A stretch of DNA of 64,000 bases from Saprospiraceae bacterium. Its GTDB lineage: Bacteria; Bacteroidota; Bacteroidia; Chitinophagales; Saprospiraceae. Where the stretch lies: positions 1 through 64,000 of the forward strand of contig JABDKX010000099.1 of the NCBI GenBank assembly GCA_013001975.1, written 5' to 3'. Positions 1 through 64,000 of this stretch are shown one piece after another. The first letter of the stretch is position 1. Every line of letters begins with the position of its first letter. The notes beneath the pieces are model-generated. The model was not told the origin of the DNA, did not search any database, and was given only the letters and a program-made list of their open reading frames with translations. Made by a program: the position numbers and the translations under genes.

Positions 1-123
1 AAATAAGTCTCAACTTTCCTTTTATTCCATAAATTAAGACTGTCTTGTACTTATTAAGACTTCTAAGTAAATGGTATGCCCTAACTTATGATCAATATTA
101 ATCTTCTCACCAAAACAAAAGTT

Positions 124-852
124 ATGAAAGCCATTCAATTATTTCTTTTAGGAGCTCTGTTTTTATTTTCTTGCCAGGATGATCGTTTTAGAATAAATTC
201 AATAGAATATCTTGATCAATTAGATCTTAGCGAAGAAGCCCTTTCTCATTTTGATGTATATAAAAACGTTGAGTCAATTTCGTTTGTAAAAGTTGATAAG
301 AAAAAGGAATTGCCAATTGGTGTTATAAATTCAGATGCATATAAAACATACCAACCAGAAGAAAAGTGGATTTTTTATATAGATACTGAATTTACTTTGG
401 GTTTAGAAGAAAAGAAAGGGACTAAATATTCCACTCATACAGAAGTTCGGGGGAATCATCAAATTGCTCAGATGGACTTTGTTGATAACAGAGGATTTAG
501 AATGAAAATAGAATTGGATATGCATGCATTTATTTCACCAGTCAATTTAAAGTGGAAATTAGTTTATGAAGCATTTATGATTAAGTATTCAACTCCATGC
601 TGGACGACTTATATAAAATATAAAACTAATGTTAAAAGTAGTCATTCAGATCCTAGAGATAAAACTGTTATGGAAGATGAATTAGTTCTAAATGGAAAAA
701 CATATTACAATGTCATTCATTTGGATTATGAACTTCAAGAAAGGGATCATTACGCTATGTATTTTACAAAAGATGATGGCATCATAATGATTGAAGATTT
801 AGATCATGATGAAACATGGGTATTGGATAAGGTTGAATATGCGAACGAGTAG
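124..852 (+). CDS. Lipoprotein of unknown function, paralogue A
   Basis: The protein has 242 residues when started at the ATG at 124, which sits directly before a hydrophobic stretch ending in the lipobox FLFSC; the in-frame ATG at 88 would put a polar leader ahead of the signal, so I prefer 124. It is probably anchored by its Cys in the periplasm or outer membrane. I recognise no family. It shares most of its layout with the next gene: an EALSHFDVYKNVESISF-like block near the N-terminus, a GKTYYNVIHLDYEL block and a C-terminal WVLDKV block. The pair is therefore a tandem duplication. No catalytic motif is visible and the function is unknown. Confidence 0.8.
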   Translation: MKAIQLFLLGALFLFSCQDDRFRINSIEYLDQLDLSEEALSHFDVYKNVESISFVKVDKKKELPIGVINSDAYKTYQPEEKWIFYIDTEFTLGLEEKKGTKYSTHTEVRGNHQIAQMDFVDNRGFRMKIELDMHAFISPVNLKWKLVYEAFMIKYSTPCWTTYIKYKTNVKSSHSDPRDKTVMEDELVLNGKTYYNVIHLDYELQERDHYAMYFTKDDGIIMIEDLDHDETWVLDKVEYANE

Positions 853-903
853 TTGATGACTTTTAAATAGTTTATTAATTTTTTGACATTAAAATTTATA
901 ATT

Positions 904-1614
904 ATGAAAACGTTTTCATTAGCAATGATTTTTACTTTTTTGATTTTGTCATCATGTCAAGATAGAATGGTTCGATCCTTTGGCATTGAGAAAATTGAAA
1001 TGAGTGACGAAGCATTGTCATATTTTGAGGTCTATAAAGATGTGGAATCTATCTCATTTAAAGAATTGGTTAAGCCACAACAGGTCATTGGAAAAAATAG
1101 GGGAGAAAATATGCCTGCAAATACTACAAACAAAATTTGGACTTTTAATATTGGAAATGAATTTGAAATTAAAAAAAAACGCAAAACGAAGTCAATCAAT
1201 GGTATTGAAGTTACAGGCTCATATGAAAATGCTGAAATGACTTTTTTTGACGAGGAAGGTAATGAAATCTTATTAAGGTATGTTAAGAATCTCAATATTA
1301 ATGATGAACATGTATGGGAACAAAACTTTGATATGTTCTTGGTTAAGTATGATAATCCAAAGTGGAAAACATACCTATGTTATCGATTCAATTTTGATCA
1401 TTTTAATGAAGAAGATAATAACGAGAAGACAATAAAATCTGATAATTTAACAGTTGGTGGTAAAACTTATCATGATGTAATTCATTTAGATTATCCGCTT
1501 CATGATGGTATGCCTTATGGCATTTTTTACACACAAAAAGATGGTATTTTCATGATTAGGGATTATGATCTGGAACAAACTTGGGTGTTGGATAAAATAA
1601 TTTTTAAACAGTAG
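904..1614 (+). CDS. Lipoprotein of unknown function, paralogue B
   Basis: The protein has 236 residues from the ATG at 904, which begins MKTFSLAMIF and runs into the lipobox LILSSC; an upstream ATG at 883 would add a short leader. It is a diverged tandem copy of the preceding lipoprotein, sharing the blocks EALSYFEVYKDVESISF, GKTYHDVIHLDY and TWVLDKI. It starts about 50 bases after the first copy ends, so the two may be co-transcribed. Length and block order are the same in both, which argues that both copies are intact. No known domain is recognised and the role is unknown. Confidence 0.8.
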   Translation: MKTFSLAMIFTFLILSSCQDRMVRSFGIEKIEMSDEALSYFEVYKDVESISFKELVKPQQVIGKNRGENMPANTTNKIWTFNIGNEFEIKKKRKTKSINGIEVTGSYENAEMTFFDEEGNEILLRYVKNLNINDEHVWEQNFDMFLVKYDNPKWKTYLCYRFNFDHFNEEDNNEKTIKSDNLTVGGKTYHDVIHLDYPLHDGMPYGIFYTQKDGIFMIRDYDLEQTWVLDKIIFKQ

Positions 1615-1630
1615 AATTTCTTTGTATTGA

Positions 1631-2296
1631 TTAAGTCAAAACAGCCTTCACTTTTTCTATAGGTACAAATTTACTTGCAATCTTTGCAGATAATTTTGTG
1701 CCTAATAAATAAGCAACATATGCAAAAAACGGGGCTGCAATAATATCAATCGTATAATGAACATGTGATACTAAAAGTAATACGCCAACAATAACGCCGG
1801 CAACTGCTATAATGTATTTTGCTGGTTTTATATCCACAAAGAAATATAATACTGCAAGTGATGCGGTATGACCAGAAAAGAAAAGGTCTCTCAAAAGTAC
1901 CTTATCTCCATAGAATGAAAACTCTAAAAATGGATCTCGCAAAGGTACAATGCCTTCAGGTGGCATGAGGGGAACGAAAAACATGGATAGGGCGCGCATG
2001 ACTACAATAATCATGACAGCTATAAATAATGCCATCGCCCCTTTTGGTTTGCGAACGGTTATCAATATACCCATGATGATGCCAATCCAATTCACAATAA
2101 ATAAAGGGATGCTGACATCTCTTGGAGGAATCATTTTTAGCACAAAATCATTGAGTTGGTAGCCCCCTGTCCTAGCTTCATTATATAGAAGAAAAACACT
2201 GCATAACTTCAATGTTACAATCAACAATAATGTCAAGCCAATAAAGCTAATCAGATAGCCTTTATTGCTAATGAGATGTTTCCACTCTTTAAACAT
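1631..2296 (-). CDS. PAP2_C / sphingomyelin-synthase-like membrane phosphatase or transferase
   Basis: This is a 221-residue protein with about six predicted membrane helices. Two motifs of the lipid phosphatase superfamily are visible: SGHT at residues 141-144, preceded by a Phe-rich segment, and HYTID at 180-184. The combination of FFSGHT and HYTxD is typical of the sphingomyelin synthase-related branch (PAP2_C), which moves phospho-headgroups between lipids using the two His and the Asp. Many Bacteroidota make sphingolipids, so a ceramide headgroup transferase is possible, but a simple PAP2 phosphatase cannot be excluded. It is convergent with the lipoprotein pair and stands alone. Confidence 0.7.
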   Translation of the reverse strand: MFKEWKHLISNKGYLISFIGLTLLLIVTLKLCSVFLLYNEARTGGYQLNDFVLKMIPPRDVSIPLFIVNWIGIIMGILITVRKPKGAMALFIAVMIIVVMRALSMFFVPLMPPEGIVPLRDPFLEFSFYGDKVLLRDLFFSGHTASLAVLYFFVDIKPAKYIIAVAGVIVGVLLLVSHVHYTIDIIAAPFFAYVAYLLGTKLSAKIASKFVPIEKVKAVLT

Positions 2297-2423
2297 TTAA
2301 TATAAGTCCTGCTAGTATTGATTAAAAGCGTCAAAACTACGGTAAATAATGAATGATTTCCAATTTTAGATAGGGTCTTTCAAACAAATTTTTAAATAAA
2401 TCTTGTTAATTTTTAGGTGTTAA

Positions 2424-3110
2424 TTACTCTTCAACACTCATGAAATAACCCACACCACGCAGCGTTGTAATCCTAATTTTGGGGTCTTTTTCAAAATATA
2501 CTCTGATTTTCCTGATATAAACATCAAGATTTCTTGAATTATACAGTGAATCATCTCCCCAGAGTGCATTTAGGATGTAACGACGATCAATCTTTTTATT
2601 TAAATTTTGTGAGAATAAATAGATCAACTCATTTTCTCTATGAGACAAGCTAATTATTTCTGACTTGTGCGTTAATTCAAACTTATCATATTTAAAATAA
2701 TATTGTCCAATAGGAATTTTGAGTCCTTTTGTCGCATTATAATTGGGTTTGCTTAACCTTAAAATGTTTTCAATTCTTACGATTAACTCTTCCATGCTGA
2801 AAGGCTTTTTGATATAATCATTTCCACCTGATTTGAATCCTTGAAGTATGTCGTTGGTTTGATTCTTGGCCGTTAAAAAAATGATGGGCATAGAACTGTC
2901 TTCTTTCTTGATCAATGACCCCAACTCAAAACCATCAATATTAGGAACCATCACATCCAAAACACAAATGTCTGGATTGAATGATCTGAATGTTCGCATG
3001 ACGTCAGCACCATCAACAACATGGTTGATATCATACCCTCTGCTAGTCAAACTTTCTTTGACAATTTTTCCTAAATAATTTTCATCTTCTAAATAAAGAA
3101 TCTTTATCAT
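2424..3110 (-). CDS. OmpR-family response regulator
   Basis: This 228-residue regulator has an N-terminal receiver domain (about residues 1-118) and a C-terminal winged-helix DNA-binding domain (about 130-225). The acidic pair is in LEDE near the start, the phosphoacceptor is Asp52 in VLDVMVPNIDGF, and the conserved Lys is in IKKPF. The C-terminus carries the RRYILNALWG and TLRGVGYFM signatures of the OmpR/PhoB effector. It starts 7 bases after the stop of the histidine kinase gene, so the two form one operon transcribed leftward and are almost certainly cognate. Confidence 0.93.
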   Translation of the reverse strand: MIKILYLEDENYLGKIVKESLTSRGYDINHVVDGADVMRTFRSFNPDICVLDVMVPNIDGFELGSLIKKEDSSMPIIFLTAKNQTNDILQGFKSGGNDYIKKPFSMEELIVRIENILRLSKPNYNATKGLKIPIGQYYFKYDKFELTHKSEIISLSHRENELIYLFSQNLNKKIDRRYILNALWGDDSLYNSRNLDVYIRKIRVYFEKDPKIRITTLRGVGYFMSVEE

Positions 3111-3117
3111 GATGCCA

Positions 3118-4494
3118 CTAAGCTGTTTCTATTTTTGGAATTTGAATTGAAAATGTGGACCCTTCTCCAACTTTACTAATTACTGATATTTGTCCTCCTT
3201 GGCTTACCACAACTTCCTTGACATAGCTCAACCCTAAACCATGTCCTTTGACGTTATGTGTGTTTCCTGTCGGAACCCTAAAAAACTTATCAAATATTTT
3301 ATCTTGAAATTCAGGTGGGATTCCTTGTCCTTTGTCGGCGATATCTACTTTTATAAATGAAGGTGATTCAACTAACGATATTTTAATGGATGCAGGAATA
3401 TCAGAATATTTAATACCATTTTCGATAAGATTATGAATTACATTTGTAATATGGATTTTGTCAGCATTCACAAAAAAGTTTTGCCCATTCTTCTCATATT
3501 CTAAATGCACATTCTGATTTTCTAATTGGATCTTTAAAGTTTTAATGACACGATTAATCTGCACATCCAAATCAAATATTTGTTTTTCGTAAACAAACTT
3601 GCCTTGCTCGTATAAACTTATATTTAATGCTTTGTCAACAAGTAGTCCCAAGCGTTCAACTTCTGCTTTAGAAATGTCAATATATTCTTTTCTTGAATTG
3701 GCATCATTAGCAGCATCAAAGTTTTTAAGAGCTTCAAGCGCAACACTGATCGTACTAACAGGCGTCTTAAGTTCGTGTGACATGTTTGACATAAAATCAT
3801 TTCGCAATTCCGTAAGTTGCCGTTCTCTTTTAATACTTCTGGCACTAAGAAAAAATGAAAGCCATACACTTACTAAGAGAAATAACGACAAAAGGATTTG
3901 AGGTAAAATTCTTTTCATGACTTCCATATTACTGACCGCCAAATCAGATAATATAAATGATGGCTTGTTGTCTTCATCAATGACTTGTACAATAGTCATC
4001 GTCTCATCTTTACTTGTGCCTTTAATGATGGTATCTTCTGAAGTGAAATCAATATTATTTATGACAAACTCATGCTTGCTTTTTATATCCTTTACTGTAA
4101 AGTTGCTGTCTTGAAAATTGCCTTCACGATTGAGATGAATATTTATTTCTGATTTTTCTGGACCATAAACATTTTCTGTAAGCACCTTACTTTTTTCATG
4201 ACCGTAAAAATGTATAGAATCAGAAACATAACTCAATTGAAAGGAAACTTCGTTACCAATTGTATCTTTCACCCATCTGACAGACCCTGAATTATTTTGA
4301 GTACTGTAAAGGTTAGAAACCGTATCAATTTTACTAAAGATGTTTTCAAAAGCTTTTTCTCTTTTTTCAGAAATGATAGATTTCTTTTCGTTTTGATATT
4401 CTGAATTAATAAAATATATCAAAAAACAAGGCAATAGGATAATGCTTGCCAACATGGGCAATGAGAATGACGACCTATTGGCTGAATTAAACAT
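3118..4494 (-). CDS. Membrane sensor histidine kinase
   Basis: This 458-residue kinase has one membrane helix near residues 11-30, a periplasmic sensor region of about 160 residues, and a second helix near 198-217. The HisKA domain carries the H-box FMSNMSHELKTP with the phosphoacceptor at His240. The ATPase domain shows the N-box HNLIENGIKYS, the G1 box DKGQGIP and the G2 box GHGLGLSYV. The sensor region resembles no domain that I can name. It is the first gene of a kinase-regulator operon, divergent from the GLPGLI/barrel pair that begins about 140 bases away, which makes that pair a plausible target. Confidence 0.93.
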   Translation of the reverse strand: MFNSANRSSFSLPMLASIILLPCFLIYFINSEYQNEKKSIISEKREKAFENIFSKIDTVSNLYSTQNNSGSVRWVKDTIGNEVSFQLSYVSDSIHFYGHEKSKVLTENVYGPEKSEINIHLNREGNFQDSNFTVKDIKSKHEFVINNIDFTSEDTIIKGTSKDETMTIVQVIDEDNKPSFILSDLAVSNMEVMKRILPQILLSLFLLVSVWLSFFLSARSIKRERQLTELRNDFMSNMSHELKTPVSTISVALEALKNFDAANDANSRKEYIDISKAEVERLGLLVDKALNISLYEQGKFVYEKQIFDLDVQINRVIKTLKIQLENQNVHLEYEKNGQNFFVNADKIHITNVIHNLIENGIKYSDIPASIKISLVESPSFIKVDIADKGQGIPPEFQDKIFDKFFRVPTGNTHNVKGHGLGLSYVKEVVVSQGGQISVISKVGEGSTFSIQIPKIETA

Positions 4495-4591
4495 GATTCA
4501 AAAGTAAGTGTAATAATTGGGTCTTGCATCCGCATTAACCTTAATTAACCTAACATATACCTAGATTAACTTTAAACGATTTGTGGATGTA

Positions 4592-4599
4592 TAATTTTG
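4592..4599 (+). promoter_or_regulatory. Possible Bacteroidota -7 promoter element
   Basis: The octamer TAATTTTG matches the TAnnTTTG consensus used by the Bacteroidota housekeeping sigma factor and lies about 33 bases upstream of the chosen ATG of the GLPGLI gene. No good -33 TTG at the normal spacing is obvious, so this is only a candidate. Confidence 0.3.
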
Positions 4600-4631
4600 G
4601 ATTATTGTTTATCGAAATAAAATACATAATC

Positions 4632-5381
4632 ATGAAATCTACTTTAATATTTACTACGCTTGTTTTTGCTTTTTATATAAATATAAACGCTCAAACAGAA
4701 GGATCAATCGTTTATTCCGAAACGTTCAAACTCGATTTGCAGATTGAAGGGATGGATGATTCAATGAAAGAAATGATTCCTCAATCTCAAACAGTCAAAC
4801 GAGAATTGTTTTTTGGAAATAATCAATCAGTATTTAAGACTCAGAAAGGGGAAGGCGTAGACGATGTCGACATTTCATCTGATGATGGTTCATTTGAAAT
4901 TGTCATAATGATAGATGATGCAGTAGATAATATTCTATATAAAAATATGAAAGAAAAAGCTATCATTCATCAGAAAGGAATCATGGGCAAACCTTTTTTA
5001 GTAATAGATGATCTTAAAAGAATAAAATGGAAAATTACGCCTGAAAAAGTCAAATACCTGGGCTACGAATGTCAAAAAGCTGTACTTGAAACAAATGATG
5101 TTTTTGTTATCGCTTGGTTTACATCTCAAATCCCAGTGCAAGTTGGTCCAAGTGATTATCATGGATTGCCAGGAGCTATTTTGATGGTAAACGTAAATGA
5201 TGGAGAAGTAGAGTTTAAAGCTACCAAAGTGGATTTAAGAACATTGGATGAAAATATGTTGCAAGCACCTAAAAAAGGTAAAGAAATAACAGAAGAAGAG
5301 TATCAAAGTATTCAAAAAGAAAAGGAAAGTGAAATGACTCAAATGCATGGCAGAAGAGAAAGAAAAGAAATTCGAAATTAA
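4632..5381 (+). CDS. GLPGLI family protein
   Basis: This protein has 249 residues from the ATG at 4632, which begins MKSTLIFTTL and gives a clean signal peptide ending near INAQ. The in-frame ATG at 4581 would bury that signal behind a leader and overlaps the likely promoter, so I reject it. The name-giving motif appears as HGLPGAILMV at about two thirds of the length. The family is exported in Bacteroidota, is usually encoded beside a large TonB-plug barrel as here, and has no established function. It follows a divergent two-component system, and the barrel gene starts 39 bases downstream. Confidence 0.88.
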   Translation: MKSTLIFTTLVFAFYININAQTEGSIVYSETFKLDLQIEGMDDSMKEMIPQSQTVKRELFFGNNQSVFKTQKGEGVDDVDISSDDGSFEIVIMIDDAVDNILYKNMKEKAIIHQKGIMGKPFLVIDDLKRIKWKITPEKVKYLGYECQKAVLETNDVFVIAWFTSQIPVQVGPSDYHGLPGAILMVNVNDGEVEFKATKVDLRTLDENMLQAPKKGKEITEEEYQSIQKEKESEMTQMHGRRERKEIRN

Positions 5382-5420
5382 AAGACCTGCCTTTCTTTTC
5401 TTAATTATAAATTCCTTTTT

Positions 5421-8141
5421 ATGAAATTATATCTCTTACTTCTTTTTGAATGTTTTGTGTTCTCGCTTTTTGGACAATACACGATTGAAGGTAATGTTTC
5501 AAATCATTTAAATGAACCACTTATTGGTGCAACAATTGTTTTGTTGGAAAGCGCTGACAGTACGATGGTCGCATTTTCATTGACCAATACAGAAGGTGGA
5601 TTTGAAATAGAGGATTTGGAACAAGGAGATTATATTTTGCAAGTCAGTTACATTGGTCACCAAAATTATAGTCAAAGGATCGATTTTGATTGGGCTCAAA
5701 AAGTATTTCATTATCCTAACATCATCATGATCGAATCTACAGAGGTGTTACAAGAAATAACAATTGCAGCCGAACATATACCGATGGGAATTAGGGGAGA
5801 TACAATAAGTTACAATGCAGCCGCTTTTAAAACCAGACCTAACGCAACAGTGGAGGATTTGTTAAAAAAACTACCTGGAATTGAAGTAGAAAGGAATGGT
5901 AACATAAAAGCGCAAGGCGAAGATGTTGAAAATGTTCTTGTTGATGGTAAGGAATTTTTCGGCAGTGATCCACAAATGGCAACAAAAAATCTAGAAGCTG
6001 AATCGGTTGATAAAGTTGAAGTTTTTGACAAACAATCTGCGATGGCTGAGTTTACAGGAATTGATGATGGCATGGAAGAAAAGACGATCAATTTAAAGTT
6101 GAAAGAAGATTTTAAAAAAGGAGGATTCGGCAATGTCGAAGTTGCCGCCGGAACTGACGATCGTTACAATGGTAAAATAAATTACTTCAGGTTTAGTCCT
6201 ACTTCGCAAGCATCCATAATAGGTGCGAGAAACAACCTAAACATGGAAACGTTTTCGATAAATGATCGTATCGATTTCCTTGGTGGGATAGGAAATGTAA
6301 TGTCTTCCGGTGGTATATCAATCTCTAATTACCGGGGCAAGTCTGATGGCCTTAATACATCGACTTCATTAGGTGCTAATTTTAATTATGACATAAGTTC
6401 TAAATTAAAATTTATAAGTCACTTCCTTCAACGCAGATTAGAAAATGATCTTGATCAAACGACGACATCATTTGGTTTTGTGGATAGATTTGATTATTCA
6501 AGTCAAGATACCTTATTTTCTAATGGCAACGATCTTGTTAACCAAATCAACACCAAACTGACTTACAAATTGAGTCCTTTTTTTAACTTGATATTGACAA
6601 ATAATGTTGATTGGGATGAGGCCAACAACGATCATTTTGAGACAAGTTACCTCACACGAACAAATGTGGACCAAGGATTTAGCTTAACTGATCTGTCAAG
6701 CAATAATAAAAATGTAAATTTCTTATCAAGAGCTTTGTTGAAATCAAAGTTTGATACAGACGGAAGGAACCTTGTCACATATCTTTCATACCAAAGGACC
6801 AAAGACGATGACTCAGATTTCATTAACAACATGAATGAAGTTGTAAACAATATGATTGATCTTAATCAACAACAAATTTATGAAAGTGTAAAAAATGAAT
6901 TTGATGCTTCGTTAAGATATACCGAGCCAATTGGAACTAAGATGTTTCTAGGTTTGTCTTATAATATAAATGCCAATCAAGAAGATCCTTTTAGAGATTT
7001 TTATAATTTAATAAATGAGGATTATATTTTAGATGAAATTAATTCCAAAGGATATATCAAAAATTATCTTCACCATTTAACTGGGATTTCCTTAAGGAGA
7101 AATAGAAAAAAATTGAAATGGCAATTAGGATTGAGTGGACAAGTGTTGAATTTGGATGGTGAGATCGATGGCGTTGAAAATGCCATTTCTGGAACCTATA
7201 AATATTTACTGCCATATGCCAATATTGATTATCGACTTAAAGGAGGAAAGGAAATCAGTTTGAATTACAATGCCAATGTTGTTGCGCCTACTATCCATCA
7301 ACTTTTGCCATTGTCTAATAACGCATATTCAAATTTCTACTTCATCGGAAATCCAGAGTTGGTTCCTGAATATCGAAATGAATTAAGGTTGAGATTTAGT
7401 TTGTATGATAACTTTAACTTTACGAATCTTTGGATACACCTCAATTTGTCAACTTCTAAAAATAGAATTGTAAATAAGACATTCATAGATGAGAATTTAT
7501 TTCAAATTGTAGAGCCTGTAAATGCTAATCGACATAACAGTATGCGTGCTTATTTAAATTTTTCAAAACCATTTAAAGCACTCAAAATAAATTATAGAAT
7601 TAGGGGAAGTATTAATCTGTCTGATTATGATAGCTTTATTAATGATCAGGAAAGCCAAGTTAAAGACAACAACTATAACTTCAGATTATCAATCAATAAC
7701 CGTAATACTGATTTGTTTAATATCGAATCTGGAATTGATTTAAATTATAACACAAGAGCTTACGGCATTAACCCAGACTTCAATCAAAATTATTTCAATA
7801 CAGATTATTTCCTTGACTTCGACTTTTATATTTCTGACACTTGGACATTGAGTTCAGAATTTACTTATCGAAAATATTCGAATGAAAGTTTTGCTGATTC
7901 TCAGGATTATAAATTATGGTCAGCTTCAATCAGCAAATCTATTCTGGACAACAAACTTGAATTTAAAGCGTCCGTTTTTGATATTTTGAAGGAAAATATT
8001 GGGTATCGTCGATATGGAGATACGAATGCTATTTATGAATCATTTTATAATAATCTTCAGCAATATTTTATGCTGGGCATAACATACAAAATTGGAAATG
8101 GCAAAAAAGATAAAGGCGTTATTATGGATATTGACAATTAA
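5421..8141 (+). CDS. Outer-membrane beta-barrel family protein (TonB-plug type)
   Basis: This is a 906-residue outer-membrane protein with a signal peptide ending near LFGQ and a carboxypeptidase-regulatory-like beta domain at about residues 20-105. A plug domain follows at about 115-225 with the motif LVDGKEFFGSDP, and the rest is a long beta-barrel rich in alternating aromatic and Asn residues. It belongs to the outer_membrane_beta-barrel group related to TonB receptors. It pairs with the GLPGLI gene just upstream, a recurrent association in Bacteroidota. No substrate can be inferred. Expression may depend on the divergent kinase/regulator operon. Confidence 0.88.
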   Translation: MKLYLLLLFECFVFSLFGQYTIEGNVSNHLNEPLIGATIVLLESADSTMVAFSLTNTEGGFEIEDLEQGDYILQVSYIGHQNYSQRIDFDWAQKVFHYPNIIMIESTEVLQEITIAAEHIPMGIRGDTISYNAAAFKTRPNATVEDLLKKLPGIEVERNGNIKAQGEDVENVLVDGKEFFGSDPQMATKNLEAESVDKVEVFDKQSAMAEFTGIDDGMEEKTINLKLKEDFKKGGFGNVEVAAGTDDRYNGKINYFRFSPTSQASIIGARNNLNMETFSINDRIDFLGGIGNVMSSGGISISNYRGKSDGLNTSTSLGANFNYDISSKLKFISHFLQRRLENDLDQTTTSFGFVDRFDYSSQDTLFSNGNDLVNQINTKLTYKLSPFFNLILTNNVDWDEANNDHFETSYLTRTNVDQGFSLTDLSSNNKNVNFLSRALLKSKFDTDGRNLVTYLSYQRTKDDDSDFINNMNEVVNNMIDLNQQQIYESVKNEFDASLRYTEPIGTKMFLGLSYNINANQEDPFRDFYNLINEDYILDEINSKGYIKNYLHHLTGISLRRNRKKLKWQLGLSGQVLNLDGEIDGVENAISGTYKYLLPYANIDYRLKGGKEISLNYNANVVAPTIHQLLPLSNNAYSNFYFIGNPELVPEYRNELRLRFSLYDNFNFTNLWIHLNLSTSKNRIVNKTFIDENLFQIVEPVNANRHNSMRAYLNFSKPFKALKINYRIRGSINLSDYDSFINDQESQVKDNNYNFRLSINNRNTDLFNIESGIDLNYNTRAYGINPDFNQNYFNTDYFLDFDFYISDTWTLSSEFTYRKYSNESFADSQDYKLWSASISKSILDNKLEFKASVFDILKENIGYRRYGDTNAIYESFYNNLQQYFMLGITYKIGNGKKDKGVIMDIDN

Positions 8142-8156
8142 AATATTGAAAGGGGA

Positions 8157-8615
8157 TTAGCTGCACATAGCAATGCCCCAATCAGTATGTCCACGACCTT
8201 CCCAACATCTCCAATTCTTTTTAAGTGTAACAACAACCCATCTGTGACCAACTTTCTTTAATGCCATGATTATTTTTTGACCTCTGACAGAGTCATCCAT
8301 AATGTCATTATGAACAAGTCTTAGTTCAATATTTTTATCATCAATTTTGTTTTCTGTGATTGTAATTTCTGCGTTGCTATCTGCTTCTGATGCTGCTGGA
8401 TAATATTTGATTAAAACTTCTTTTGGACTCATCATTTCTCCAGACTTTATAATGTGTTCATTTAAAGAGGAAAATTCTAAATCTTGAAATTCTTCTCCTT
8501 TATCCAATTCAACAACTTGTTTCTTGGTTTTTTGAAGTCCTGCTTTATTTTCTGCTTTATCTTTACATCCTATAAGAATGACAATTGAAAAAATAGTATA
8601 GATTGCTGCTTTCAT
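8157..8615 (-). CDS. Small lipoprotein of unknown function
   Basis: This 152-residue protein has an N-terminal lipoprotein signal ending in the lipobox LIGC at about residue 17. A charged linker follows, then a folded-looking domain that ends in a Cys- and Trp-rich tail (RCWEGRGHTDWGIAMCS). The two Cys in that tail could form a disulphide. It is convergent with the barrel gene and divergent from the large amidohydrolase gene 60 bases away. I recognise no family. Confidence 0.75.
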   Translation of the reverse strand: MKAAIYTIFSIVILIGCKDKAENKAGLQKTKKQVVELDKGEEFQDLEFSSLNEHIIKSGEMMSPKEVLIKYYPAASEADSNAEITITENKIDDKNIELRLVHNDIMDDSVRGQKIIMALKKVGHRWVVVTLKKNWRCWEGRGHTDWGIAMCS

Positions 8616-8675
8616 AGTTATTTCAAACTTTTATATCCAACGAAATTAAATATCTTCACAACATAAATAAAATTC

Positions 8676-11600
8676 ATGAAAAATTATTTGATACTCGTCA
8701 TCTTTAGTTTGGTTTTCTTTTCAATAAATGCTCAAGAAGATAAAAAGAAGTGGGATGTAAATAATCCAGAAGGGGAGTGGGTATGGAATGAAATAGATTT
8801 CACAACAGATGAAGGGACTTGGATGAATTTGGATGTCAGTCCTGATGGTCAACATATTGTATTCGATATGTTGGGTGATATTTATAAAATGTCAATTAAT
8901 GGTGGTTCAGCAACATCTTTGCGGACAGGTGTAGCATGGGAGGTCCAGCCGAGGTTTAGTCCAGATGGCAAACATATTTTATTTACCAGTGATGCTGGTG
9001 GTGGTGATAATTGTTGGATAATGGATACCAATGGCGAAAATGCCAAACAAGTCACTAAAGAAAAATTCAGATTACTCAATAATGGAGTTTGGATGCCAGA
9101 CGGACAGTACATTGTTGCTAGGAAACATTTTACATCAGGACGATCATTGGGCGCAGGAGAAATGTGGATGTATCATAAAACAGGCGGTGAGGGTATCCAG
9201 CTGACAAAGAAAAAGAATGACCAGCAAGATGTAAATGAGCCTAGTATTTCTTCTGATGGTAAAGCTTTATATTTTTCAGAAGATATGTACCCTGGCGGTT
9301 ACTTTCAGTATAATAAAGACCCCAACAGTCAAATCTATATGATTAAGAAATATGATTTTGAAAAAGGAAAAGTTCAAAATGTAGTTTCTGGACCAGGCGG
9401 TGCTTTCAGGCCAGAAGTGTCTAATGACGATTCAAAGTTGGCATTTATAAAAAGAATAAGAACAAAAACTGTATTGTGTATTCATGATTTAAAAACAGGG
9501 GAAACATTTCCGATCTTTGACAACTTAAGTAAAGATCAACAAGAAGCTTGGGCCATTTTTGGTGTTTATCCAGGTTTTGATTGGATGCCTGATGACAAAC
9601 ATATTATCATTTATGGGTTAGGTAAAATTTGGAAAGTAAATGCGAAGACGGGCGCTTCTACAGAGATTCCTTTTTCTGTAAATGTGAAAACGAAAATGGC
9701 GAAAACATTGAAAGTTAAAAATGATGCTTTCAATAAAAAGTTTGATGTAAAAGTTGTACGAAATGCTGTTACGTCTCCAGATGGCAAAACATTGGTATTT
9801 AATGCTGTTGGCTATTTATGGGAAGCAAAACTATCTAATGGTAAAGCCAAGCGAATTACTAAATCTGAGGACTTCGAATTTGAACCTTCCTTTTCACCCG
9901 ATGGTAAAAAATTAGTTTATGTGACATGGGATGATGTTGACATGGGTAAAGTAAAAATTATGAATATGAGTACCAAAGAGTCCACTGTGTTGATTTCTGA
10001 TCCTGGTATTTATCGAACGCCCCAATTTAGTCCAGATGGCAATATTATTGTTTATCGAAAAGATGGCGGAAACAGCCATCAGGGATACGTTCATTGTAAG
10101 GAGCCAGGCATTTATACTATAAATGTAAATGGTAATGATAATAAATTGCTTTCTACTCAAGGCGAATATCCATTATTTGATAAAGAAGGGAAGCGCGTCT
10201 TTTATCAAAAAGGAGGCTATTTATTTGGTAGCCTAACCAAATCATATGAAAGTGTAGATTTAAATGGTCAGAATAAAAAAGAACATTTCGATGGTAAGTA
10301 TACACAACGCTATGTGATCAGCCCGGATAACAAATGGGTGGCCTGGTCTGAGTTGTATAAAGTATATATTGCGCCATTTCCTCAAGCAGGAAAAAAGATT
10401 GGCATTACAAGTAAAACCAAAGCGGTACCAGTTGCTCAAGTTGCCAAGGATGCTGGAATAAATATTCATTGGTCAAAGGACAGTAAAGCGTTGCATTGGA
10501 CTTTAGGGAATGAATATTATACAGATAAATTAACGGAAAGATTCAAATTTTTGGAAGGTAGTGTTGACAGCATTCCACCGATGGACAGTTTGGGCATTGC
10601 GATTAAATTAAATATAGAAACCGATAAACCAAATGGAGTAGTCGCTTTTACAAATGCAAAGATTATTACCATGAATGGCAATCAAGTTATTAATAACGGT
10701 ACTGTCATAGTGGAGGAAAATATTATAAAAGAAGTTGGTACAAATGTTTCAATCCCAAACAAAGCACATATTATTGATTGCCAAGGTAAAACGTTGATGC
10801 CAGGTATAATGGACGTTCATGCGCACAGTGGAAACTTCCGATATGGGTTGTCTCCTCAAAAGCAGTGGGAGTATTATGCTAATTTAGCTTATGGCGTAAC
10901 CACATCACATGATCCATCTGCAAATACTGAGATGGTGTTTGCTCAGTCAGAATTAATTAAAGCTGGCGAAATGGTTGGCCCACGATTGTTCAGTACAGGA
11001 ACAATACTATATGGTGCAGATGGTGATTTTAAGGCGTTGGTCAATAATTTAGATGATGCACGTTCTGCTTTGAGAAGAACCAAAGCTTTTGGTGCTTTTT
11101 CCGTAAAAAGTTATAACCAACCAAGACGTGAACAAAGGCAACAAGTCATGTTGGCAGCCAGAGAGCAAGAAATATTGGTAGTTCCAGAAGGAGGTTCATT
11201 TTTCTTTCACAATATGAGTATGATCCAAGATGGTCATACAGGTGTAGAACATAATATCCCTGTTGTTCCACTCTATAATGATGTGGTCAGTTTTTGGAAG
11301 TCAACACAAACACACAATACGCCAACTCTTGTTGTTAATTATGGAAGTGTGAGTGGTGAGTATTATTGGTATCAACATACGAATGTTTGGGAAAAAGAAA
11401 GATTGCTTTCTTTTACACCACGCGCTGTTGTGGATAGCCGTTCAAGACATAGAATGATGTTGCCAGAAGAAGAATATGAAAATGGTCATATTTTGACTTC
11501 TAAGTCATTAAACAAATTGCAAACTGAAGGCGTAAACATTAACTTAGGGGCGCATGGACAATTACAAGGATTAGGTGCTCATTGGGAATTATGGATGTTA

Positions 11601-11942
11601 CAACAAGGTGGCATGTCGAATCATCAAGCTTTGAAATGTGCAACAATCAATGGTGCAAAGTATTTAGGTATGGATCATCAATTAGGAAGTATTGAAAAAG
11701 GTAAGTTGGCCGATTTGATTGTTATTGATGGGGATCCAATAGAAGATATTCGACAATCTGAAAATGTTGTTTATACTATGCTTAATGGACGATTATACGA
11801 CGCTTCAACAATGAATGAAATTGGCAACTACGACAATAAAAGAACTCAATTTTATTTTGAAAAAGAAGGTTCTGGAAATGCGTATCCGTACTTTATGGAA
11901 ACCAACAGCCATATGATGCCACAATGTTGTTGGAGAAATTAA
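8676..11942 (+). CDS. Secreted TolB-propeller / amidohydrolase fusion
   Basis: This 1088-residue exported protein has a signal peptide ending near INAQ. About 600 residues of TolB/PD40-type beta-propeller follow, with repeated SPDG and FSPDGK motifs. After that comes a metal-dependent amidohydrolase domain from about residue 650. The metal-binding HxH motif is in GIMDVHAHSG, further His residues are in VEHN and LGAHGQ, and the C-terminal strand reads GKLADLIVIDGDPIED. The class hydrolyses cyclic amides or peptides, but the substrate is not predictable. The C-terminus ends in the unusual CCWRN. An orphan response regulator gene starts 10 bases downstream and may be co-transcribed. Confidence 0.9.
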   Translation: MKNYLILVIFSLVFFSINAQEDKKKWDVNNPEGEWVWNEIDFTTDEGTWMNLDVSPDGQHIVFDMLGDIYKMSINGGSATSLRTGVAWEVQPRFSPDGKHILFTSDAGGGDNCWIMDTNGENAKQVTKEKFRLLNNGVWMPDGQYIVARKHFTSGRSLGAGEMWMYHKTGGEGIQLTKKKNDQQDVNEPSISSDGKALYFSEDMYPGGYFQYNKDPNSQIYMIKKYDFEKGKVQNVVSGPGGAFRPEVSNDDSKLAFIKRIRTKTVLCIHDLKTGETFPIFDNLSKDQQEAWAIFGVYPGFDWMPDDKHIIIYGLGKIWKVNAKTGASTEIPFSVNVKTKMAKTLKVKNDAFNKKFDVKVVRNAVTSPDGKTLVFNAVGYLWEAKLSNGKAKRITKSEDFEFEPSFSPDGKKLVYVTWDDVDMGKVKIMNMSTKESTVLISDPGIYRTPQFSPDGNIIVYRKDGGNSHQGYVHCKEPGIYTINVNGNDNKLLSTQGEYPLFDKEGKRVFYQKGGYLFGSLTKSYESVDLNGQNKKEHFDGKYTQRYVISPDNKWVAWSELYKVYIAPFPQAGKKIGITSKTKAVPVAQVAKDAGINIHWSKDSKALHWTLGNEYYTDKLTERFKFLEGSVDSIPPMDSLGIAIKLNIETDKPNGVVAFTNAKIITMNGNQVINNGTVIVEENIIKEVGTNVSIPNKAHIIDCQGKTLMPGIMDVHAHSGNFRYGLSPQKQWEYYANLAYGVTTSHDPSANTEMVFAQSELIKAGEMVGPRLFSTGTILYGADGDFKALVNNLDDARSALRRTKAFGAFSVKSYNQPRREQRQQVMLAAREQEILVVPEGGSFFFHNMSMIQDGHTGVEHNIPVVPLYNDVVSFWKSTQTHNTPTLVVNYGSVSGEYYWYQHTNVWEKERLLSFTPRAVVDSRSRHRMMLPEEEYENGHILTSKSLNKLQTEGVNINLGAHGQLQGLGAHWELWMLQQGGMSNHQALKCATINGAKYLGMDHQLGSIEKGKLADLIVIDGDPIEDIRQSENVVYTMLNGRLYDASTMNEIGNYDNKRTQFYFEKEGSGNAYPYFMETNSHMMPQCCWRN

Positions 11943-11952
11943 AAAATAATGA

Positions 11953-12576
11953 ATGATTAAAATCCTTATTGCTGATGATCACAAGGTTTTATTAGATGGA
12001 TTCAAATCTCTGTTTGAAAATATTAACGATATTGAGGTAGTTGCAACAGCAAAAAATGGCGTTGAAGTATTAGATTTATTGAAAAGTACAGAAGTTGATG
12101 TTGTATTAATGGATATAAATATGCCAATCCTAAATGGTGTTGAAACTTGTAAAAAAATCAAAAAGTTATACCCCAAAATAAAAGTAGTTGCATTAAGTAT
12201 GTATAAAGAAGTAAGTTATGTTAAGAGAATGAAAGCTTATGGTGCAAGTGCCTACTTATTAAAAGATGATTCGTCAAATGAAATTATTAAAGCCATTTAT
12301 GAAGTCTATGATGGTGGTCAATATTTTTCAAAGCAATTAAAAGATTTGTTGTTTAATAATGTGTTATCAGATGATTTAGGAGTCGTTACTTTGACAAGAA
12401 GAGAAAAAGAAGTTATTCAACTTATTTCCGAAGGACTTTCTAATAAAGAAATAGGTCAGAAGTTGATACTAAGCACGCATACAATTGATAGCCATAGAAA
12501 GAATTTATTAGCAAAGTTCAACGCCAAGAATAAAGCAGAATTAGTGAAAAAAGCTATGGAAAAAGGATTATTATAA
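11953..12576 (+). CDS. NarL/LuxR-family response regulator
   Basis: This is a 207-residue regulator. The receiver domain (about residues 1-120) has the acidic pair in ADDH, the phosphoacceptor Asp54 in VLMDINMPI and the conserved Lys in LLKDDS. The LuxR-type helix-turn-helix (about 140-205) has the signature LTRREKEVIQLISEGLSNKE. No kinase gene is adjacent, so it is an orphan here. It lies 10 bases after the amidohydrolase gene on the same strand. The partner kinase must be elsewhere. Confidence 0.92.
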   Translation: MIKILIADDHKVLLDGFKSLFENINDIEVVATAKNGVEVLDLLKSTEVDVVLMDINMPILNGVETCKKIKKLYPKIKVVALSMYKEVSYVKRMKAYGASAYLLKDDSSNEIIKAIYEVYDGGQYFSKQLKDLLFNNVLSDDLGVVTLTRREKEVIQLISEGLSNKEIGQKLILSTHTIDSHRKNLLAKFNAKNKAELVKKAMEKGLL

Positions 12577-12663
12577 AATCCAGTTGGTTTTTTAGCTACT
12601 CATTTGTAGAATTATTTTAACGTATTTTTTTTAATCTTAACTTCGATTTTAAATTATTAATAT

Positions 12664-13779
12664 ATGAAACTTTACAATTTAATATTAGCATTTTTAGTAT
12701 TCAATTGTTTAACTGCTCAAGTGGAAAACAAAACAATTGCTCATGACGGTAATGATAGAGAATATATTATTTACACTCCTACAAATTACGATGGTTCAGA
12801 ACCACTACCACTCTTACTTTGCTTTCATGGGTTTACAAGTACTGCGAACTTATTAATGGCATATTCCAGATTTAATGCATTAGCTGAATCAGAAAACTTT
12901 ATAGCTGTTTATCCACAAGGACTTTTATTTGGTGGGAGTACACATTGGAATGTGGGAGGATTTACCTTGGGGAGTAATGTTGATGATGTTGGCTTTGTAA
13001 ATGTGCTCTTAGACGAATTAACAACAAACTATAACATTGATGGTACGCGTGTATATAGTACTGGAATGTCGAATGGTGGATATATGAGTTTCCTTTTAGC
13101 ATGTCAATTAAGTGATCGCATTACAGCCGTTGCTTCAGTTACAGGTTCCATGACGCCACAAACTTATGATGCTTGTAATCCTCAAAGAGTTGTGCCTGTA
13201 TTACAAATACATGGAAATGCGGATGGTACTGTTCCTTACAATGGTGCTTTTTGGTCTAAGTCAATCGATGATGTTTTAGATTATTGGTCAACACATAACA
13301 GTTGTGAAGCTGAAGCAGATGTTTATATTATAAATGATGTTGACCAAACAGATGGAAGTACAGTCGAACAATTTGTTTTTGACCAAGGTGACAATTGTTC
13401 TTCGGTCATTCATTTTAAAGTTGATGGTGGAGGTCATGATTGGCCAGGCGTTTGGGGAAATATGGATATGGATGCCTCAACGGAAGTTTGGAATTTTGTT
13501 TCTCAATATGATATGAATGGATTGATAGGATGTACGACTTCTCTTACGTCTTTTGAAAATTCAAAAATCAAAATCTATCCAAACCCTTCTATTGATTTTA
13601 TAAATGTAGAATCTGAAAAAAATATCACCTCAGAATATAGAATAATAAACGCAAGAAATGAAGTTGTGAAACATGGTGTCATTGCCTCACATGAGGATAA
13701 AATATTAATGAGAGACTTAAATGCAGGTATATATTTTCTGTTAATAGATAATGAAGTTCATAAGTTGATCAAAATATAA
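12664..13779 (+). CDS. CE1-like / polyhydroxybutyrate-depolymerase-family esterase with type IX sorting domain
   Basis: This 371-residue protein has a signal peptide ending near LTAQ and an alpha/beta-hydrolase domain at about residues 22-290. The nucleophile is Ser136 in GMSNGG, the oxyanion region is in LCFHGF, and the catalytic His is probably in GGGHDWPG. The last 75 residues form a type IX secretion C-terminal domain, starting with the typical IYPNPS motif and ending in a short basic strand. Relatives include feruloyl, acetylxylan and PHB esterases (LpqC family). It is likely secreted or surface-attached by the type IX system. The MoeB-type gene begins 9 bases after its stop. Confidence 0.9.
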   Translation: MKLYNLILAFLVFNCLTAQVENKTIAHDGNDREYIIYTPTNYDGSEPLPLLLCFHGFTSTANLLMAYSRFNALAESENFIAVYPQGLLFGGSTHWNVGGFTLGSNVDDVGFVNVLLDELTTNYNIDGTRVYSTGMSNGGYMSFLLACQLSDRITAVASVTGSMTPQTYDACNPQRVVPVLQIHGNADGTVPYNGAFWSKSIDDVLDYWSTHNSCEAEADVYIINDVDQTDGSTVEQFVFDQGDNCSSVIHFKVDGGGHDWPGVWGNMDMDASTEVWNFVSQYDMNGLIGCTTSLTSFENSKIKIYPNPSIDFINVESEKNITSEYRIINARNEVVKHGVIASHEDKILMRDLNAGIYFLLIDNEVHKLIKI

Positions 13780-13788
13780 TTTTTAGCA

Positions 13789-14847
13789 ATCAGATATTCT
13801 AAACAAACGATATTACAAGAAATTGGTGAAGTAGGGCAGGCCAAACTTGCTGAGGCCAAAGTTGCTATTGTCGGATGTGGTGGTCTTGGATCTATAGTCG
13901 CTCCTTATCTCGCAGGCGCAGGAATTGGACAGTTAACCTTAATAGATGCTGATATTCCGGACATAACCAACTTGCACAGACAAGTGGTTTATAAGGAAGG
14001 GGAAACATCAACCAAGTCAGCAGCGTTGGCTCAATTTATCAAAGCATTAAATTCAAATGTAAATGTCATTGCGATTGAAAAGATGATTTCGAAAGCAAAC
14101 ATCAGCGACCTGTTAGAAGATCATGATTTGGTTATTGAGTGCACTGATGATATGATGACGAAATATATGGTTAATGACTATTGCCATTGGAAAAAGATTC
14201 CAATGGTATATGGAGCCATTTATAAGTTTGATGGCTATGTTTCTTTGTTTGAAAATGATAATGATCAAAGTATTCATCTGAGAGATGTCTTTCCAGAACC
14301 TGACCTTGACGTGCCTTCTTGCTCCGAGATCGGCGTTATAAATTCTATTTCAGGATTAATTGGAATGTTACAAGCTAATGAAGCATTAAAGTATCTTTTA
14401 GGTATAGGAGAAAATTTATCAGGTAAGTTATTGACATACAATGTCCTTAATAATGATCAATTAAAATTGAAGCTTAAAAAAACATGGAACCTAGATATTG
14501 AAGCAATGTTTAATTCACAGTCTTATGCGGAAGTCAGTTGTCTGAATGTTCCTGAAATCTCATATGAGGATTTACTTTCCAATATTGAAAATTATAAAGT
14601 AGTCTCAATTCTTGAAGATAATGAACACGTTGATATTAGCATTAGTAATGTAAGAGCACCCATGTCTACAATCAATTTAGATGATTGGTCCAATGAAAAT
14701 CAAGCCACTGTTTTCTATTGCATGTCAGGAAAACGTTCGGCAAAAATAGTTGAGCAGTTACTGTTGAAAAATTCTATGTTGGATATTTATAGTTTGAAAG
14801 ATGGCTTTAAGGGAATTCAAAATTCAAAATTAAAAATTAAAAATTAA
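13789..14847 (+). CDS. moeB: MoeB/HesA/ThiF-type adenylyltransferase with C-terminal rhodanese domain, non-canonical start
   Basis: This protein should adenylate the C-terminal Gly of MoaD for molybdopterin synthesis. Homology begins at IRYSKQTILQEIGEVGQ, only three codons after the stop of the esterase, which is in the same frame. The nucleotide-binding motif GCGGLGS, the NLHRQ segment, and PSCSEIGV around the catalytic Cys follow. The C-terminus is rhodanese-like with CMSGKRS. The first ATG/GTG/TTG codon in frame (TTG at 13963) lies after the nucleotide-binding loop, so translation must begin at a rare codon (ATC at 13789 fits the family best) or a base is wrong. The CxxC zinc pairs of E. 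coli MoeB are absent. The last residues are encoded by an A/T repeat. Confidence 0.85.
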   Translation: MRYSKQTILQEIGEVGQAKLAEAKVAIVGCGGLGSIVAPYLAGAGIGQLTLIDADIPDITNLHRQVVYKEGETSTKSAALAQFIKALNSNVNVIAIEKMISKANISDLLEDHDLVIECTDDMMTKYMVNDYCHWKKIPMVYGAIYKFDGYVSLFENDNDQSIHLRDVFPEPDLDVPSCSEIGVINSISGLIGMLQANEALKYLLGIGENLSGKLLTYNVLNNDQLKLKLKKTWNLDIEAMFNSQSYAEVSCLNVPEISYEDLLSNIENYKVVSILEDNEHVDISISNVRAPMSTINLDDWSNENQATVFYCMSGKRSAKIVEQLLLKNSMLDIYSLKDGFKGIQNSKLKIKN

Positions 14848-14904
14848 GAATTCATTGCTCACATTGTATCCATTGTATTCATTAAATTCATTAAATCATT
14901 GGCC
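14848..14904. repeat. Low-complexity A/T repeat in convergent gap
   Basis: The gap between the convergent moeB and moaE genes contains degenerate copies of TTCATTAAA and TTCATTG words. Just upstream the same kind of sequence (AAATTAAAA units) already forms the last codons of moeB. The units resemble, on the opposite strand, the TTTTTAAT arrays at 61.8 kb. No clear terminator hairpin is visible. Confidence 0.5.
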
Positions 14905-15333
14905 TCAAGGTCTCGCATTAACCCAATAGCTGCCATCTGTTAAAAACTCTTTTTTCCAAATAGGTACTCTTTCTTTGAGTTGATCGATAACATACTCGCA
15001 AGCCAGGAACGCTTTTTTTCTATGGATAGACGAGACGGCAATGATAACAGCTATGTCTTTGATGCCCACATGTCCTTTGCGATGATGAATGCTCAGTTTT
15101 TTAGATTGAAATTTTTCAACACATTCATCTGCAATCTTAGACAATTCTTTGATGGCCATACTTTCATAAGTCTCAAAATCTAGGTGAGTGACGTCTTTAC
15201 CTTTGTTGTGATTTCTTACCGTACCAACAAATAGGACAATGCCTCCACATGTTTCATCAATAACGTATTGGTAACAGGTGTCAATAGATAAATTATCTCC
15301 TAGTATTTGTATGTCAATATTATTATCCACCAC
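14905..15333 (-). CDS. moaE: Molybdopterin synthase catalytic subunit MoaE
   Basis: This 142-residue protein matches MoaE throughout. It has the GGIVLFVGTVRN segment near the start, HLDFETYESMA, the basic HHRKGHVGIKD segment and the active-site Lys region ERVPIWKKE. MoaE with thiocarboxylated MoaD converts cyclic pyranopterin monophosphate to molybdopterin in the cytoplasm. Its start overlaps the end of moaD by 11 bases, implying translational coupling and equimolar subunits. The pair is transcribed leftward, towards moeB. Confidence 0.95.
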   Translation of the reverse strand: MVDNNIDIQILGDNLSIDTCYQYVIDETCGGIVLFVGTVRNHNKGKDVTHLDFETYESMAIKELSKIADECVEKFQSKKLSIHHRKGHVGIKDIAVIIAVSSIHRKKAFLACEYVIDQLKERVPIWKKEFLTDGSYWVNARP

Positions 15334-15574
15334 TGACAGGAGGTATTATAGCAATTTCATCTGAAGTTGAGATTGGAGTGTTATCATCTGCATATTCTTG
15401 ATTGACAGCAATCATGCATTTATTTAATGATTTAAATTGAGGGTAGTTTTTTTCAAGCCAAAGTTTCAAACCTTCTACATTAGAAGGTAATTGCTCATCT
15501 ATTGTGATAAACGCTTGAGACGTAATATCCTTGGCAATGCCAAAACACCTAATTTTCATCATATCCAATTTCAC
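15323..15574 (-). CDS. moaD: Molybdopterin synthase sulfur-carrier subunit MoaD
   Basis: This 83-residue beta-grasp protein ends in PPVSGG, the double Gly that is adenylated by MoeB and converted to a thiocarboxylate. The length is normal for MoaD. The body has the hydrophobic IAVNQEYADD segment expected of the family. It overlaps moaE by 11 bases and follows the permease gene by only 8 bases, so the three probably form one operon. The ATG at 15574 is preceded by a second in-frame Met four residues in; both give a complete fold. Confidence 0.93.
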   Translation of the reverse strand: MKLDMMKIRCFGIAKDITSQAFITIDEQLPSNVEGLKLWLEKNYPQFKSLNKCMIAVNQEYADDNTPISTSDEIAIIPPVSGG

Positions 15575-15582
15575 ATTTAAAA

Positions 15583-16326
15583 TTATATAAATTGTTTGTA
15601 CAATATTCTCAACGCTACAATAAATATCAAAAAGGCCGTTATTTTTTTTATGGTCAAAGGGTTAAAACGTTTAATTGTTAATCTACTGCCTATTTGACCA
15701 CCTAAAAAAACCGCTAATATCAAGTAAATGAGCAATCCACTTTGAATAGAAATCTCATTGTTTATAACTTGGCCTGTTAAGCCGGCCATTGAGTTTACTA
15801 AAATAAATAGTGCGGTGGTAGCTGCGATAACTCTTGGTTTGTCCCATTTAGATAAATGAAGAACTGGAGATAAAAAGATACCACCACCAATGCCAACCAT
15901 CCCAGAAAGGAAGCCAATGGTTCCTCCAATAATACCATTTGAATACCTGGGTAGTTTATTTTGAGAAATATCCTTAGAAGCAATCATGGAAATGGCAGCT
16001 AAGATTAAAGTGACACTTAACAGTATAAAAAATATATTTTGAGTAATGGCAATACTTCCACCAAGATAAGCCATAGGAATGCTTAGGATAATAAGGGATA
16101 ATACTTTTCTAAATTTCAGAAATCCACTTTTGTAAAATAGATAAACTGACGAAGTAACAACGGTTATATTGCAAAGTAAAGCGATTGCTCTGATTGAAGT
16201 AAATTCTAATGGGAATAAAGCGAGCACAGCCAAATAGCTCGATCCACCTCCTAAGCCTGCTGAAGCATAGAACAGCGCAATTATAAAAAAGAGAGCGACC
16301 AATAGTATAATAGTTTCTATTGGCAT
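15583..16326 (-). CDS. TauE/SafE-family membrane permease
   Basis: This 247-residue protein has about eight hydrophobic helices and the two Gly-rich repeats of the family, GLGGGSSYLA near the N-terminus and GMVGIGGGIFLSP near the middle. Family members export or import sulfite, sulfoacetate or other small anions. It is the first gene of a leftward operon with moaD and moaE and is divergent from xdhC. A sulfur oxyanion linked to a molybdoenzyme (sulfite oxidase type) or an oxyanion relevant to cofactor synthesis is a reasonable guess, but the substrate cannot be read from the sequence. Confidence 0.85.
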   Translation of the reverse strand: MPIETIILLVALFFIIALFYASAGLGGGSSYLAVLALFPLEFTSIRAIALLCNITVVTSSVYLFYKSGFLKFRKVLSLIILSIPMAYLGGSIAITQNIFFILLSVTLILAAISMIASKDISQNKLPRYSNGIIGGTIGFLSGMVGIGGGIFLSPVLHLSKWDKPRVIAATTALFILVNSMAGLTGQVINNEISIQSGLLIYLILAVFLGGQIGSRLTIKRFNPLTIKKITAFLIFIVALRILYKQFI

Positions 16327-16408
16327 TATCTGTTTGGTATATTCATTTCAAAATGGTTAAAATTACTTAATTTGCACCAATTCGCAACTAACAACATTTT
16401 TACTGCAT

Positions 16409-17506
16409 TTGAAGGAAATAAGAAGAATACTCGAAGTCTACGATAATACCGACCACCAATCTGAAAAGCTGGCTTTGGCTTCAGTTGTAGGCGTTGAAGA
16501 ATCGTCATATCGCAGGATTGGCGCTCGCATGTTGGTCAGCAGTAATGGCCAATGGACAGGAGGTATAAGTGGGGGCTGTTTGGAAGGTGATGCGCTGAGA
16601 AGATCACAACAAGCTATTTTCAAGAATCAATCATCAACCGTTGTTTATGATACTTTGGATGATGAAGATAATGCTTTGGGCATTGGGTTGGGATGTAATG
16701 GGAAAATAGAAGTGATGTTTACACCGATTGATCCCAATGATAAAGAAAATCAAATTGAGCAGTTGCGGCAAGCCGTTCAAAAAAGTGAGCCTACTATTTT
16801 ATTAAAGGTTATTGAAAATGAAGGCAACAAAAAGCATATTGGTAAGAGTCTTTTAATTGATGCTGATTTGAATCATCTTGATTTTTTAAATTTTTCTTCT
16901 GCTACAATAATGACAGCCATTCAAGAAACCAGAATTAAGCGGCGCCCCCAATTGATAGATATTGAAAATGAAAGTAAGGATCGCTACAAGATCCTAGTTG
17001 AATACATTCGCCCAGAAACCAAATTGGTCATCATCGGTGATAATTATGATGTAATTGCTTTTGTAGGTATCGCCGAAGAACTAGGATGGGAAATTCATGT
17101 TGTCGGTAGAAAGAAAAAAATGGCCAAGGCAATATTCGAGAAATCAAAGAAGGTATATGAATATGAAGAATATGACCAAATTAGTATAAATGAGTTCACT
17201 GCTGTGGTTTTAATGTCGCATGATTTCACCCATGATAAAAAATTATTACCATTAATTCTGAAGCAAAACTTACCATATGTGGGCATGTTGGGACCGAAAA
17301 AGAGAATGATCAAAATGCAATCTGACTTAAACATTGACAATTTGGATAATTTAAACTTCTTTTATAGTCCGGTTGGATTAGATATAGGTGCAGAATCGCC
17401 TGAAGAGATTGCTTTATCGATAGCTGCTGAAATAGTATCTGTATTTAGAAAACGTGATGGAACACCTCTGAAATTTAGAAAAGGAGCCATTCACGATAGA
17501 TATTAA
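16409..17506 (+). CDS. xdhC: XdhC/CoxI-family molybdenum cofactor chaperone
   Basis: This 365-residue protein has the XdhC N-terminal motif SSYRRIGARMLV followed by GGISGGCLEGD, and a C-terminal Rossmann-like domain with DIGAESPEEIALSIAAEI, typical of XdhC_C. XdhC binds molybdenum cofactor, helps sulfurate it and inserts it into xanthine dehydrogenase or CoxL-type hydroxylases. The start is TTG at 16409, chosen because MKEIRRILE fits the family and no ATG occurs before the conserved region. moaA follows after 9 bases, so they are co-transcribed. No client molybdoenzyme gene is present in the window. Confidence 0.92.
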   Translation: MKEIRRILEVYDNTDHQSEKLALASVVGVEESSYRRIGARMLVSSNGQWTGGISGGCLEGDALRRSQQAIFKNQSSTVVYDTLDDEDNALGIGLGCNGKIEVMFTPIDPNDKENQIEQLRQAVQKSEPTILLKVIENEGNKKHIGKSLLIDADLNHLDFLNFSSATIMTAIQETRIKRRPQLIDIENESKDRYKILVEYIRPETKLVIIGDNYDVIAFVGIAEELGWEIHVVGRKKKMAKAIFEKSKKVYEYEEYDQISINEFTAVVLMSHDFTHDKKLLPLILKQNLPYVGMLGPKKRMIKMQSDLNIDNLDNLNFFYSPVGLDIGAESPEEIALSIAAEIVSVFRKRDGTPLKFRKGAIHDRY

Positions 17507-17515
17507 AAAATATAA

Positions 17516-18505
17516 ATGTTAATTGATAGCCACAATAGAATTATTGATTATGTACGTATCGCAATTACAGATAAATGTAATTTGAGGTGTTTCTATTGTA
17601 TGCCAGAAAAAGGCATTTCTTTTGTCAAAAAACAATCATTATTATCTTACGAAGAAATGTTGCGCCTAGTTGCGTTGTTAGCTGACAATGGCATTCATAA
17701 GGTTCGTATTACTGGAGGTGAACCCTTCCTCAGAAAAGATTTTATATACTTTCTAAGAGAGCTTTCCAAAATTAAGGGGCTTAAGAAAATCGCCATTACA
17801 ACTAACGGTACGTTGACAGAAGCTTACCTTGACGAATTAATTAGTCTGGGCATTACATCATTTAACTTAAGTATTGATAGTATTGATCCGACGCGTTTTA
17901 AGGAGATTACAAGAAGAGATGCCTTTGATAAAGTTTGGTCTTGTTACAAAGCTATGCTTAACAAAAACCTAGATCTTAAATTAAATGCTGTCGTCATGGA
18001 TGGCAGAAATATTGATGATTTAATTCCTATGGTAGGATTGGGAAAAGATCAAAATGTATCTATAAGATTTATTGAAGAAATGCCTTTTAATGGAAGCGAT
18101 AATTATACACCAGAACTAAAATGGAATTATATAAAAATACTTGACCATATTTCAAGTCACTATCCAGAAATAGAAAAACTTCAAGACCCCAAAAATTCAA
18201 CCTCACTGAACTATCGGGTAAATGGTTTTAAAGGAAGTTTCGGCATTATTCCTGCTTACACAAGATCATTTTGTGGCTCTTGCAATAGAATCAGAATTAC
18301 GCCAACAGGATTACTGAAAACATGTCTCTATGATGATGGCGTATTTAATATCAGAGATTTGATGCGTGCTGATGCAAATGACAACCAATTATTAGAAGCT
18401 ATCCAAAATGCAATACAACACAAAGCAAAAGATGGATTTGAAGCGGAAAAAAATAGGAAATTGATGGGGCCAGTCGGTGAGTCAATGGCTACTATTGGCG
18501 GTTAG
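17516..18505 (+). CDS. moaA: GTP 3',8-cyclase MoaA
   Basis: This 329-residue radical-SAM enzyme catalyses the first step of molybdopterin synthesis, rearranging GTP. The N-terminal cluster ligands are Cys21, Cys25 and Cys28 in DKCNLRCFYCMP, followed by the GGEP motif (VRITGGEPF). The second 4Fe-4S cluster is marked by FCGSCNRIRI and the later CLYDDG. The protein ends in the double Gly needed for activity in E. coli MoaA. It is the second gene of the xdhC-moaA operon and convergent with the esterase gene. Confidence 0.96.
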   Translation: MLIDSHNRIIDYVRIAITDKCNLRCFYCMPEKGISFVKKQSLLSYEEMLRLVALLADNGIHKVRITGGEPFLRKDFIYFLRELSKIKGLKKIAITTNGTLTEAYLDELISLGITSFNLSIDSIDPTRFKEITRRDAFDKVWSCYKAMLNKNLDLKLNAVVMDGRNIDDLIPMVGLGKDQNVSIRFIEEMPFNGSDNYTPELKWNYIKILDHISSHYPEIEKLQDPKNSTSLNYRVNGFKGSFGIIPAYTRSFCGSCNRIRITPTGLLKTCLYDDGVFNIRDLMRADANDNQLLEAIQNAIQHKAKDGFEAEKNRKLMGPVGESMATIGG

Positions 18506-18512
18506 ATTTTAA

Positions 18513-18537
18513 TGAATTCAATGATTCAATGAATTCA
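18513..18537. repeat. Short palindromic repeat after moaA
   Basis: Two copies of the self-complementary octamer TGAATTCA at 18513-18520 and 18530-18537 are separated by 9 bases, between the convergent moaA and esterase genes. They could fold as a hairpin, but no T-tract follows. The words resemble those in the moeB/moaE convergent gap. Confidence 0.45.
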
Positions 18538-18567
18538 GTGTTTCAAGGTAAACAATGATTTATTTAT

Positions 18568-19227
18568 TTACTTAATATAATTATCAAACAAGAATTTTAA
18601 CTGTTCCCGATCAACCCTATGGTCTCCTGAGTAAGGAATAATCTTAAGATCAAGTTCATTTTTTTGAACAACAACTTGCATTTTGTTGATTAAATCTATA
18701 TTGAAAAATTGATCTTGTTCACCGTAGGTATATACTAGTTTCAAATTTGACAAATCGGTTTTGCCAGTTTTCAAATCTATATCTTCTGGTATCCAACAAG
18801 AATATCCAAGGGCAACGTCGATAGATATTTGTTCGTGATGTAACCAACGATACATGGTTGTGCCTCCTTGAGAAAATCCTAGTGCAATTTTTCGTACAGA
18901 TGATGGCAGTTTATCGAGGTATTGATTATATAATTTCGACAGATAATTTGAAAAGTCATTGATTTCAAAAAGCCGGTCTCTACTGGTCATCCAACTTGCA
19001 ACGATATCACCACTAAATCCTTTGCTGTAGAATTTATTCATACCTTCTGGGGCGATGACAAAATGGATTTTTGGGTCAAAATCCACAAACTTATAGATCA
19101 TTTGTTCACACAACATTTTCGATCCATGCAACACAATCCAAAAGTATTTGGTTTTTTCAGAAGGTTCACCGTACATGGCGAATCGCGCATTCTTCGTCAC
19201 TTCAATATGATGTGTCGTAATATTCAT
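18568..19227 (-). CDS. Alpha/beta-hydrolase, phospholipase/carboxylesterase type
   Basis: This 219-residue cytoplasmic protein has the nucleophile elbow GFSQGG at mid-length, an LHGS oxyanion segment near the start and a likely catalytic His in YSGDHRVDRE close to the end. It belongs to the acyl-protein thioesterase/carboxylesterase group of alpha/beta hydrolases. No signal peptide is visible. It lies between moaA and moaC but on the opposite strand, so its link to cofactor synthesis is only positional. The substrate is unknown. Confidence 0.82.
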   Translation of the reverse strand: MNITTHHIEVTKNARFAMYGEPSEKTKYFWIVLHGSKMLCEQMIYKFVDFDPKIHFVIAPEGMNKFYSKGFSGDIVASWMTSRDRLFEINDFSNYLSKLYNQYLDKLPSSVRKIALGFSQGGTTMYRWLHHEQISIDVALGYSCWIPEDIDLKTGKTDLSNLKLVYTYGEQDQFFNIDLINKMQVVVQKNELDLKIIPYSGDHRVDREQLKFLFDNYIK

Positions 19228-19314
19228 TTATCCTGTTAGTGCGTTAAATCGTTATCTTACATTAAAAATAGTGATACTTTTACACATTCGCTGATAACTT
19301 AATTTATTATTCAT

Positions 19315-19794
19315 ATGAATTCATTTTCCCATCTTAATAAAAACAATGACCCAACCATGGTAGATGTCAGCAATAAAGACATTACAACCAGAGTCGCCAT
19401 TGCGCAATCAACTGTTGTAGTGCCTCAAGAAATTATTGACCAATTTCATGATGATGATATTCAAACAAAGAAAGGATCTGTATTTCAAACAGCCATCCTA
19501 GCTGGTATTATGGGGTCTAAAAAGACAAGCGACTTAATTCCTTTGTGTCATCCTTTGATGATTAATAAATCTCATGTAGAAATAAATATTAATGAATCCA
19601 ACGAAATTGTCATTACATGCATGGCTAAAACAGAAGGCAAAACGGGCGTTGAAATGGAGGCGTTAACAGGAGCCAGTATTGCAGCTTTAACGATTTATGA
19701 TATGTGTAAAGCATTTTCACATAATATTATAATTAAAGAAACTAAGTTGATCGAGAAAATCGGTGGTAAGAGTAATTTTAGGAATAAGGAATAA
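19315..19794 (+). CDS. moaC: Cyclic pyranopterin monophosphate synthase MoaC
   Basis: This 159-residue protein matches MoaC. It has MVDVSNKDITTRVA near the N-terminus, IPLCHPLMI with the catalytic His, and KTGVEMEALTGASIAALTIYD including the catalytic Lys region. MoaC turns the MoaA product into cyclic pyranopterin monophosphate. It is divergent from the esterase gene and apparently monocistronic. Together with MoaA, MoaD, MoaE and MoeB it completes molybdopterin synthesis; genes for metal insertion (moeA, mogA) and transport (modABC) are not in the window. Confidence 0.95.
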   Translation: MNSFSHLNKNNDPTMVDVSNKDITTRVAIAQSTVVVPQEIIDQFHDDDIQTKKGSVFQTAILAGIMGSKKTSDLIPLCHPLMINKSHVEININESNEIVITCMAKTEGKTGVEMEALTGASIAALTIYDMCKAFSHNIIIKETKLIEKIGGKSNFRNKE

Positions 19795-19948
19795 TGATTA
19801 ATAATATAAGATTAATTAAATGTTTTTATTAAACCATTAACCCAATTTTTGATATCTGAATTGCATCAAATCAATTATGAAATTAAGAATGATATTTACT
19901 ATAAATAATCGAATAATATCATTTTCTTTGTGTCGAAAATGAGGGGCA

Positions 19949-20034
19949 GGCAAGCAGAAGCGCTCAAACGGAATGTTTTATAGAAAACATACAATTATAT
20001 TTTAAATGAGGGTATAGCTCAGTTGGTTTAGAGC
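19949..20034 (+). repeat. Upstream copy of an 86-base direct repeat (promoter plus tRNA-Val 5' half)
   Basis: This stretch is identical to 20118-20203. It contains the region upstream of the tRNA and its first 27 bases. The two copies are 169 bases apart and separated by the 83-base three-hairpin element. The identity implies a recent duplication. Confidence 0.85.
20008..20034 (+). pseudogene. Truncated tRNA-Val, 5' half
   Basis: This piece holds the 5' acceptor strand GAGGGTA and the D arm of tRNA-Val(GAC). The copy stops after the D arm (AGAGC) and runs into the three-hairpin element instead of the anticodon arm. It cannot form a tRNA but keeps the duplicated upstream region, so it may still be transcribed into the element. 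Confidence 0.85.
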
Positions 20035-20117
20035 ATGAACGAATGATCATGCAATGCATTATCAAAGGTCGTAAACCGACCTTTTAAATGAGAGAACCGA
20101 ATCATCAGATTCGGGAG
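20035..20117. repeat. Three-hairpin element, copy 1
   Basis: This 83-base insert follows the tRNA-Val 5' half. It has an imperfect first hairpin (6-bp stem at 20033-20038 with 20047-20052, or a bulged stem at 20042-20060). A perfect 8-bp hairpin follows at 20064-20084 with loop TAAAC, then a perfect 7-bp hairpin at 20097-20114 with loop ATCA. The second and third hairpins are 12 bases apart, exactly as in copy 2 at 20348-20439. Paired positions differ between the copies in a compensatory way (G-C against C-G in stem 2, T-A against A-T in stem 3). There is no ORF. Confidence 0.75.
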
Positions 20118-20203
20118 GGCAAGCAGAAGCGCTCAAACGGAATGTTTTATAGAAAACATACAATTATATTTTAAATGAGGGTATAGCTCAGTTGGTTTAG
20201 AGC
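20118..20203 (+). repeat. Downstream copy of the 86-base direct repeat
   Basis: Identical to 19949-20034. This copy leads into the complete tRNA-Val gene, so it carries the functional upstream region. Confidence 0.85.
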
Positions 20204-20251
20204 GCTGCCTTGACAGGGCAGAGGTCCACAGTTCGAGTCTGTGTATCCTCA
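20177..20251 (+). tRNA. tRNA-Val (anticodon GAC)
   Basis: The 5' acceptor strand GAGGGTA pairs with TATCCTC at 20244-20250, with discriminator A at 20251. The D arm is intact. The anticodon stem CTGCC/GGCAG encloses the loop TTGACAG, giving anticodon GAC (Val). The T arm CACAG-TTCGAGT-CTGTG is complete. CCA is not encoded. A terminator-like hairpin follows. It is the only complete tRNA in the window. Confidence 0.95.
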
Positions 20252-20256
20252 CATCT

Positions 20257-20289
20257 CTCTCCTTCGCTGAAGCTTCGGAGAGCCGTTTT
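20257..20289 (+). terminator. Terminator-like hairpin after tRNA-Val
   Basis: The arms CTCTCC (20257-20262) and GGAGAG (20277-20282) enclose a 14-base partly self-complementary core and are followed by CCG and a run of five T. It lies 5 bases after the tRNA. Related hairpins recur at 20472 and 20504 with the core inverted. Confidence 0.65.
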
Positions 20290-20336
20290 TACAATATCTT
20301 CAGCTAAGTAGAACCATCATTTACTATTATAATATC

Positions 20337-20347
20337 GCCTTGACAGG
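20337..20347 (+). pseudogene. tRNA-Val fragment, anticodon region
   Basis: This 11-base piece GCCTTGACAGG matches the anticodon arm of the intact tRNA-Val (20207-20217). It abuts the second three-hairpin element, and the rest of the 3' half resumes at 20440. Alone it would be too short to call; the position next to the element and the T-arm fragment make it convincing. Confidence 0.6.
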
Positions 20348-20439
20348 ATGACTAAACGGTCCTAATGGAATTAGGATCAAAGGTCCTAAATGGACCTTTG
20401 AAGAGCAGGAACCGAAACATCAGTTTCGGATGGGATGCT
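20348..20439. repeat. Three-hairpin element, copy 2
   Basis: This 92-base element separates two pieces of a tRNA-Val 3' half. Stem 1 is TCCTAA/TTAGGA (20360-20365 with 20371-20376). Stem 2 is 8 bp at 20379-20399 with loop TAAAT. Stem 3 is 7 bp at 20412-20429 with loop ATCA. Stems 2 and 3 are 12 bases apart, as in copy 1. Loop sequences are nearly the same while stem bases covary, which suggests selection on structure. No coding potential is seen. Confidence 0.75.
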
Positions 20440-20467
20440 GTCCACAGTTCGAGTCTGTGTATCCTCA
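20440..20467 (+). pseudogene. tRNA-Val fragment, T arm and 3' acceptor
   Basis: This sequence repeats the T arm, the 3' acceptor strand TATCCTC and the discriminator of the intact tRNA (20224-20251), followed by the same ACATC-CTCTCC lead into a terminator-like hairpin. It has no matching 5' half, so it is a relic. Confidence 0.85.
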
Positions 20468-20471
20468 CATC

Positions 20472-20529
20472 GCTCTCCGAAGCTTTAGCGAAGGAGAGCC
20501 GTTTTCTCCGAAGCTTAAGCGAAGGAGAA
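20472..20529. repeat. Two tandem terminator-like hairpins
   Basis: Hairpin one has arms GCTCTCC (20472-20478) and GGAGAGC (20493-20499), followed by CGTTTT. Hairpin two has arms TTCTCC (20504-20509) and GGAGAA (20524-20529). Their 14-base cores read GAAGCTTTAGCGAA and GAAGCTTAAGCGAA, which is close to the reverse complement of the core in the hairpin at 20257. They may terminate the tRNA relic and, from the other side, the universal stress gene. Confidence 0.6.
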
Positions 20530-20530
20530 C

Positions 20531-21349
20531 TTACAACACCAATACTGGCCTTTCAGCAGATAATATAAAGTTTGTCGTATTCATATTAAAAGCGCGTTCG
20601 ATAAATGGCTTATCAAAATTATGATATGCAATCCAACTTGGATTTGACGAATCTACAAACAATTTTAATGAATCTTCTCCATCAATAAATCCAGCCTTTA
20701 CAATATCTAAATCTTTTTTCAAATCAAGGAACGCTGCTTCGCGTTTCAAAGAATCTATATTGACATCCTCTGCGTCAATCATTAACAACACATCAAGATT
20801 GAATGAATTTATAATATCAACTGGAATAAATTCATCCAATTTTTGATTACCCTTACTTACAATTAAAAGTGTTCGTGGATTTTCAAATTTCACTTGTGAA
20901 GGAATACATAAAGTTGGCAAATTGATTTCTTTTGCTAATTCGGTTTCTCTGGTACCAAAAAGTTCATTCCAAAGATTATAATCACTTGAGATCTCTACAG
21001 CCCACATAAGACATTCTTTACCATCCAGTTCCTTTTGGAGTAATTCTTGTGGTGACTGGTGTCCAATTTGGAAATCAACTTTTACGCCCTGAGATGAAAA
21101 ATATTTGGTAATATCTTTCAAGTGATCCTCATGCATATTCATCAATTTCTCTTGAATAAATGTATGAGGAGCACTGATCCCTGCGCCTAAAATATTTACC
21201 GGATTAGGATTTTTTATTATTAAAGGTACAGACTTTAAAATCTTCACCTCAATTTGCTTATCTGAAATCAGTTTGGTTAGATAATCTAAATAGGTATTTG
21301 ATTCAGCAAATGGACCAGGCGGGGTAACAATTAGTTTTTTCTTTTGCAT
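20531..21349 (-). CDS. Tandem universal stress protein
   Basis: This 272-residue protein appears to contain two UspA-like halves. The start MQKKKLIVTPPGPFAESNTYLDYL resembles the first beta strand and helix of a USP, and a second beta-alpha unit follows at mid-length (PRTLLIVSKGN). A clear ATP-binding GxxGx9GS motif is missing, so it may be of the non-ATP-binding type. It is the last gene of a leftward stress cluster with the baeRF-like and Dps genes. Confidence 0.72.
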   Translation of the reverse strand: MQKKKLIVTPPGPFAESNTYLDYLTKLISDKQIEVKILKSVPLIIKNPNPVNILGAGISAPHTFIQEKLMNMHEDHLKDITKYFSSQGVKVDFQIGHQSPQELLQKELDGKECLMWAVEISSDYNLWNELFGTRETELAKEINLPTLCIPSQVKFENPRTLLIVSKGNQKLDEFIPVDIINSFNLDVLLMIDAEDVNIDSLKREAAFLDLKKDLDIVKAGFIDGEDSLKLFVDSSNPSWIAYHNFDKPFIERAFNMNTTNFILSAERPVLVL

Positions 21350-21389
21350 AACTATATTTTATGGTTAATAAATAAAAGCTATGTAATGC

Positions 21390-22454
21390 TTATTGGACTT
21401 GACTCTCAATAACCTGATGCGTTAAAGCTGACAGTTTATCAAAGTCATCTCTGATAGAAACTTGGATATTTTTGTTATAACATTCTCTAATCATTTTTTC
21501 AATACCTAAGACCCTTTCATCATCTTTTTCAAAATAATTTGTAGGAATAATCAGTGTACTTACATTTCCTATTTCAAAGTTAAATTGTAAATCTTCCTTG
21601 GAAGTCACCAACTTTTTATTTTCGTAATCTTCATTTATAATTTCAGAAACCTTTTCGTGTTCCTTTTTATATAAATCATCAAAGACAGGTTGTAGTTGGC
21701 TTCTAAGTTCGGCGGGAGTCATATTATCAGTATTCCCTGTTAACATGTGTTGTGAAATATATTTATAATTGCTTATTCGACGATAAGTTGATTGGTACTC
21801 TTCTACTGCACCAATTACAAGTGGCACTTTTTCTCCTTCTAACAAAGTCCAAATACCTTCATCAATTTTTCTGAAATATTGCTCTAATCTAATGTTGGTT
21901 TTGTCCTTAAAATGATTGGTATTCGTCAGCCCTTGGCCAGTTGGATGAAGTGTTTCTTTTTGAATATCAAGGTAAAGTGCTTCTTCCATATTTTCCGGAA
22001 CCAAATCATCTATTTTAACAGGAAAAATTCCTGTAGGCACAGCTTCAAAAAATCTGATATTTTTCTGACTTATTGTTAATAAGAATACTCTTTGCTTATT
22101 CATTTTAGTTAAAAGAATAGGCGTTGTTACAAATGTATTAGATAAAAAGTTTTGAGCTGTTGGTGAACTATGAAGATGTACAATTTTACTAAAATCTTCA
22201 CTGAAATACCCCGCTAACCCAGAAGATTGGTTTGCCCAAAAGTCTGCATTGTCAATAAGATCATGAGCTGGTTTCAAAAAAGATTTTTTATTATATCCTT
22301 GAGCGTCTAGTTTTTCATAAACTTTACTCAATTCATTTTTCCATCTGATTCTATTGACTTCATAATCACCTGTTATTAGTGTGGGTATAAAAATACTCAC
22401 AGCAGGAAATTTATTGAAGTTTAATATATTGTCTAATTTATTATTGTTTATCAT
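21390..22454 (-). CDS. baeRF-like protein (bacterial archaeo-eukaryotic release factor family)
   Basis: The protein has 354 residues from the ATG at 22454, which begins MINNNKLDNILN. An upstream ATG at 22478 would overlap the Dps gene by 20 bases and adds only eight residues. VSIFIPT near the N-terminus, the KMNKQRVFLLTISQKNIRFFEA segment and the later PLVIGAVEEYQSTYR block resemble the baeRF3/baeRF7 families, which are related to eRF1 and the ribosome-rescue factor Pelota. The biochemical role is unproven. The gap to Dps is 4 bases, so they are co-transcribed and probably induced under stress. Confidence 0.72.
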   Translation of the reverse strand: MINNNKLDNILNFNKFPAVSIFIPTLITGDYEVNRIRWKNELSKVYEKLDAQGYNKKSFLKPAHDLIDNADFWANQSSGLAGYFSEDFSKIVHLHSSPTAQNFLSNTFVTTPILLTKMNKQRVFLLTISQKNIRFFEAVPTGIFPVKIDDLVPENMEEALYLDIQKETLHPTGQGLTNTNHFKDKTNIRLEQYFRKIDEGIWTLLEGEKVPLVIGAVEEYQSTYRRISNYKYISQHMLTGNTDNMTPAELRSQLQPVFDDLYKKEHEKVSEIINEDYENKKLVTSKEDLQFNFEIGNVSTLIIPTNYFEKDDERVLGIEKMIRECYNKNIQVSIRDDFDKLSALTHQVIESQVQ

Positions 22455-22458
22455 TATT

Positions 22459-22956
22459 TTATTTTTTTGGTTTAGCAAATCCTACTTGCCTTCTCTTGTA
22501 CCAAGAGTGCAGTAGCCAAGTTTCTTTTTCCATGCTTGATAACATGCCTGAGATCATATCTACTGTTCCCTCATCGTTTACGTCTGATGCGGACTTGATC
22601 ACCTCTCTCATTATCTTAATGAGTTCGCTTTTATTTTCTAAAACCTGTCTGGCCATATCATCATCCTTAAGCAGATCTTTTGATTCTTTAATCTTTGAGT
22701 TGTTTAAATAAGTACGAAGACTACCGTCTGGTTTATGGCCTAACGTTAAAATGCGTTCTGCGATATCGTCAATTTTGACTTTTGCATCATTATAAAAATC
22801 TTCGAACAAATTATGCAAGTCAAAAAAGCTTCGACCTTTTACATGCCAGTGAAAACTTCTAAGATTTTGATAATAGATGTGATAACTAGCTAATAATTTA
22901 TTTAGTTTTTTAGCCACTGGTTTTAATGTTTTTGTATCAATGCCTAAATAATTCAT
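22459..22956 (-). CDS. dps: Dps-family ferritin-like protein
   Basis: This is a 165-residue four-helix protein. The ferroxidase motif is visible as LRSFHWHVKGRSFFDLH, with the partner acidic residues in DDIAERILTLG. Dps forms dodecamers that oxidise and store iron with hydrogen peroxide and protect DNA. The C-terminal tail is basic (RRQVGFAKPKK), as in DNA-binding members. It is the first gene of the Dps-baeRF-USP cluster. Two short hairpins lie in its upstream region. Confidence 0.92.
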   Translation of the reverse strand: MNYLGIDTKTLKPVAKKLNKLLASYHIYYQNLRSFHWHVKGRSFFDLHNLFEDFYNDAKVKIDDIAERILTLGHKPDGSLRTYLNNSKIKESKDLLKDDDMARQVLENKSELIKIMREVIKSASDVNDEGTVDMISGMLSSMEKETWLLHSWYKRRQVGFAKPKK

Positions 22957-23000
22957 ATGTTTCTTTTTTAATTTTTAAAATTCTTTGAAATTTGGTATTA

Positions 23001-23065
23001 GTTCCTCTAATTTGGAACAATTTGTATAGTTAGATCAATGCCTCCACTTAAGGCGACACTGATCT
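23001..23065. promoter_or_regulatory. Two hairpins upstream of dps
   Basis: GTTCC/GGAAC (23001-23018) and AGATCA/TGATCT (23032-23065, with inner GCC/GGC) lie between the dps start and the stop of the next leftward gene. They could be a leader structure for dps or a terminator for the barrel gene, although no T-tract follows on the minus strand. Confidence 0.35.
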
Positions 23066-23102
23066 AAAATTTCGACTAGTAAGGTCGGATAGGATTTAAT
23101 TT

Positions 23103-23681
23103 TTAGAAATTGAATATACCTATCAGTGATAGGTTCTGATTTTTTATTTCAATGTCTCCAATGTCAGTATCGTCAGCAACATTGCTCAGTCCAGCTCCAT
23201 AATTTAATCCTACGGTTATCATATAAATATCATATGTTAGACCTGCATTGAAACCGTACTCAGTTGACTTGTATAAATCTTTTACATTGGCGTCATCTGT
23301 TGTAGCTGAAAGCAAAAAACCAACATACGGACCTGCGTAAATACCTAATCGATTGTCATCAGCATCACCAAATCTTATATGCACATCCATTGGCAATTCT
23401 AAATAGTTAGTTCTTGAATTTGAGGTCATATTATTTTCAGAAACTTTTGCTCCTTTTTGAGAATATAAAAGCGAAGGTCTGAATGAAAGGTTACTTCCTA
23501 AATCTAACTCATAACCAAATCCCAATTGAATGCCAGGATTTGATTTAAGTTCGATAGATTTGTCACTACTTGAAATTTTTGCAAGATTTAAACCACCTCT
23601 GATGTTAAACTGGCCAAACAGTGATGTTGATGTGAAAAACATTAAAGTAATTATCGAAAGAAATATATTTTTAGTTTTCAT
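23103..23681 (-). CDS. Outer-membrane beta-barrel protein (PorT-like)
   Basis: This 192-residue protein has a signal peptide ending near SLFGQ and an eight-strand-type barrel pattern that ends in a terminal Phe. GGLNLAKIS at the start and GIQLGFGYELDL are typical of the small porin-like Bacteroidota barrels (OMP_b-brl_2). The role is unknown. It lies within the leftward stress cluster, between dps and two small stress-type genes. Confidence 0.8.
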   Translation of the reverse strand: MKTKNIFLSIITLMFFTSTSLFGQFNIRGGLNLAKISSSDKSIELKSNPGIQLGFGYELDLGSNLSFRPSLLYSQKGAKVSENNMTSNSRTNYLELPMDVHIRFGDADDNRLGIYAGPYVGFLLSATTDDANVKDLYKSTEYGFNAGLTYDIYMITVGLNYGAGLSNVADDTDIGDIEIKNQNLSLIGIFNF

Positions 23682-23705
23682 TTTTCTTGCTTTTAAATTT
23701 TATGA

Positions 23706-23873
23706 TTATTCCGACTTTGCCTGAGTTTCATCTTTGTCCTCTAATTCATTGAGAGGGGATTTCATATGATCAGGCATTTTGTCTATTAATTCTTTTTTGT
23801 CATGTGGTAAAACTTCTTTGGCTGACTTAGTATCAGTTAAAGGTTTACCATTTTCTTTATTCTTGTTATTCAT
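23706..23873 (-). CDS. Small charged hydrophilic protein
   Basis: This is a 55-residue protein starting MNNKNKENGKPL and ending QAKSE, very rich in Lys, Asp and Glu and with no signal or hydrophobic stretch. It contains a KELIDKMPDHMKSPLNEL segment that could be an amphipathic helix. It lies downstream of a 10-bp hairpin and within the stress cluster on the same strand. It is probably disordered; I recognise no family. The start is clear and the coding length fits the gap between neighbours. Confidence 0.6.
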   Translation of the reverse strand: MNNKNKENGKPLTDTKSAKEVLPHDKKELIDKMPDHMKSPLNELEDKDETQAKSE

Positions 23874-23886
23874 AATATTTTTTTAA

Positions 23887-23913
23887 ATAACCTCGGCGAT
23901 TAACCGAGGTTAT
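23887..23913. terminator. 10-bp hairpin between two small genes
   Basis: ATAACCTCGG and CCGAGGTTAT form a perfect 10-bp stem with a 7-base loop, immediately after the stop of the minus-strand lipoprotein gene. There is no proper T-tract on either strand, so it may be an attenuator or an mRNA-stabilising structure instead of a full terminator. Confidence 0.55.
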
Positions 23914-23921
23914 AGTGATTA

Positions 23922-24503
23922 TTATCCGAAGATTTTATGAGCACCCTTTAATTTGTCTTCAATTTTATTTTTATTTGCTACATAGGTATAGCTGTTGTTA
24001 AAGCCTCTTGCGGGACGCTCACCAATTATATAATGTTTAACGGTAAGGTCAGGCGCATTTATAACAACTTGGTCGTTGACTCTCATAGCTTTGTCACCTA
24101 TGTCTTTATCAGTTTTCTCTAGTTTTGAAATGACAATTAATTTATCACCTTTAGCATAAATTTCTCTAATATCGATTTTATGCTCATTGCCTGTAACTTC
24201 AGCTTCTACCATTACGGTTTGCTCTTGAACATCGTCAAATTCTGATGGCCATTGGGCATTGATAAAAGGTACTTCTACTTCTTTTTCTTCCATAACTATT
24301 TCAACAGTTGGTACCGTAACAGTTTTTGTAGTCGTTCCTACATTTACGTTCATCCAATCAACATCAAATTTTGGAAGTTCACCGGCATCAGCATCAATAT
24401 CAACATCGACAGTAGGTAACTCTCCGTCTTGCGTTTTGTCAACATCACATGAATAGAAAGTTGTAAAAGAAAGTGTCATTAAGACTATTATTAATTTTTT
24501 CAT
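23922..24503 (-). CDS. Lipoprotein of unknown function, Val/Asp rich
   Basis: This 193-residue protein has a lipoprotein signal with lipobox FYSC at about residue 19. An acidic region follows with repeats of VDVDIDADAG type (residues 20-60), then a stretch of alternating Val and Glu/Lys (KTVTVPTVEIVMEEKEVEVP), and then a folded-looking C-terminal part. I recognise no family. It belongs to the leftward stress/envelope cluster, downstream of the DUF1328 gene. Confidence 0.75.
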   Translation of the reverse strand: MKKLIIVLMTLSFTTFYSCDVDKTQDGELPTVDVDIDADAGELPKFDVDWMNVNVGTTTKTVTVPTVEIVMEEKEVEVPFINAQWPSEFDDVQEQTVMVEAEVTGNEHKIDIREIYAKGDKLIVISKLEKTDKDIGDKAMRVNDQVVINAPDLTVKHYIIGERPARGFNNSYTYVANKNKIEDKLKGAHKIFG

Positions 24504-24576
24504 ATTTTAATTTTTTTTAAGTTAAGTAATTTGATAAATGGAATTCTTGTTCTTATAACCTAAAGGTTAAACTATA

Positions 24577-24744
24577 TTAAGTAGCCTTTTTTAGAAAATT
24601 TGTTATTAATGAAATTACAAGAAGCACTATAAAAATGTAAAATATAATTTGAGCTATTCCAGCTGCTGCTCCAGCAATTCCTGAAAATCCTAAAACTCCT
24701 GCTATTAATGCGATTACTATAAAAGTTAATATCCAACGTAACAT
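24577..24744 (-). CDS. DUF1328 / YtjA-family small membrane protein
   Basis: The 55-residue protein starts [20 protein letters not shown] and continues [12 protein letters not shown] into a second hydrophobic helix, the hallmark of DUF1328. Family members are small two-helix membrane proteins, often stress-induced, of unknown function. The frame was chosen on this match; a longer open frame over the same bases gives no recognisable protein. It is the first gene of the leftward cluster. Confidence 0.88.
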
Positions 24745-25073
24745 ATTTTATTGTTTTGTGAAAGGCCAAATCTTAGAAAAAGTCCTTTCGGTTAGTAAAT
24801 TCAATCACTTTACTTATCCCATATTAAATTGTTCGATATTCTTGAAATAATTTTCTTACTTAAAATATATTTGATGCTATTGCAATGCAATTTTTATTTG
24901 GTTAACGACTGTTATTTTTAGCTGGTTAATCTTGATTGAGATATTATTTATAATTCAAAAAAATACATTAGGTTATGGATTGATGTATTAGTTTTTAATT
25001 CCTGGCGTTAATTCATCATTTTTTATTTGGTCTTACTCTTTTTATTATATTTATGAATGGAATCAACCTTTTA
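24745..25073. other. Divergent intergenic region
   Basis: This very A/T-rich stretch of about 330 bases separates the DUF1328 and formylglycine-enzyme-like genes. It must hold two divergent promoters, but I find no convincing -33/-7 pair, no ORF of note and no stable hairpin. Confidence 0.6.
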
Positions 25074-25649
25074 ATGAAGTTTATCATATCTATCTTTATA
25101 CTCATTTTCATTTGTACTTATAGTTGCTCAAATAGTGAAAGGATTGAATGTGTTAGTGTTGCTGACTTTACCAAATTCATTTCAGATACTGGCTATCAAA
25201 CTGATGCTGAGAAATATGGTTGGTCTATCGTTCAGGAAGATGTCATTAAATTTAGAACAGAGGAGGGAGCTGATTGGAAGTTACCGAATGCTAAAGATTC
25301 CTCCTTCATAAATTATCCTGTTACTCAAGTCAGTTTTAATGATGCTTTGGCTTATTGCAACTGGTCAAAGACCCGACTTCCTAGTTATGAAGAGTATTGG
25401 AAATTGGCAGCAGATGACAAAAGACTTATAAATATTAATGCGACTGAAATAATGCCTGTTGCAGAAGCTAATTTTGTTGGGAATGTTTGGGATTTAACTT
25501 CTACTGAAAATCATAAAAATGAAATTCGATTAGCCGGAGGCTCTTATTTATGTCAACCAAAAACATGTAATGGATCTAATCCTAATAGAAGTCTTTTTGT
25601 CGATAAGGAAACAGGAAATATCCATATTGGGTTTTCAGTGGTGAGATAA
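25074..25649 (+). CDS. Short formylglycine-generating-enzyme-like lipoprotein
   Basis: The protein has 191 residues from the ATG at 25074 (MKFIISIFIL), which gives a lipobox TYSC; an in-frame ATG at 25053 would lengthen the leader. The FGE-sulfatase fold is visible: YPVTQVSFNDALAYCNWSKTRLPSYEEYW, then FVGNVWDLTS, then GGSYLCQPKTC and a GFSVVR end. The two Cys of CQPKTC have the same spacing as the catalytic pair of human FGE. It is much shorter than typical FGE (about 280-300 residues) and lacks most of the central region. It could act on the sulfatase at 45 kb or be a structural GldJ/GldK-like relative. Confidence 0.78.
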   Translation: MKFIISIFILIFICTYSCSNSERIECVSVADFTKFISDTGYQTDAEKYGWSIVQEDVIKFRTEEGADWKLPNAKDSSFINYPVTQVSFNDALAYCNWSKTRLPSYEEYWKLAADDKRLININATEIMPVAEANFVGNVWDLTSTENHKNEIRLAGGSYLCQPKTCNGSNPNRSLFVDKETGNIHIGFSVVR

Positions 25650-25745
25650 AAAATGAATAATTTATTTTATTATTACCTTAATATACCAATACTGTATAAA
25701 ATTCTCTCATATTTGGAAAGTGCCTTATTCATTTAAAATGAAAAC

Positions 25746-27026
25746 ATGTTAAGTATTATTAAAAATAGTCTTATATCTCTTTACCATAAATTGATATCGA
25801 GTATTGCATTCTATCCAAGTATTATACTTTTAGGATTTATGTTACTTGTTGGATTCATGTTGTCTATTGAAGATAATAGCAGCACAAAATGGCTGATAGA
25901 AAACGCACCTTACTTGGTCATTAATAATGCAGATACGGCACGTTCTATTTTATCTACCATGATTGGCGGGCTGATTTCCTTAATGGTATTTAGCTTTTCC
26001 ATGGTTATGATGCTGTTAAATCAAGCCAGCAGTAATTTTTCTCCGAGATTGTTGCCCGGATTGATATCTGATAAAAGAAATCAATTTGTTTTAGGTATTT
26101 ATTTAGGCACAATAGTGTATAATATTATCGTATTGATGACTGTTTTGCCTGATGGTAATGAGTATACTTTAAATGGTTTTTCGATTTTAGTTGGAATGAT
26201 ATTAGGCATGTCCTGTTTGATAGCATTTATATACTTTATTCATACAGTAAGCAGCGGTATTCAGATTAATAATATTTTGAAATCAATTTTTTCTACAACA
26301 AAAAAAAGATTGCTTCATGTATTGGAACAGGAGAAACAAACAACTCAATCTGATGTGAGCAATGATGGCTGGCAAACCATCAAATCTACGGATGCAGGAT
26401 ACTACCAAGGGGTTAATTTAGAAGGTCTGTTAGATATTTGTCAAGAAAAAGAAATCAATTTGAAAGTGTTTCCTTCTAACGGGGACTACCTTCTACCAAA
26501 TGTAAATTTATTTGCAATTAGTAAAAAATTGGATGAAGATGAGATAAAAGTATTTTCTTCATATTTTATTTTTGCTGATAGCCGAGAAATTTCAGAAAAT
26601 TATACAATAGGAATTAAACAGATTACTGAAGTTGGTATTAAGGCAATGTCACCTGGCATCAATGATCCGGGTACGGCAGTTATTACAATTGATTATCTGA
26701 CTGAGTTACTAGCGTTAAGAATGAAACTTGGAGAAATAGAGATTTACCAAAAGGATAATGAAAACTTTACTGTGCAATTATGCCCTAAGAGTTTTGATGA
26801 TTTAATTTATGAATTACTTGCTGCTTACAGGCAATATTGCAAGCACGATATGGTTCTCATGGATAAGTTGGTTTCTATGTTAAATTACCTTCTTAAGCAA
26901 CCTGCAACTGATGACAGTTACCATGAGACCTTGCGTAATCAGGTGAAAATAATTTGCGAGGATATCGAAAATTATGTCAGCAATTCATCTGATAGAAAGC
27001 GTCTTAGCGCCCAAATACAGCAATAG
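25746..27026 (+). CDS. DUF2254 membrane protein
   Basis: This 426-residue protein has about four N-terminal membrane helices (residues 20-170) and a soluble C-terminal part. Family-typical segments are SMVMMLLNQASSNFSPRLLP, IKAMSPGINDPGTA and the PNVNLFAIS region. DUF2254 proteins are inner-membrane proteins of unknown function. It stands alone, about 100 bases after the FGE-like gene. No regulatory motif is obvious. Confidence 0.85.
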   Translation: MLSIIKNSLISLYHKLISSIAFYPSIILLGFMLLVGFMLSIEDNSSTKWLIENAPYLVINNADTARSILSTMIGGLISLMVFSFSMVMMLLNQASSNFSPRLLPGLISDKRNQFVLGIYLGTIVYNIIVLMTVLPDGNEYTLNGFSILVGMILGMSCLIAFIYFIHTVSSGIQINNILKSIFSTTKKRLLHVLEQEKQTTQSDVSNDGWQTIKSTDAGYYQGVNLEGLLDICQEKEINLKVFPSNGDYLLPNVNLFAISKKLDEDEIKVFSSYFIFADSREISENYTIGIKQITEVGIKAMSPGINDPGTAVITIDYLTELLALRMKLGEIEIYQKDNENFTVQLCPKSFDDLIYELLAAYRQYCKHDMVLMDKLVSMLNYLLKQPATDDSYHETLRNQVKIICEDIENYVSNSSDRKRLSAQIQQ

Positions 27027-27087
27027 TTAAAACTTTTATCAAAAAAAGTCAAGCAACATTTTGCTAATAAAAGTTATCTTTACAAAG

Positions 27088-27519
27088 ATGAAAATCAGTT
27101 TTGTAAATAGAATTGCGGCTCTAATTTTAGCTTTCATGATGTTATTTACATCATTCAGCTATTCTATAGATGTGCACTATTGTCAAGGCGATATTAAGTC
27201 AATTAGTCTTTTCGGTGAAGCTCAATCATGTCACACTCCAAAGAAAAAATGTCCGCATCATCAAAAGTTGAATCTTGAAAGTAATAAAGCATCAGATTGT
27301 TGTTCAAACGAATCTTTTGAGATAACAAATCTTGATGAAGATTTTACAGCTGCTTATTTACAAGATTTTTTCGATCTGCAGTTGGATCTGGTATATTTTT
27401 CTAATATAGATTTTACGAGCAAATCAATTTATAATACGCCTACAAAATCTACTGTTAAAACAAGCGTTCCAATCCCACCATTGGATATCTATGTCTTGTT
27501 GGAAAGGTTTCTTTTATAG
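27088..27519 (+). CDS. HYC_CC_PP family protein
   Basis: The protein has 143 residues from the ATG at 27088 (MKISFVNRIA); the TTG at 27061 is in frame but gives a worse signal. A signal-like helix is followed by VHYCQGDIKS, a CHTPKKKCPHHQ metal-type segment, DCCSN and a C-terminal PIPPLD, which are the HYC, CC and PP motifs that name the family. These small Cys/His-rich proteins of Bacteroidota often lie next to heavy-metal efflux genes, as here with CusA downstream. Metal binding in the periplasm is a fair inference. Confidence 0.85.
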   Translation: MKISFVNRIAALILAFMMLFTSFSYSIDVHYCQGDIKSISLFGEAQSCHTPKKKCPHHQKLNLESNKASDCCSNESFEITNLDEDFTAAYLQDFFDLQLDLVYFSNIDFTSKSIYNTPTKSTVKTSVPIPPLDIYVLLERFLL

Positions 27520-27582
27520 CATTCGCTTTTTACTATTTCAGCCCAACAATTAACTTAACAAAAGCTATTTGTTTGTGGGGTC

Positions 27583-30500
27583 TTGTCTTTTTTTATAAAA
27601 CCATTTTCTTTTAAAAGTGAAATTCTAAACAAAACTATTTTGAAATATATAGTTAAGTTCTTTCTAGAAAACAAACTTATAACTTGGATACTTCTGGTAT
27701 TATTAGTTGGGTTGGGTATTGTTGTAGCGCCATTTGATTTTGGAATTAAGTGGTTACCTAAAAGTTCTATATCTGTAGATGCGATACCAGACATCGGTGA
27801 AAATCAACAAATTGTATTTACCAAATGGATGGGAAGATCTCCTCAAGATGTGGAAGATCAAATCACATACCCTTTGACATCTTCTCTTTTGGGTATACCT
27901 GGAGTGAAAAGCGTCAGAAGTAATAGTATGTTTGGTTTCTCAAGCATATACCTCATTTTTGATGAAGATGTTGAATTCTATTGGAGTCGCAGTAGGATAC
28001 TCGAAAAGCTAAATTCACTACCCGCTAATTTACTTCCTCAAGGCGTCTCGCCTACACTAGGACCAGATGCTACGGCTTTAGGCCAAATATTTTGGTATAC
28101 CTTGGAAGGAAGAGATAAGGAAGGAAATCCTACAGGTGGGTGGAATCCTCAAGATTTAAGAACGGTTCAAGATTTTTATGTCAAGTATGGTCTCATGTCT
28201 GCTGAAGGTGTTTCTGAAGTCGCATCAATTGGCGGCTTTGTAAAAGAGTATAGAGTAGATGTCGATCCTGCACAAATGAGGTTCCATAATATTACTCTTG
28301 AAAATGTCATGAAATCTATAAAAGGAAGTAACCTTGACATTGGCGCTCAAACAATTGAGATAAATCAAGCTGAATATTTTGTAAGGGGATTAGGCTATGT
28401 GAAATCTATTGAAGACATAGAAAGCAGTGTTGTTAAATCAGTTAATGGTACGGCAATAACTATAAAAGACATTGCTAAAGTTTATTTGGGACCTGCGACC
28501 AGAAGAGGTTTATTAGATAAATCTGGCGCAGATGCTGTGGGTGGTGTCGTTGTATCTAGATATGGCGCAAATCCTTTAGAGGTCATTAATAACGTCAAAG
28601 AAAAAATAGAAAAAATAGGCGCCGGGTTGCCAACAAAAACATTAGCAGATGGTACTGAATCTCAAGTGACAATTGTGCCTTTTTATGATAGAACTCAATT
28701 AATCAATGAAACAATTGGGACCTTAGAAGAAGCGTTGACTCTAGAGATTTTAATTACCATAATCGTGGTTATTCTGTTGCTCTTAAATTTAAAATCATCA
28801 CTTATTGTATCAGGATCATTGCCTATTGCAGTTTTGATGTGTTTTATTGCAATGAAATACTTTGGCGTTGATGCCAATATTGTCGCATTATCAGGCATTG
28901 CCATCGCCATCGGGACTATGGTTGATATGGGAATTGTGCTTACAGAAAGTATCTTCGATAGGAAGAATAAACTTGAAGGGCAAGAATCATTATTCACTAC
29001 AGTATTTGAAGCAACATTGGAAGTAAGCTCTGCTGTCATCACGGCAGTTGCAACAACGGTTATTAGTTTCTTACCAGTTTTTGCTATGGAAGCCGCAGAA
29101 GGCAAATTGTTTCGACCACTGGCCTATACAAAAACTTTTGCATTGATATCAGCTGTTATCGTAGCGTTAGCATTTATTCCACCACTTGCACATACCATTT
29201 TTAGCATTAAGATTGATAAGAAAAAGATAAAATCAGGCGTGAATATAATTGCATTTATAGGATCACTGCTGGCTTACTTTTGGATAGGGTCACCACTTTT
29301 TTTAATAATTACCTTCATTAGTCTGGTTTCTATAATTCAAGTTATTATAAATACTTATGCACCTAAAAAATCTAAACATTACAAGGTGATTTCTAACGTG
29401 ATTTATGCTATTGCCATCGGCGTTTATCTTACCAAAGAATGGATGCCACTCGGCGTAAATAAATCATTATTAACGAACAGTTTTTTTGTCATTTCAATCA
29501 TTGCCATTCTATTAGCTTTCTTTTGGATCGTCATTTATTATTATGAAAATATTTTGAGGTTTCTCCTAAGGGTCAAACTTCTGTTTTTATTGTTGGTAGG
29601 CTATATTTTATATTCAGGTTTTCAGGTGTATAAAGATACAGGTCAAGAATTTATGCCGTCACTTAATGAAGGCTCCTTTTTATTAATGCCGACTTCCATG
29701 CCTCATTCTGGAGTTGATGAAAATCATAAAAATCTTAAACTATTGGATATGGCTGTCATGGCAATTCCTGAGGTAGAAAATGTAGTTGGTAAAGCAGGTC
29801 GTGTTGATAGTCCATTGGATCCCGCACCTATGTCAATGTATGAAAATGTAATTAACTATAAGTCAGAATACAAAACAGATGAGAATGGGCATCGGCTTAG
29901 ATTTAAGTTTGATAAAGGCGAGTATTTAAGAGATGAAAACGGCAAATTAATACCAGATAAAAGTGGTAGGTATTATCGTCAATGGCGAGATCACATTTTA
30001 TCTCCAAATGATATATGGGATGAGATTGTAAGCGTTACAAAATTTCCTGGCGTCACTTCTGCTCCAAAACTACAACCGATTGAAACAAGGTTGGTCATGT
30101 TACAAACAGGTATGAGAGCACCAATGGGCATTAAAGTGAAAGGACAAGATTTAAAAACCATTGAAAATGTCGGTCTTCAACTTGAAAGTCATTTGAAAAA
30201 TGTAGAAGGTGTAAAGGACGCAGCCGTTTTTGCTGAACGAATTGTTGGTAAACCATATCTCTTACTAGAAGTAAAAAGAGATGTTATATCAAGATACGGA
30301 TTGACAGTTGAAGAAGTACAAAAGCAAATTCAAGTTGCGATTGGTGGGATGACTATGACAACGACAGTTGAAGGAAGAGAAAGATATGATATTAGAATCA
30401 GATACCCAATGGATTTGAGAAATGATATTTCATCAATTGATGGTATTTACATGGATACGCCAAGTAATGGTCAAATTCCTCTTGGCGAGTTTGTCGAAGT

Positions 30501-31314
30501 TAAATATGAACAAGGTCCTCAAGCCATTAAAAGTGAAGATGGTTTTTTAGTTGGATACGTCCTATTTGATAAAGAAGAAGGGTACAGTGAAGTTGGTGTG
30601 GTTAATAACGCCAAAAGTCATTTCGAAAATTTAATTGAAAGCGGAGAATTGAAAATTCCGGCTGGAGTCAATTTTGATTTCGCTGGGAATTATGAACAAC
30701 AAGTTAGAGCAAACAAAAGATTAAGTTTGGTTGTCCCCATTGCATTGGCATTGATTTTTATTATTCTATTCCTCCAATTTAAATCAGTTTGGATTTCTTT
30801 GATGGTATTCTCAGGAGTCTTCGTTGCATTTGCAGGAGGGTTTTTAATGATAGGGATGTATAATACAGATTGGTTTTTAAATTTCAATTTGTTTGATGTC
30901 AATATGAGAGATCTCTTCCAGATTCATACAATAAATTTAAGTGTAGCCGTTTGGGTTGGATTTTTAGCTTTATTTGGTATTGCTACTGATGATGGCGTTT
31001 TGGTTGCTACATTTTTGAAAGGAAGTTTCCAAAAGAATAATCCTAAGACAAAATCTGAAATTAGAAATGCAGTTTTGGAAGGTGGTAAAAGAAGAGTGAG
31101 GCCAGCGATGATGACAACTGCAACGACTATTTTAGCATTGCTTCCAGTTTTAACCAGTACTGGAAGAGGATCTGATATTATGTTACCAATGGCCATCCCG
31201 AGCTTCGGAGGTATGATGTTACAAGTGATTACAATGTTTACAGTACCAGTACTTTTTTCATTATGGAAAGAAGGGCAATTATTTTTTAATAGCAAAAAGA
31301 CGAAAGATGATTAA
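27583..31314 (+). CDS. cusA: CusA/CzcA-family heavy-metal RND efflux pump
   Basis: The 1243-residue inner-membrane pump belongs to the HME-RND class that exports Cu/Ag or Co/Zn/Cd. It shows the DIGENQQIVFTKWMGRSPQDVEDQ-type start of the porter domain, the proton-relay helix IAIAIGTMVDMG, the GMRAPMGIKVKG segment and a second relay helix with ATDDG. It has extra helices at about residues 540-660, as is common in Bacteroidota members. The TTG at 27583 is used here; a TTG at 27640 (KYIVKFFLENK) would fit the usual N-terminus better. It heads an operon with BNR lipoprotein, TolC and CusB genes, overlapping the next gene by 8 bases. Confidence 0.93.
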   Translation: MSFFIKPFSFKSEILNKTILKYIVKFFLENKLITWILLVLLVGLGIVVAPFDFGIKWLPKSSISVDAIPDIGENQQIVFTKWMGRSPQDVEDQITYPLTSSLLGIPGVKSVRSNSMFGFSSIYLIFDEDVEFYWSRSRILEKLNSLPANLLPQGVSPTLGPDATALGQIFWYTLEGRDKEGNPTGGWNPQDLRTVQDFYVKYGLMSAEGVSEVASIGGFVKEYRVDVDPAQMRFHNITLENVMKSIKGSNLDIGAQTIEINQAEYFVRGLGYVKSIEDIESSVVKSVNGTAITIKDIAKVYLGPATRRGLLDKSGADAVGGVVVSRYGANPLEVINNVKEKIEKIGAGLPTKTLADGTESQVTIVPFYDRTQLINETIGTLEEALTLEILITIIVVILLLLNLKSSLIVSGSLPIAVLMCFIAMKYFGVDANIVALSGIAIAIGTMVDMGIVLTESIFDRKNKLEGQESLFTTVFEATLEVSSAVITAVATTVISFLPVFAMEAAEGKLFRPLAYTKTFALISAVIVALAFIPPLAHTIFSIKIDKKKIKSGVNIIAFIGSLLAYFWIGSPLFLIITFISLVSIIQVIINTYAPKKSKHYKVISNVIYAIAIGVYLTKEWMPLGVNKSLLTNSFFVISIIAILLAFFWIVIYYYENILRFLLRVKLLFLLLVGYILYSGFQVYKDTGQEFMPSLNEGSFLLMPTSMPHSGVDENHKNLKLLDMAVMAIPEVENVVGKAGRVDSPLDPAPMSMYENVINYKSEYKTDENGHRLRFKFDKGEYLRDENGKLIPDKSGRYYRQWRDHILSPNDIWDEIVSVTKFPGVTSAPKLQPIETRLVMLQTGMRAPMGIKVKGQDLKTIENVGLQLESHLKNVEGVKDAAVFAERIVGKPYLLLEVKRDVISRYGLTVEEVQKQIQVAIGGMTMTTTVEGRERYDIRIRYPMDLRNDISSIDGIYMDTPSNGQIPLGEFVEVKYEQGPQAIKSEDGFLVGYVLFDKEEGYSEVGVVNNAKSHFENLIESGELKIPAGVNFDFAGNYEQQVRANKRLSLVVPIALALIFIILFLQFKSVWISLMVFSGVFVAFAGGFLMIGMYNTDWFLNFNLFDVNMRDLFQIHTINLSVAVWVGFLALFGIATDDGVLVATFLKGSFQKNNPKTKSEIRNAVLEGGKRRVRPAMMTTATTILALLPVLTSTGRGSDIMLPMAIPSFGGMMLQVITMFTVPVLFSLWKEGQLFFNSKKTKDD

Positions 31315-32506
31315 GTACACAACATTGCTTATTGGCCTTCTGTTAATTTTTGGTTGTAATTCTAAAGATGAATTCAGCATTCAAATTAATGAAATACAAT
31401 TGCAAACCAAAAGCTCTGGTGAACCCAATTTGTCAATGAGTAAGCAAGGACATCCTCTATTATCATGGATAGAATATGCTAATGACTCTTTGACAATTCT
31501 TAAATTCTCAAAATTGATAAATGATCAATGGTCAGAACCAAAAGAGATCAGTAGAGGTTCTGATTGGTTCGTTAATTGGGCAGATTTCCCATCTTTGATA
31601 AATTCAGAAGATGATTATTTAACGGCTCATTGGCTTCAAAGAAGTGCCGATGGAAAATATGATTACGATATTCATATTTCTCAATCTATAAATGGCGGAC
31701 AAACATGGTTTCCTTCATTTATTCCACACCAGGATTCTGTAAATGCTGAACATGGTTTTGTAAGCATGACACCAACATCATTGGGTAATACCTTTCTTGT
31801 TTGGTTAGATGGAAGAAATTCAAAGAAAGAAAATAACAATGCAATGACTTTACGTTCTGCTGAAATTAGTAAGAATGGACAGCTAATTGATGAACGTGAA
31901 TTGGATGAACGCGTTTGCGATTGTTGCCAAACAGACGTCACTTGGACTAAGAAAGGGCCAGTAGTCGTCTATAGAGACCGTTCAAATGATGAAGTCAGAG
32001 ATATCAGTGTATTAAGAAAAGAAAATGATGTTTGGACAAAACCAAAAATATTACATAAAGATAATTGGAAAATAACAGGTTGTCCTGTCAATGGTCCAAG
32101 CATTGATAGTAAAGACGATCAAGTGGCTGTGGCTTGGTTTACTATGGCAAATGAGAAACCAAGGGTCTATGTTTCAAAATCAAATAATTATGGTAAATCA
32201 TTTTCAAATCCTATGCTGATAAATGAAAGATCAGCCATTGGCAGGGTAGATGTCATAATTGATAATTCAAAAACCTTTGTGACCTGGATGGAAAATGAAA
32301 ATGATTTAGGAATTATAAAAATGAGGTATGTTGATGAGCATAATCATCGTTCTAAAATTTTCAAGATTGGCGTTAATTCTGTATCAAGACGGAGTGGTTT
32401 TCCTAGAATATTAAATACGAAGGACGGCATAATAGCAACATGGACAGAAACAGATGATGTCAATTCTAAAGTAAAAACTTTTAAAATAAATTATAATAAT
32501 GGATAG
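31307..32506 (+). CDS. BNR-repeat / sialidase-like lipoprotein
   Basis: This 399-residue lipoprotein (lipobox IFGC) has a beta-propeller of sialidase type. The Asp-box-like pieces ISQSINGGQTWF and VSKSNNYGKSF are visible, and DERVCDCCQTDV holds a CxCC cluster that could bind metal. The catalytic Tyr/Glu set of true sialidases cannot be confirmed. It overlaps both cusA and the TolC gene by 8 bases each, so it is tightly coupled to the pump. That placement suggests a periplasmic or surface metal-handling role more than glycan cleavage. Confidence 0.8.
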   Translation: MIKYTTLLIGLLLIFGCNSKDEFSIQINEIQLQTKSSGEPNLSMSKQGHPLLSWIEYANDSLTILKFSKLINDQWSEPKEISRGSDWFVNWADFPSLINSEDDYLTAHWLQRSADGKYDYDIHISQSINGGQTWFPSFIPHQDSVNAEHGFVSMTPTSLGNTFLVWLDGRNSKKENNNAMTLRSAEISKNGQLIDERELDERVCDCCQTDVTWTKKGPVVVYRDRSNDEVRDISVLRKENDVWTKPKILHKDNWKITGCPVNGPSIDSKDDQVAVAWFTMANEKPRVYVSKSNNYGKSFSNPMLINERSAIGRVDVIIDNSKTFVTWMENENDLGIIKMRYVDEHNHRSKIFKIGVNSVSRRSGFPRILNTKDGIIATWTETDDVNSKVKTFKINYNNG

Positions 32507-33716
32507 GTTGGTAAAAACTGTAATATTGATACTTGCTACATGCTGTTTTGGAAATGGGCAGTCCATTGATTCTTTTATCCTAATGGCTAAGAAATACAAT
32601 CCAGGATTAAAGGCACTCAATTTAGAATATGAAGCCAGTCTTAACAAAGTAAATCAAGTAAATGAATGGCCAGATCCTAAATTGAGTTTAGGTATTGGTG
32701 CACTTCCGATTGAAACAAGACTTGGCGCGCAAAGATTTAAAATTGGAATTTCACAATCTATTCCATGGAAAGGATTTCTGGATGCAAAAGGCGAAGTAGC
32801 TTCTGCAAAAGCAGATATCATTTCTCATTATGAAAAAGTCAAGACTATAGATATAGCCTATTCTTTAAGAATGGCTTATGCATCCTTGGCGTTTCTAGAG
32901 TCAACTGAAGAAATTGAAAAGCAAAGATTAGAGGTTTTGAAAGGATTAAAAGAATTAGCAAAGTCTGCGGTCAATTCTGGACAAGGAAAATTAAGTAATG
33001 TTCTTTTTGTTGAAAGACAAAAGGAAGTGATCAATGCTAATTTGGAACTAATTAAAACGAAAAAAAAGCAGCCTACAATTCATATTAATAGATGGACAGG
33101 CCGAGCATTAAATGCAACTATTGAAATAAAAAAAACGCCTAACTTTCTAACTTCAAAAAATGATCTACTTGCTTTCGCACAAGAACAGCATCCACAATTT
33201 GAAATCCTTAATAGTAAAATTGATTACGCCAATTCTAAAGTAAAGCTTACTAAGTTCCAATCTAAACCCAAAATAAATATCGGTTTAGACTATGCAAACA
33301 TTGACAGTAGGAATGACATTGTTTTAAAAGACAATGGTAGAGATGTGTTAATGCCAATGGGAAGCATTTCAATCCCAATAAATAAGGGGAAGTATGACGC
33401 AATCAGACAAGAAGAAACGCTCAATAAAAAAGCGATTCAAGCCCATGAGAGAGAATTCCAAGATATGTTTTTAGCAGAAATTGAATTGGCATATGAAAAA
33501 ATTGAGTATGCACAACAAACAATTAAAAAGTTTGAAAGTCTAAAGGAAATTACTACTGAAACTTTAAAATTAATGAGAACAGAATATATGTCTTCAGGAA
33601 CAAGGTTTGAAGAATTGTTAAGATTGGAAATGGACCTTATTGATTATGATCTTGAAATTTTGAAAGCAGAGTTTGAAAAAAATCAAGCATTAGCGACACT
33701 ACATAAATTTAAATAA
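32499..33716 (+). CDS. TolC-family outer-membrane efflux protein
   Basis: This 405-residue protein has a signal peptide ending near GNGQ and the two long coiled helical repeats of the TolC/CusC family. AKKYNPGLKALNLEYEAS and EWPDPKLSLGIGALP lie near the N-terminus and a helical region MRTEYMSSGTRFEELLRLE near the C-terminus. It provides the outer-membrane channel for the CusA/CusB pump. It overlaps the BNR gene by 8 bases, and the CusB gene begins 5 bases after it. Confidence 0.9.
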   Translation: MDRLVKTVILILATCCFGNGQSIDSFILMAKKYNPGLKALNLEYEASLNKVNQVNEWPDPKLSLGIGALPIETRLGAQRFKIGISQSIPWKGFLDAKGEVASAKADIISHYEKVKTIDIAYSLRMAYASLAFLESTEEIEKQRLEVLKGLKELAKSAVNSGQGKLSNVLFVERQKEVINANLELIKTKKKQPTIHINRWTGRALNATIEIKKTPNFLTSKNDLLAFAQEQHPQFEILNSKIDYANSKVKLTKFQSKPKINIGLDYANIDSRNDIVLKDNGRDVLMPMGSISIPINKGKYDAIRQEETLNKKAIQAHEREFQDMFLAEIELAYEKIEYAQQTIKKFESLKEITTETLKLMRTEYMSSGTRFEELLRLEMDLIDYDLEILKAEFEKNQALATLHKFK

Positions 33717-33721
33717 AGAGT

Positions 33722-35506
33722 ATGGAAAAGATAAAATATTTTATAATTGGAACACTCTTGCTGTTTAGTGGATTAGTTATTGGGTGGATGTTAAAACCAA
33801 ATGAAAAAATGGATGCTCATTCACATCAAAACCAAATGGTTGAAAGTGAAAATGAACCAAACGATATGGAAATATGGACATGTTCCATGCATCCTCAAAT
33901 AAGACAAAATGAATTTGGTATTTGCCCAATCTGTGAAATGGATCTCATACCATTAGATAATTCTTTGTCAAATGACGATCCAACAATATTGAAAATGAGT
34001 GAAGAAGCTGTTAAGTTGGCTCAAATAGAAACTTATACCATAGGTGAAAAAAGACAGACTTTAGAACAATCTGAAATAGAAAGAAAAATTAAAGTGGATG
34101 GTACCATTGAACTGGATGAGCGAACGATAAAATCTCAAACTGTACATCTGCCTGGTAGAATTGAATCTATGAGTGTAACATTTGAAGGACAATATGTGCG
34201 TAAAGGACAAGTCATTGCAAAATTGTTTTCTACTGACTTATTGGCTGCTTCGGAAGAATTGCTGACGGCTGTTAAATTTAATGAGCGAGTTGATGGAATA
34301 AAAGATGCTGCTATTAATAAATTAAAAAATTGGAAAATCAGTGACTCTCAAATTCAACAAATTATTACAAATAATAAAGCCATAGAGACAATTGATATTA
34401 TTGCAGATCATAGTGGTTATGTTATTAGTAAAAAGCTGTCTCAAGGTGATTATGCCAAACAAGGGCAAGTATTATATACTGTTGGCTCCACAAATCCACT
34501 TTGGTTAATATTTAATGTTTTCGAATCAGATTTATCAGGAATTAAGAGAGGAAGCAAAGTGGTTTTTACAACACCCTCACTTTTAGGTAAAGAATTTAAT
34601 GCAAAAGTGACTTATATCGAACCTATGTTAAACAGTCAAACAAGAACGGCAACCGTTCGAGCTGAAATTAGGAATGATAATAATTTATTAAAACCAGGGA
34701 TGTTGTTAGATGGAAAGATTAGTACGTTTTCAGAAAAAGCTAATGACGTAGGCAATCAAAAAATTACGATTCCAAATTCGGCAATTTTATGGACTGGAAA
34801 AAAGTCAATCGTCTATGTGAAAATTCCTGATGTTGATGTGCCGACTTTTAAATTCAAGGAAGTCGAACTTGGAGAAAGATCTGGAAAATTTTCAACGATT
34901 ACCTCCGGACTTAAATTTGGAGATGAAATAGTTTCTTATGGTGCATTTGTTGTTGATGCTGCTGCACAACTCAATAACAATTTCAGTATGATGAACAGAA
35001 ATGTAAAGATTAAGAAAGATGGTAGTCCTGACATCGTTCCTTCTTTTGTTGAAGTCGTTTCAGATACCTTTAGAAATCAATTGTCAATATCAATTGATAT
35101 ATATCTAAGTTTGAAAAATGCTTTTGTAAGTTCAGATGAAACCAAAACTCGTGAACAAACTGAAATGTTTTTAGAATCAATAGAGAAAGTAGATATGTCA
35201 GTGTTGGATGATGAGCCTCAAGAGTTTTGGTCGGAACATTCTGATATGATAGTTACACATGCGAAGAAAATAATTGAAGCCGACGATATTGAAGAACAGA
35301 GATCTCAGTTTGACTTTCTTTCTCAATCATTAATTAAAACCATTAGAGCATTTGGTACTAATAATCAAACATACTATGTTCAACATTGTCCAATGGCTAT
35401 TGGGAATCAAGGTGCAGATTGGCTATCTGATGAACCGGCAATTAGAAATCCGTATTTCGGAGATAAAATGTTGAAGTGCGGAAGTGTTAAATTAGAACTT
35501 AACTAA
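33722..35506 (+). CDS. cusB: CusB-type periplasmic adaptor with metal-binding domains
   Basis: This 594-residue adaptor begins with a membrane anchor (residues 6-24). A heavy-metal-binding domain follows at about residues 53-80 with CSMHPQIRQNEFGICPICEMDL. The barrel-sandwich and beta-barrel region (about 120-420) contains TVHLPGRIESMSVTFEGQYV. A C-terminal DUF3347 domain has YYVQHCPMAIGNQGADWLS and KMLKCG. It links CusA to TolC and can pass Cu or Ag to the pump. The next gene, an HMA-AraC regulator, starts directly at its stop codon. Confidence 0.92.
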   Translation: MEKIKYFIIGTLLLFSGLVIGWMLKPNEKMDAHSHQNQMVESENEPNDMEIWTCSMHPQIRQNEFGICPICEMDLIPLDNSLSNDDPTILKMSEEAVKLAQIETYTIGEKRQTLEQSEIERKIKVDGTIELDERTIKSQTVHLPGRIESMSVTFEGQYVRKGQVIAKLFSTDLLAASEELLTAVKFNERVDGIKDAAINKLKNWKISDSQIQQIITNNKAIETIDIIADHSGYVISKKLSQGDYAKQGQVLYTVGSTNPLWLIFNVFESDLSGIKRGSKVVFTTPSLLGKEFNAKVTYIEPMLNSQTRTATVRAEIRNDNNLLKPGMLLDGKISTFSEKANDVGNQKITIPNSAILWTGKKSIVYVKIPDVDVPTFKFKEVELGERSGKFSTITSGLKFGDEIVSYGAFVVDAAAQLNNNFSMMNRNVKIKKDGSPDIVPSFVEVVSDTFRNQLSISIDIYLSLKNAFVSSDETKTREQTEMFLESIEKVDMSVLDDEPQEFWSEHSDMIVTHAKKIIEADDIEEQRSQFDFLSQSLIKTIRAFGTNNQTYYVQHCPMAIGNQGADWLSDEPAIRNPYFGDKMLKCGSVKLELN

Positions 35507-36067
35507 ATGGAAACGATTTATATTAAAAATATGGTTTGTGACAGATGTATCGCGTCAGTCAGAAAAATATTTGAAGCAAATGATATACAACCGATTGAAG
35601 TAAGTCTGGGCGAAGTTATTTATAATGAAATTATTCCAAATTCTGTATTAGCTAAAATTGAAGATGAGTTGAAACTTCAAGGCTTCCAATTAATAGAAGG
35701 TGATACGCCAGTACTTGTGACAAAGATTAAATCAGCTATTATAAATTTATTTAATCAAAATGAAATAGCTGAATCTTTTAAGTTGTCTTCATTTTTAACA
35801 TCTAAATTTCCTTATGATTATTCACACATTAGCAGAATATTTTCAAATCATGAAAAAGATACAATTGAGCATTTTTTAATTAAAGTAAGAATAGAAAAAG
35901 CAAAAGAATTACTAACTTACAAAGATCATAATGTCAGTGAAGTTGCCTATAAGCTTGGTTATGTAAGTGCATCACATTTTTCAAGGCAGTTTAAAAATTT
36001 GGTTGGCATGGCTCCAAGCGCATATCAGAATAATCCCAGTGGTAGGAAATCACTACATGATATTTAG
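35507..36067 (+). CDS. HMA-domain/AraC-type transcription regulator fusion
   Basis: This 186-residue protein begins with a ferredoxin-like HMA domain (about residues 1-65) carrying the metal motif MVCDRC. An AraC-type DNA-binding domain follows at about 75-180, with VSEVAYKLGYVSASHFSRQFKN and MAPSAYQ. I infer a one-component copper or silver sensor that controls the upstream efflux operon, of which it is the last tightly linked member (no gap after cusB). The short linker and the absence of any other ligand domain support direct metal sensing. Confidence 0.88.
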   Translation: METIYIKNMVCDRCIASVRKIFEANDIQPIEVSLGEVIYNEIIPNSVLAKIEDELKLQGFQLIEGDTPVLVTKIKSAIINLFNQNEIAESFKLSSFLTSKFPYDYSHISRIFSNHEKDTIEHFLIKVRIEKAKELLTYKDHNVSEVAYKLGYVSASHFSRQFKNLVGMAPSAYQNNPSGRKSLHDI

Positions 36068-36087
36068 TTCACTTAAAAAATAATAAA

Positions 36088-36429
36088 ATGAAAACGAAAC
36101 AATTAATCTTAAGTTTATTAGTCTTTTTGATGGCATCATCATTTTTTATCTCTTGTCAGAATAAAGATAAAACGAAAGTTAAAACAGATACTGAAATTAA
36201 CGAAGGGGAGAAGAACGGCAAAGAATATACTTCAGCATATATCTGTCCAATGCATTGCAAAGGAAGCGGAAGTGATAAAATGGGCAAATGTCCTGTCTGT
36301 GAAATGGATTATGTGAAAAATGAAAAGTTTAAAACTGACGGACACAATCATGACGGACATGATCATGATGGACACAATCATGATGGACATGATCACAGCG
36401 ACCACAACCATGATGGCCACAGCCATTAA
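36088..36429 (+). CDS. His-rich heavy-metal-binding lipoprotein
   Basis: This 113-residue lipoprotein (lipobox FISC) has a heavy-metal-binding domain with ICPMHCKGSGSDKMGKCPVC, like the N-terminal domain of the CusB above. Its tail is made of repeated GHDHDGHNHD units with about a dozen His. It should bind Cu, Ni or Zn in the periplasm and act as a metal buffer or donor. It lies 20 bases after the regulator gene, in the same direction, with a hydrolase gene 12 bases downstream. Confidence 0.88.
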   Translation: MKTKQLILSLLVFLMASSFFISCQNKDKTKVKTDTEINEGEKNGKEYTSAYICPMHCKGSGSDKMGKCPVCEMDYVKNEKFKTDGHNHDGHDHDGHNHDGHDHSDHNHDGHSH

Positions 36430-36441
36430 TAACTAAGGCTA

Positions 36442-37410
36442 ATGGATAGTATAACCCAAGCCGCATTAGGCGCTTCTATTGGTGAATTAATTTTAGGAAA
36501 AAAAATTGGTAATAAAGCTGCTATTGGAGGGGCCATAATTGCTACAATACCTGATCTTGATATTTTGCTGACACCTTTTTATTCTGTTTTCGAAAATATC
36601 AGTATCCATAGAGGTTACAGCCATTCGTTGATGTTTTGCTTCTTACTGGCCATTATATTGTCATATCTATTAAAGAAAATTAAATGGTTCAAAAATCTTA
36701 GTCTGCCCAGGCTTATGCTTTTTACTTTTTTAGTTTTAGTGACCCATATTCTTTTAGATACTTTCACGACTTTTGGAACACAATTGTTTTTGCCATTTGC
36801 AGATTGGCGAGTCAGTTTTGATTGTATAAATATTGTCGATCCAATCTATACGTTACCGATAGTGATTGGTCTGGGGGCAAGTTTATTTAAATATGCTAAA
36901 AATGATATTAAACGATCCCTTCCAAATCAAATAGGTTTACTCTTAAGTTCTTTGTATTTGGTTTTCACATTGGCAAATAAACAACATGTTCAGAATATTT
37001 TTGCAGAAAATCTTCAAGAGCAGTCAACACCTTATTATAAGATGTTAACGGTACCTGTAAAAGTTGGTAACCTTGTTTGGTATGGTGTAGCAAAAGACGA
37101 AACACATTTACACATAGGAAAGTATTCCATGTTAGAAAAAAACAAAATTGAGTTTGATGCATTTCCCATAAATAAGCACTTATTAGAGGGGCTGGATCAA
37201 GAACTTGTAGACAGATTAATTTGGTTTGCTCAAGGGTATTATGTTGTTGCTCAGCACGATGATAAAATACGTGTATATAACATGCAATGTGATATGCAAG
37301 GCGTTCGTACTTTTGGAGAATATAAAGCACCAACAGCTTTTTATTATGAAATTACACCAAAGCTTAATGAGGAATATGATTTAAAAGTGGGCATGCAAGA
37401 AGCTGATTAA
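36442..37410 (+). CDS. Membrane metal-dependent hydrolase (YdjM/DUF457 type)
   Basis: This 322-residue protein has several membrane helices and the family signature: DSITQAALGASIGE at the start, then ATIPDLDIL and HRGYSHSLMF, and later LLDTFTTFGTQL. The His/Asp residues in these motifs are thought to bind metal. The YdjM family is predicted to act on lipids or on DNA-damage-related targets, but no reaction is proven. It follows the His-rich lipoprotein by 12 bases, so it is probably co-transcribed with the metal genes. Confidence 0.85.
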   Translation: MDSITQAALGASIGELILGKKIGNKAAIGGAIIATIPDLDILLTPFYSVFENISIHRGYSHSLMFCFLLAIILSYLLKKIKWFKNLSLPRLMLFTFLVLVTHILLDTFTTFGTQLFLPFADWRVSFDCINIVDPIYTLPIVIGLGASLFKYAKNDIKRSLPNQIGLLLSSLYLVFTLANKQHVQNIFAENLQEQSTPYYKMLTVPVKVGNLVWYGVAKDETHLHIGKYSMLEKNKIEFDAFPINKHLLEGLDQELVDRLIWFAQGYYVVAQHDDKIRVYNMQCDMQGVRTFGEYKAPTAFYYEITPKLNEEYDLKVGMQEAD

Positions 37411-37525
37411 AGATAAATAACTAAATTAATATCAATATTGAGCAAGGTAAAATCAAATTATGTCAAATTAAGCTTAGGAAACCTTGTTATACTTGAATAA
37501 TAAATAAATTGTAAAAATCCATCTA

Positions 37526-38494
37526 ATGAAAAAAAGCTTCTTACTTCAATGCCTACTTGTTTTGACAGGGTCAGTTTTAATTGGTCAAAATAATGTTCAG
37601 TTAACCATAAACCATAAACTAGGAGAAAATGATTTTGAATTACTAGCGCCTAGTAAAAATAATATGGGTCATGATTTCAAAGTTGACAGACTTCAATATT
37701 ACATTTCTGAAATGTCAATAATAGATGATGCAGGCAATGAAATTTTTATTGATGACTTATGGATTTTAGTAAATGCTGATCAAGTTACAAATGTAGATTT
37801 AGGAAATCATAATATTTCAAATGTAGAAAGTATCCGATTTGGTATAGGTGTAAATGAAGAGGTCAATCATGGTGACCCATCATTATATCCCTCTTCTCAT
37901 CCACTAGCTCCTCAGTCTCCTTCAATGCATTGGGGTTGGGCTTCAGGATATCGATTTATTGCATTAGAAGGTAATGGCGGAAGTAATTATAATCAATTGT
38001 TTCAATTACACGGACTGGGTGATTCCAATTATTCAATACGTGAGGTTACTGTTCCATCAAAAGAAGAAAATGGCCAAATTAATATTGAAATAGATGCTGA
38101 TTACACAAAGCTACTGGACAATATATCAGTAAATTCTGGTGTCATAGTGCACGGTGAAAATTTACAAGCTAAGACTTGTTTGCAAAATTTTAAATTTGTT
38201 TTTAAGCCAACTGACTTGACCAGCTCTTATGAAGATTTTGTAGATTTTGAATCTTTTAATGCATTTCCAAATCCAATTAAGAACGGTTTATTAAAAATAG
38301 ATTATCAGCTAAAAAATGCTGATTTAAAATATCAAGTTTCTCTTAGTGATATTCACGGTAGACAATTACAATCTTTTGGTTTACAAAACAGTCAACTAAA
38401 TTTTGATTTCGATAATTATTTACCAGGCGTTTATATTCTAAATATATTGAAAGAAGGACAAGTGGTGTTAACCAAAAAAATTATTCGAATCTAA
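37526..38494 (+). CDS. mbnP: MbnP-family copper-binding protein with type IX sorting domain
   Basis: This 322-residue protein has a signal peptide ending near LIGQ. The MbnP/CorA-like domain (about residues 25-240) has HDFKVDRLQYYISEMSI, SMHWGWASGYRFIALEG and FQLHGLG. A C-terminal type IX sorting domain (about 250-322) includes AFPNPIKNGLLKIDY. In methanotrophs MbnP binds copper through a kynurenine made from Trp by the partner MbnH. The partner gene follows here after 3 bases. The sorting domain suggests that copper is captured at the cell surface. Several conserved Trp in MHWGW could be candidates for modification. Confidence 0.88.
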   Translation: MKKSFLLQCLLVLTGSVLIGQNNVQLTINHKLGENDFELLAPSKNNMGHDFKVDRLQYYISEMSIIDDAGNEIFIDDLWILVNADQVTNVDLGNHNISNVESIRFGIGVNEEVNHGDPSLYPSSHPLAPQSPSMHWGWASGYRFIALEGNGGSNYNQLFQLHGLGDSNYSIREVTVPSKEENGQINIEIDADYTKLLDNISVNSGVIVHGENLQAKTCLQNFKFVFKPTDLTSSYEDFVDFESFNAFPNPIKNGLLKIDYQLKNADLKYQVSLSDIHGRQLQSFGLQNSQLNFDFDNYLPGVYILNILKEGQVVLTKKIIRI

Positions 38495-38497
38495 GTT

Positions 38498-39511
38498 TTG
38501 AGACGGCATGTTCAATTTCTGATCGCATTGGCTTTTTTAATTTCTTGTGAAAAAGAAGTTAAACCAATACCTAAATCTTTTGGTTTATTTGAAATGCCTA
38601 ACGGCTTTGATGTAGTTGAACATCCTACCGATAATCAATACACAAAAGCCCGATGGGATCTTGGAAAAAAATTATTTTTTGATCCTATTATGTCACTAGA
38701 TAGCACAATAAGTTGTTCGTCATGTCATAAGCCGGAATTGGCATTCAGCGACGATGTTGCATTTAGTAAAGGTGTAGATGGAGCAATCGGAATGAGGAAT
38801 GCGCCTTCATTGGCAAATGTATCATATCATCCCTATTTTACTAGAGAAGGTGGTGTTCCAACCTTAGAGATGCAAATTCTTGTTCCCATTCAAGAACATA
38901 ACGAATTCAATTTTAACATTGTATTATTGGCTGAAAGATTGTCTCAAAATTCTGAATATGTTGAATTAACACACGATGCCTACAATCGAAGCCCAGACCC
39001 ATTTACAATTACAAGATCGTTATCGTGTTTTGAAAGAAGCCTAATCAGCGGATATAGTAAATATGACCAATATATTAATTATGGTAATTTGGATGTTTTG
39101 AATGATTCTGAAATAAGAGGGATGAATTTATTTTTTAGTGATAAAACGAATTGCGTTTCTTGCCATGGAGGATTTAATTTTACAAATTATGAATTTGCAA
39201 ATAATGGCTTATATGAAAGCTATCCCGATAAGGGTCGATTTCGTTTAACTGGTTTAAATTCAGATCTGGCAATGTTTAAAATTCCAAGTCTGCGCAATGT
39301 TGAATTGACATCACCTTACATGCATGATGGTTCTTTTAAAACATTAAAAGAAGTAATATTACATTATAATGAAGGTGGAAAATCAAATACTCAAAAAAGT
39401 AATTTGATTCAGCCATTAAATTTATCTTCGGAAGAGATTGATGATTTGGTTTCATTTTTAAAATCTCTGACGGATCAAACTTTTATAAATAATCCGATAT
39501 TTAAGAATTAA
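38498..39511 (+). CDS. mbnH: MbnH / di-haem cytochrome c peroxidase family lipoprotein
   Basis: This 337-residue lipoprotein starts at TTG (38498), giving MRRHVQFLIALAFLISC with a good lipobox; no ATG precedes the mature part. Two c-type haem motifs, CSSCH and CVSCH, mark the family, and the YMHDGSFKTLKEVILHYN segment is typical. In the MbnPH pair this enzyme uses a bis-Fe(IV)-type state to oxidise a Trp of MbnP to kynurenine. The 3-base gap after mbnP supports that pairing. A general peroxidase role cannot be excluded. Confidence 0.85.
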   Translation: MRRHVQFLIALAFLISCEKEVKPIPKSFGLFEMPNGFDVVEHPTDNQYTKARWDLGKKLFFDPIMSLDSTISCSSCHKPELAFSDDVAFSKGVDGAIGMRNAPSLANVSYHPYFTREGGVPTLEMQILVPIQEHNEFNFNIVLLAERLSQNSEYVELTHDAYNRSPDPFTITRSLSCFERSLISGYSKYDQYINYGNLDVLNDSEIRGMNLFFSDKTNCVSCHGGFNFTNYEFANNGLYESYPDKGRFRLTGLNSDLAMFKIPSLRNVELTSPYMHDGSFKTLKEVILHYNEGGKSNTQKSNLIQPLNLSSEEIDDLVSFLKSLTDQTFINNPIFKN

Positions 39512-39522
39512 ATATTTGTGAA

Positions 39523-40611
39523 ATGTGTAAAATAAAAATAACAGCATTCTTATCAATTCTGGTAATCTTATTATTCTCATGTGGTGAAGATGAACCTATT
39601 GAGCAAGTTGTTTTTGATGATACGCCATACATATTAAATTATGGAAATTTACCAGAACCTAATCTTCCTCCAGATAATTTTTTGACAAACCAAAAAGTTG
39701 AATTGGGAAGAATGTTGTTTTACGAAAAAATGTTGTCCAAGGATGGGTCGCAAAGTTGCGCGAGTTGTCACAATCAATCAGACGGTTTTTCAGATACTTT
39801 GAGATTATCTATTGGTGTGGAAATGCTTGAAGGAAAACGTCAAGCAATGCCTATTTTTAATATGGCATGGCATAGTAATGAATTCTTTTGGGATGGCAGA
39901 GCTCATTTACTGAGAGATCAATCCCTAGAACCAATTCAAGATCCCCTAGAAATGAATGAAACGTTAGAAAATGTGATAAGCAAATTGAGTAACAGTCAAC
40001 TTTATACAAATCAATTTAAAAGAGCATTTGATAGCGAAGAAATTACCTCCGAAAAAATGTCACTTGCCATGGAGCAATTTATGCTCAGCATTGTTTCTTA
40101 TGATTCTAAATATGATAAATACCTGGCCGGAGAAGTTACATTATCTGAAAGTGAAGAAAGGGGAAGAGTTTTATTTGAAACAGAATATAATCCGTTTTTT
40201 CCTGAACTTTCTGGAGCAGATTGCGTGCATTGCCATGGTGGGGCCAATTTTGAAAATGACCAATACATGAATAATGGTCTGGATACAGATGCGGCAATGC
40301 TCGATATTGGTAGGGAAGAAGTTACTCAGAATATAGCTGATAAAGGGAAGTTTAAAGTTCCTACATTAAGGAATATTGAAATAACACTACCTTATATGCA
40401 TGATGGAAGATTTCAAACATTAGAGGAAGTGATTGAACATTATAATTCTGGGATAAAAGAATCTTCTACTGTTGACCCAGCAATTTTAAACACTAAATAT
40501 TCAGGTCTGCTTTTGACTGATCAAGATAAAATTGATTTGGTAAATTTCTTAAAAACATTAACTGATCATACTTTCATAAACAATACAGAATACACAGATC
40601 CATTTGAGTAA
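39523..40611 (+). CDS. Second di-haem cytochrome c peroxidase family lipoprotein
   Basis: This 362-residue lipoprotein (lipobox LFSC) has the haem motifs CASCH and CVHCH and the peroxidase segments AMPIFNMAWHSNEFFWDGRA and YMHDGRFQTLEEVIEHYN. It is a paralogue of the preceding MbnH and closer to conventional CcpA/MauG-type peroxidases. It begins 11 bases after MbnH and ends within the start region of the next gene, so it is in the same operon. Roles could be peroxide removal or oxidation of a second substrate. Confidence 0.88.
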   Translation: MCKIKITAFLSILVILLFSCGEDEPIEQVVFDDTPYILNYGNLPEPNLPPDNFLTNQKVELGRMLFYEKMLSKDGSQSCASCHNQSDGFSDTLRLSIGVEMLEGKRQAMPIFNMAWHSNEFFWDGRAHLLRDQSLEPIQDPLEMNETLENVISKLSNSQLYTNQFKRAFDSEEITSEKMSLAMEQFMLSIVSYDSKYDKYLAGEVTLSESEERGRVLFETEYNPFFPELSGADCVHCHGGANFENDQYMNNGLDTDAAMLDIGREEVTQNIADKGKFKVPTLRNIEITLPYMHDGRFQTLEEVIEHYNSGIKESSTVDPAILNTKYSGLLLTDQDKIDLVNFLKTLTDHTFINNTEYTDPFE

Positions 40612-41011
40612 TTGGTTAACAGATTTTTGGAAATCAAAAAATTTCCGCACGTATAATATTAAATTTAATGACGTGTTTTTAGTGTTGTTAAATATGCTTG
40701 TTTTCTTTTCATTTATTATAATAAGTTCTTGTTCAAATGATGAACCGATAGCAGAAGAAGAGTGCACAGTAAGTTTCAAAAATGAGATAAGACCAATATT
40801 CGAAAGTGCTTGTTCAATATCAGGATGTCATGTATCAGGTTTTCAAAGTGGAGACTTTTCTAGTTTTGATACAATACGATCTTATGCTCTTGATGGTAGG
40901 ATCTGGTTCAGAGTAGGCGTTACCAGAACAATGCCTCCTCTAAATGAATTATTAGAAGAAGATATAAATAAAATACAATCTTGGATAAACGAGGGAGCAA
41001 AAAATAATTGA
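40604..41011 (+). CDS. Cytochrome c-like lipoprotein with CX4CH motif
   Basis: This protein has 135 residues when started at the TTG at 40604; an ATG at 40694 would start directly in the signal (MLVFFSFIIISSC). The lipobox is IISSC. The mature part has RPIFESACSISGCH, a CX4CH haem-like motif of the planctomycete-type cytochrome domain, then TRTMPP and an INKIQSWINEGA helix. Haem attachment to CX4CH is not proven. It overlaps the peroxidase gene by 8 bases if TTG is used. It is probably an electron carrier for the adjacent haem enzymes. Confidence 0.75.
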   Translation: MSNWLTDFWKSKNFRTYNIKFNDVFLVLLNMLVFFSFIIISSCSNDEPIAEEECTVSFKNEIRPIFESACSISGCHVSGFQSGDFSSFDTIRSYALDGRIWFRVGVTRTMPPLNELLEEDINKIQSWINEGAKNN

Positions 41012-41186
41012 AAATATCTGCATTAGTCTAATTATTCAGTATAATATTTTAAATATTGATCAATCAAAGGTCGATAAATGACATTTTTATCACACATTGC
41101 CAAATTTTATATATAAATAAATTATTTTACACTAGCAAAAGCCAATAATCTTTGTTGGCTGTGATTAAACTAAACAACATTAAACT

Positions 41187-43919
41187 ATGAAAAAACTATT
41201 AATGCTACTTATGTGCTGCTTAACCACCTGTTTAGGAAGCACATTATTTTCTCAAAATGTAAAAGGAACTGTTCAAAGTGTCGATGGAGATCCTTTAATT
41301 GGTGCCAACATTTTTGAGAAATCAACTACTAACGGTACAATAACCGATTTCTCAGGAATGTTCTCTTTAGATCTTACAAAATTGCCAGCAACCTTGGTTG
41401 TTTCTTATACTGGTTTTACAACTTCTGAAACTGAAGTTAATTCTTCTGGTCAAGACTTGGTAATAACTTTATCAGAAGGGACAGCTTTAGATGCTGTTGT
41501 TGTAACGGGTACACGTGGGAAGCCAAGAACAATTTTGACATCTGCAGTTCCGATTGATAATTTGAATGCTGCAGACTTAAGAGCAAGTGGACAAACATCT
41601 GTTAATCAAATGATTAATTTTAAAGTGCCATCATTTAATTCTACACCGCAGACTATTTCCGATGCGTCAGCTCATTTCGATCCATCTGAATTAAGAAACT
41701 TAGGTCCATCTAGAACGCTTGTACTTATTAATGGAAAAAGAAAAAATCAAAGTGCACAAGTGTATTTAAATAGAACACCAGGAAGAGGCGAAGTAGGTAC
41801 TGATTTGAAATCTATACCTGCAGGAGCCATAGAACGGATTGAAGTTTTACGCGACGGTGCAAGTGCACAATATGGTTCTGATGCCGTAGCTGGTGTAATC
41901 AATATAATAATGAAAGAAAGAGTTAATGAAACAGTATTTAATTTAGAATCTGGAGTTACTTATGAAGGTGATGGACTTAATTATGCTTTTGATGTAAATC
42001 ACGGTTTTAAATTAGGTGAAAAAGGTTTTCTTAATTTAACTGGAGATTTTTATCATACCGATAAAACGAATAGAGCGGGTACTCCTGGAGGAGATGGTTT
42101 GTTTGGGTTTTTATACTCAATTGGAGCCATACCATTAGGAGCAGGAGGACCACAAGAAGCAACACCAGGTGTTTTAGCTACGGCTGAACAAATCAGAGAT
42201 GGTGATACTGATTGGCAAAGAGAAAATCCTGATTTGGGAATGAATGTTGGTATTCCTGAACAAGATCGATATTCCCTCTTTGCAAATATGGGCATGCCTT
42301 ATGATAAAGGTGAATTTTATTTAAATGGAGGTTATACATTTAGATATGGCAAATCTTTTGCCTTGTATAGAGTTCCTTGGTGGCCAGGTGTTGGAGCCAA
42401 TAGAGATAACAATCCACTTTGGGAAGACAGATCACAACCATTTCAAGGTTTTCAACCTACTTTTGAAAGCGATATAAAAGATGTCACCTTAACAATAGGA
42501 AATAAATTCTATTTGAATGATTGGACTCTTGATTTAAGTGTAACAAATGGTTCGAACGATGTACAATATTTGGTTTCAAATTCCGTAAATGTCGATTTAG
42601 GAGCATCTAGTCCAACTGAAATAGATCCAGGAGGATATAAATTTGGAAATACTTTAGGAAATATAGATTTATCTAGGCAGTTTGAAAATATCTCATTTTT
42701 TGCGGGTGCTGAGATGAGACGTGAAAGTTTTGATTCACGAGCAGGCGAGGAAGCTTCTTATATTGATGGAGGAGTCCAGTCATTTCCAGGGCTTCAACCT
42801 TCCAATGAATTAAGTGAAAATAGAACAAATGTTGGTGTATACACTGGTTTAGATTTTGATGTAAATGAATCATTTCTTGTAGGTGGCGCATTAAGATATG
42901 AGAACTTTTCTAAAATTGGCGAAGGGGAGAGCAGAAGTAATCTTTCTTGGAAAGTTAATCTTAGGCAAATCATTGGAGACAATGATGGCGCTATTAGAGC
43001 ATCTGTTAGTACGGGATTCAGAGCACCATCTTTACATCAAATTTACTTGAGTAACATCCAAACACTAGTTGTAGGTTCAGATATTGCTCAGCAAGGTACA
43101 TTCAACAATGTAAGTGATATAACAAGAAACTTGCTTCAAGTTCCTCAACTAGATGTAGAGACTTCATTAAATTTTACTGCTGGAGTTACTTATAAACTTT
43201 CAGATAATTTATCAGCAACATTTGATTATTATAATATTTCAGTTGATGATAGAGTATTGTTGACAACTCAAATTAGCACGGGTGCTTTACCTGAAGGGAA
43301 TAGTGTTAGATCAGGATTGGAAGCCGATGGTGTCGAAAGTTTTGTTTTCTTTACGAATGCAGCAGATACAAAAACTCAAGGTGTTGATGTTGTTTTAAGT
43401 TTAGATAATTTAAGAACAGGTGAAAATGGTTCTCTTGGATTTGTTGCTGCAGTTAATTGGAATGATACAGAAGTTGATGCAGCAGGAATTACAGTGCCTC
43501 AAGTATTTGCAGATAATGATATTGATATTTTTGGTAGAGAAGAAGTGGGCAGACTAGAATCTGCAAGACCAAACTTTAAAGCTTCTTTAGGTGCATCGTA
43601 CACTACTGGTGGTTTTAAAGTAAACTTTAATAATACCTATTTTGGTGAAGTTACTGAAACACATCCATCTGATATGGCTTTAGATCAAGTGTTTTCAGGC
43701 AAAGTATTAACTGATCTTATTTTAAGTTATGAGGTTAATGAAAAAGTTAATTTAAATTTGGTAGTAAATAATTTGCTTAATGTTTATCCAGATGAATTAG
43801 CAGGAGGAGATCAAGATTTTAATATTGACTTAGGAGGTCGTTTTAGATATCCTTGGCATGTAAATCAATTTGGTTTCATGGGAGGAATGGCTAAGCTTGG
43901 CGCGACAATCAAACTTTAA
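41187..43919 (+). CDS. TonB-dependent outer-membrane receptor
   Basis: This 910-residue receptor has a signal peptide ending near LFSQ and a carboxypeptidase-like domain (about residues 24-100) with GDPLIGANIFEKSTTNGT. A TonB-box-like DAVVVTGTRG and a plug domain with IERIEVLRDGASAQYGSDAVAG follow, then a full barrel ending in a terminal segment after NLLNVYPDEL. No SusD gene is next to it, so a metal, metallophore or small ligand is more likely than a glycan. It follows the MbnP/MbnH operon and is probably the transport partner. A strong terminator lies after it. Confidence 0.9.
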   Translation: MKKLLMLLMCCLTTCLGSTLFSQNVKGTVQSVDGDPLIGANIFEKSTTNGTITDFSGMFSLDLTKLPATLVVSYTGFTTSETEVNSSGQDLVITLSEGTALDAVVVTGTRGKPRTILTSAVPIDNLNAADLRASGQTSVNQMINFKVPSFNSTPQTISDASAHFDPSELRNLGPSRTLVLINGKRKNQSAQVYLNRTPGRGEVGTDLKSIPAGAIERIEVLRDGASAQYGSDAVAGVINIIMKERVNETVFNLESGVTYEGDGLNYAFDVNHGFKLGEKGFLNLTGDFYHTDKTNRAGTPGGDGLFGFLYSIGAIPLGAGGPQEATPGVLATAEQIRDGDTDWQRENPDLGMNVGIPEQDRYSLFANMGMPYDKGEFYLNGGYTFRYGKSFALYRVPWWPGVGANRDNNPLWEDRSQPFQGFQPTFESDIKDVTLTIGNKFYLNDWTLDLSVTNGSNDVQYLVSNSVNVDLGASSPTEIDPGGYKFGNTLGNIDLSRQFENISFFAGAEMRRESFDSRAGEEASYIDGGVQSFPGLQPSNELSENRTNVGVYTGLDFDVNESFLVGGALRYENFSKIGEGESRSNLSWKVNLRQIIGDNDGAIRASVSTGFRAPSLHQIYLSNIQTLVVGSDIAQQGTFNNVSDITRNLLQVPQLDVETSLNFTAGVTYKLSDNLSATFDYYNISVDDRVLLTTQISTGALPEGNSVRSGLEADGVESFVFFTNAADTKTQGVDVVLSLDNLRTGENGSLGFVAAVNWNDTEVDAAGITVPQVFADNDIDIFGREEVGRLESARPNFKASLGASYTTGGFKVNFNNTYFGEVTETHPSDMALDQVFSGKVLTDLILSYEVNEKVNLNLVVNNLLNVYPDELAGGDQDFNIDLGGRFRYPWHVNQFGFMGGMAKLGATIKL

Positions 43920-43956
43920 TTTTTCGATAATAAAGAGTAATTTATAATATAAATAT

Positions 43957-43996
43957 AGAAAGGCTCAACATTTATTTGATGAGCCTTTCTTTTTTA
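43957..43996 (+). terminator. Rho-independent terminator after the TonB receptor
   Basis: A perfect 11-bp stem (AGAAAGGCTCA at 43957-43967 with TGAGCCTTTCT at 43980-43990) is followed by a run of T. It lies about 40 bases after the receptor stop codon and ends the copper island transcript. Confidence 0.85.
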
Positions 43997-44004
43997 AATT
44001 TTAT

Positions 44005-45240
44005 ATGGATATAAAAAATAAGTCAATTGTAATAGGCACCATGATTACTTCCGGTTCAGCAATAGGTGCTGGTATGTTCACGTTGCCAATAATATCTTCT
44101 GGTATGTGGTTTCCACTTGCCTTCATTAGCATGCTTTTAATTTGGTTAGTTAGTTACTTGTCTTCTTTAATGATTTTAGAAATCTGTTTAGAATATCCGT
44201 CAGGTTCTAGTTTTAATACTTTTGTCTCAGATATTTTAGGAAAAACTTGGAGCGTTGTAATGGGACTTTCAGTTTGCTTTATGCTTTACATTTTGTTGTA
44301 TGCATATTTTAGTGCGTTTGGCAATATGGCTGTACATACGTTTGGATTGGTTGAAACAAAGTCTAATGTATGGCTTCAAGGAGGATTAGGATTGTCACTT
44401 GGGTTATTATTAGCTGTTGCAGTTTGGATCAGTACATTTTTTGTAGGTCGTATATCTATCGTATTGGTTGTTGCAATGGTAATCAGTTTTGTAATCGCCA
44501 TGTCAGGAGGAATTTCCAATATTTCAATGACTATCTTATTTGATCAAAATACGAAATCCGCAAATTATTTTTCATACCTCTGGATCGGGCTTCCTTATTT
44601 TATAACATCATTTGGATTTTCTTCTGTTGTTCCGAGTTTGTATAAATATTATGGTAAGGACTCTTTTAAAATAAAGAATAGTTTGTTTTATGGATCACTT
44701 ATCGCCTTAATAACATATTTAGTTTGGATAGCAACTTCCTTTGGTATTATTCCTCGATTTGAATTCACAGCGATTAATGAAGCTGGAGGAAACATGGGTG
44801 ATTTGGTTAGTGTATTGGAACAAAAAATTGGCAACTCAGCAATACAATCCGCGCTTGTATTCTTTTCAAATTTTGCAATAATTTCTTCTTTCTTAGGAGT
44901 CGGGTTAAGTTTATTTGATTACCTAGCTGATCGATTCAATTTTGATGGTTCAAATAAAGGTCGATTTTATACGGCAGCGATTACATTTTTACCACCTGGT
45001 ATTGCTAGTTTCTTTTATCCTGATGGCTTTATTGCCGCAATTGGATTTGCTGGATTATTTTTATTTATTGCCTTTTTCTTAATTCCATTTTTAATGATTT
45101 GGACTAAGAGATCAAAAGTCTTTTCAAGTCATTATAGAATGTCTGGAGGAAAAGCACTTTTGATTTTTGTTCTAATAGTCAGTACAACTACTGCTGTTTG
45201 TCACGTATTAGGTATGATAAATTACCTACCTAGATTCTAA
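44005..45240 (+). CDS. Aromatic amino-acid permease (HAAAP family)
   Basis: This 411-residue protein has eleven or so membrane helices. The start GTMITSGSAIGAGMFTLPI and the ICLEYPSGSSFNTFV segment match the TyrP/Mtr family, which imports tyrosine or tryptophan with protons. It ends 6 bases before the sulfatase gene, so the two may share a transcript. It starts 9 bases after the terminator of the preceding gene, so its promoter must overlap the receptor terminator or lie within it. Confidence 0.88.
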   Translation: MDIKNKSIVIGTMITSGSAIGAGMFTLPIISSGMWFPLAFISMLLIWLVSYLSSLMILEICLEYPSGSSFNTFVSDILGKTWSVVMGLSVCFMLYILLYAYFSAFGNMAVHTFGLVETKSNVWLQGGLGLSLGLLLAVAVWISTFFVGRISIVLVVAMVISFVIAMSGGISNISMTILFDQNTKSANYFSYLWIGLPYFITSFGFSSVVPSLYKYYGKDSFKIKNSLFYGSLIALITYLVWIATSFGIIPRFEFTAINEAGGNMGDLVSVLEQKIGNSAIQSALVFFSNFAIISSFLGVGLSLFDYLADRFNFDGSNKGRFYTAAITFLPPGIASFFYPDGFIAAIGFAGLFLFIAFFLIPFLMIWTKRSKVFSSHYRMSGGKALLIFVLIVSTTTAVCHVLGMINYLPRF

Positions 45241-45246
45241 TTTAAA

Positions 45247-46698
45247 ATGAAAAGAAAAATTCAAATTTTTGTATTTAAGTGCCTTCTTTTAGGTTTTCTT
45301 CTCTGTGCTTGCAATTCTCATAAGCTTGAAAGCATTAATGAAGATAATTTAATTCATTCACCAAATATTATTTTTATACTAACTGATGATCAAGGTTATG
45401 GTGATTTATCATCTTTTGGCGCAAAAGATATAAGTACACCAAATATCGATGCAATAGGCATAGAAGGATCCAGATATACGCGTTTTTATGTACCACAATC
45501 ACAGTGCACACCATCTAGAGCTGGTATACTAACAGGTTGCTATCCGAATAGGGTTGGAGTTGATTGGGTGTTTTTACCCCATTCAAAAACCGGATTAAAT
45601 CCTGATGAAGAAACGATTGCTGACATTCTAAAACCAATAGGGTATTCAACGGCATATTTTGGCAAATGGCATCTCGGTCATCATCATAAATTCTTACCTA
45701 CGAATCAAGGTTTTGACGAGTACTTTGGAATTCCATACTCTAATGATATGTGGCCTTTGAATCCTAGGAAGGATTATACATTTCCACCTTTACCATTGAT
45801 TCATAATACAACGATCATAGATACTGTTGATGAAAATATTCAAAAACAAATGACTCGTTTGCTAACTGAAAAAACCATTGATTTTATTAAACAGAATAAA
45901 AAAAATCCATTCTTCGCGATTTTATCACATCCAATGCCACATGTTCCACTTTATGTATCTGATAGATTTAAAGGTCTATCTAAAAGGGGTCTATATGGTG
46001 ATGTCATGATGGAGCTCGATTGGTCAGTTGGTGAAATTATGAATACCTTGAAAGAACTTGAAATCGACACAAATACTATGATTCTATTTATGTCAGATAA
46101 TGGACCTTGGATTGCCTATGGAAATCATGGAGGATCTACTGGTGGCCTGAAAGAAGGAAAAGAAACATCTTTTGAAGGTGGGATCAGTTCTCCACTTCTT
46201 ATTCAATATCCAAATGTAATCCCTTCGGGAAAGAAAATCGATACTGCAATTAATGGTATAGACTTATTACCTACTATTGCTCACCTAGCTGGCGCTAAAT
46301 TACCAGAAAAGAAAATAGATGGAAAGAATATCTTGGCTCAGTTGAAAGGTGAAGAGAACATTATGGCACATGACGCTTATTATTTTTATATGAATAAAAA
46401 TCAGTTAGAAGCTGTAATGACTGACCGATGGAAATTGGTTTTCCCCCATACTTTTAATTCATTGAATGGAAAAGATGGCGGACAGAATGGTATCTTAGCT
46501 CAATATGAAAAAGTTTATACAGATATGAAATTGTTTGACCTTATAAATGATAGAGCTGAAACTCGGAATGTTCTTAATAATCATCCAGATGTTGTAAATA
46601 TTTTAAAAGCAAAAGGAGATAGCATTCGCAATGTTTTAGGCGACAAGGTAAATAATATTGAAGGATCAGAAGTTAGAGATTTAGGTCTTTTGAATTAA
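45247..46698 (+). CDS. Arylsulfatase-type lipoprotein (Cys-type)
   Basis: This 483-residue lipoprotein (lipobox LLCAC) belongs to the alkaline-phosphatase-like sulfatases. Metal-binding ILTDDQGYGDLS is at the start of the domain. The formylglycine motif QCTPSRAGILTG carries the Cys that must be oxidised. YFGKWHLGH and LFMSDNGPW supply other active-site residues. It resembles choline- or glycan-sulfatase-like enzymes of Bacteroidota (S1 family); the substrate is unknown. A maturase is needed, and the short FGE-like protein at 25 kb is a candidate. It is in a likely operon with the permease. Confidence 0.92.
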   Translation: MKRKIQIFVFKCLLLGFLLCACNSHKLESINEDNLIHSPNIIFILTDDQGYGDLSSFGAKDISTPNIDAIGIEGSRYTRFYVPQSQCTPSRAGILTGCYPNRVGVDWVFLPHSKTGLNPDEETIADILKPIGYSTAYFGKWHLGHHHKFLPTNQGFDEYFGIPYSNDMWPLNPRKDYTFPPLPLIHNTTIIDTVDENIQKQMTRLLTEKTIDFIKQNKKNPFFAILSHPMPHVPLYVSDRFKGLSKRGLYGDVMMELDWSVGEIMNTLKELEIDTNTMILFMSDNGPWIAYGNHGGSTGGLKEGKETSFEGGISSPLLIQYPNVIPSGKKIDTAINGIDLLPTIAHLAGAKLPEKKIDGKNILAQLKGEENIMAHDAYYFYMNKNQLEAVMTDRWKLVFPHTFNSLNGKDGGQNGILAQYEKVYTDMKLFDLINDRAETRNVLNNHPDVVNILKAKGDSIRNVLGDKVNNIEGSEVRDLGLLN

Positions 46699-47122
46699 CA
46701 ACTTTTACTTTAATCCTCTGTTTTCTGAAATCTTTAGCTAACACTCTTTTATTTAGTAATTTTCCTAAGGAAAAAATGTGATAAAATTAATCTTAGCACC
46801 CTGATTCTTTGTTTTTAGGACTCAATAAAAATTATTCGCACAAAGTTTAAAACAGGATACGAAAATCAAACGAACTATTTTTTTAAGAAGCTCCCTTGAT
46901 CTAGAAAACAGATGTTTAAAAAAATAAGCTTTCTGGTAAATAAACAGAGATATAAAAACTCAAAGAGTTGTCATGTTATGCTGGAAGCAAAATAAATTGA
47001 CTTATTAAAAATTTATTGATATTAGAGAAATGTTTTTCTATAAGCCAAAGTGATGATAAACAGTATTTTGCAATTTTATAATGTAGAATAGTATTTTAGA
47101 GGATATTCCTAATACTTTTTTT
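46699..47122. other. Intergenic region without genes
   Basis: This is a gap of about 420 bases between co-directed genes. A small perfect palindrome (TTTTCC-TAA-GGAAAA at 46760-46774) could be a weak terminator of the sulfatase gene. The rest is A/T rich with no ORF above about 30 codons, no repeat and no clear RNA structure. Confidence 0.6.
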
Positions 47123-48085
47123 ATGCGCTTCCTATATTTGATATCCATTCTTACTATAGTAGGGAATTTGCTGCCTTTTTCAGACAGTAAACATTGGTTT
47201 ATTAGAGGTCAGGCATATTTTAGATTTTGGTACCTATTGATGAATGTCATTCTTATTCTGGTATGGATTGGTTTTTTCTCAATTAATGTATTTTCATTTA
47301 TAATAATTTGCTTTCTTATCTTATCATCTGCAATCTGTTTGAAAGATATCCTTCCATTTACAAAATGGTATAAAAAAGAAGTTCAAAATTGTTCTCAATG
47401 TGATCACAAAAATTCACTGAGCATTCTGGTATTTAATGTCTACCAAAAGAATACAGCATATCAGAAACTCATTGATTTGGTAAAGATGGTTGATCCAGAT
47501 ATTATTTTATTATTAGAAACAAATAATGCGTGGGCAGAAGCGTTGAAACCTCTGGATAAAATTTATAAAAACTGTGTAAAAGTCATCCAAGAGAATACTT
47601 ATGGTATGATGCTATACAGTAAATTACCTTCTCTTGAGGAAAAAATTGAAAGGTTGTCAGACGATAAAATACCTTCCATCGATTATTTAGGTATTATTAA
47701 TAACAAAAAGTTGAGAATAAGAGGCTTGCATCCGCGTCCACCAATTCCAGGAGAAGCTTTATCAAGTAAACAAAAAGATGCAGAGTTTAGAGAAGCTGCA
47801 AAGATTATTAGTCAATTAGACAAGAATGATTTAAAGATAGTGATTGGTGATTTGAATGATGTTGTATGGAGTAAAGCTTCCAAAAAATTCAAGAAAATAT
47901 CTGGATTGAAAGACCCTAGGGTAGGGAGGAGTACTTTGAGTACATTTCCTACATATTCACCTATACGGTTTCCGTTAGATCATATTTTTTGTTCTTCTGA
48001 ATTATTGATTTCTGATTTTAAAGTACTTGAAAATATTGGGTCAGATCATTTTCCAGTTTATATACGCTTTTGTGTTCCGGATTAA
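47123..48085 (+). CDS. Membrane-anchored endonuclease/exonuclease/phosphatase (EEP) family protein
   Basis: This 320-residue protein has about three N-terminal hydrophobic helices (residues 1-85) and then an EEP domain. It shows SILVFNVYQKN, DIILLLETNNAW, VIGDLNDVVW and a C-terminal SDHFPVYI, which provide the metal-binding and catalytic Asp/His of the fold. Relatives include membrane-tethered nucleases and inositol-phosphatase-like enzymes. The catalytic centre probably faces outward or the periplasm, depending on topology. It stands alone and ends against a convergent terminator. Confidence 0.85.
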   Translation: MRFLYLISILTIVGNLLPFSDSKHWFIRGQAYFRFWYLLMNVILILVWIGFFSINVFSFIIICFLILSSAICLKDILPFTKWYKKEVQNCSQCDHKNSLSILVFNVYQKNTAYQKLIDLVKMVDPDIILLLETNNAWAEALKPLDKIYKNCVKVIQENTYGMMLYSKLPSLEEKIERLSDDKIPSIDYLGIINNKKLRIRGLHPRPPIPGEALSSKQKDAEFREAAKIISQLDKNDLKIVIGDLNDVVWSKASKKFKKISGLKDPRVGRSTLSTFPTYSPIRFPLDHIFCSSELLISDFKVLENIGSDHFPVYIRFCVPD

Positions 48086-48120
48086 TGTTGTGTATGATGT
48101 AATAAATATGGTAAAGAAAA

Positions 48121-48161
48121 AAACCAAAGACAAACCATAATTACCGATTTATCTTTGGTTT
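48121..48161. terminator. Probable bidirectional terminator
   Basis: AAACCAAAGA (48121-48130) pairs with TCTTTGGTTT (48152-48161), a 10-bp stem with a 21-base loop, between the convergent EEP gene and the small membrane protein gene. A/T-rich runs lie on both sides. Confidence 0.6.
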
Positions 48162-48187
48162 AAAATATTAATCTATAATTAAATTCG

Positions 48188-48400
48188 TTATGATTTCTTA
48201 AGGGCTGAAACTCCTCCTGCTAAAGATGCGAGTGCTAAGGCTATTAGAATAAATGATGTCGTTTTTTTCTGGTTGTCTTGAGCTGAAAGTTCTACACCGA
48301 CAACTTCAACAGACTCACCACTATTATTTAATTTTGTTATGCCTGTATAGCCTAAATAAACGGATAGTATAATTAATAAAATTGCGATTGGTTTATTCAT
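48188..48400 (-). CDS. Small two-helix membrane protein (DUF3185-like)
   Basis: This 70-residue protein has an N-terminal hydrophobic helix (PIAILLIILSVYLGYTGI), a polar middle and a second helix (FILIALALASLAGGVSAL). The length and arrangement resemble DUF3185. No function is known for this family. It is next to another tiny membrane protein gene on the same strand, within the second stress-type cluster. The call of family is tentative; the reading frame itself looks sound. Confidence 0.65.
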   Translation of the reverse strand: MNKPIAILLIILSVYLGYTGITKLNNSGESVEVVGVELSAQDNQKKTTSFILIALALASLAGGVSALKKS

Positions 48401-48422
48401 AATTTTTATTTTGAAAAGTTAA

Positions 48423-48602
<180 letters not shown>

Positions 48603-48735
48603 TTAATAAGAAAATATGTGTTTCTCCTATTTTACTCGGCAGGAAAAAAGATGTTCGATCTTATTTATAAAAATGATAAATCAGATTTATTAAAATGATA
48701 TTTTGACTTGAATCTAAAGATAGAGTAGAAGGGAG

Positions 48736-49254
48736 TTAACTTTCATTTTCGATAGTGACCAATTCATTAATAATTTCCCAATTGGTCATAATGAGCATTT
48801 CAAATAAATTGATGAGTTCTTCAAATGAATGATTAAGGCTTTTTAGTTCTGGACGTTGCTCTTGTGATTGTTTTAATTCAATTAATGCTTTATAGCCATT
48901 CATTATTTTTGACATTTCATTTGTTTTGGCAATGAATTGTTCTATTGATTCCAATTGTAGTTTTTCATTAACATCTTTACTAGGTAGATTCAGATTTATA
49001 TTTTCACCAAGGTTGTTTGTTAGAATTGTGTTCAACATCTCCCTGGGAATAACCTTAAAGAAATTACAAACCTCAATAAATAATTCAGCATTAGGTTCAA
49101 CTATTCCTGATTCATAAGAAGCTATTTTATTTCTTGTCAAAATTAATGCTTTAGCAAGCTCACTTTGACTCATCCCTGCTAGACGGCGAAGAAATTTCAA
49201 ATTTGTTCCAAAATAGGTAGGCTTCGGAATGGACCTTTTCTTCTTATTGTCCAT
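48736..49254 (-). CDS. XRE-family regulator, paralogue 1
   Basis: This 172-residue protein has an N-terminal HTH_3 domain (about residues 14-70), with NLKFLRRLAGMSQSELAKAL and KIASYESGIVEPN, and a helical C-terminal half (about 95-170) that is probably a dimerisation coil. It is divergent from a second XRE gene that has the same architecture and similar C-terminal helices, so the two are paralogues. They could bind the shared 110-base promoter region. No metal or peptidase motif is seen, so the effector is unknown. Confidence 0.88.
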   Translation of the reverse strand: MDNKKKRSIPKPTYFGTNLKFLRRLAGMSQSELAKALILTRNKIASYESGIVEPNAELFIEVCNFFKVIPREMLNTILTNNLGENINLNLPSKDVNEKLQLESIEQFIAKTNEMSKIMNGYKALIELKQSQEQRPELKSLNHSFEELINLFEMLIMTNWEIINELVTIENES

Positions 49255-49364
49255 TAATGGCTCTTTTTGTGTAAAAAATGTTCATTGCCTAAATTTAACA
49301 ACAATTTATTGATTAAAAATAGAACATATTGATAAATTTGTAGTATTAGCATAAAAAATTAGAA

Positions 49365-49877
49365 ATGAGTGAAAAGCAAACATTACTTTCGAAAAATATA
49401 AAGTTTTTGAGGAAGAGAAAAGGACTAAATCAAGAACAGCTTGCTTCTGCTCTAAATATAAAAAGATCCAATATTGCTGCTTACGAAGCGAAAAATGTTG
49501 AGCCAAGATTAAGAATCATTTTGGAAATGGCTAAACTTTTTGATGTTGATCTTCAAACATTTCTTTTACAAGAGATTACTAATGAAATGCCAATCAAATC
49601 TTTAGATTCTTTCAAAAGTGAATCTTCTTCTGGAGTTATTGATACGACACTTAATAAAAATGTGAGCCTTAAAGAATTTGTTGAAAAGAGTATGAAAATC
49701 AAGAAGATTTTAGATGGATTGAAGTCATTTTATCAGTTTCGTAAAGATAGAATTATAGAAAAGACCCCAGAACAAGAAAACGTTTTGGCAGATATTGAAA
49801 ACTTTATAATGTTAATGGAACATTTGCTCTCCCATAATGAAAATTTAGTCAAATCTCTCGAAATAGACAGAAAGTAG
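49365..49877 (+). CDS. XRE-family regulator, paralogue 2
   Basis: This 170-residue protein has an N-terminal HTH_3 domain (about residues 8-65) with NIKFLRKRKGLNQEQLASAL and NIAAYEAKNVEP, and a helical C-terminal half. It is the divergent paralogue of the neighbouring XRE gene: the segment EFVEKSMKIKKILDGLKSF aligns with QFIAKTNEMSKIMNGYKAL there. It precedes an ECF sigma factor and a stress/envelope operon. A probable terminator lies 90 bases downstream, so it is likely monocistronic. Confidence 0.88.
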   Translation: MSEKQTLLSKNIKFLRKRKGLNQEQLASALNIKRSNIAAYEAKNVEPRLRIILEMAKLFDVDLQTFLLQEITNEMPIKSLDSFKSESSSGVIDTTLNKNVSLKEFVEKSMKIKKILDGLKSFYQFRKDRIIEKTPEQENVLADIENFIMLMEHLLSHNENLVKSLEIDRK

Positions 49878-49967
49878 TACAAGATAAAATGTGATTAAAA
49901 AACATATTGTGCTTAAAAAAATCACTAAATAAGCCCGAATCAGCTACATATTTAGGATAATGTGAAA

Positions 49968-49992
49968 AAAATGCACTAAAAATGTGCATTTT
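49968..49992. terminator. Probable terminator after XRE paralogue 2
   Basis: A 9-bp stem (AAAATGCAC at 49968-49976 with GTGCATTTT at 49984-49992) has a 7-base loop and ends in a T-run on the plus strand. Confidence 0.6.
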
Positions 49993-50063
49993 ATGAATAT
50001 TATATGTATATTTGTTGTAGATATCGATTATTATAACAACTATTTGTTCACAAAAAGCACATT

Positions 50064-50564
50064 ATGAGAGTATATAAATTTGATTCGGTTTACAAAGAAC
50101 ACATTGAAGCACTGCGATCTTTTGCATTAAAATTAACTAAGAATAAAATGGACGCAGATGATTTGGTACAAGAGACGGCATTAAAAGCATTTCGAAACTT
50201 CAAAAAATATAACTCGGATAAAAGTTTTAAAAATTGGAGTTTTACAATTTTAAAAAACACTTTTATAACAAAATATAATGCTAGAAAAAAGAAAAGTATA
50301 ATCTCACTTCCTGTTGAAGAAATCGACTACTTAACTTTTTCCAAACCTGAAGCTGATGACGCTGGAGAACAAAATTCTAAGATTCGCTACTTAAAACAAT
50401 CTATTGAAAAGTTAAGCCCCAAAAGTAAGAAGCCTCTAAAGATGTATATATCTGGTCATTCGTATAAAGAAATTTCTGAACATTTAATCATTCCAATTGG
50501 AACTGTTAAAAGTCGAATTAATTTCGCCAGAACTAAACTCAAGCAACAATTTAAGGTTAGTTAA
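50064..50564 (+). CDS. ECF-type RNA polymerase sigma factor
   Basis: This 166-residue sigma-70 family protein has region 2 with DADDLVQETALKAFRNF and region 4 with YKEISEHLIIPIGTVKSR. Region 3 is absent, as expected for ECF factors. No anti-sigma gene is adjacent. It lies directly upstream of a DUF2383-YtxH-holin-AI-2E operon and may drive it and the similar small stress genes in the window; that is inferred from position alone. The 170 bases after it are A/T rich. Confidence 0.92.
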   Translation: MRVYKFDSVYKEHIEALRSFALKLTKNKMDADDLVQETALKAFRNFKKYNSDKSFKNWSFTILKNTFITKYNARKKKSIISLPVEEIDYLTFSKPEADDAGEQNSKIRYLKQSIEKLSPKSKKPLKMYISGHSYKEISEHLIIPIGTVKSRINFARTKLKQQFKVS

Positions 50565-50731
50565 TTTCTCAAATAATTTATTGGATCGTCTTAAAAAGTA
50601 TGGTCAATCAATTGGTCGTATCTGATTACTATTTAGTCATATTATATATAGAACTAAAAAAATAGGAAAGCGAACATTCTTTAAATTTTATAGTAAGGTT
50701 ATCAAATATTCACTAATTAAAAATTATTAAA

Positions 50732-51196
50732 ATGAACATAGAGAAAATAAAATCATCATTACAAGACTTAATTTACAGATTACAAGATGCAGAGAAAGGG
50801 TATAGAGAAATAAGAATGACTTCTTCAAATGATTCTTTCAACTCTTGGTTAGATCTGTATGCAGAAGAACGAAGAAAAATGGCTGAATCATTAGAGGCTG
50901 AAATGAAAAAATTAGGAGGTAATCCTGTTGTAACTGATACTTTTCTTGGTGAAATGCACAGAATTTTAATCAATTTAAAACTTAATTTAACGAGCTCTGA
51001 AAATGAGTTTCCAGTAATTGTTGATGAAATTGAAAGAGGGGCATCAACTTTAATTGATGACTATCAAAAAATTCTTTCTGATGTAGAAATGCCACCACAA
51101 CTGGTTACAATTCTAATGGATCAAAAATTACTTGTTAAAAATGAATTGGGTACTTTAACATCACTTAGAGATAAGCTGAATAAAGTAGAAGCCTAA
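50732..51196 (+). CDS. PA2169/DUF2383 four-helix bundle protein
   Basis: This 154-residue, all-helical acidic protein has SLQDLIYRLQDAEKGYREI at the start and ELGTLTSLRDKLNKV at the end, which fits the PA2169-type (DUF2383) ferritin-like bundle. Clear di-iron ligands are hard to assign because only some Glu/His are conserved. Such proteins are induced by stress in many bacteria. It is the first gene of an operon with YtxH and holin-X-like genes; gaps are about 30-45 bases. Confidence 0.8.
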   Translation: MNIEKIKSSLQDLIYRLQDAEKGYREIRMTSSNDSFNSWLDLYAEERRKMAESLEAEMKKLGGNPVVTDTFLGEMHRILINLKLNLTSSENEFPVIVDEIERGASTLIDDYQKILSDVEMPPQLVTILMDQKLLVKNELGTLTSLRDKLNKVEA

Positions 51197-51238
51197 TTTT
51201 CTGAATCTATTCGTTAACAAAAAATAAACAAATAAAAC

Positions 51239-51559
51239 ATGAAAAATAATTCAAATATATTTCCACTTATCACAGGAATCCTTGTTGGAGGAGCAACTGT
51301 ATATTTTTTAAAAAGTGAAAAAGGAAAAAAAATAATTGACCTTACTTTAAAGGAAGGTGAAGCTATAAAAAACAAAATCGTGGATAACTCTAAAGACCTT
51401 CTTGATAAAGGTCAAACAGTTATTGATGAGGTTATTCAATCAAGCAAAGAAAATTTGAACGGTTTAGCAGAGGATGCCAAAGATGTAACTATGAATAAAT
51501 TAAGTGAGTTAGAAAAAGGTATTCAAATAGCTAGGACTAAAATTTTAAACGCACAATAA
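51239..51559 (+). CDS. YtxH-domain protein
   Basis: This 106-residue protein starts with an N-terminal membrane helix preceded by NNSNIFPLITGILVGGATVY, then LKSEKGKKI, and then a long charged helical tail, which is the YtxH pattern of general-stress proteins. The tail is likely a coiled coil in the cytoplasm. It follows the DUF2383 gene by 42 bases and precedes the holin-X-like gene by about 30. Function is unknown. Confidence 0.85.
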   Translation: MKNNSNIFPLITGILVGGATVYFLKSEKGKKIIDLTLKEGEAIKNKIVDNSKDLLDKGQTVIDEVIQSSKENLNGLAEDAKDVTMNKLSELEKGIQIARTKILNAQ

Positions 51560-51588
51560 TTTTTAAACTAAAGAAATATTAATTTTTG

Positions 51589-51978
51589 ATGACTAACAAT
51601 CCATATCCAATAAGCGCTGAGCACAATCACACAGATAAACCTGAGACTTTAATGATCAATATTGGTGAATCTTATGAATACCTACGTACTATAGCAAAAA
51701 ATAGTATCGAGATAAAAAAATTGGAGATGTTGAAAACCGCTCAAAATGCAGCCGGAAAAATTGTATTGTTTTTAATATTAGGCATCTTATTAAGTTTTAT
51801 AAGTATACTTTCACTGATGCTTCTAACCTATGGTCTTCATCTGTATTTTGGATCTTGGCTATATGGTATCTTAGCATCAATGGGATTGTTAGTCATTATT
51901 TCTTTACTATTATTTTTTTCTAGAAGAATTTTTGTTTACAAGGTCATTCAAAGTATTGTTAACAAAATTTCTCTTTAA
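51589..51978 (+). CDS. Phage-holin-family (holin-X) membrane protein
   Basis: The protein has 129 residues from the ATG at 51589 (a TTG just before it would add one residue). A soluble N-terminus is followed by two membrane helices (AGKIVLFLILGILLSFISIL and WLYGILASMGLLVIISLLLF), the layout of the Actinobact_holin_X/phage-holin-like family. No lysin or phage gene is nearby, so this is a cellular envelope protein. It belongs to the DUF2383-YtxH operon. Confidence 0.75.
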   Translation: MTNNPYPISAEHNHTDKPETLMINIGESYEYLRTIAKNSIEIKKLEMLKTAQNAAGKIVLFLILGILLSFISILSLMLLTYGLHLYFGSWLYGILASMGLLVIISLLLFFSRRIFVYKVIQSIVNKISL

Positions 51979-52021
51979 TAGAGTCCATATAATTTACTTT
52001 CAAATAAATATATCGCCAACA

Positions 52022-52267
52022 ATGACTATAGACGAAAAAATTAGCAAATTGCAATCAGAAATTGATTTCGCTGAAACAAGTTTGAAGAAGAAAATAGCAG
52101 AAGTTGATATCTTTAAATTGGCATCAAATTCAGGCGATCATGTTCTTAATTTAAATAATGAACTTCTTCAAAGTGTGCCAATGATTTCATACCCAATTAT
52201 AAAGTGGTTGAGAAATAAATTTCCTGTTTTAAATATACTTTATAGAATTTCGAAAATTTTGAAATAA
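52022..52267 (+). CDS. Small hypothetical protein in the stress operon
   Basis: The protein has 81 residues from the ATG at 52022 (MTIDEKISKLQ); longer frames need an upstream start inside the holin-like gene. The first half is a charged helix that could be a coiled coil. The second half is more hydrophobic (PMISYPIIKWLRNKFPVLNILYR) and may associate with the membrane. I recognise no family. It lies 43 bases after the holin-like gene and ends 5 bases before the AI-2E gene, so it is likely part of the operon. Confidence 0.65.
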   Translation: MTIDEKISKLQSEIDFAETSLKKKIAEVDIFKLASNSGDHVLNLNNELLQSVPMISYPIIKWLRNKFPVLNILYRISKILK

Positions 52268-52272
52268 TTAAT

Positions 52273-53337
52273 ATGAAAGAACAACCATTACTTGCAAAAA
52301 TATCGCAGTCATTATTTATATTGATTTCTGTAGGTTGGCTCTTACATATTGGATCTTCAATTATACTTCCAATCATTTTCGCAGGTATGCTGTCTGTTTT
52401 TTTACTTCCCTTAGAAAAGAGAGTTCGTAATGCAGTCAAAATTAAAGCTGTTTCAATAATCATCAGCTTTGTCGCTTGCTTAATACCTTTATTTATTCTT
52501 TCTTTTCTTTTTTCACTTCAACTCATGTCAATTCTTGAATCTTTGCCATCAATTGGTAAAAATTTGGAACAAGGACTAAATCGTTTAATTCATAATTTAG
52601 CTCACCTTGTGCCTGGATTTAGCCCGGAAAGCCTACTAGATCCTGAAAATCAAAGTTTAGATGGTCCGTTAAGCTTTATAAGTAAAGGATTTGTTTCAAC
52701 AACTACTTTTCTTACTTCTTTCGGATTAACATTCTTATACGCCTTCTTCATATTATATTACAGAGTCAATATTAAGAACTTTATTATTTACCAGTTTGCA
52801 AAAAAGACAAGACCTGAAATCAGACAAACATTAACGCAAATAAAAGAAACCATTCAAGCTTACCTAAGTGGTGTAGGCATTGTTGTGATCATTCTTGCTA
52901 TCCTCAATAGTATTGGACTTTCTATAATTGGCATTAAATACGCAATATTTTGGGGAACATTCGCTGGAATATTGGCTGTCATTCCTTATGTAGGTACTTT
53001 AATTGGAGGAATTTTGCCATTTTTATTTGCTTTGTCGACTGCTGATGCCAATTGGCAACCTATCGCAGTTGTGGTCTATTATGTTTTTATTCAACAAATT
53101 GAAGGAAATTTAATTACACCAAAAATTGTTGGCAATAAGGTAGATATAAATCCCATGTTTGCCATTTTGGCTATAGTACTATTTGGTACATTTTGGGGCG
53201 TAGCAGGCATAATTTTAGCACTCCCTATCATTTCAATATTAAAAATATTTTTAGAAAATTTTGACAATACTAAGCCTTATGCTTTACTGATGAGTACTGA
53301 AATTGATGGTGGTAGTAAAAGTTTTGAGGATAAGTAA
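52273..53337 (+). CDS. AI-2E family transporter
   Basis: This 354-residue protein has about eight membrane helices. The family segments GTFAGILAVIPYVGTLIGGILP and QIEGNLITPKIVGNKVDINPM are clear. The AI-2E/PerM family includes putative autoinducer-2 exporters and ion/proton-coupled permeases, so the name does not show that it carries AI-2. It is the last gene of the DUF2383-YtxH-holin-like operon, with a 5-base gap. Confidence 0.92.
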   Translation: MKEQPLLAKISQSLFILISVGWLLHIGSSIILPIIFAGMLSVFLLPLEKRVRNAVKIKAVSIIISFVACLIPLFILSFLFSLQLMSILESLPSIGKNLEQGLNRLIHNLAHLVPGFSPESLLDPENQSLDGPLSFISKGFVSTTTFLTSFGLTFLYAFFILYYRVNIKNFIIYQFAKKTRPEIRQTLTQIKETIQAYLSGVGIVVIILAILNSIGLSIIGIKYAIFWGTFAGILAVIPYVGTLIGGILPFLFALSTADANWQPIAVVVYYVFIQQIEGNLITPKIVGNKVDINPMFAILAIVLFGTFWGVAGIILALPIISILKIFLENFDNTKPYALLMSTEIDGGSKSFEDK

Positions 53338-53538
53338 TTATTTGATTAAGAAAGGATATTTCAAAAAAAAATCAACATTTCTAAAGCTGAATATTGTTAA
53401 GGCCCAATGCTCATATCCCTAGTTGTTTTTAAATCATCATTATAATTAATTATATCAGGTTTAATTTTCGCTAACTTGTTTATCCATGTATTTAATCAAT
53501 ACAAAAGTAATTTTAAATAAATTTCAAATTGATAATAA

Positions 53539-54075
53539 ATGATTCTTAAGCAAGTATTAAAAATACTATTCCTTTTTTTTATTTGTCTGTTCCACAATTG
53601 TGATTTAAAGGCGCAACAAAACGAGATCGAATACAGACTCGAAACCAAATGGAGTGTTTTTTGGAACAGCTCCTATCGACTCGAATCAAATGTTTTAAAT
53701 AAGAATAAGTTTACGGCTAAAGGAATCGGTATCAAATTGCTCAAAGAATTAAGTCGCAGTTCTGGTATTGAAATTAAATTATCATACCGAAATTGGAGTG
53801 ATTTTAGAGAAACGATTATTCCATTAACGATAGGTCCATCTTTTACTTTTTTTTCAAATCAAAACAATGCCTTTATGCTTCGTGGTGGCGTTGGTCCACA
53901 TGGTATTTTAGGAAATGACTACGCTGGCTTTTTTGCTGGGTTTGAGATAGGCCCAGAAGCTCATTTAAAACTAGGAAACAATGCCTTAATTATTGCACTC
54001 ACATTGGCTCAATCGTCGAGTTTCCACCCATCCAGTTTTGAGTATTTGGATATGAACCTTGGGATAAGATTCTAA
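53539..54075 (+). CDS. Small outer-membrane beta-barrel-like protein
   Basis: This 178-residue protein has a signal peptide ending near LKAQ and alternating hydrophobic and polar strands that end in a terminal Phe, as in outer-membrane barrels. The segment TIGPSFTFFSNQ and the GGVGPHGILG loop are its only distinctive parts. No named family is recognised. It stands alone, 200 bases after the AI-2E gene, and is convergent with the EamA transporter gene. Confidence 0.7.
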   Translation: MILKQVLKILFLFFICLFHNCDLKAQQNEIEYRLETKWSVFWNSSYRLESNVLNKNKFTAKGIGIKLLKELSRSSGIEIKLSYRNWSDFRETIIPLTIGPSFTFFSNQNNAFMLRGGVGPHGILGNDYAGFFAGFEIGPEAHLKLGNNALIIALTLAQSSSFHPSSFEYLDMNLGIRF

Positions 54076-54082
54076 GATGAGG

Positions 54083-55012
54083 TCAATTATTTTTCCTTAA
54101 ATAATTAGGAATTAAACTACTGATTAACACCAATCCAAATGCAAGCAAGAAGTATGGTTTTGACATTACAGACCTTTCGTCTAAATAAAAGATCCCCATA
54201 AGCGCTATAGAATATAATGGCAGAAAATTGACAAGGTTCGCTGAAATACTGATATCGATTTTATCTCTGACAGAAATGGCTAAAGCTCGCGTCCAGGTAA
54301 TGTAAGCAAAGCCATCAAGAAATAATCCCAAAGAAAATGCAACTACCAAATCTAAAGTTGATAAATCAAACAAATGCAAGCCATATTTAAAGTAACTAAT
54401 AACTGTCAATCCAATAGCTCCTATTAATGATCCTGTCAGTAATAATTTAGACGTGTCAAGTTTGTTTGATAGGGTGCTGGCATAAGCAGAAAAAATCCCA
54501 TATGCAAATCCTGATCCTACACCTAAAATAAGGCCAAGAATAGATTTTGAAAATTTTAAGTTTTCTATATTGCCTTCACTTCCTAAAATGATAATTCCTA
54601 AAAAGCCAATGGCCATACTGATAATGGTTATAATATTAAACTTCTGTACCTTGAAAACAACAATGGATATTAGAACAGTAAATAATGGCCAAGTATAATT
54701 AAGTACCAAAGGCACACTGACAAAATCTTCGTATAAAATTATGCAGTTTAATAACAGAACCCAATAGATAAAATACCCACAAGCAGCAAAGAAAATAAAT
54801 CCAAGGCCTACTTTGGTTTCACTGTTTCTTGGTTTCCTGTTTTTCAAAAAGTAAATCAAATTTATAATTGATGCAGCCCATAATGCAATAGCTATAATAA
54901 AAAATGTATTTGATGAAGTAACCAATTTTATAAGCACACCAAATAAAGCCCACATTGAAATTGTAAGAAGAGTAAGTGCTTTTGGATTTTGAAATATATT
55001 TTTCAATAGCAT
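54083..55012 (-). CDS. EamA-family transporter
   Basis: This 309-residue protein has ten membrane helices in two EamA repeats (about residues 10-140 and 155-300). The second repeat shows GVGSGFAYGIFSAYAS and LSLGLFLDGFAYITWTRAL, typical of drug/metabolite exporters of the DMT superfamily. Substrates vary from amino acids to nucleotides and cannot be inferred. It is divergent from the SelO gene and ends 7 bases from the stop of the barrel gene on the other strand. Confidence 0.9.
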   Translation of the reverse strand: MLLKNIFQNPKALTLLTISMWALFGVLIKLVTSSNTFFIIAIALWAASIINLIYFLKNRKPRNSETKVGLGFIFFAACGYFIYWVLLLNCIILYEDFVSVPLVLNYTWPLFTVLISIVVFKVQKFNIITIISMAIGFLGIIILGSEGNIENLKFSKSILGLILGVGSGFAYGIFSAYASTLSNKLDTSKLLLTGSLIGAIGLTVISYFKYGLHLFDLSTLDLVVAFSLGLFLDGFAYITWTRALAISVRDKIDISISANLVNFLPLYSIALMGIFYLDERSVMSKPYFLLAFGLVLISSLIPNYLRKNN

Positions 55013-55099
55013 GATTTAAATGAAGGATATTGAACAACAAGATAGTAGAAATGGTTTACTTAGTGTCATCTAATAGGTTGAAACAGATTAATTCAGAGC

Positions 55100-56671
55100 A
55101 TGCGATTAAATATTGACGATACTTTTAACAAGGAGTTACCTTCAGATTCAAATCTGAACAATTCGAGACGTCAAGTGCTGGAAGCATGTTACTCTTTTGT
55201 GACACCCCGAATTCCCAGTACTCCTCAACTTCTGCATGTTTCTGAGGAAATGCTGAATGCAATCGGATTGTCTGAAAAAGATAAATTGTCAAAAGAATTT
55301 ATAAACGTTTTCTCTGGATCAACCGTCCTCGAAAACACTAAGCCTTATGCCATGTGTTATGGTGGTCATCAGTTTGGAAACTGGGCAGGTCAATTAGGTG
55401 ATGGGCGAGCCATCAATTTGGCAGAAGTCGTTCATAATAATACAAGATGGGCTTTACAATTGAAGGGATCAGGAGAAACACCTTATTCCCGATCTGCAGA
55501 TGGATTGGCAGTTTTGAGATCATCCATTCGGGAACACTTGTGCAGTGAAGCTATGTTTCATCTTGGCGTTCCTACCACAAGATCACTTTCCTTGATGTTG
55601 ACTGGTGATGATGTCCTCAGAGACGTGATGTATGATGGAAATCCTGCTTACGAAAAAGGAGCAGTGGTTTGTCGTGTCGCAAATACTTTCATTCGATTCG
55701 GTAACTTTCAAATATTTGCTGCACGTCAGGATGTTAAAAATTTAAAATTACTAACCGATTACACTATCCGCCATTTTTATCCTGAAATTAAAAAGCAAGG
55801 CAAGGAGGCTTATATTGCTTTTTTTAAAGCTGTGACTGAACGAACGTTGGATATGATCGTACACTGGCAAAGAGTTGGTTTCGTTCATGGCGTGATGAAC
55901 ACCGATAATTTTTCTATCCTTGGTCAGACGATTGACTATGGACCTTATGGATGGTTAGAGGGATTTGATCATAACTGGACACCAAACACAACTGATAAAG
56001 ATTATAAAAGATATCGTTTTGGCAATCAACCACAAATTGGTCTTTGGAATCTTTTGCAATTGGGGAACGCACTCTATCCTTTGATTGAAGAAGTAAAACC
56101 TTTGCAAGAGATTTTAGATGGTTATAGTAAGGCATTTCCGCTGCATTATTTAAATATGATGCGGAAGAAACTGGGGTTACAAAAACAAGAAAAAGACGAC
56201 AGCCTCCTCATTCAAAAACTTGAAAAAACTTTGCAATTATCCGAAACAGATATGACTATCTTTTTTAGAAATCTCTGTAATATTCAAAAAGGATTTAAAA
56301 TTGATGATATCGATATCCTTCTAGAGGTGATTAAAGAAGCATTTTATGATGACGTGATAAATGAAAAAGTTATTCTAGAATGGAAGGATTGGTTTGATCA
56401 ATATTTAAAAAGGCTAAAAAAAGAAGAGCTCACAGATGAGGAAAGATCAGAAGAGATGAATAAGGTGAATCCGAAATACGTCCTGAGAAACTATATGGCA
56501 CAGCTGGCAATCGATAAGTCAAATGATGGCGATCATGCCTTAATTGACGAATTGTATACGATGCTTAAAAAACCATATGACGAACAACCTCAATATCAAA
56601 AATGGTTTGCAAAAAGACCAGAGTGGGCGAGACATAAAGTAGGGTGTTCAATGTTGTCTTGCAGTTCCTAG
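55100..56671 (+). CDS. selO: SelO/YdiU-family protein adenylyltransferase, Cys form
   Basis: This 523-residue pseudokinase-fold enzyme transfers AMP to Ser/Thr/Tyr of target proteins. The family signatures are CYGGHQFGNWAGQLGDGRA, QLKGSGETPYSRSADG, and VHGVMNTDNFSILG with DYGPYGWL. The protein ends in CSMLSCSS, where eukaryotic SelO has selenocysteine, so this is the Cys-type bacterial form, often linked to redox stress. The MsrA gene 0.5 kb downstream, after two small genes, fits a redox setting. Confidence 0.93.
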   Translation: MRLNIDDTFNKELPSDSNLNNSRRQVLEACYSFVTPRIPSTPQLLHVSEEMLNAIGLSEKDKLSKEFINVFSGSTVLENTKPYAMCYGGHQFGNWAGQLGDGRAINLAEVVHNNTRWALQLKGSGETPYSRSADGLAVLRSSIREHLCSEAMFHLGVPTTRSLSLMLTGDDVLRDVMYDGNPAYEKGAVVCRVANTFIRFGNFQIFAARQDVKNLKLLTDYTIRHFYPEIKKQGKEAYIAFFKAVTERTLDMIVHWQRVGFVHGVMNTDNFSILGQTIDYGPYGWLEGFDHNWTPNTTDKDYKRYRFGNQPQIGLWNLLQLGNALYPLIEEVKPLQEILDGYSKAFPLHYLNMMRKKLGLQKQEKDDSLLIQKLEKTLQLSETDMTIFFRNLCNIQKGFKIDDIDILLEVIKEAFYDDVINEKVILEWKDWFDQYLKRLKKEELTDEERSEEMNKVNPKYVLRNYMAQLAIDKSNDGDHALIDELYTMLKKPYDEQPQYQKWFAKRPEWARHKVGCSMLSCSS

Positions 56672-56712
56672 AACGAAAAGAATATTAATTAAATTAAAAC
56701 AAACAATGATTT

Positions 56713-57018
56713 ATGAGTTTAGTAGATGCACTTGTCAATTTTTTGAAAAATAAAGATACCGAGGATAAAGCAGAATCACCAGAAGGATTATGTCCCAATT
56801 GTTGGGGTAGAGAAGAGTATGGTGGACACTTTTATGAACGGGTCAAGAAAGAAAATTTAGATGTAAACAGTAAAGATTCTAATATCGGCTGGATTAATGA
56901 CTATGCCAATAAACATCTTTCTGGAATTGCACTTAAACGAAAGGGTAACGGTAGAGAAGTTATTTGTGATAAATGCAAGATAGGTTATCAAGATGCCGAT
57001 GATCATCCAGAGAGTTAA
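56713..57018 (+). CDS. Small zinc-ribbon-like hypothetical protein
   Basis: This 101-residue protein has a CPNCWGREEYGGHFY motif near residue 28 and an ICDKCKIGYQ motif near the C-terminus, together suggesting a four-Cys zinc ribbon. The middle is charged and helical. I recognise no named family. It follows SelO by about 40 bases and precedes another small gene by 7 bases, so it may belong to a SelO-MsrA transcript. Confidence 0.72.
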   Translation: MSLVDALVNFLKNKDTEDKAESPEGLCPNCWGREEYGGHFYERVKKENLDVNSKDSNIGWINDYANKHLSGIALKRKGNGREVICDKCKIGYQDADDHPES

Positions 57019-57025
57019 AATAACA

Positions 57026-57208
57026 ATGAACAACTATCTCGATAATCATGATCGATATGAATTGCGATCAGGAAAACAAGATGACGCACCATTGTGTCCA
57101 TATGGAAATCATTTTGAATGGATAGGCTTTGATTTAGAACGAAATGAATATGTCCGTTTTACAAAGTCTGTCTTTAAGTTGTTGGTTAAAGAAAAAACTA
57201 GAAAATGA
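57026..57208 (+). CDS. Small hypothetical protein
   Basis: The protein has 60 residues from the ATG at 57026 (MNNYLDNHDRYEL); an ATG at 56993 would overlap the previous gene and is less likely. It is hydrophilic with CPYGNHFEWIGFDLERNEYV in the middle and a basic C-terminus. I recognise no family. It overlaps the MsrA start by 4 bases, which implies translational coupling. Confidence 0.65.
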   Translation: MNNYLDNHDRYELRSGKQDDAPLCPYGNHFEWIGFDLERNEYVRFTKSVFKLLVKEKTRK

Positions 57209-57681
57209 AGATCGGATTTGGAGGAGGTTGTCATTGGTGTACAGAAGCTGTTTTTCAATCTTTAATAGGAGTGAAAAAAGTTTATCAAGGCTGGATAGCA
57301 TCAATTGAATTAAGTTCAGAATTTTCTGAAGCAGTTCTCGTTATTTTTGATGAAAATATTATTGACTTAGCAAGTTTAATAGAGATTCATCTCAATACTC
57401 ATAGCAGTACCTCTAATCATTCAATGAGAAAGAAATACAGGTCAGCTATTTATACTTATCATAAAGAACAGAAAGACAATGCAAATGAAATTTTAAAACA
57501 GTTGCAATCTCATTTTGAAAAACCAATAATCACGCAAGTGTTGCCTTTCAAAAAATTTAAAGAAAATGATGAACACTTTAAAGACTATTATAAAAAGAAT
57601 CCGAACAGTCAATTTTGTCAAAACTATATAAATCCAAAATTGGATTTATTGAAGCAAAAGTTTTCAAAACACCTTAATTGA
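57205..57681 (+). CDS. msrA: Peptide-methionine (S)-S-oxide reductase MsrA
   Basis: This 158-residue enzyme reduces the S form of methionine sulfoxide. The active-site motif GGCHWCTEAVF is at residues 7-17, close to the canonical GCFWCTE form, and the family segment KYRSAIYTY follows. A resolving Cys may be in QFCQNYINPK. It overlaps the small gene upstream by 4 bases. It is somewhat shorter than many MsrA and more diverged in the middle, but the catalytic Cys is clear. Confidence 0.9.
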   Translation: MKIGFGGGCHWCTEAVFQSLIGVKKVYQGWIASIELSSEFSEAVLVIFDENIIDLASLIEIHLNTHSSTSNHSMRKKYRSAIYTYHKEQKDNANEILKQLQSHFEKPIITQVLPFKKFKENDEHFKDYYKKNPNSQFCQNYINPKLDLLKQKFSKHLN

Positions 57682-57784
57682 TTATTGTCTTCTTATTTTT
57701 AAATGCTTTTTCTCAAATATTAATATTCTCAACTGCTTTGATAATTTTTGATTAATTTAACGCCATTCAATATAATGTGTACCT

Positions 57785-58846
57785 ATGTTAAAAGAAGTTG
57801 GAGAAAATGAATCGTTGGATGATAAAAAATTACGCCAGTTTTTATTTCAGAAAAATCTCATCTCCAATCCAGAAATTGAATTGAAAATATCCCAATTTTC
57901 TAATGGTTATTCAAACTTAACCTACTTACTTGACCTAGAAAATCAATCATTTGTATTACGAATGCCCCCTAAAGGTGCTGTCAAGCGCGGTCATGATATG
58001 AGTCGTGAATTTAAGGTCCTATCAGCACTTCAGAATGGATTTAACCAATCTCCGAAGGTGTATGCTTACTGCGATGATAATGATATTATTGGTGCCTCCT
58101 TTTATATAATGGAAAGAATTGAAGGAATCATTTTGACTTCAAAAGAAGCCTATAAGAGAAAAGTATTACCTGAAGATTTTAAATCAATTGCTTCCACATG
58201 GTTAGACTTGTTTGTTGATCTTCACAATTTGAATTACAAATCATTAGGCTTGTCTGACTTAGGTAAACCTGATGGTTACGTCTCAAGGCAGGTTAAAACT
58301 TGGAGCAAACAATATTATAAAGCAGCAACTTTAGAAATTCCTGAAGCAGACTTTGTTGTACAATGGATGGATGCAAACCAACCCAGTCACTATGATCATA
58401 CTTTCATTCATAATGATTATAAATATGATAATGTTGTTTTTAAAAACACCGATTGGAAAGAAATCTCTGCTATTTTAGATTGGGAAATGTGTACACTAGG
58501 AGATCCTCTGATGGACTTAGGAACTTCATTGGCTTATTGGATGATGCCTTCAGATGGTCCGGGTTCTCAAATTATTCCATCGCCCACTATGATGGAAGGC
58601 AACCCAAGTCGAGAAGAATTGCTTGATAAATATGCCAATCAAAGTAATCGAAATGTAGATAACTTTATTTTCTATTATGTTTATGGACTATTTAAAATTG
58701 CAGTCATTGTACAGCAAATATTTTACAGATATAAATTAGGTTTGACGAAAGATGAAAAGTTTGCTCAGCTTGATAAAGTTTGTGTAACTTTTTGTAAAAT
58801 GGCAAAACAAGCGATTCTCAAAAATAGAATTCAAAACTATATGTAA
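57785..58846 (+). CDS. Phosphotransferase (APH) of ACAD10/11 N-terminal type
   Basis: This 353-residue kinase-like protein has the catalytic loop HNDYKYDNVVF and the metal site ILDWEMCTLGDPLMDLGTSLAYW. NLTYLLDLENQSFVLRMPP lies near the N-terminus. In human ACAD10/11 and bacterial LvaA this domain phosphorylates 4-hydroxyacyl-CoA. No acyl-CoA dehydrogenase gene is adjacent, so that role is an inference. It is the first gene of a four-gene run with an SDR and two reductases, spaced by 2-16 bases. Confidence 0.87.
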   Translation: MLKEVGENESLDDKKLRQFLFQKNLISNPEIELKISQFSNGYSNLTYLLDLENQSFVLRMPPKGAVKRGHDMSREFKVLSALQNGFNQSPKVYAYCDDNDIIGASFYIMERIEGIILTSKEAYKRKVLPEDFKSIASTWLDLFVDLHNLNYKSLGLSDLGKPDGYVSRQVKTWSKQYYKAATLEIPEADFVVQWMDANQPSHYDHTFIHNDYKYDNVVFKNTDWKEISAILDWEMCTLGDPLMDLGTSLAYWMMPSDGPGSQIIPSPTMMEGNPSREELLDKYANQSNRNVDNFIFYYVYGLFKIAVIVQQIFYRYKLGLTKDEKFAQLDKVCVTFCKMAKQAILKNRIQNYM

Positions 58847-58862
58847 TCAATAGAAAGATTAA

Positions 58863-59618
58863 ATGAATTTCGAAAACAAAAATATCATTGTAACGGGAGG
58901 CGGATCAGGAATTGGTAAAGCGACATCACTTCTTTTTGGTCAATTAGGCGGACATGTTATAGTTTCTGATATTAATATTGAAAACGCTAAAACTGTTTGT
59001 GAAGAAATTATAAATGAAGGAGGTAAGGCAACTTATATGCGTGCCGATGTATCGAAATATGAAGAAGTACAAAATTTAATTAAGTCGACATGCGATCAAT
59101 TTGGAAGCCTTGATATAATCGTAGCTAACGCAGGCATAGGCAATAAAGTATTAGCTAAAACGGCTGATCACACATTAGAGGATTGGGACAAGGTCATAAG
59201 TGTCAATCAAACAGGTGTTTTTTATTGTATGAAGGTTGCCTTGAATGTTATGATGAAACAAGGATTTGGTAATATTGTAAATGTAGCTTCGTTAGCGGGA
59301 TTAAAAGCATCAGGAAATAATATAGCCTATTCAGCTTCTAAGTTTGCTGTTGTTGGCATGACGAAATCAGCAGCATTGGAATATGCTTCAAAGAACATAC
59401 GCATTAATGCAGTTTGTCCGGGATATACTAAAAGTGCTTTGTTAGATATGTTATTGGATGCCAAGCCAGAACTGAATCAGAAATTGGAGAAAATGATCCC
59501 GATGAAAAGATTCGGTAAACCAAATGAAATTGCGCAAATGATTACTTGGTTAGCATCAGATTATGCCAGTTTTGTAACTGGGCAATGCATCGGAATTGAT
59601 GGCGGACTATCACTATAA
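58863..59618 (+). CDS. Short-chain dehydrogenase/reductase (SDR)
   Basis: This 251-residue classical SDR has the NAD(P) motif TGGGSGIGKATS near residue 11. NAGIG is at the usual position, the catalytic Ser is in NVASLAG, and the Tyr and Lys are in YSASKFAV. FVTGQCIGIDGG is at the C-terminus, as in FabG-like members. The Asp in VSDINIEN after the second strand favours NAD(H). The substrate is unknown. It lies 16 bases after the kinase gene and 5 bases before the alkenal reductase gene. Confidence 0.92.
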   Translation: MNFENKNIIVTGGGSGIGKATSLLFGQLGGHVIVSDINIENAKTVCEEIINEGGKATYMRADVSKYEEVQNLIKSTCDQFGSLDIIVANAGIGNKVLAKTADHTLEDWDKVISVNQTGVFYCMKVALNVMMKQGFGNIVNVASLAGLKASGNNIAYSASKFAVVGMTKSAALEYASKNIRINAVCPGYTKSALLDMLLDAKPELNQKLEKMIPMKRFGKPNEIAQMITWLASDYASFVTGQCIGIDGGLSL

Positions 59619-59623
59619 AAAAA

Positions 59624-60631
59624 ATGAAAATGAATAAACAACTTATATTGAAAAACAGACCAGTAGGCATGCCAACAGAGGATACTTGGTCACTGGTAGA
59701 ATCAGCGATACCAGAACCTAAAGAAGGTGAAGTTTTGGTTCAAACACATTATATATCTTTAGATCCAGCGATGCGAGGATGGATGAATGATTCGAAATCA
59801 TATATTCCTCCAGTTGCTTTGGATGATGTCATGCGTGCTGGAACGATTGGCGTTGTGTTGAAATCTAACAACCATCCAAACTTTAACGAAGGCGATGTGC
59901 TGACAGGTTGGGGAGGAGTCCAACAATATTTTACGACCAACGGAGAAGGTCATTTTAAAGTAGATACTTCACTGGCACCCATGACCAAATATATTGGCGC
60001 TTTGGGCATGCCCGGGATGACGGCATATTTTGGTATTCAAGAAGTAGGGAAGATAAAAGAAGGTGAAGTCGTGTTGGTGTCTGGAGCTGCAGGTGCTGTA
60101 GGCAGCGTCGTTGGCCAAATTGCTAAAATAAAAGGATGTACCGTCGTTGGTGTGGCTGGTGGTCCAGATAAATGTAAGTATGTTGTTGAAACGTTAGGAT
60201 TTGATGCTTGCGTTGATTATAAAAATGAAAATTTATATACGGCATTAAAGCAAAATTGCCCTAAAGGAATCGATGTTTACTTTGATAATGTCGGAGGCGA
60301 GATTTTGGATGCAGCACTTTCAAGAATTCGGCGACACGCCAGAATCGTTATTTGTGGGGCCATCTCTCAATATAATGAAACGTCAGTTCAAGGGCCAAAA
60401 AACTATTTGTCTCTTTTAGTTAACAGGGCGACCATGCAAGGAATGGTTGTGTTTGATTATGCAGACAGGTATAAGGAAGCAGCAATGCAAATGGGTATGT
60501 GGATGATGGAAGGCAAACTGAAAACAGAGGAAGATGTGTATGAAGGCATAGAAAACTTTTACGAAACATTTACACGATTATTTAGTGGCGATAAAAGAGG
60601 TAAATTAGTTTTAAAATTAATTGAGGAATAA
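59624..60631 (+). CDS. NADP-dependent alkenal/prostaglandin reductase-like oxidoreductase
   Basis: This 335-residue zinc-independent MDR enzyme is of the PTGR1/leukotriene B4 12-hydroxydehydrogenase type. It has HYISLDPAMRGWMND near the N-terminus, GALGMPGMTAYFG, the nucleotide motif SGAAGAVGSVVGQ and FDNVGGEILD. It reduces the double bond of alpha,beta-unsaturated carbonyls with NADPH. The ATG at 59624 is used; the ATG at 59630 (MNKQLILKN) is equally plausible. It is followed by a quinone-oxidoreductase gene after 2 bases. Confidence 0.93.
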   Translation: MKMNKQLILKNRPVGMPTEDTWSLVESAIPEPKEGEVLVQTHYISLDPAMRGWMNDSKSYIPPVALDDVMRAGTIGVVLKSNNHPNFNEGDVLTGWGGVQQYFTTNGEGHFKVDTSLAPMTKYIGALGMPGMTAYFGIQEVGKIKEGEVVLVSGAAGAVGSVVGQIAKIKGCTVVGVAGGPDKCKYVVETLGFDACVDYKNENLYTALKQNCPKGIDVYFDNVGGEILDAALSRIRRHARIVICGAISQYNETSVQGPKNYLSLLVNRATMQGMVVFDYADRYKEAAMQMGMWMMEGKLKTEEDVYEGIENFYETFTRLFSGDKRGKLVLKLIEE

Positions 60632-60633
60632 AT

Positions 60634-61611
60634 ATGAAAGCAATTCTTTGTGAAAAACATGGCCCGCCGTCAGATTTGGTTTTAAAGGATATGCCCAGCC
60701 CTAAACCAAAAGACGATCAAGTTATTGTTACAGTAAAAGCTTGTTCCGTGAATTTTCCAGACACTTTAATTATTCAAGGAAAATATCAATTTAAACCCGA
60801 CTTGCCTTTTTCACCAGGTAGTGATATTTCAGGAATTGTAAAAGAAGTAGGGGAGAAAGTAAAAAATGTAAAGGTTGGAGACGAGGTATTTGGATTCGTA
60901 AGATACGGTGGATTCGCGGAAGAAGTGGCCGTTCATAAAAGTCAAGTGTTTCCTAAGTTACCAAATATGAGTTTTCCAATGTCAGCTTCCTTCATGTTAG
61001 CATACGGAACTTCGTATCATGCTTTAAAAGACAGAGCACAATTAAAAGAAGGAGAAACATTGGTTGTTCTCGGAGCATCTGGCGGCGTAGGATTAGCAGC
61101 GGTCGAATTAGCTAAAAATATGGGCGCTCGTGTTATTGCTGCCGCATCTACTGATGATAAGTTGAATCTTTGCAAAGAATACGGTGCCGATGCGATTATA
61201 AATTATTCAAAAGAGGATCTGAAAAATAGGATCAAAGAATTAACTGACGGAAAGGGGGCAGACGTTATTTATGATCCTATAGGAGATAAATATACAGAAC
61301 CTGCTTTAAGAGCAACAGCCTGGAAAGGCAGATATTTAATCGTAGGTTTTGCAGCAGGTGAAATACCTAAAATTCCGATGAATTTACCATTGCTCAAAGG
61401 TTGTCAAATTGTCGGCGTTTTCTGGGGCAGCTTTAGCCTAAAAAATCCAAGTGCCAGTTTACAAAACAGCATGGAATTGATGCAGATGTTTTCGCAAAAG
61501 AAAATCAATCCTTACATACAAAAATTATATCCATTGGAAGATGCACCAAAAGCATTAGAAGATATGATGAACCGCAAAGTGAAGGGGAAGGTGATTGTTA
61601 CAATGGCATAA
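60634..61611 (+). CDS. NADPH:quinone oxidoreductase-family protein
   Basis: This 325-residue zinc-independent MDR protein has SVNFPDTLIIQGKYQ and PGSDISGIVKEVGE in the catalytic half, the nucleotide motif LGASGGVGLAAVELAKNMGA, and ADVIYDPIGDK near the C-terminus. Members reduce quinones or enoyl compounds with NADPH. It is the last gene of the kinase-SDR-PTGR run, with a 2-base gap before it. Direction and spacing suggest a common operon. Repeats begin about 50 bases downstream. Confidence 0.92.
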   Translation: MKAILCEKHGPPSDLVLKDMPSPKPKDDQVIVTVKACSVNFPDTLIIQGKYQFKPDLPFSPGSDISGIVKEVGEKVKNVKVGDEVFGFVRYGGFAEEVAVHKSQVFPKLPNMSFPMSASFMLAYGTSYHALKDRAQLKEGETLVVLGASGGVGLAAVELAKNMGARVIAAASTDDKLNLCKEYGADAIINYSKEDLKNRIKELTDGKGADVIYDPIGDKYTEPALRATAWKGRYLIVGFAAGEIPKIPMNLPLLKGCQIVGVFWGSFSLKNPSASLQNSMELMQMFSQKKINPYIQKLYPLEDAPKALEDMMNRKVKGKVIVTMA

Positions 61612-61666
61612 TTCATAATTCAAAATATATTCACCACAAATTTTATATTAAGAATAAACCCAGATC

Positions 61667-61717
61667 TTGAATCTTTAATTTTGAATCTTTAATCTTTAAT
61701 CTTTAATCTTTAATTCT
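61667..61717. repeat. Heptanucleotide tandem repeat, array 1
   Basis: About six near-identical copies of CTTTAAT/CTTGAAT units (7 bases) lie in the convergent gap after the quinone oxidoreductase gene. No ORF or hairpin is formed. Confidence 0.8.
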
Positions 61718-61754
61718 ATCTTTCCTATCCACCCTCTTCGCGGTTCATTCCATC

Positions 61755-61784
61755 AAAGCCTGTTGGCTTAGGTCCTACGGACTT
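61755..61784. other. Pair of adjacent hairpins between the repeat arrays
   Basis: AAGCC/GGCTT (61756-61769) is directly followed by AGGTCC/GGACTT (61770-61784). The surrounding 50 bases have higher G+C than the flanking arrays and resemble an inserted module. No coding frame is evident. Confidence 0.5.
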
Positions 61785-61790
61785 CATTGC

Positions 61791-61896
61791 ATTAATTTTT
61801 AATTTTTAATTTTTAATTTTTAATCTTTAATCTTTAATCTTTAATCTTTAATCTTTAATCTTTAATCTTTAATTTTGAATCTTTAATCTTTAATCT
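61791..61896. repeat. Heptanucleotide tandem repeat, array 2
   Basis: TTTTTAA units change into CTTTAAT units, about fifteen copies in all including one TTTTGAAT variant, ending 4 bases before the stop codon of the convergent reductase gene. Slippage at such units makes copy number variable. Confidence 0.85.
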
Positions 61897-61899
61897 GCC

Positions 61900-63915
<2,016 letters not shown>

Positions 63916-64000
63916 TTAATTGCAATCTGTAAAAAAAGAAAAAGGACAACTGTAATCGTCCTAATTAATATTTGCAAGATATAAAAAACTAAGTTACTTA

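Follow-up and report, generated by a model that had tools for sequence, protein, structure and literature searches.

An apparently undescribed family of folded palindromic repeats in Saprospiraceae, candidate mobile elements acting as single-stranded DNA

Two copies of a structured element stand on either side of an intact tRNA-Val gene in the window, the 64,000-nucleotide stretch of a Saprospiraceae contig (JABDKX010000099.1, positions 1 to 64,000) analysed here. They belong to a real and apparently undescribed family of dispersed folded repeats of approximately 87 bp, matched by a covariance model of 87 positions with helix P1 included (R2) in 55 of 199 sampled Saprospiraceae genomes and in 36 of 112 genera. 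Our preferred reading, which we hold to be probable though far from secure, is that these are non-autonomous REP-like mobile palindromic repeats acting as folded single-stranded DNA, with a mover outside the element and no specificity for tRNA-Val. Mobility as folded DNA is the best-supported reading of the data, the ends being those seen in alignments, with no empty-site pair giving ends and flank together. No description of such repeats for Saprospiraceae, of the family among tRNA-inserted palindromes and structured Bacteroidetes repeats, or of the literal element motifs was found in the open-access literature searched, where the shortest motif matched one unrelated plant paper. The repeats would constitute a family-wide class of small repeats with a fold far more elaborate than that of REPs and no visible mover.

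Element copies and tRNA-Val fragments in the window

The following features were located, numbered from the first letter of the window.

19949..20034, + strand, left unit of an 86-bp exact direct repeat (86/86 identical), made of upstream flank and tRNA-Val nt 1-27
20008..20034, + strand, tRNA-Val(GAC) 5' fragment, nt 1-27 (27/27 identical), stopping after the D arm and abutting copy 1
20035..20119, + strand, element copy 1, 85 bp, covariance-model match 1-87 of 87
20036..20044, + strand, P1 5' strand of copy 1, TGAACGAAT, which can pair with 20088-20096
20044..20064, + strand, P2 hairpin (stem 1) of copy 1, imperfect, from folding
20064..20084, + strand, P3 hairpin of copy 1 (stem 2 of the initial annotation), AAAGGTCG-TAAAC-CGACCTTT
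20088..20096, + strand, P1 3' strand of copy 1, the linker immediately 5' of P4
20097..20114, + strand, P4 hairpin of copy 1 (stem 3 of the initial annotation), CCGAATC-ATCA-GATTCGG, then GAGGG
20118..20203, + strand, right unit of the 86-bp direct repeat, beginning at the 3' end of copy 1 and extending into the intact tRNA gene
20177..20252, + strand, intact tRNA-Val, anticodon GAC (ARAGORN; Rfam RF00005, 65.8 bits)
20336..20347, + strand, tRNA-Val anticodon-region fragment, CGCCTTGACAGG, left neighbour of copy 2
20348..20434, + strand, element copy 2, 87 bp, covariance-model match 1-87 of 87, P1 partly degenerate
20440..20467, + strand, tRNA-Val 3' fragment, nt 48-75 (28/28 identical), right of copy 2

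The covariance model scored copy 1 at 87.2 bits (E 1.4e-16) and copy 2 at 97.3 bits (E 8.3e-19), both copies being among the 22 sequences used to build that model and the values deriving from 412,739 bases of loci that do not sample genomes at random. The initial annotation had described two copies sharing three hairpins; reading and a repeat search confirmed these together with its stems 2 and 3 and their loops, and the 12 bases given between the two stems are correct. In copy 2, stem 2 is AAAGGTCC/GGACCTTT with loop TAAAT and stem 3 is CCGAAAC/GTTTCGG, the loop ATCA being found in both copies. That description understated the locus, where a fourth helix, P1, and the 86-bp direct repeat are also present. 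As read from the sequence, P1 of copy 1 (20036-20044/20088-20096) can combine Watson-Crick and tandem G.A pairs with one A.A mismatch. In the predicted folds, the bases at the ends of P2 could alternatively be part of P1 or P3. Among 200 dinucleotide shuffles of each copy, none folded as well as the copy itself, with z of -3.2 (copy 1) and -5.0 (copy 2) when folded as RNA and of -5.0 and -8.0, respectively, when folded as DNA.

The left unit of the 86-bp repeat stops exactly at the left end of copy 1 (offset 0); the repeat search returned the same repeat as 91 bp at 98% identity. Copy 1 had been said to follow a tRNA-Val 5' half and copy 2 to split a 3' half. The adjacency of copy 1 holds but the "half" consists only of nt 1-27, and copy 2 does have a tRNA-Val 3' fragment on its right while its left piece comes from the anticodon region. 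The intact tRNA-Val announced between the copies is indeed there, and ARAGORN and Rfam found nothing else in the window. The fragment at 20336-20347 may be an attachment-site remnant, since a similar element-free duplicate occurs in a same-genus genome (L333, positions ~505-650, genome G011), where an intact tRNA-Val is followed by a duplicate 3' part from CCCTTGACAGG and the locus has no element match. In another locus of the genus (L330), an element and a spacer resembling that of the window (GCAAGCAG..GCGCTCAAACG) lie upstream of tRNA-Val. Consequently, the window layout may be a duplication of element, spacer and tRNA 5' part, of which the first element has since decayed. An assembly error is unlikely to be the whole explanation of the window duplication because the same design occurs in 55 of the 199 genomes sampled.

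Other observations were made around tRNA-Val. A 27-bp hairpin, CTCTCCTTCGCTGAAGCTTCGGAGAGC, lies 3' of the tRNA at 20257-20283 and again at 20472-20498 (also 20505-20528), inverted between the flank copies; the inverted pair is 96% complementary, as if flipped or rewritten by fold-back copying. In L335 (genome G003), tRNA-Val nt 1-23 stands before two elements and a second tRNA-Val ends at about nt 40. The frame after this cut-off tRNA resembles what we take to be a tyrosine-recombinase gene, perhaps that of an integrative element in the same tRNA. The window also encodes a presumably MoaA-like protein, whose closest relatives are found in Saprospiraceae metagenome-assembled genomes (68% identity).

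A covarying four-helix fold

The element contains four helices, of which P1 closes a three-way junction with P2 and P3 while P4 comes after. P1 pairs the 5' leader TGAnnGAnn with the linker nnGAnnGAA immediately 5' of P4, GAACC standing before P4 in the alignments. The ends are sharp over 123 copies, with (A)TGAnnGAnnGG on the left and GGG on the right. In an alignment of 133 distinct sequences, fitted to P2-P4 and not to P1, 92.6% of the cells are paired versus 59.0% in shuffled and 33-44% in slid controls, bearing in mind that collecting copies with a fold-based model favours paired sequences. The covariation score is 0.707 versus 0.173 when shuffled (none of 500 shuffles as high) and 0.056-0.107 in slid controls. 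The conserved structure proposed from the two window copies is borne out by this covariation, and compensatory helix changes of the kind expected in a structured RNA family are present. Covariation in dispersed repeats is by itself no proof of a functional RNA.

P1 was examined in 96 representatives, copies at least 85% identical to an earlier one having been removed. Its four variable positions are paired in 57/96, 84/96, 72/95 and 79/94 cases (shuffled means 29, 66, 40 and 60), each above all 2000 shuffles. The conserved GA steps would face each other as tandem G.A in 91/96, 92/95, 71/96 and 75/96, and a single one of these four positions exceeds the shuffles (71 vs at most 69); the predicted tandem G.A pairs are supported by letter conservation, not by covariation. 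Watson-Crick pairs replace them in some copies.

The 2157 stem cells of P2-P4 comprise 2067 Watson-Crick pairs, 25 G.T, 13 A.C and 52 others, while the acceptor and T stems of 27 tRNAs from the same loci contain 21 G.T among 324 cells and no A.C. G.T pairs hence amount to 1.2% in element stems versus 6.5% in tRNA stems (Fisher p 5e-8, the cells being non-independent); for each tRNA gene of the control the best of a few end offsets was taken, which biases the control towards Watson-Crick pairs. The elements fall short of the G.U level ordinary in a structured RNA. Such rarity of G.T is unusual for an RNA fold under selection and speaks rather for an element folded as DNA; it fits a DNA fold or stems repaired by copying one arm from the other. 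P1 speaks against this with 25 G.T vs 7 A.C, a hint of strand-specific selection. The structured RNA that had been considered possible agrees with the compensatory changes and is made less likely by the scarce G.U pairs. Identity with a known RNA family was rejected: Rfam at curated thresholds matched only tRNA in the window and 20 loci, and at a permissive threshold it matched no known RNA family in 701 bases of element region.

Size and distribution of the family

A DNA search of 100 relatives with copy 2 as query and the covariance model both revealed many copies. The covariance-model search of relatives had been proposed with the initial annotation, for which a lack of further copies would have spoken against the element; further copies were found. 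Model R1 has matches in 20 of 60 relatives, with 5 in the window's genome and at least 59 in G011, copy numbers that are lower bounds as at most 74 candidates were scored per genome; the window's own genome (G000) holds 4-5 copies. In a sample of the phylum, 3 of 395 genomes have matches, all three in the same family, and none was found outside the family among the 11 candidates scored per genome, which weakly supports its absence there. The copies studied come chiefly from one genus and were chosen by score with a model of the fold. They are dispersed, palindromic, numerous per genome and mostly intergenic, as REPs are, with only one of the 96 representatives lying within a predicted frame. 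Tandem arrays occur, with junctions in P3 or just 5' of it (L017, L018, L019).

Two more copies from the window's genome stand at contig ends (contigs C256 and C257; L025, L026), where the element and near flank are common before the sequences diverge. Repeats of this family may break assemblies. Further small hairpins lie within the P3 or P4 loops of L107, L114, L116, L132 and L158, e.g. CCTGTCTCGAC...GGAGAGAGAC and CCTGTAGGACGGTGCCTACTGG; the loops therefore seem to be targets for other small repeats. Many copies in several genomes of the genus are embedded in a larger repeat, with sequence similar to TTTCGTTTTTGTTTCAAGAC on the left and to GCCGGCGAGGCAA on the right (L029, L035, L087, L088, L091, L094, L112, L118, L121, L134), perhaps a composite unit. 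In L093, L102, L128, L154, L158 and L160, the copies stand after GTCAGAATTAGGATTTTTAGG-like sequences, which may be another dispersed repeat and a preferred target.

Placement at gene ends and in tRNA genes

With reading frames predicted mechanically, 56 of the 96 representatives have a sense-strand frame as upstream neighbour, and 15 of these begin between -42 and +10 relative to its stop codon, including three orthologous bamA copies and two lysS copies; the remaining 81 lie outside that range of any sense stop codon. Among the 40 with an antisense frame downstream, none falls in this range relative to the 3' end of that frame and a single one has an overlap of 73 with it; two representatives begin at most 17 nt from the start of an antisense upstream frame. 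Genes ending at elements include, as we assume from their protein sequences, homologues of bamA, lysS, ftsH, radC and nqrF. An RNA role would also be compatible with this preference for the sense strand at stop codons.

An intact tRNA (Val, Gln, Pro, Asp, Cys, Ile, Glu, Arg, Phe or Met) lies within 150 bp in 12 of 100 loci, which by a rough estimate gives p ~1e-4 if about 3.3% of intergenic positions are that close. The proposed check for matches in tRNA genes is thus positive for these 12 loci and negative for the other 88, which have none so near. Flanks matching a tRNA at 30 bits or more number 17 of 312 versus none of 1560 shuffles, the tRNA set having been made from the same loci and intact neighbours counting as matches. 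Same-strand matches that meet the element (within 7 nt) stop at nt 22, 23, 24, 27, 27, 38, 67 or the 3' end; for matches to the other strand the end lies at nt 1 (twice) or 33. In L104, a tRNA gene, Glu by reading, is split in its anticodon arm by the element. Specificity for tRNA-Val was rejected: of 63 genomes of the family with a tRNA-Val match, 30 loci were scanned and 2 carry an element, as do 3 of 11 further loci scanned in the genus. The suggested tie to tRNA-Val hence survives as recurrence and not as exclusivity, several tRNA kinds being involved.

Orthologous sites at bamA and lysS

Based on 3' ends from 30 genomes, the native bamA gene mostly ends in ...GFEPE-stop. The model finds elements directly following this native end at 4 of the 30 loci (G005, G003, G009, G011), whose carriers form one clade (support 0.993), and none at the other 26, including those of the same-genus genomes G000, G002, G004, G007, G008, G010 and G013; G001, G006 and G012 had no bamA match and stand outside the comparison. 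At bamA, the 5' strand of P1 is native gene sequence, stop codon included. In G003 the last codon is GAC instead of GAG, and the linker is changed to match (GTTTAG vs GTTTAC). When the stem arms of the four orthologues are delimited by eye, Watson-Crick pairs fill 121 of 129 stem cells, invariant tandem G.A pairs fill the other eight and none is G.U. Every stem varies among the four, P2 the most. This insertion looks vertically inherited and kept, which runs counter to a purely selfish element.

At lysS, the model finds the element in G005 and G011 (2 of 30 loci) and at none of the other 28, G003 and G009 included. The LysS of G003 is 95% identical to that of G005 (280-aa query), yet only the G005 gene is followed by the element. 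This pattern implies either two insertions at one site or losses. Such patchiness among relatives, with the dispersal over 55 of 199 genomes, agrees with the mobile hairpin envisaged in the initial annotation.

A P1 guide that is always host-derived was rejected. The leader is element-owned at the window copy, L023, L028 and L151, as no continuation into it is seen beyond the right tRNA copy; in L150 and L128, the sequence after the right copy does continue into leader-like sequence. Native sequence enters P1 only at some sites, clearly at bamA and by reading at lysS and an nqrF-like gene. The bamA, lysS and tRNA-Val sites can be compared between relatives and provide a natural test of whether selection or arm-to-arm copying keeps the stems paired.

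Repeated left flanks and the search for a mover

The left flank recurs downstream of 25 of 151 elements (20 loci), and 17 of these repeats end exactly at the element's left end; shuffled controls gave 0 of 151. These counts refer to the 151 of 158 elements with enough flank. With the anchor shifted 60 nt upstream, 12 of 150 still show repeats, and seven of the 12 lie in the same loci. These loci are thus rich in repeats, and some of the flank repetition is explained by local tandem duplication. The repeated flanks measure 13-120 bp and in some cases a spacer comes after them, whereas a transposase produces a target duplication of fixed length.

Clustering of 1011 reading frames revealed no gene common to more than five of 129 loci, and a recurrent neighbour gene was rejected as carrier, since the largest clusters cover five loci and none is a mobile-element gene by reading. 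No autonomous copy or relative was found among the 129 loci either. Y1 transposase domains (PF01797) gave 24 matches in 10 of 14 genus genomes. Among the 31 genomes compared, PF01797 is without match in 4 of 15 element-rich ones and in 4 of 16 without element matches. These are drafts in which the gene could be missed, although one of the four element-rich genomes is 98% complete in ~40 contigs. The element model found nothing up to E of 1 at 20 of the 24 Y1 loci of the genus; 17 of these show other palindromes by reading, and a home-made stem-loop pattern gave two chance-like matches among the 20 (L043, L049). Y1/RAYT was therefore rejected as a required carrier. Two loci of the window's genome (L042 and L050; contigs C157 and C215) contain divergent Y1/RAYT-like genes with short palindromes of their own, the L050 gene holding an internal stop codon.

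Proposed mechanism and alternatives

According to our preferred reading, a trans-acting enzyme would recognise the fold on exposed single-stranded DNA and join its left end to, or inside, another folded sequence or the end of a gene. DNA synthesis would then return upstream of the junction, which could produce both a duplicated left flank (86 bp in the window) and a truncated tRNA before an intact one. Fold-back arm copying, recombination between copies or selection on the fold may keep the stems paired as their letters change. Where an element stands at a stop codon, its stable structure may in addition influence how translation terminates or the 3' end of the mRNA, by likeness with what is reported for E. 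coli REPs close to stop codons.

The elements could instead be cis-acting structured RNAs at mRNA 3' ends or beside tRNAs, whose fold would stabilise the transcript, end it, regulate it or slow termination, with dispersal as a secondary matter. The sense bias at stop codons (15 versus none in the same range, one overlapping further), the fold kept at bamA in one four-genome clade with a linker that follows GAG to GAC, and the 25 G.T against 7 A.C in P1 all point that way. For E. coli, REPs located no more than 15 nt from a stop codon are reported to lower translation (PMC12306157). We nonetheless regard such an RNA as rather unlikely given that G.U makes up 1.2% of stem cells, compared with 6.5% for tRNA stems, and is absent from the 129 cells of the bamA set, the lack of an Rfam match in the window, element region and 20 loci, the 81 of 96 representatives away from sense stop codons, and the tandem arrays. 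We also judge unlikely a new kind of single-stranded DNA mobile element with a non-Y1 mover, in which the fold would be closed by pairing of an internal guide, 5' of a hairpin, with the host's own sequence at the left boundary, the guide being matched to its site by target choice, fold-back copying or later selection, as at bamA.

We consider it quite improbable that the elements are genuine REP or IS200/IS605 satellites for which a Y1 HUH transposase is the mover, the linker serving as guide and cleavage falling in the leader or left flank: PF01797 has no match in 4 of 15 element-rich genomes, no element was found at 20 Y1 loci, no conserved GTAG or GGAG stands at the left end or before P4, and repeated flanks are not expected from Y1 chemistry. 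Such a satellite would account for a fold maintained with few G.T pairs, and a stretch immediately 5' of a hairpin that pairs with the left boundary is also how guide and cleavage site are laid out in IS200/IS605 (PMC8266576). Very improbable, in our opinion, is spread without transposition, by template switching, tandem duplication at hairpins and recombination between copies after rare transfers. It would explain tandem arrays with junctions at P3 (L017, L018, L019), layouts in which an element separates two copies of one sequence, such as the 86-bp repeat, and, following L330, a window arrangement that could have arisen by duplicating element, flank and tRNA 5' part. It leaves unexplained the many unrelated sites with sharp element ends and the patchy presence at lysS.

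Comparison with known systems

MITEs carry the terminal inverted repeats of an autonomous transposon and a fixed-length target duplication. Here the TGAnnGA and GGG ends are not inverted repeats, the repeated flanks vary from 13 to 120 bp and no autonomous relative was found among the loci studied. BOX, ERIC and other small intergenic repeats are dispersed, structured, non-autonomous and ~100 bp long; they are similar in size and dispersal, belong to other lineages and are likened here by description, not by sequence.

IS200/IS605 elements insert without target duplication. Among our elements, a left flank repeated downstream was detected at 25 of 151 and not at the others, and either a target duplication or local tandem duplication may be involved. 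In IS200/IS605, a guide immediately 5' of the hairpin pairs with the left-boundary cleavage site (PMC8266576). The ends of IS608 and ISDra2 hence resemble our elements in that sequence 5' of a hairpin pairs with the left boundary, a resemblance of pairing only, through the covariation of P1. The helix here has nine positions with two G.A steps instead of a tetranucleotide, no transposase gene was found, flanks are repeated at some copies, and the Y1 transposase TnpA has no match in 4 of 15 element-rich draft genomes.

Rickettsia palindromic elements are ~100 bp long, have no known mover, insert in genes and can supply codons. We know of none with a closed three-way junction containing tandem G.A pairs. 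They share palindromic sequence, size and an unknown mover with our elements and are set apart, by description, in another lineage; RPE-1 is mentioned in PMC3733652.

The closest likeness is with REP/BIME sequences mobilised by TnpA-REP (RAYT): REPs are small, dispersed, palindromic, mostly intergenic, often at or overlapping stop codons, form arrays and are thought to act as folded single-stranded DNA (PMC8266576, PMC12306157, PMC3733652). A genomic TnpA-REP gene of the Y1 type, commonly flanked by the same repeats, characterises REPs; here 4 of 15 element-rich genomes have no Y1 match, and the model found no element at 20 of the 24 Y1 loci of the genus. A REP is a single hairpin of 20-50 nt. 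In our elements no GTAG or GGAG tag was seen; they measure ~87 bp, fold into four helices, have some junctions in tRNA genes and show a repeated left flank at 25 of 151 copies.
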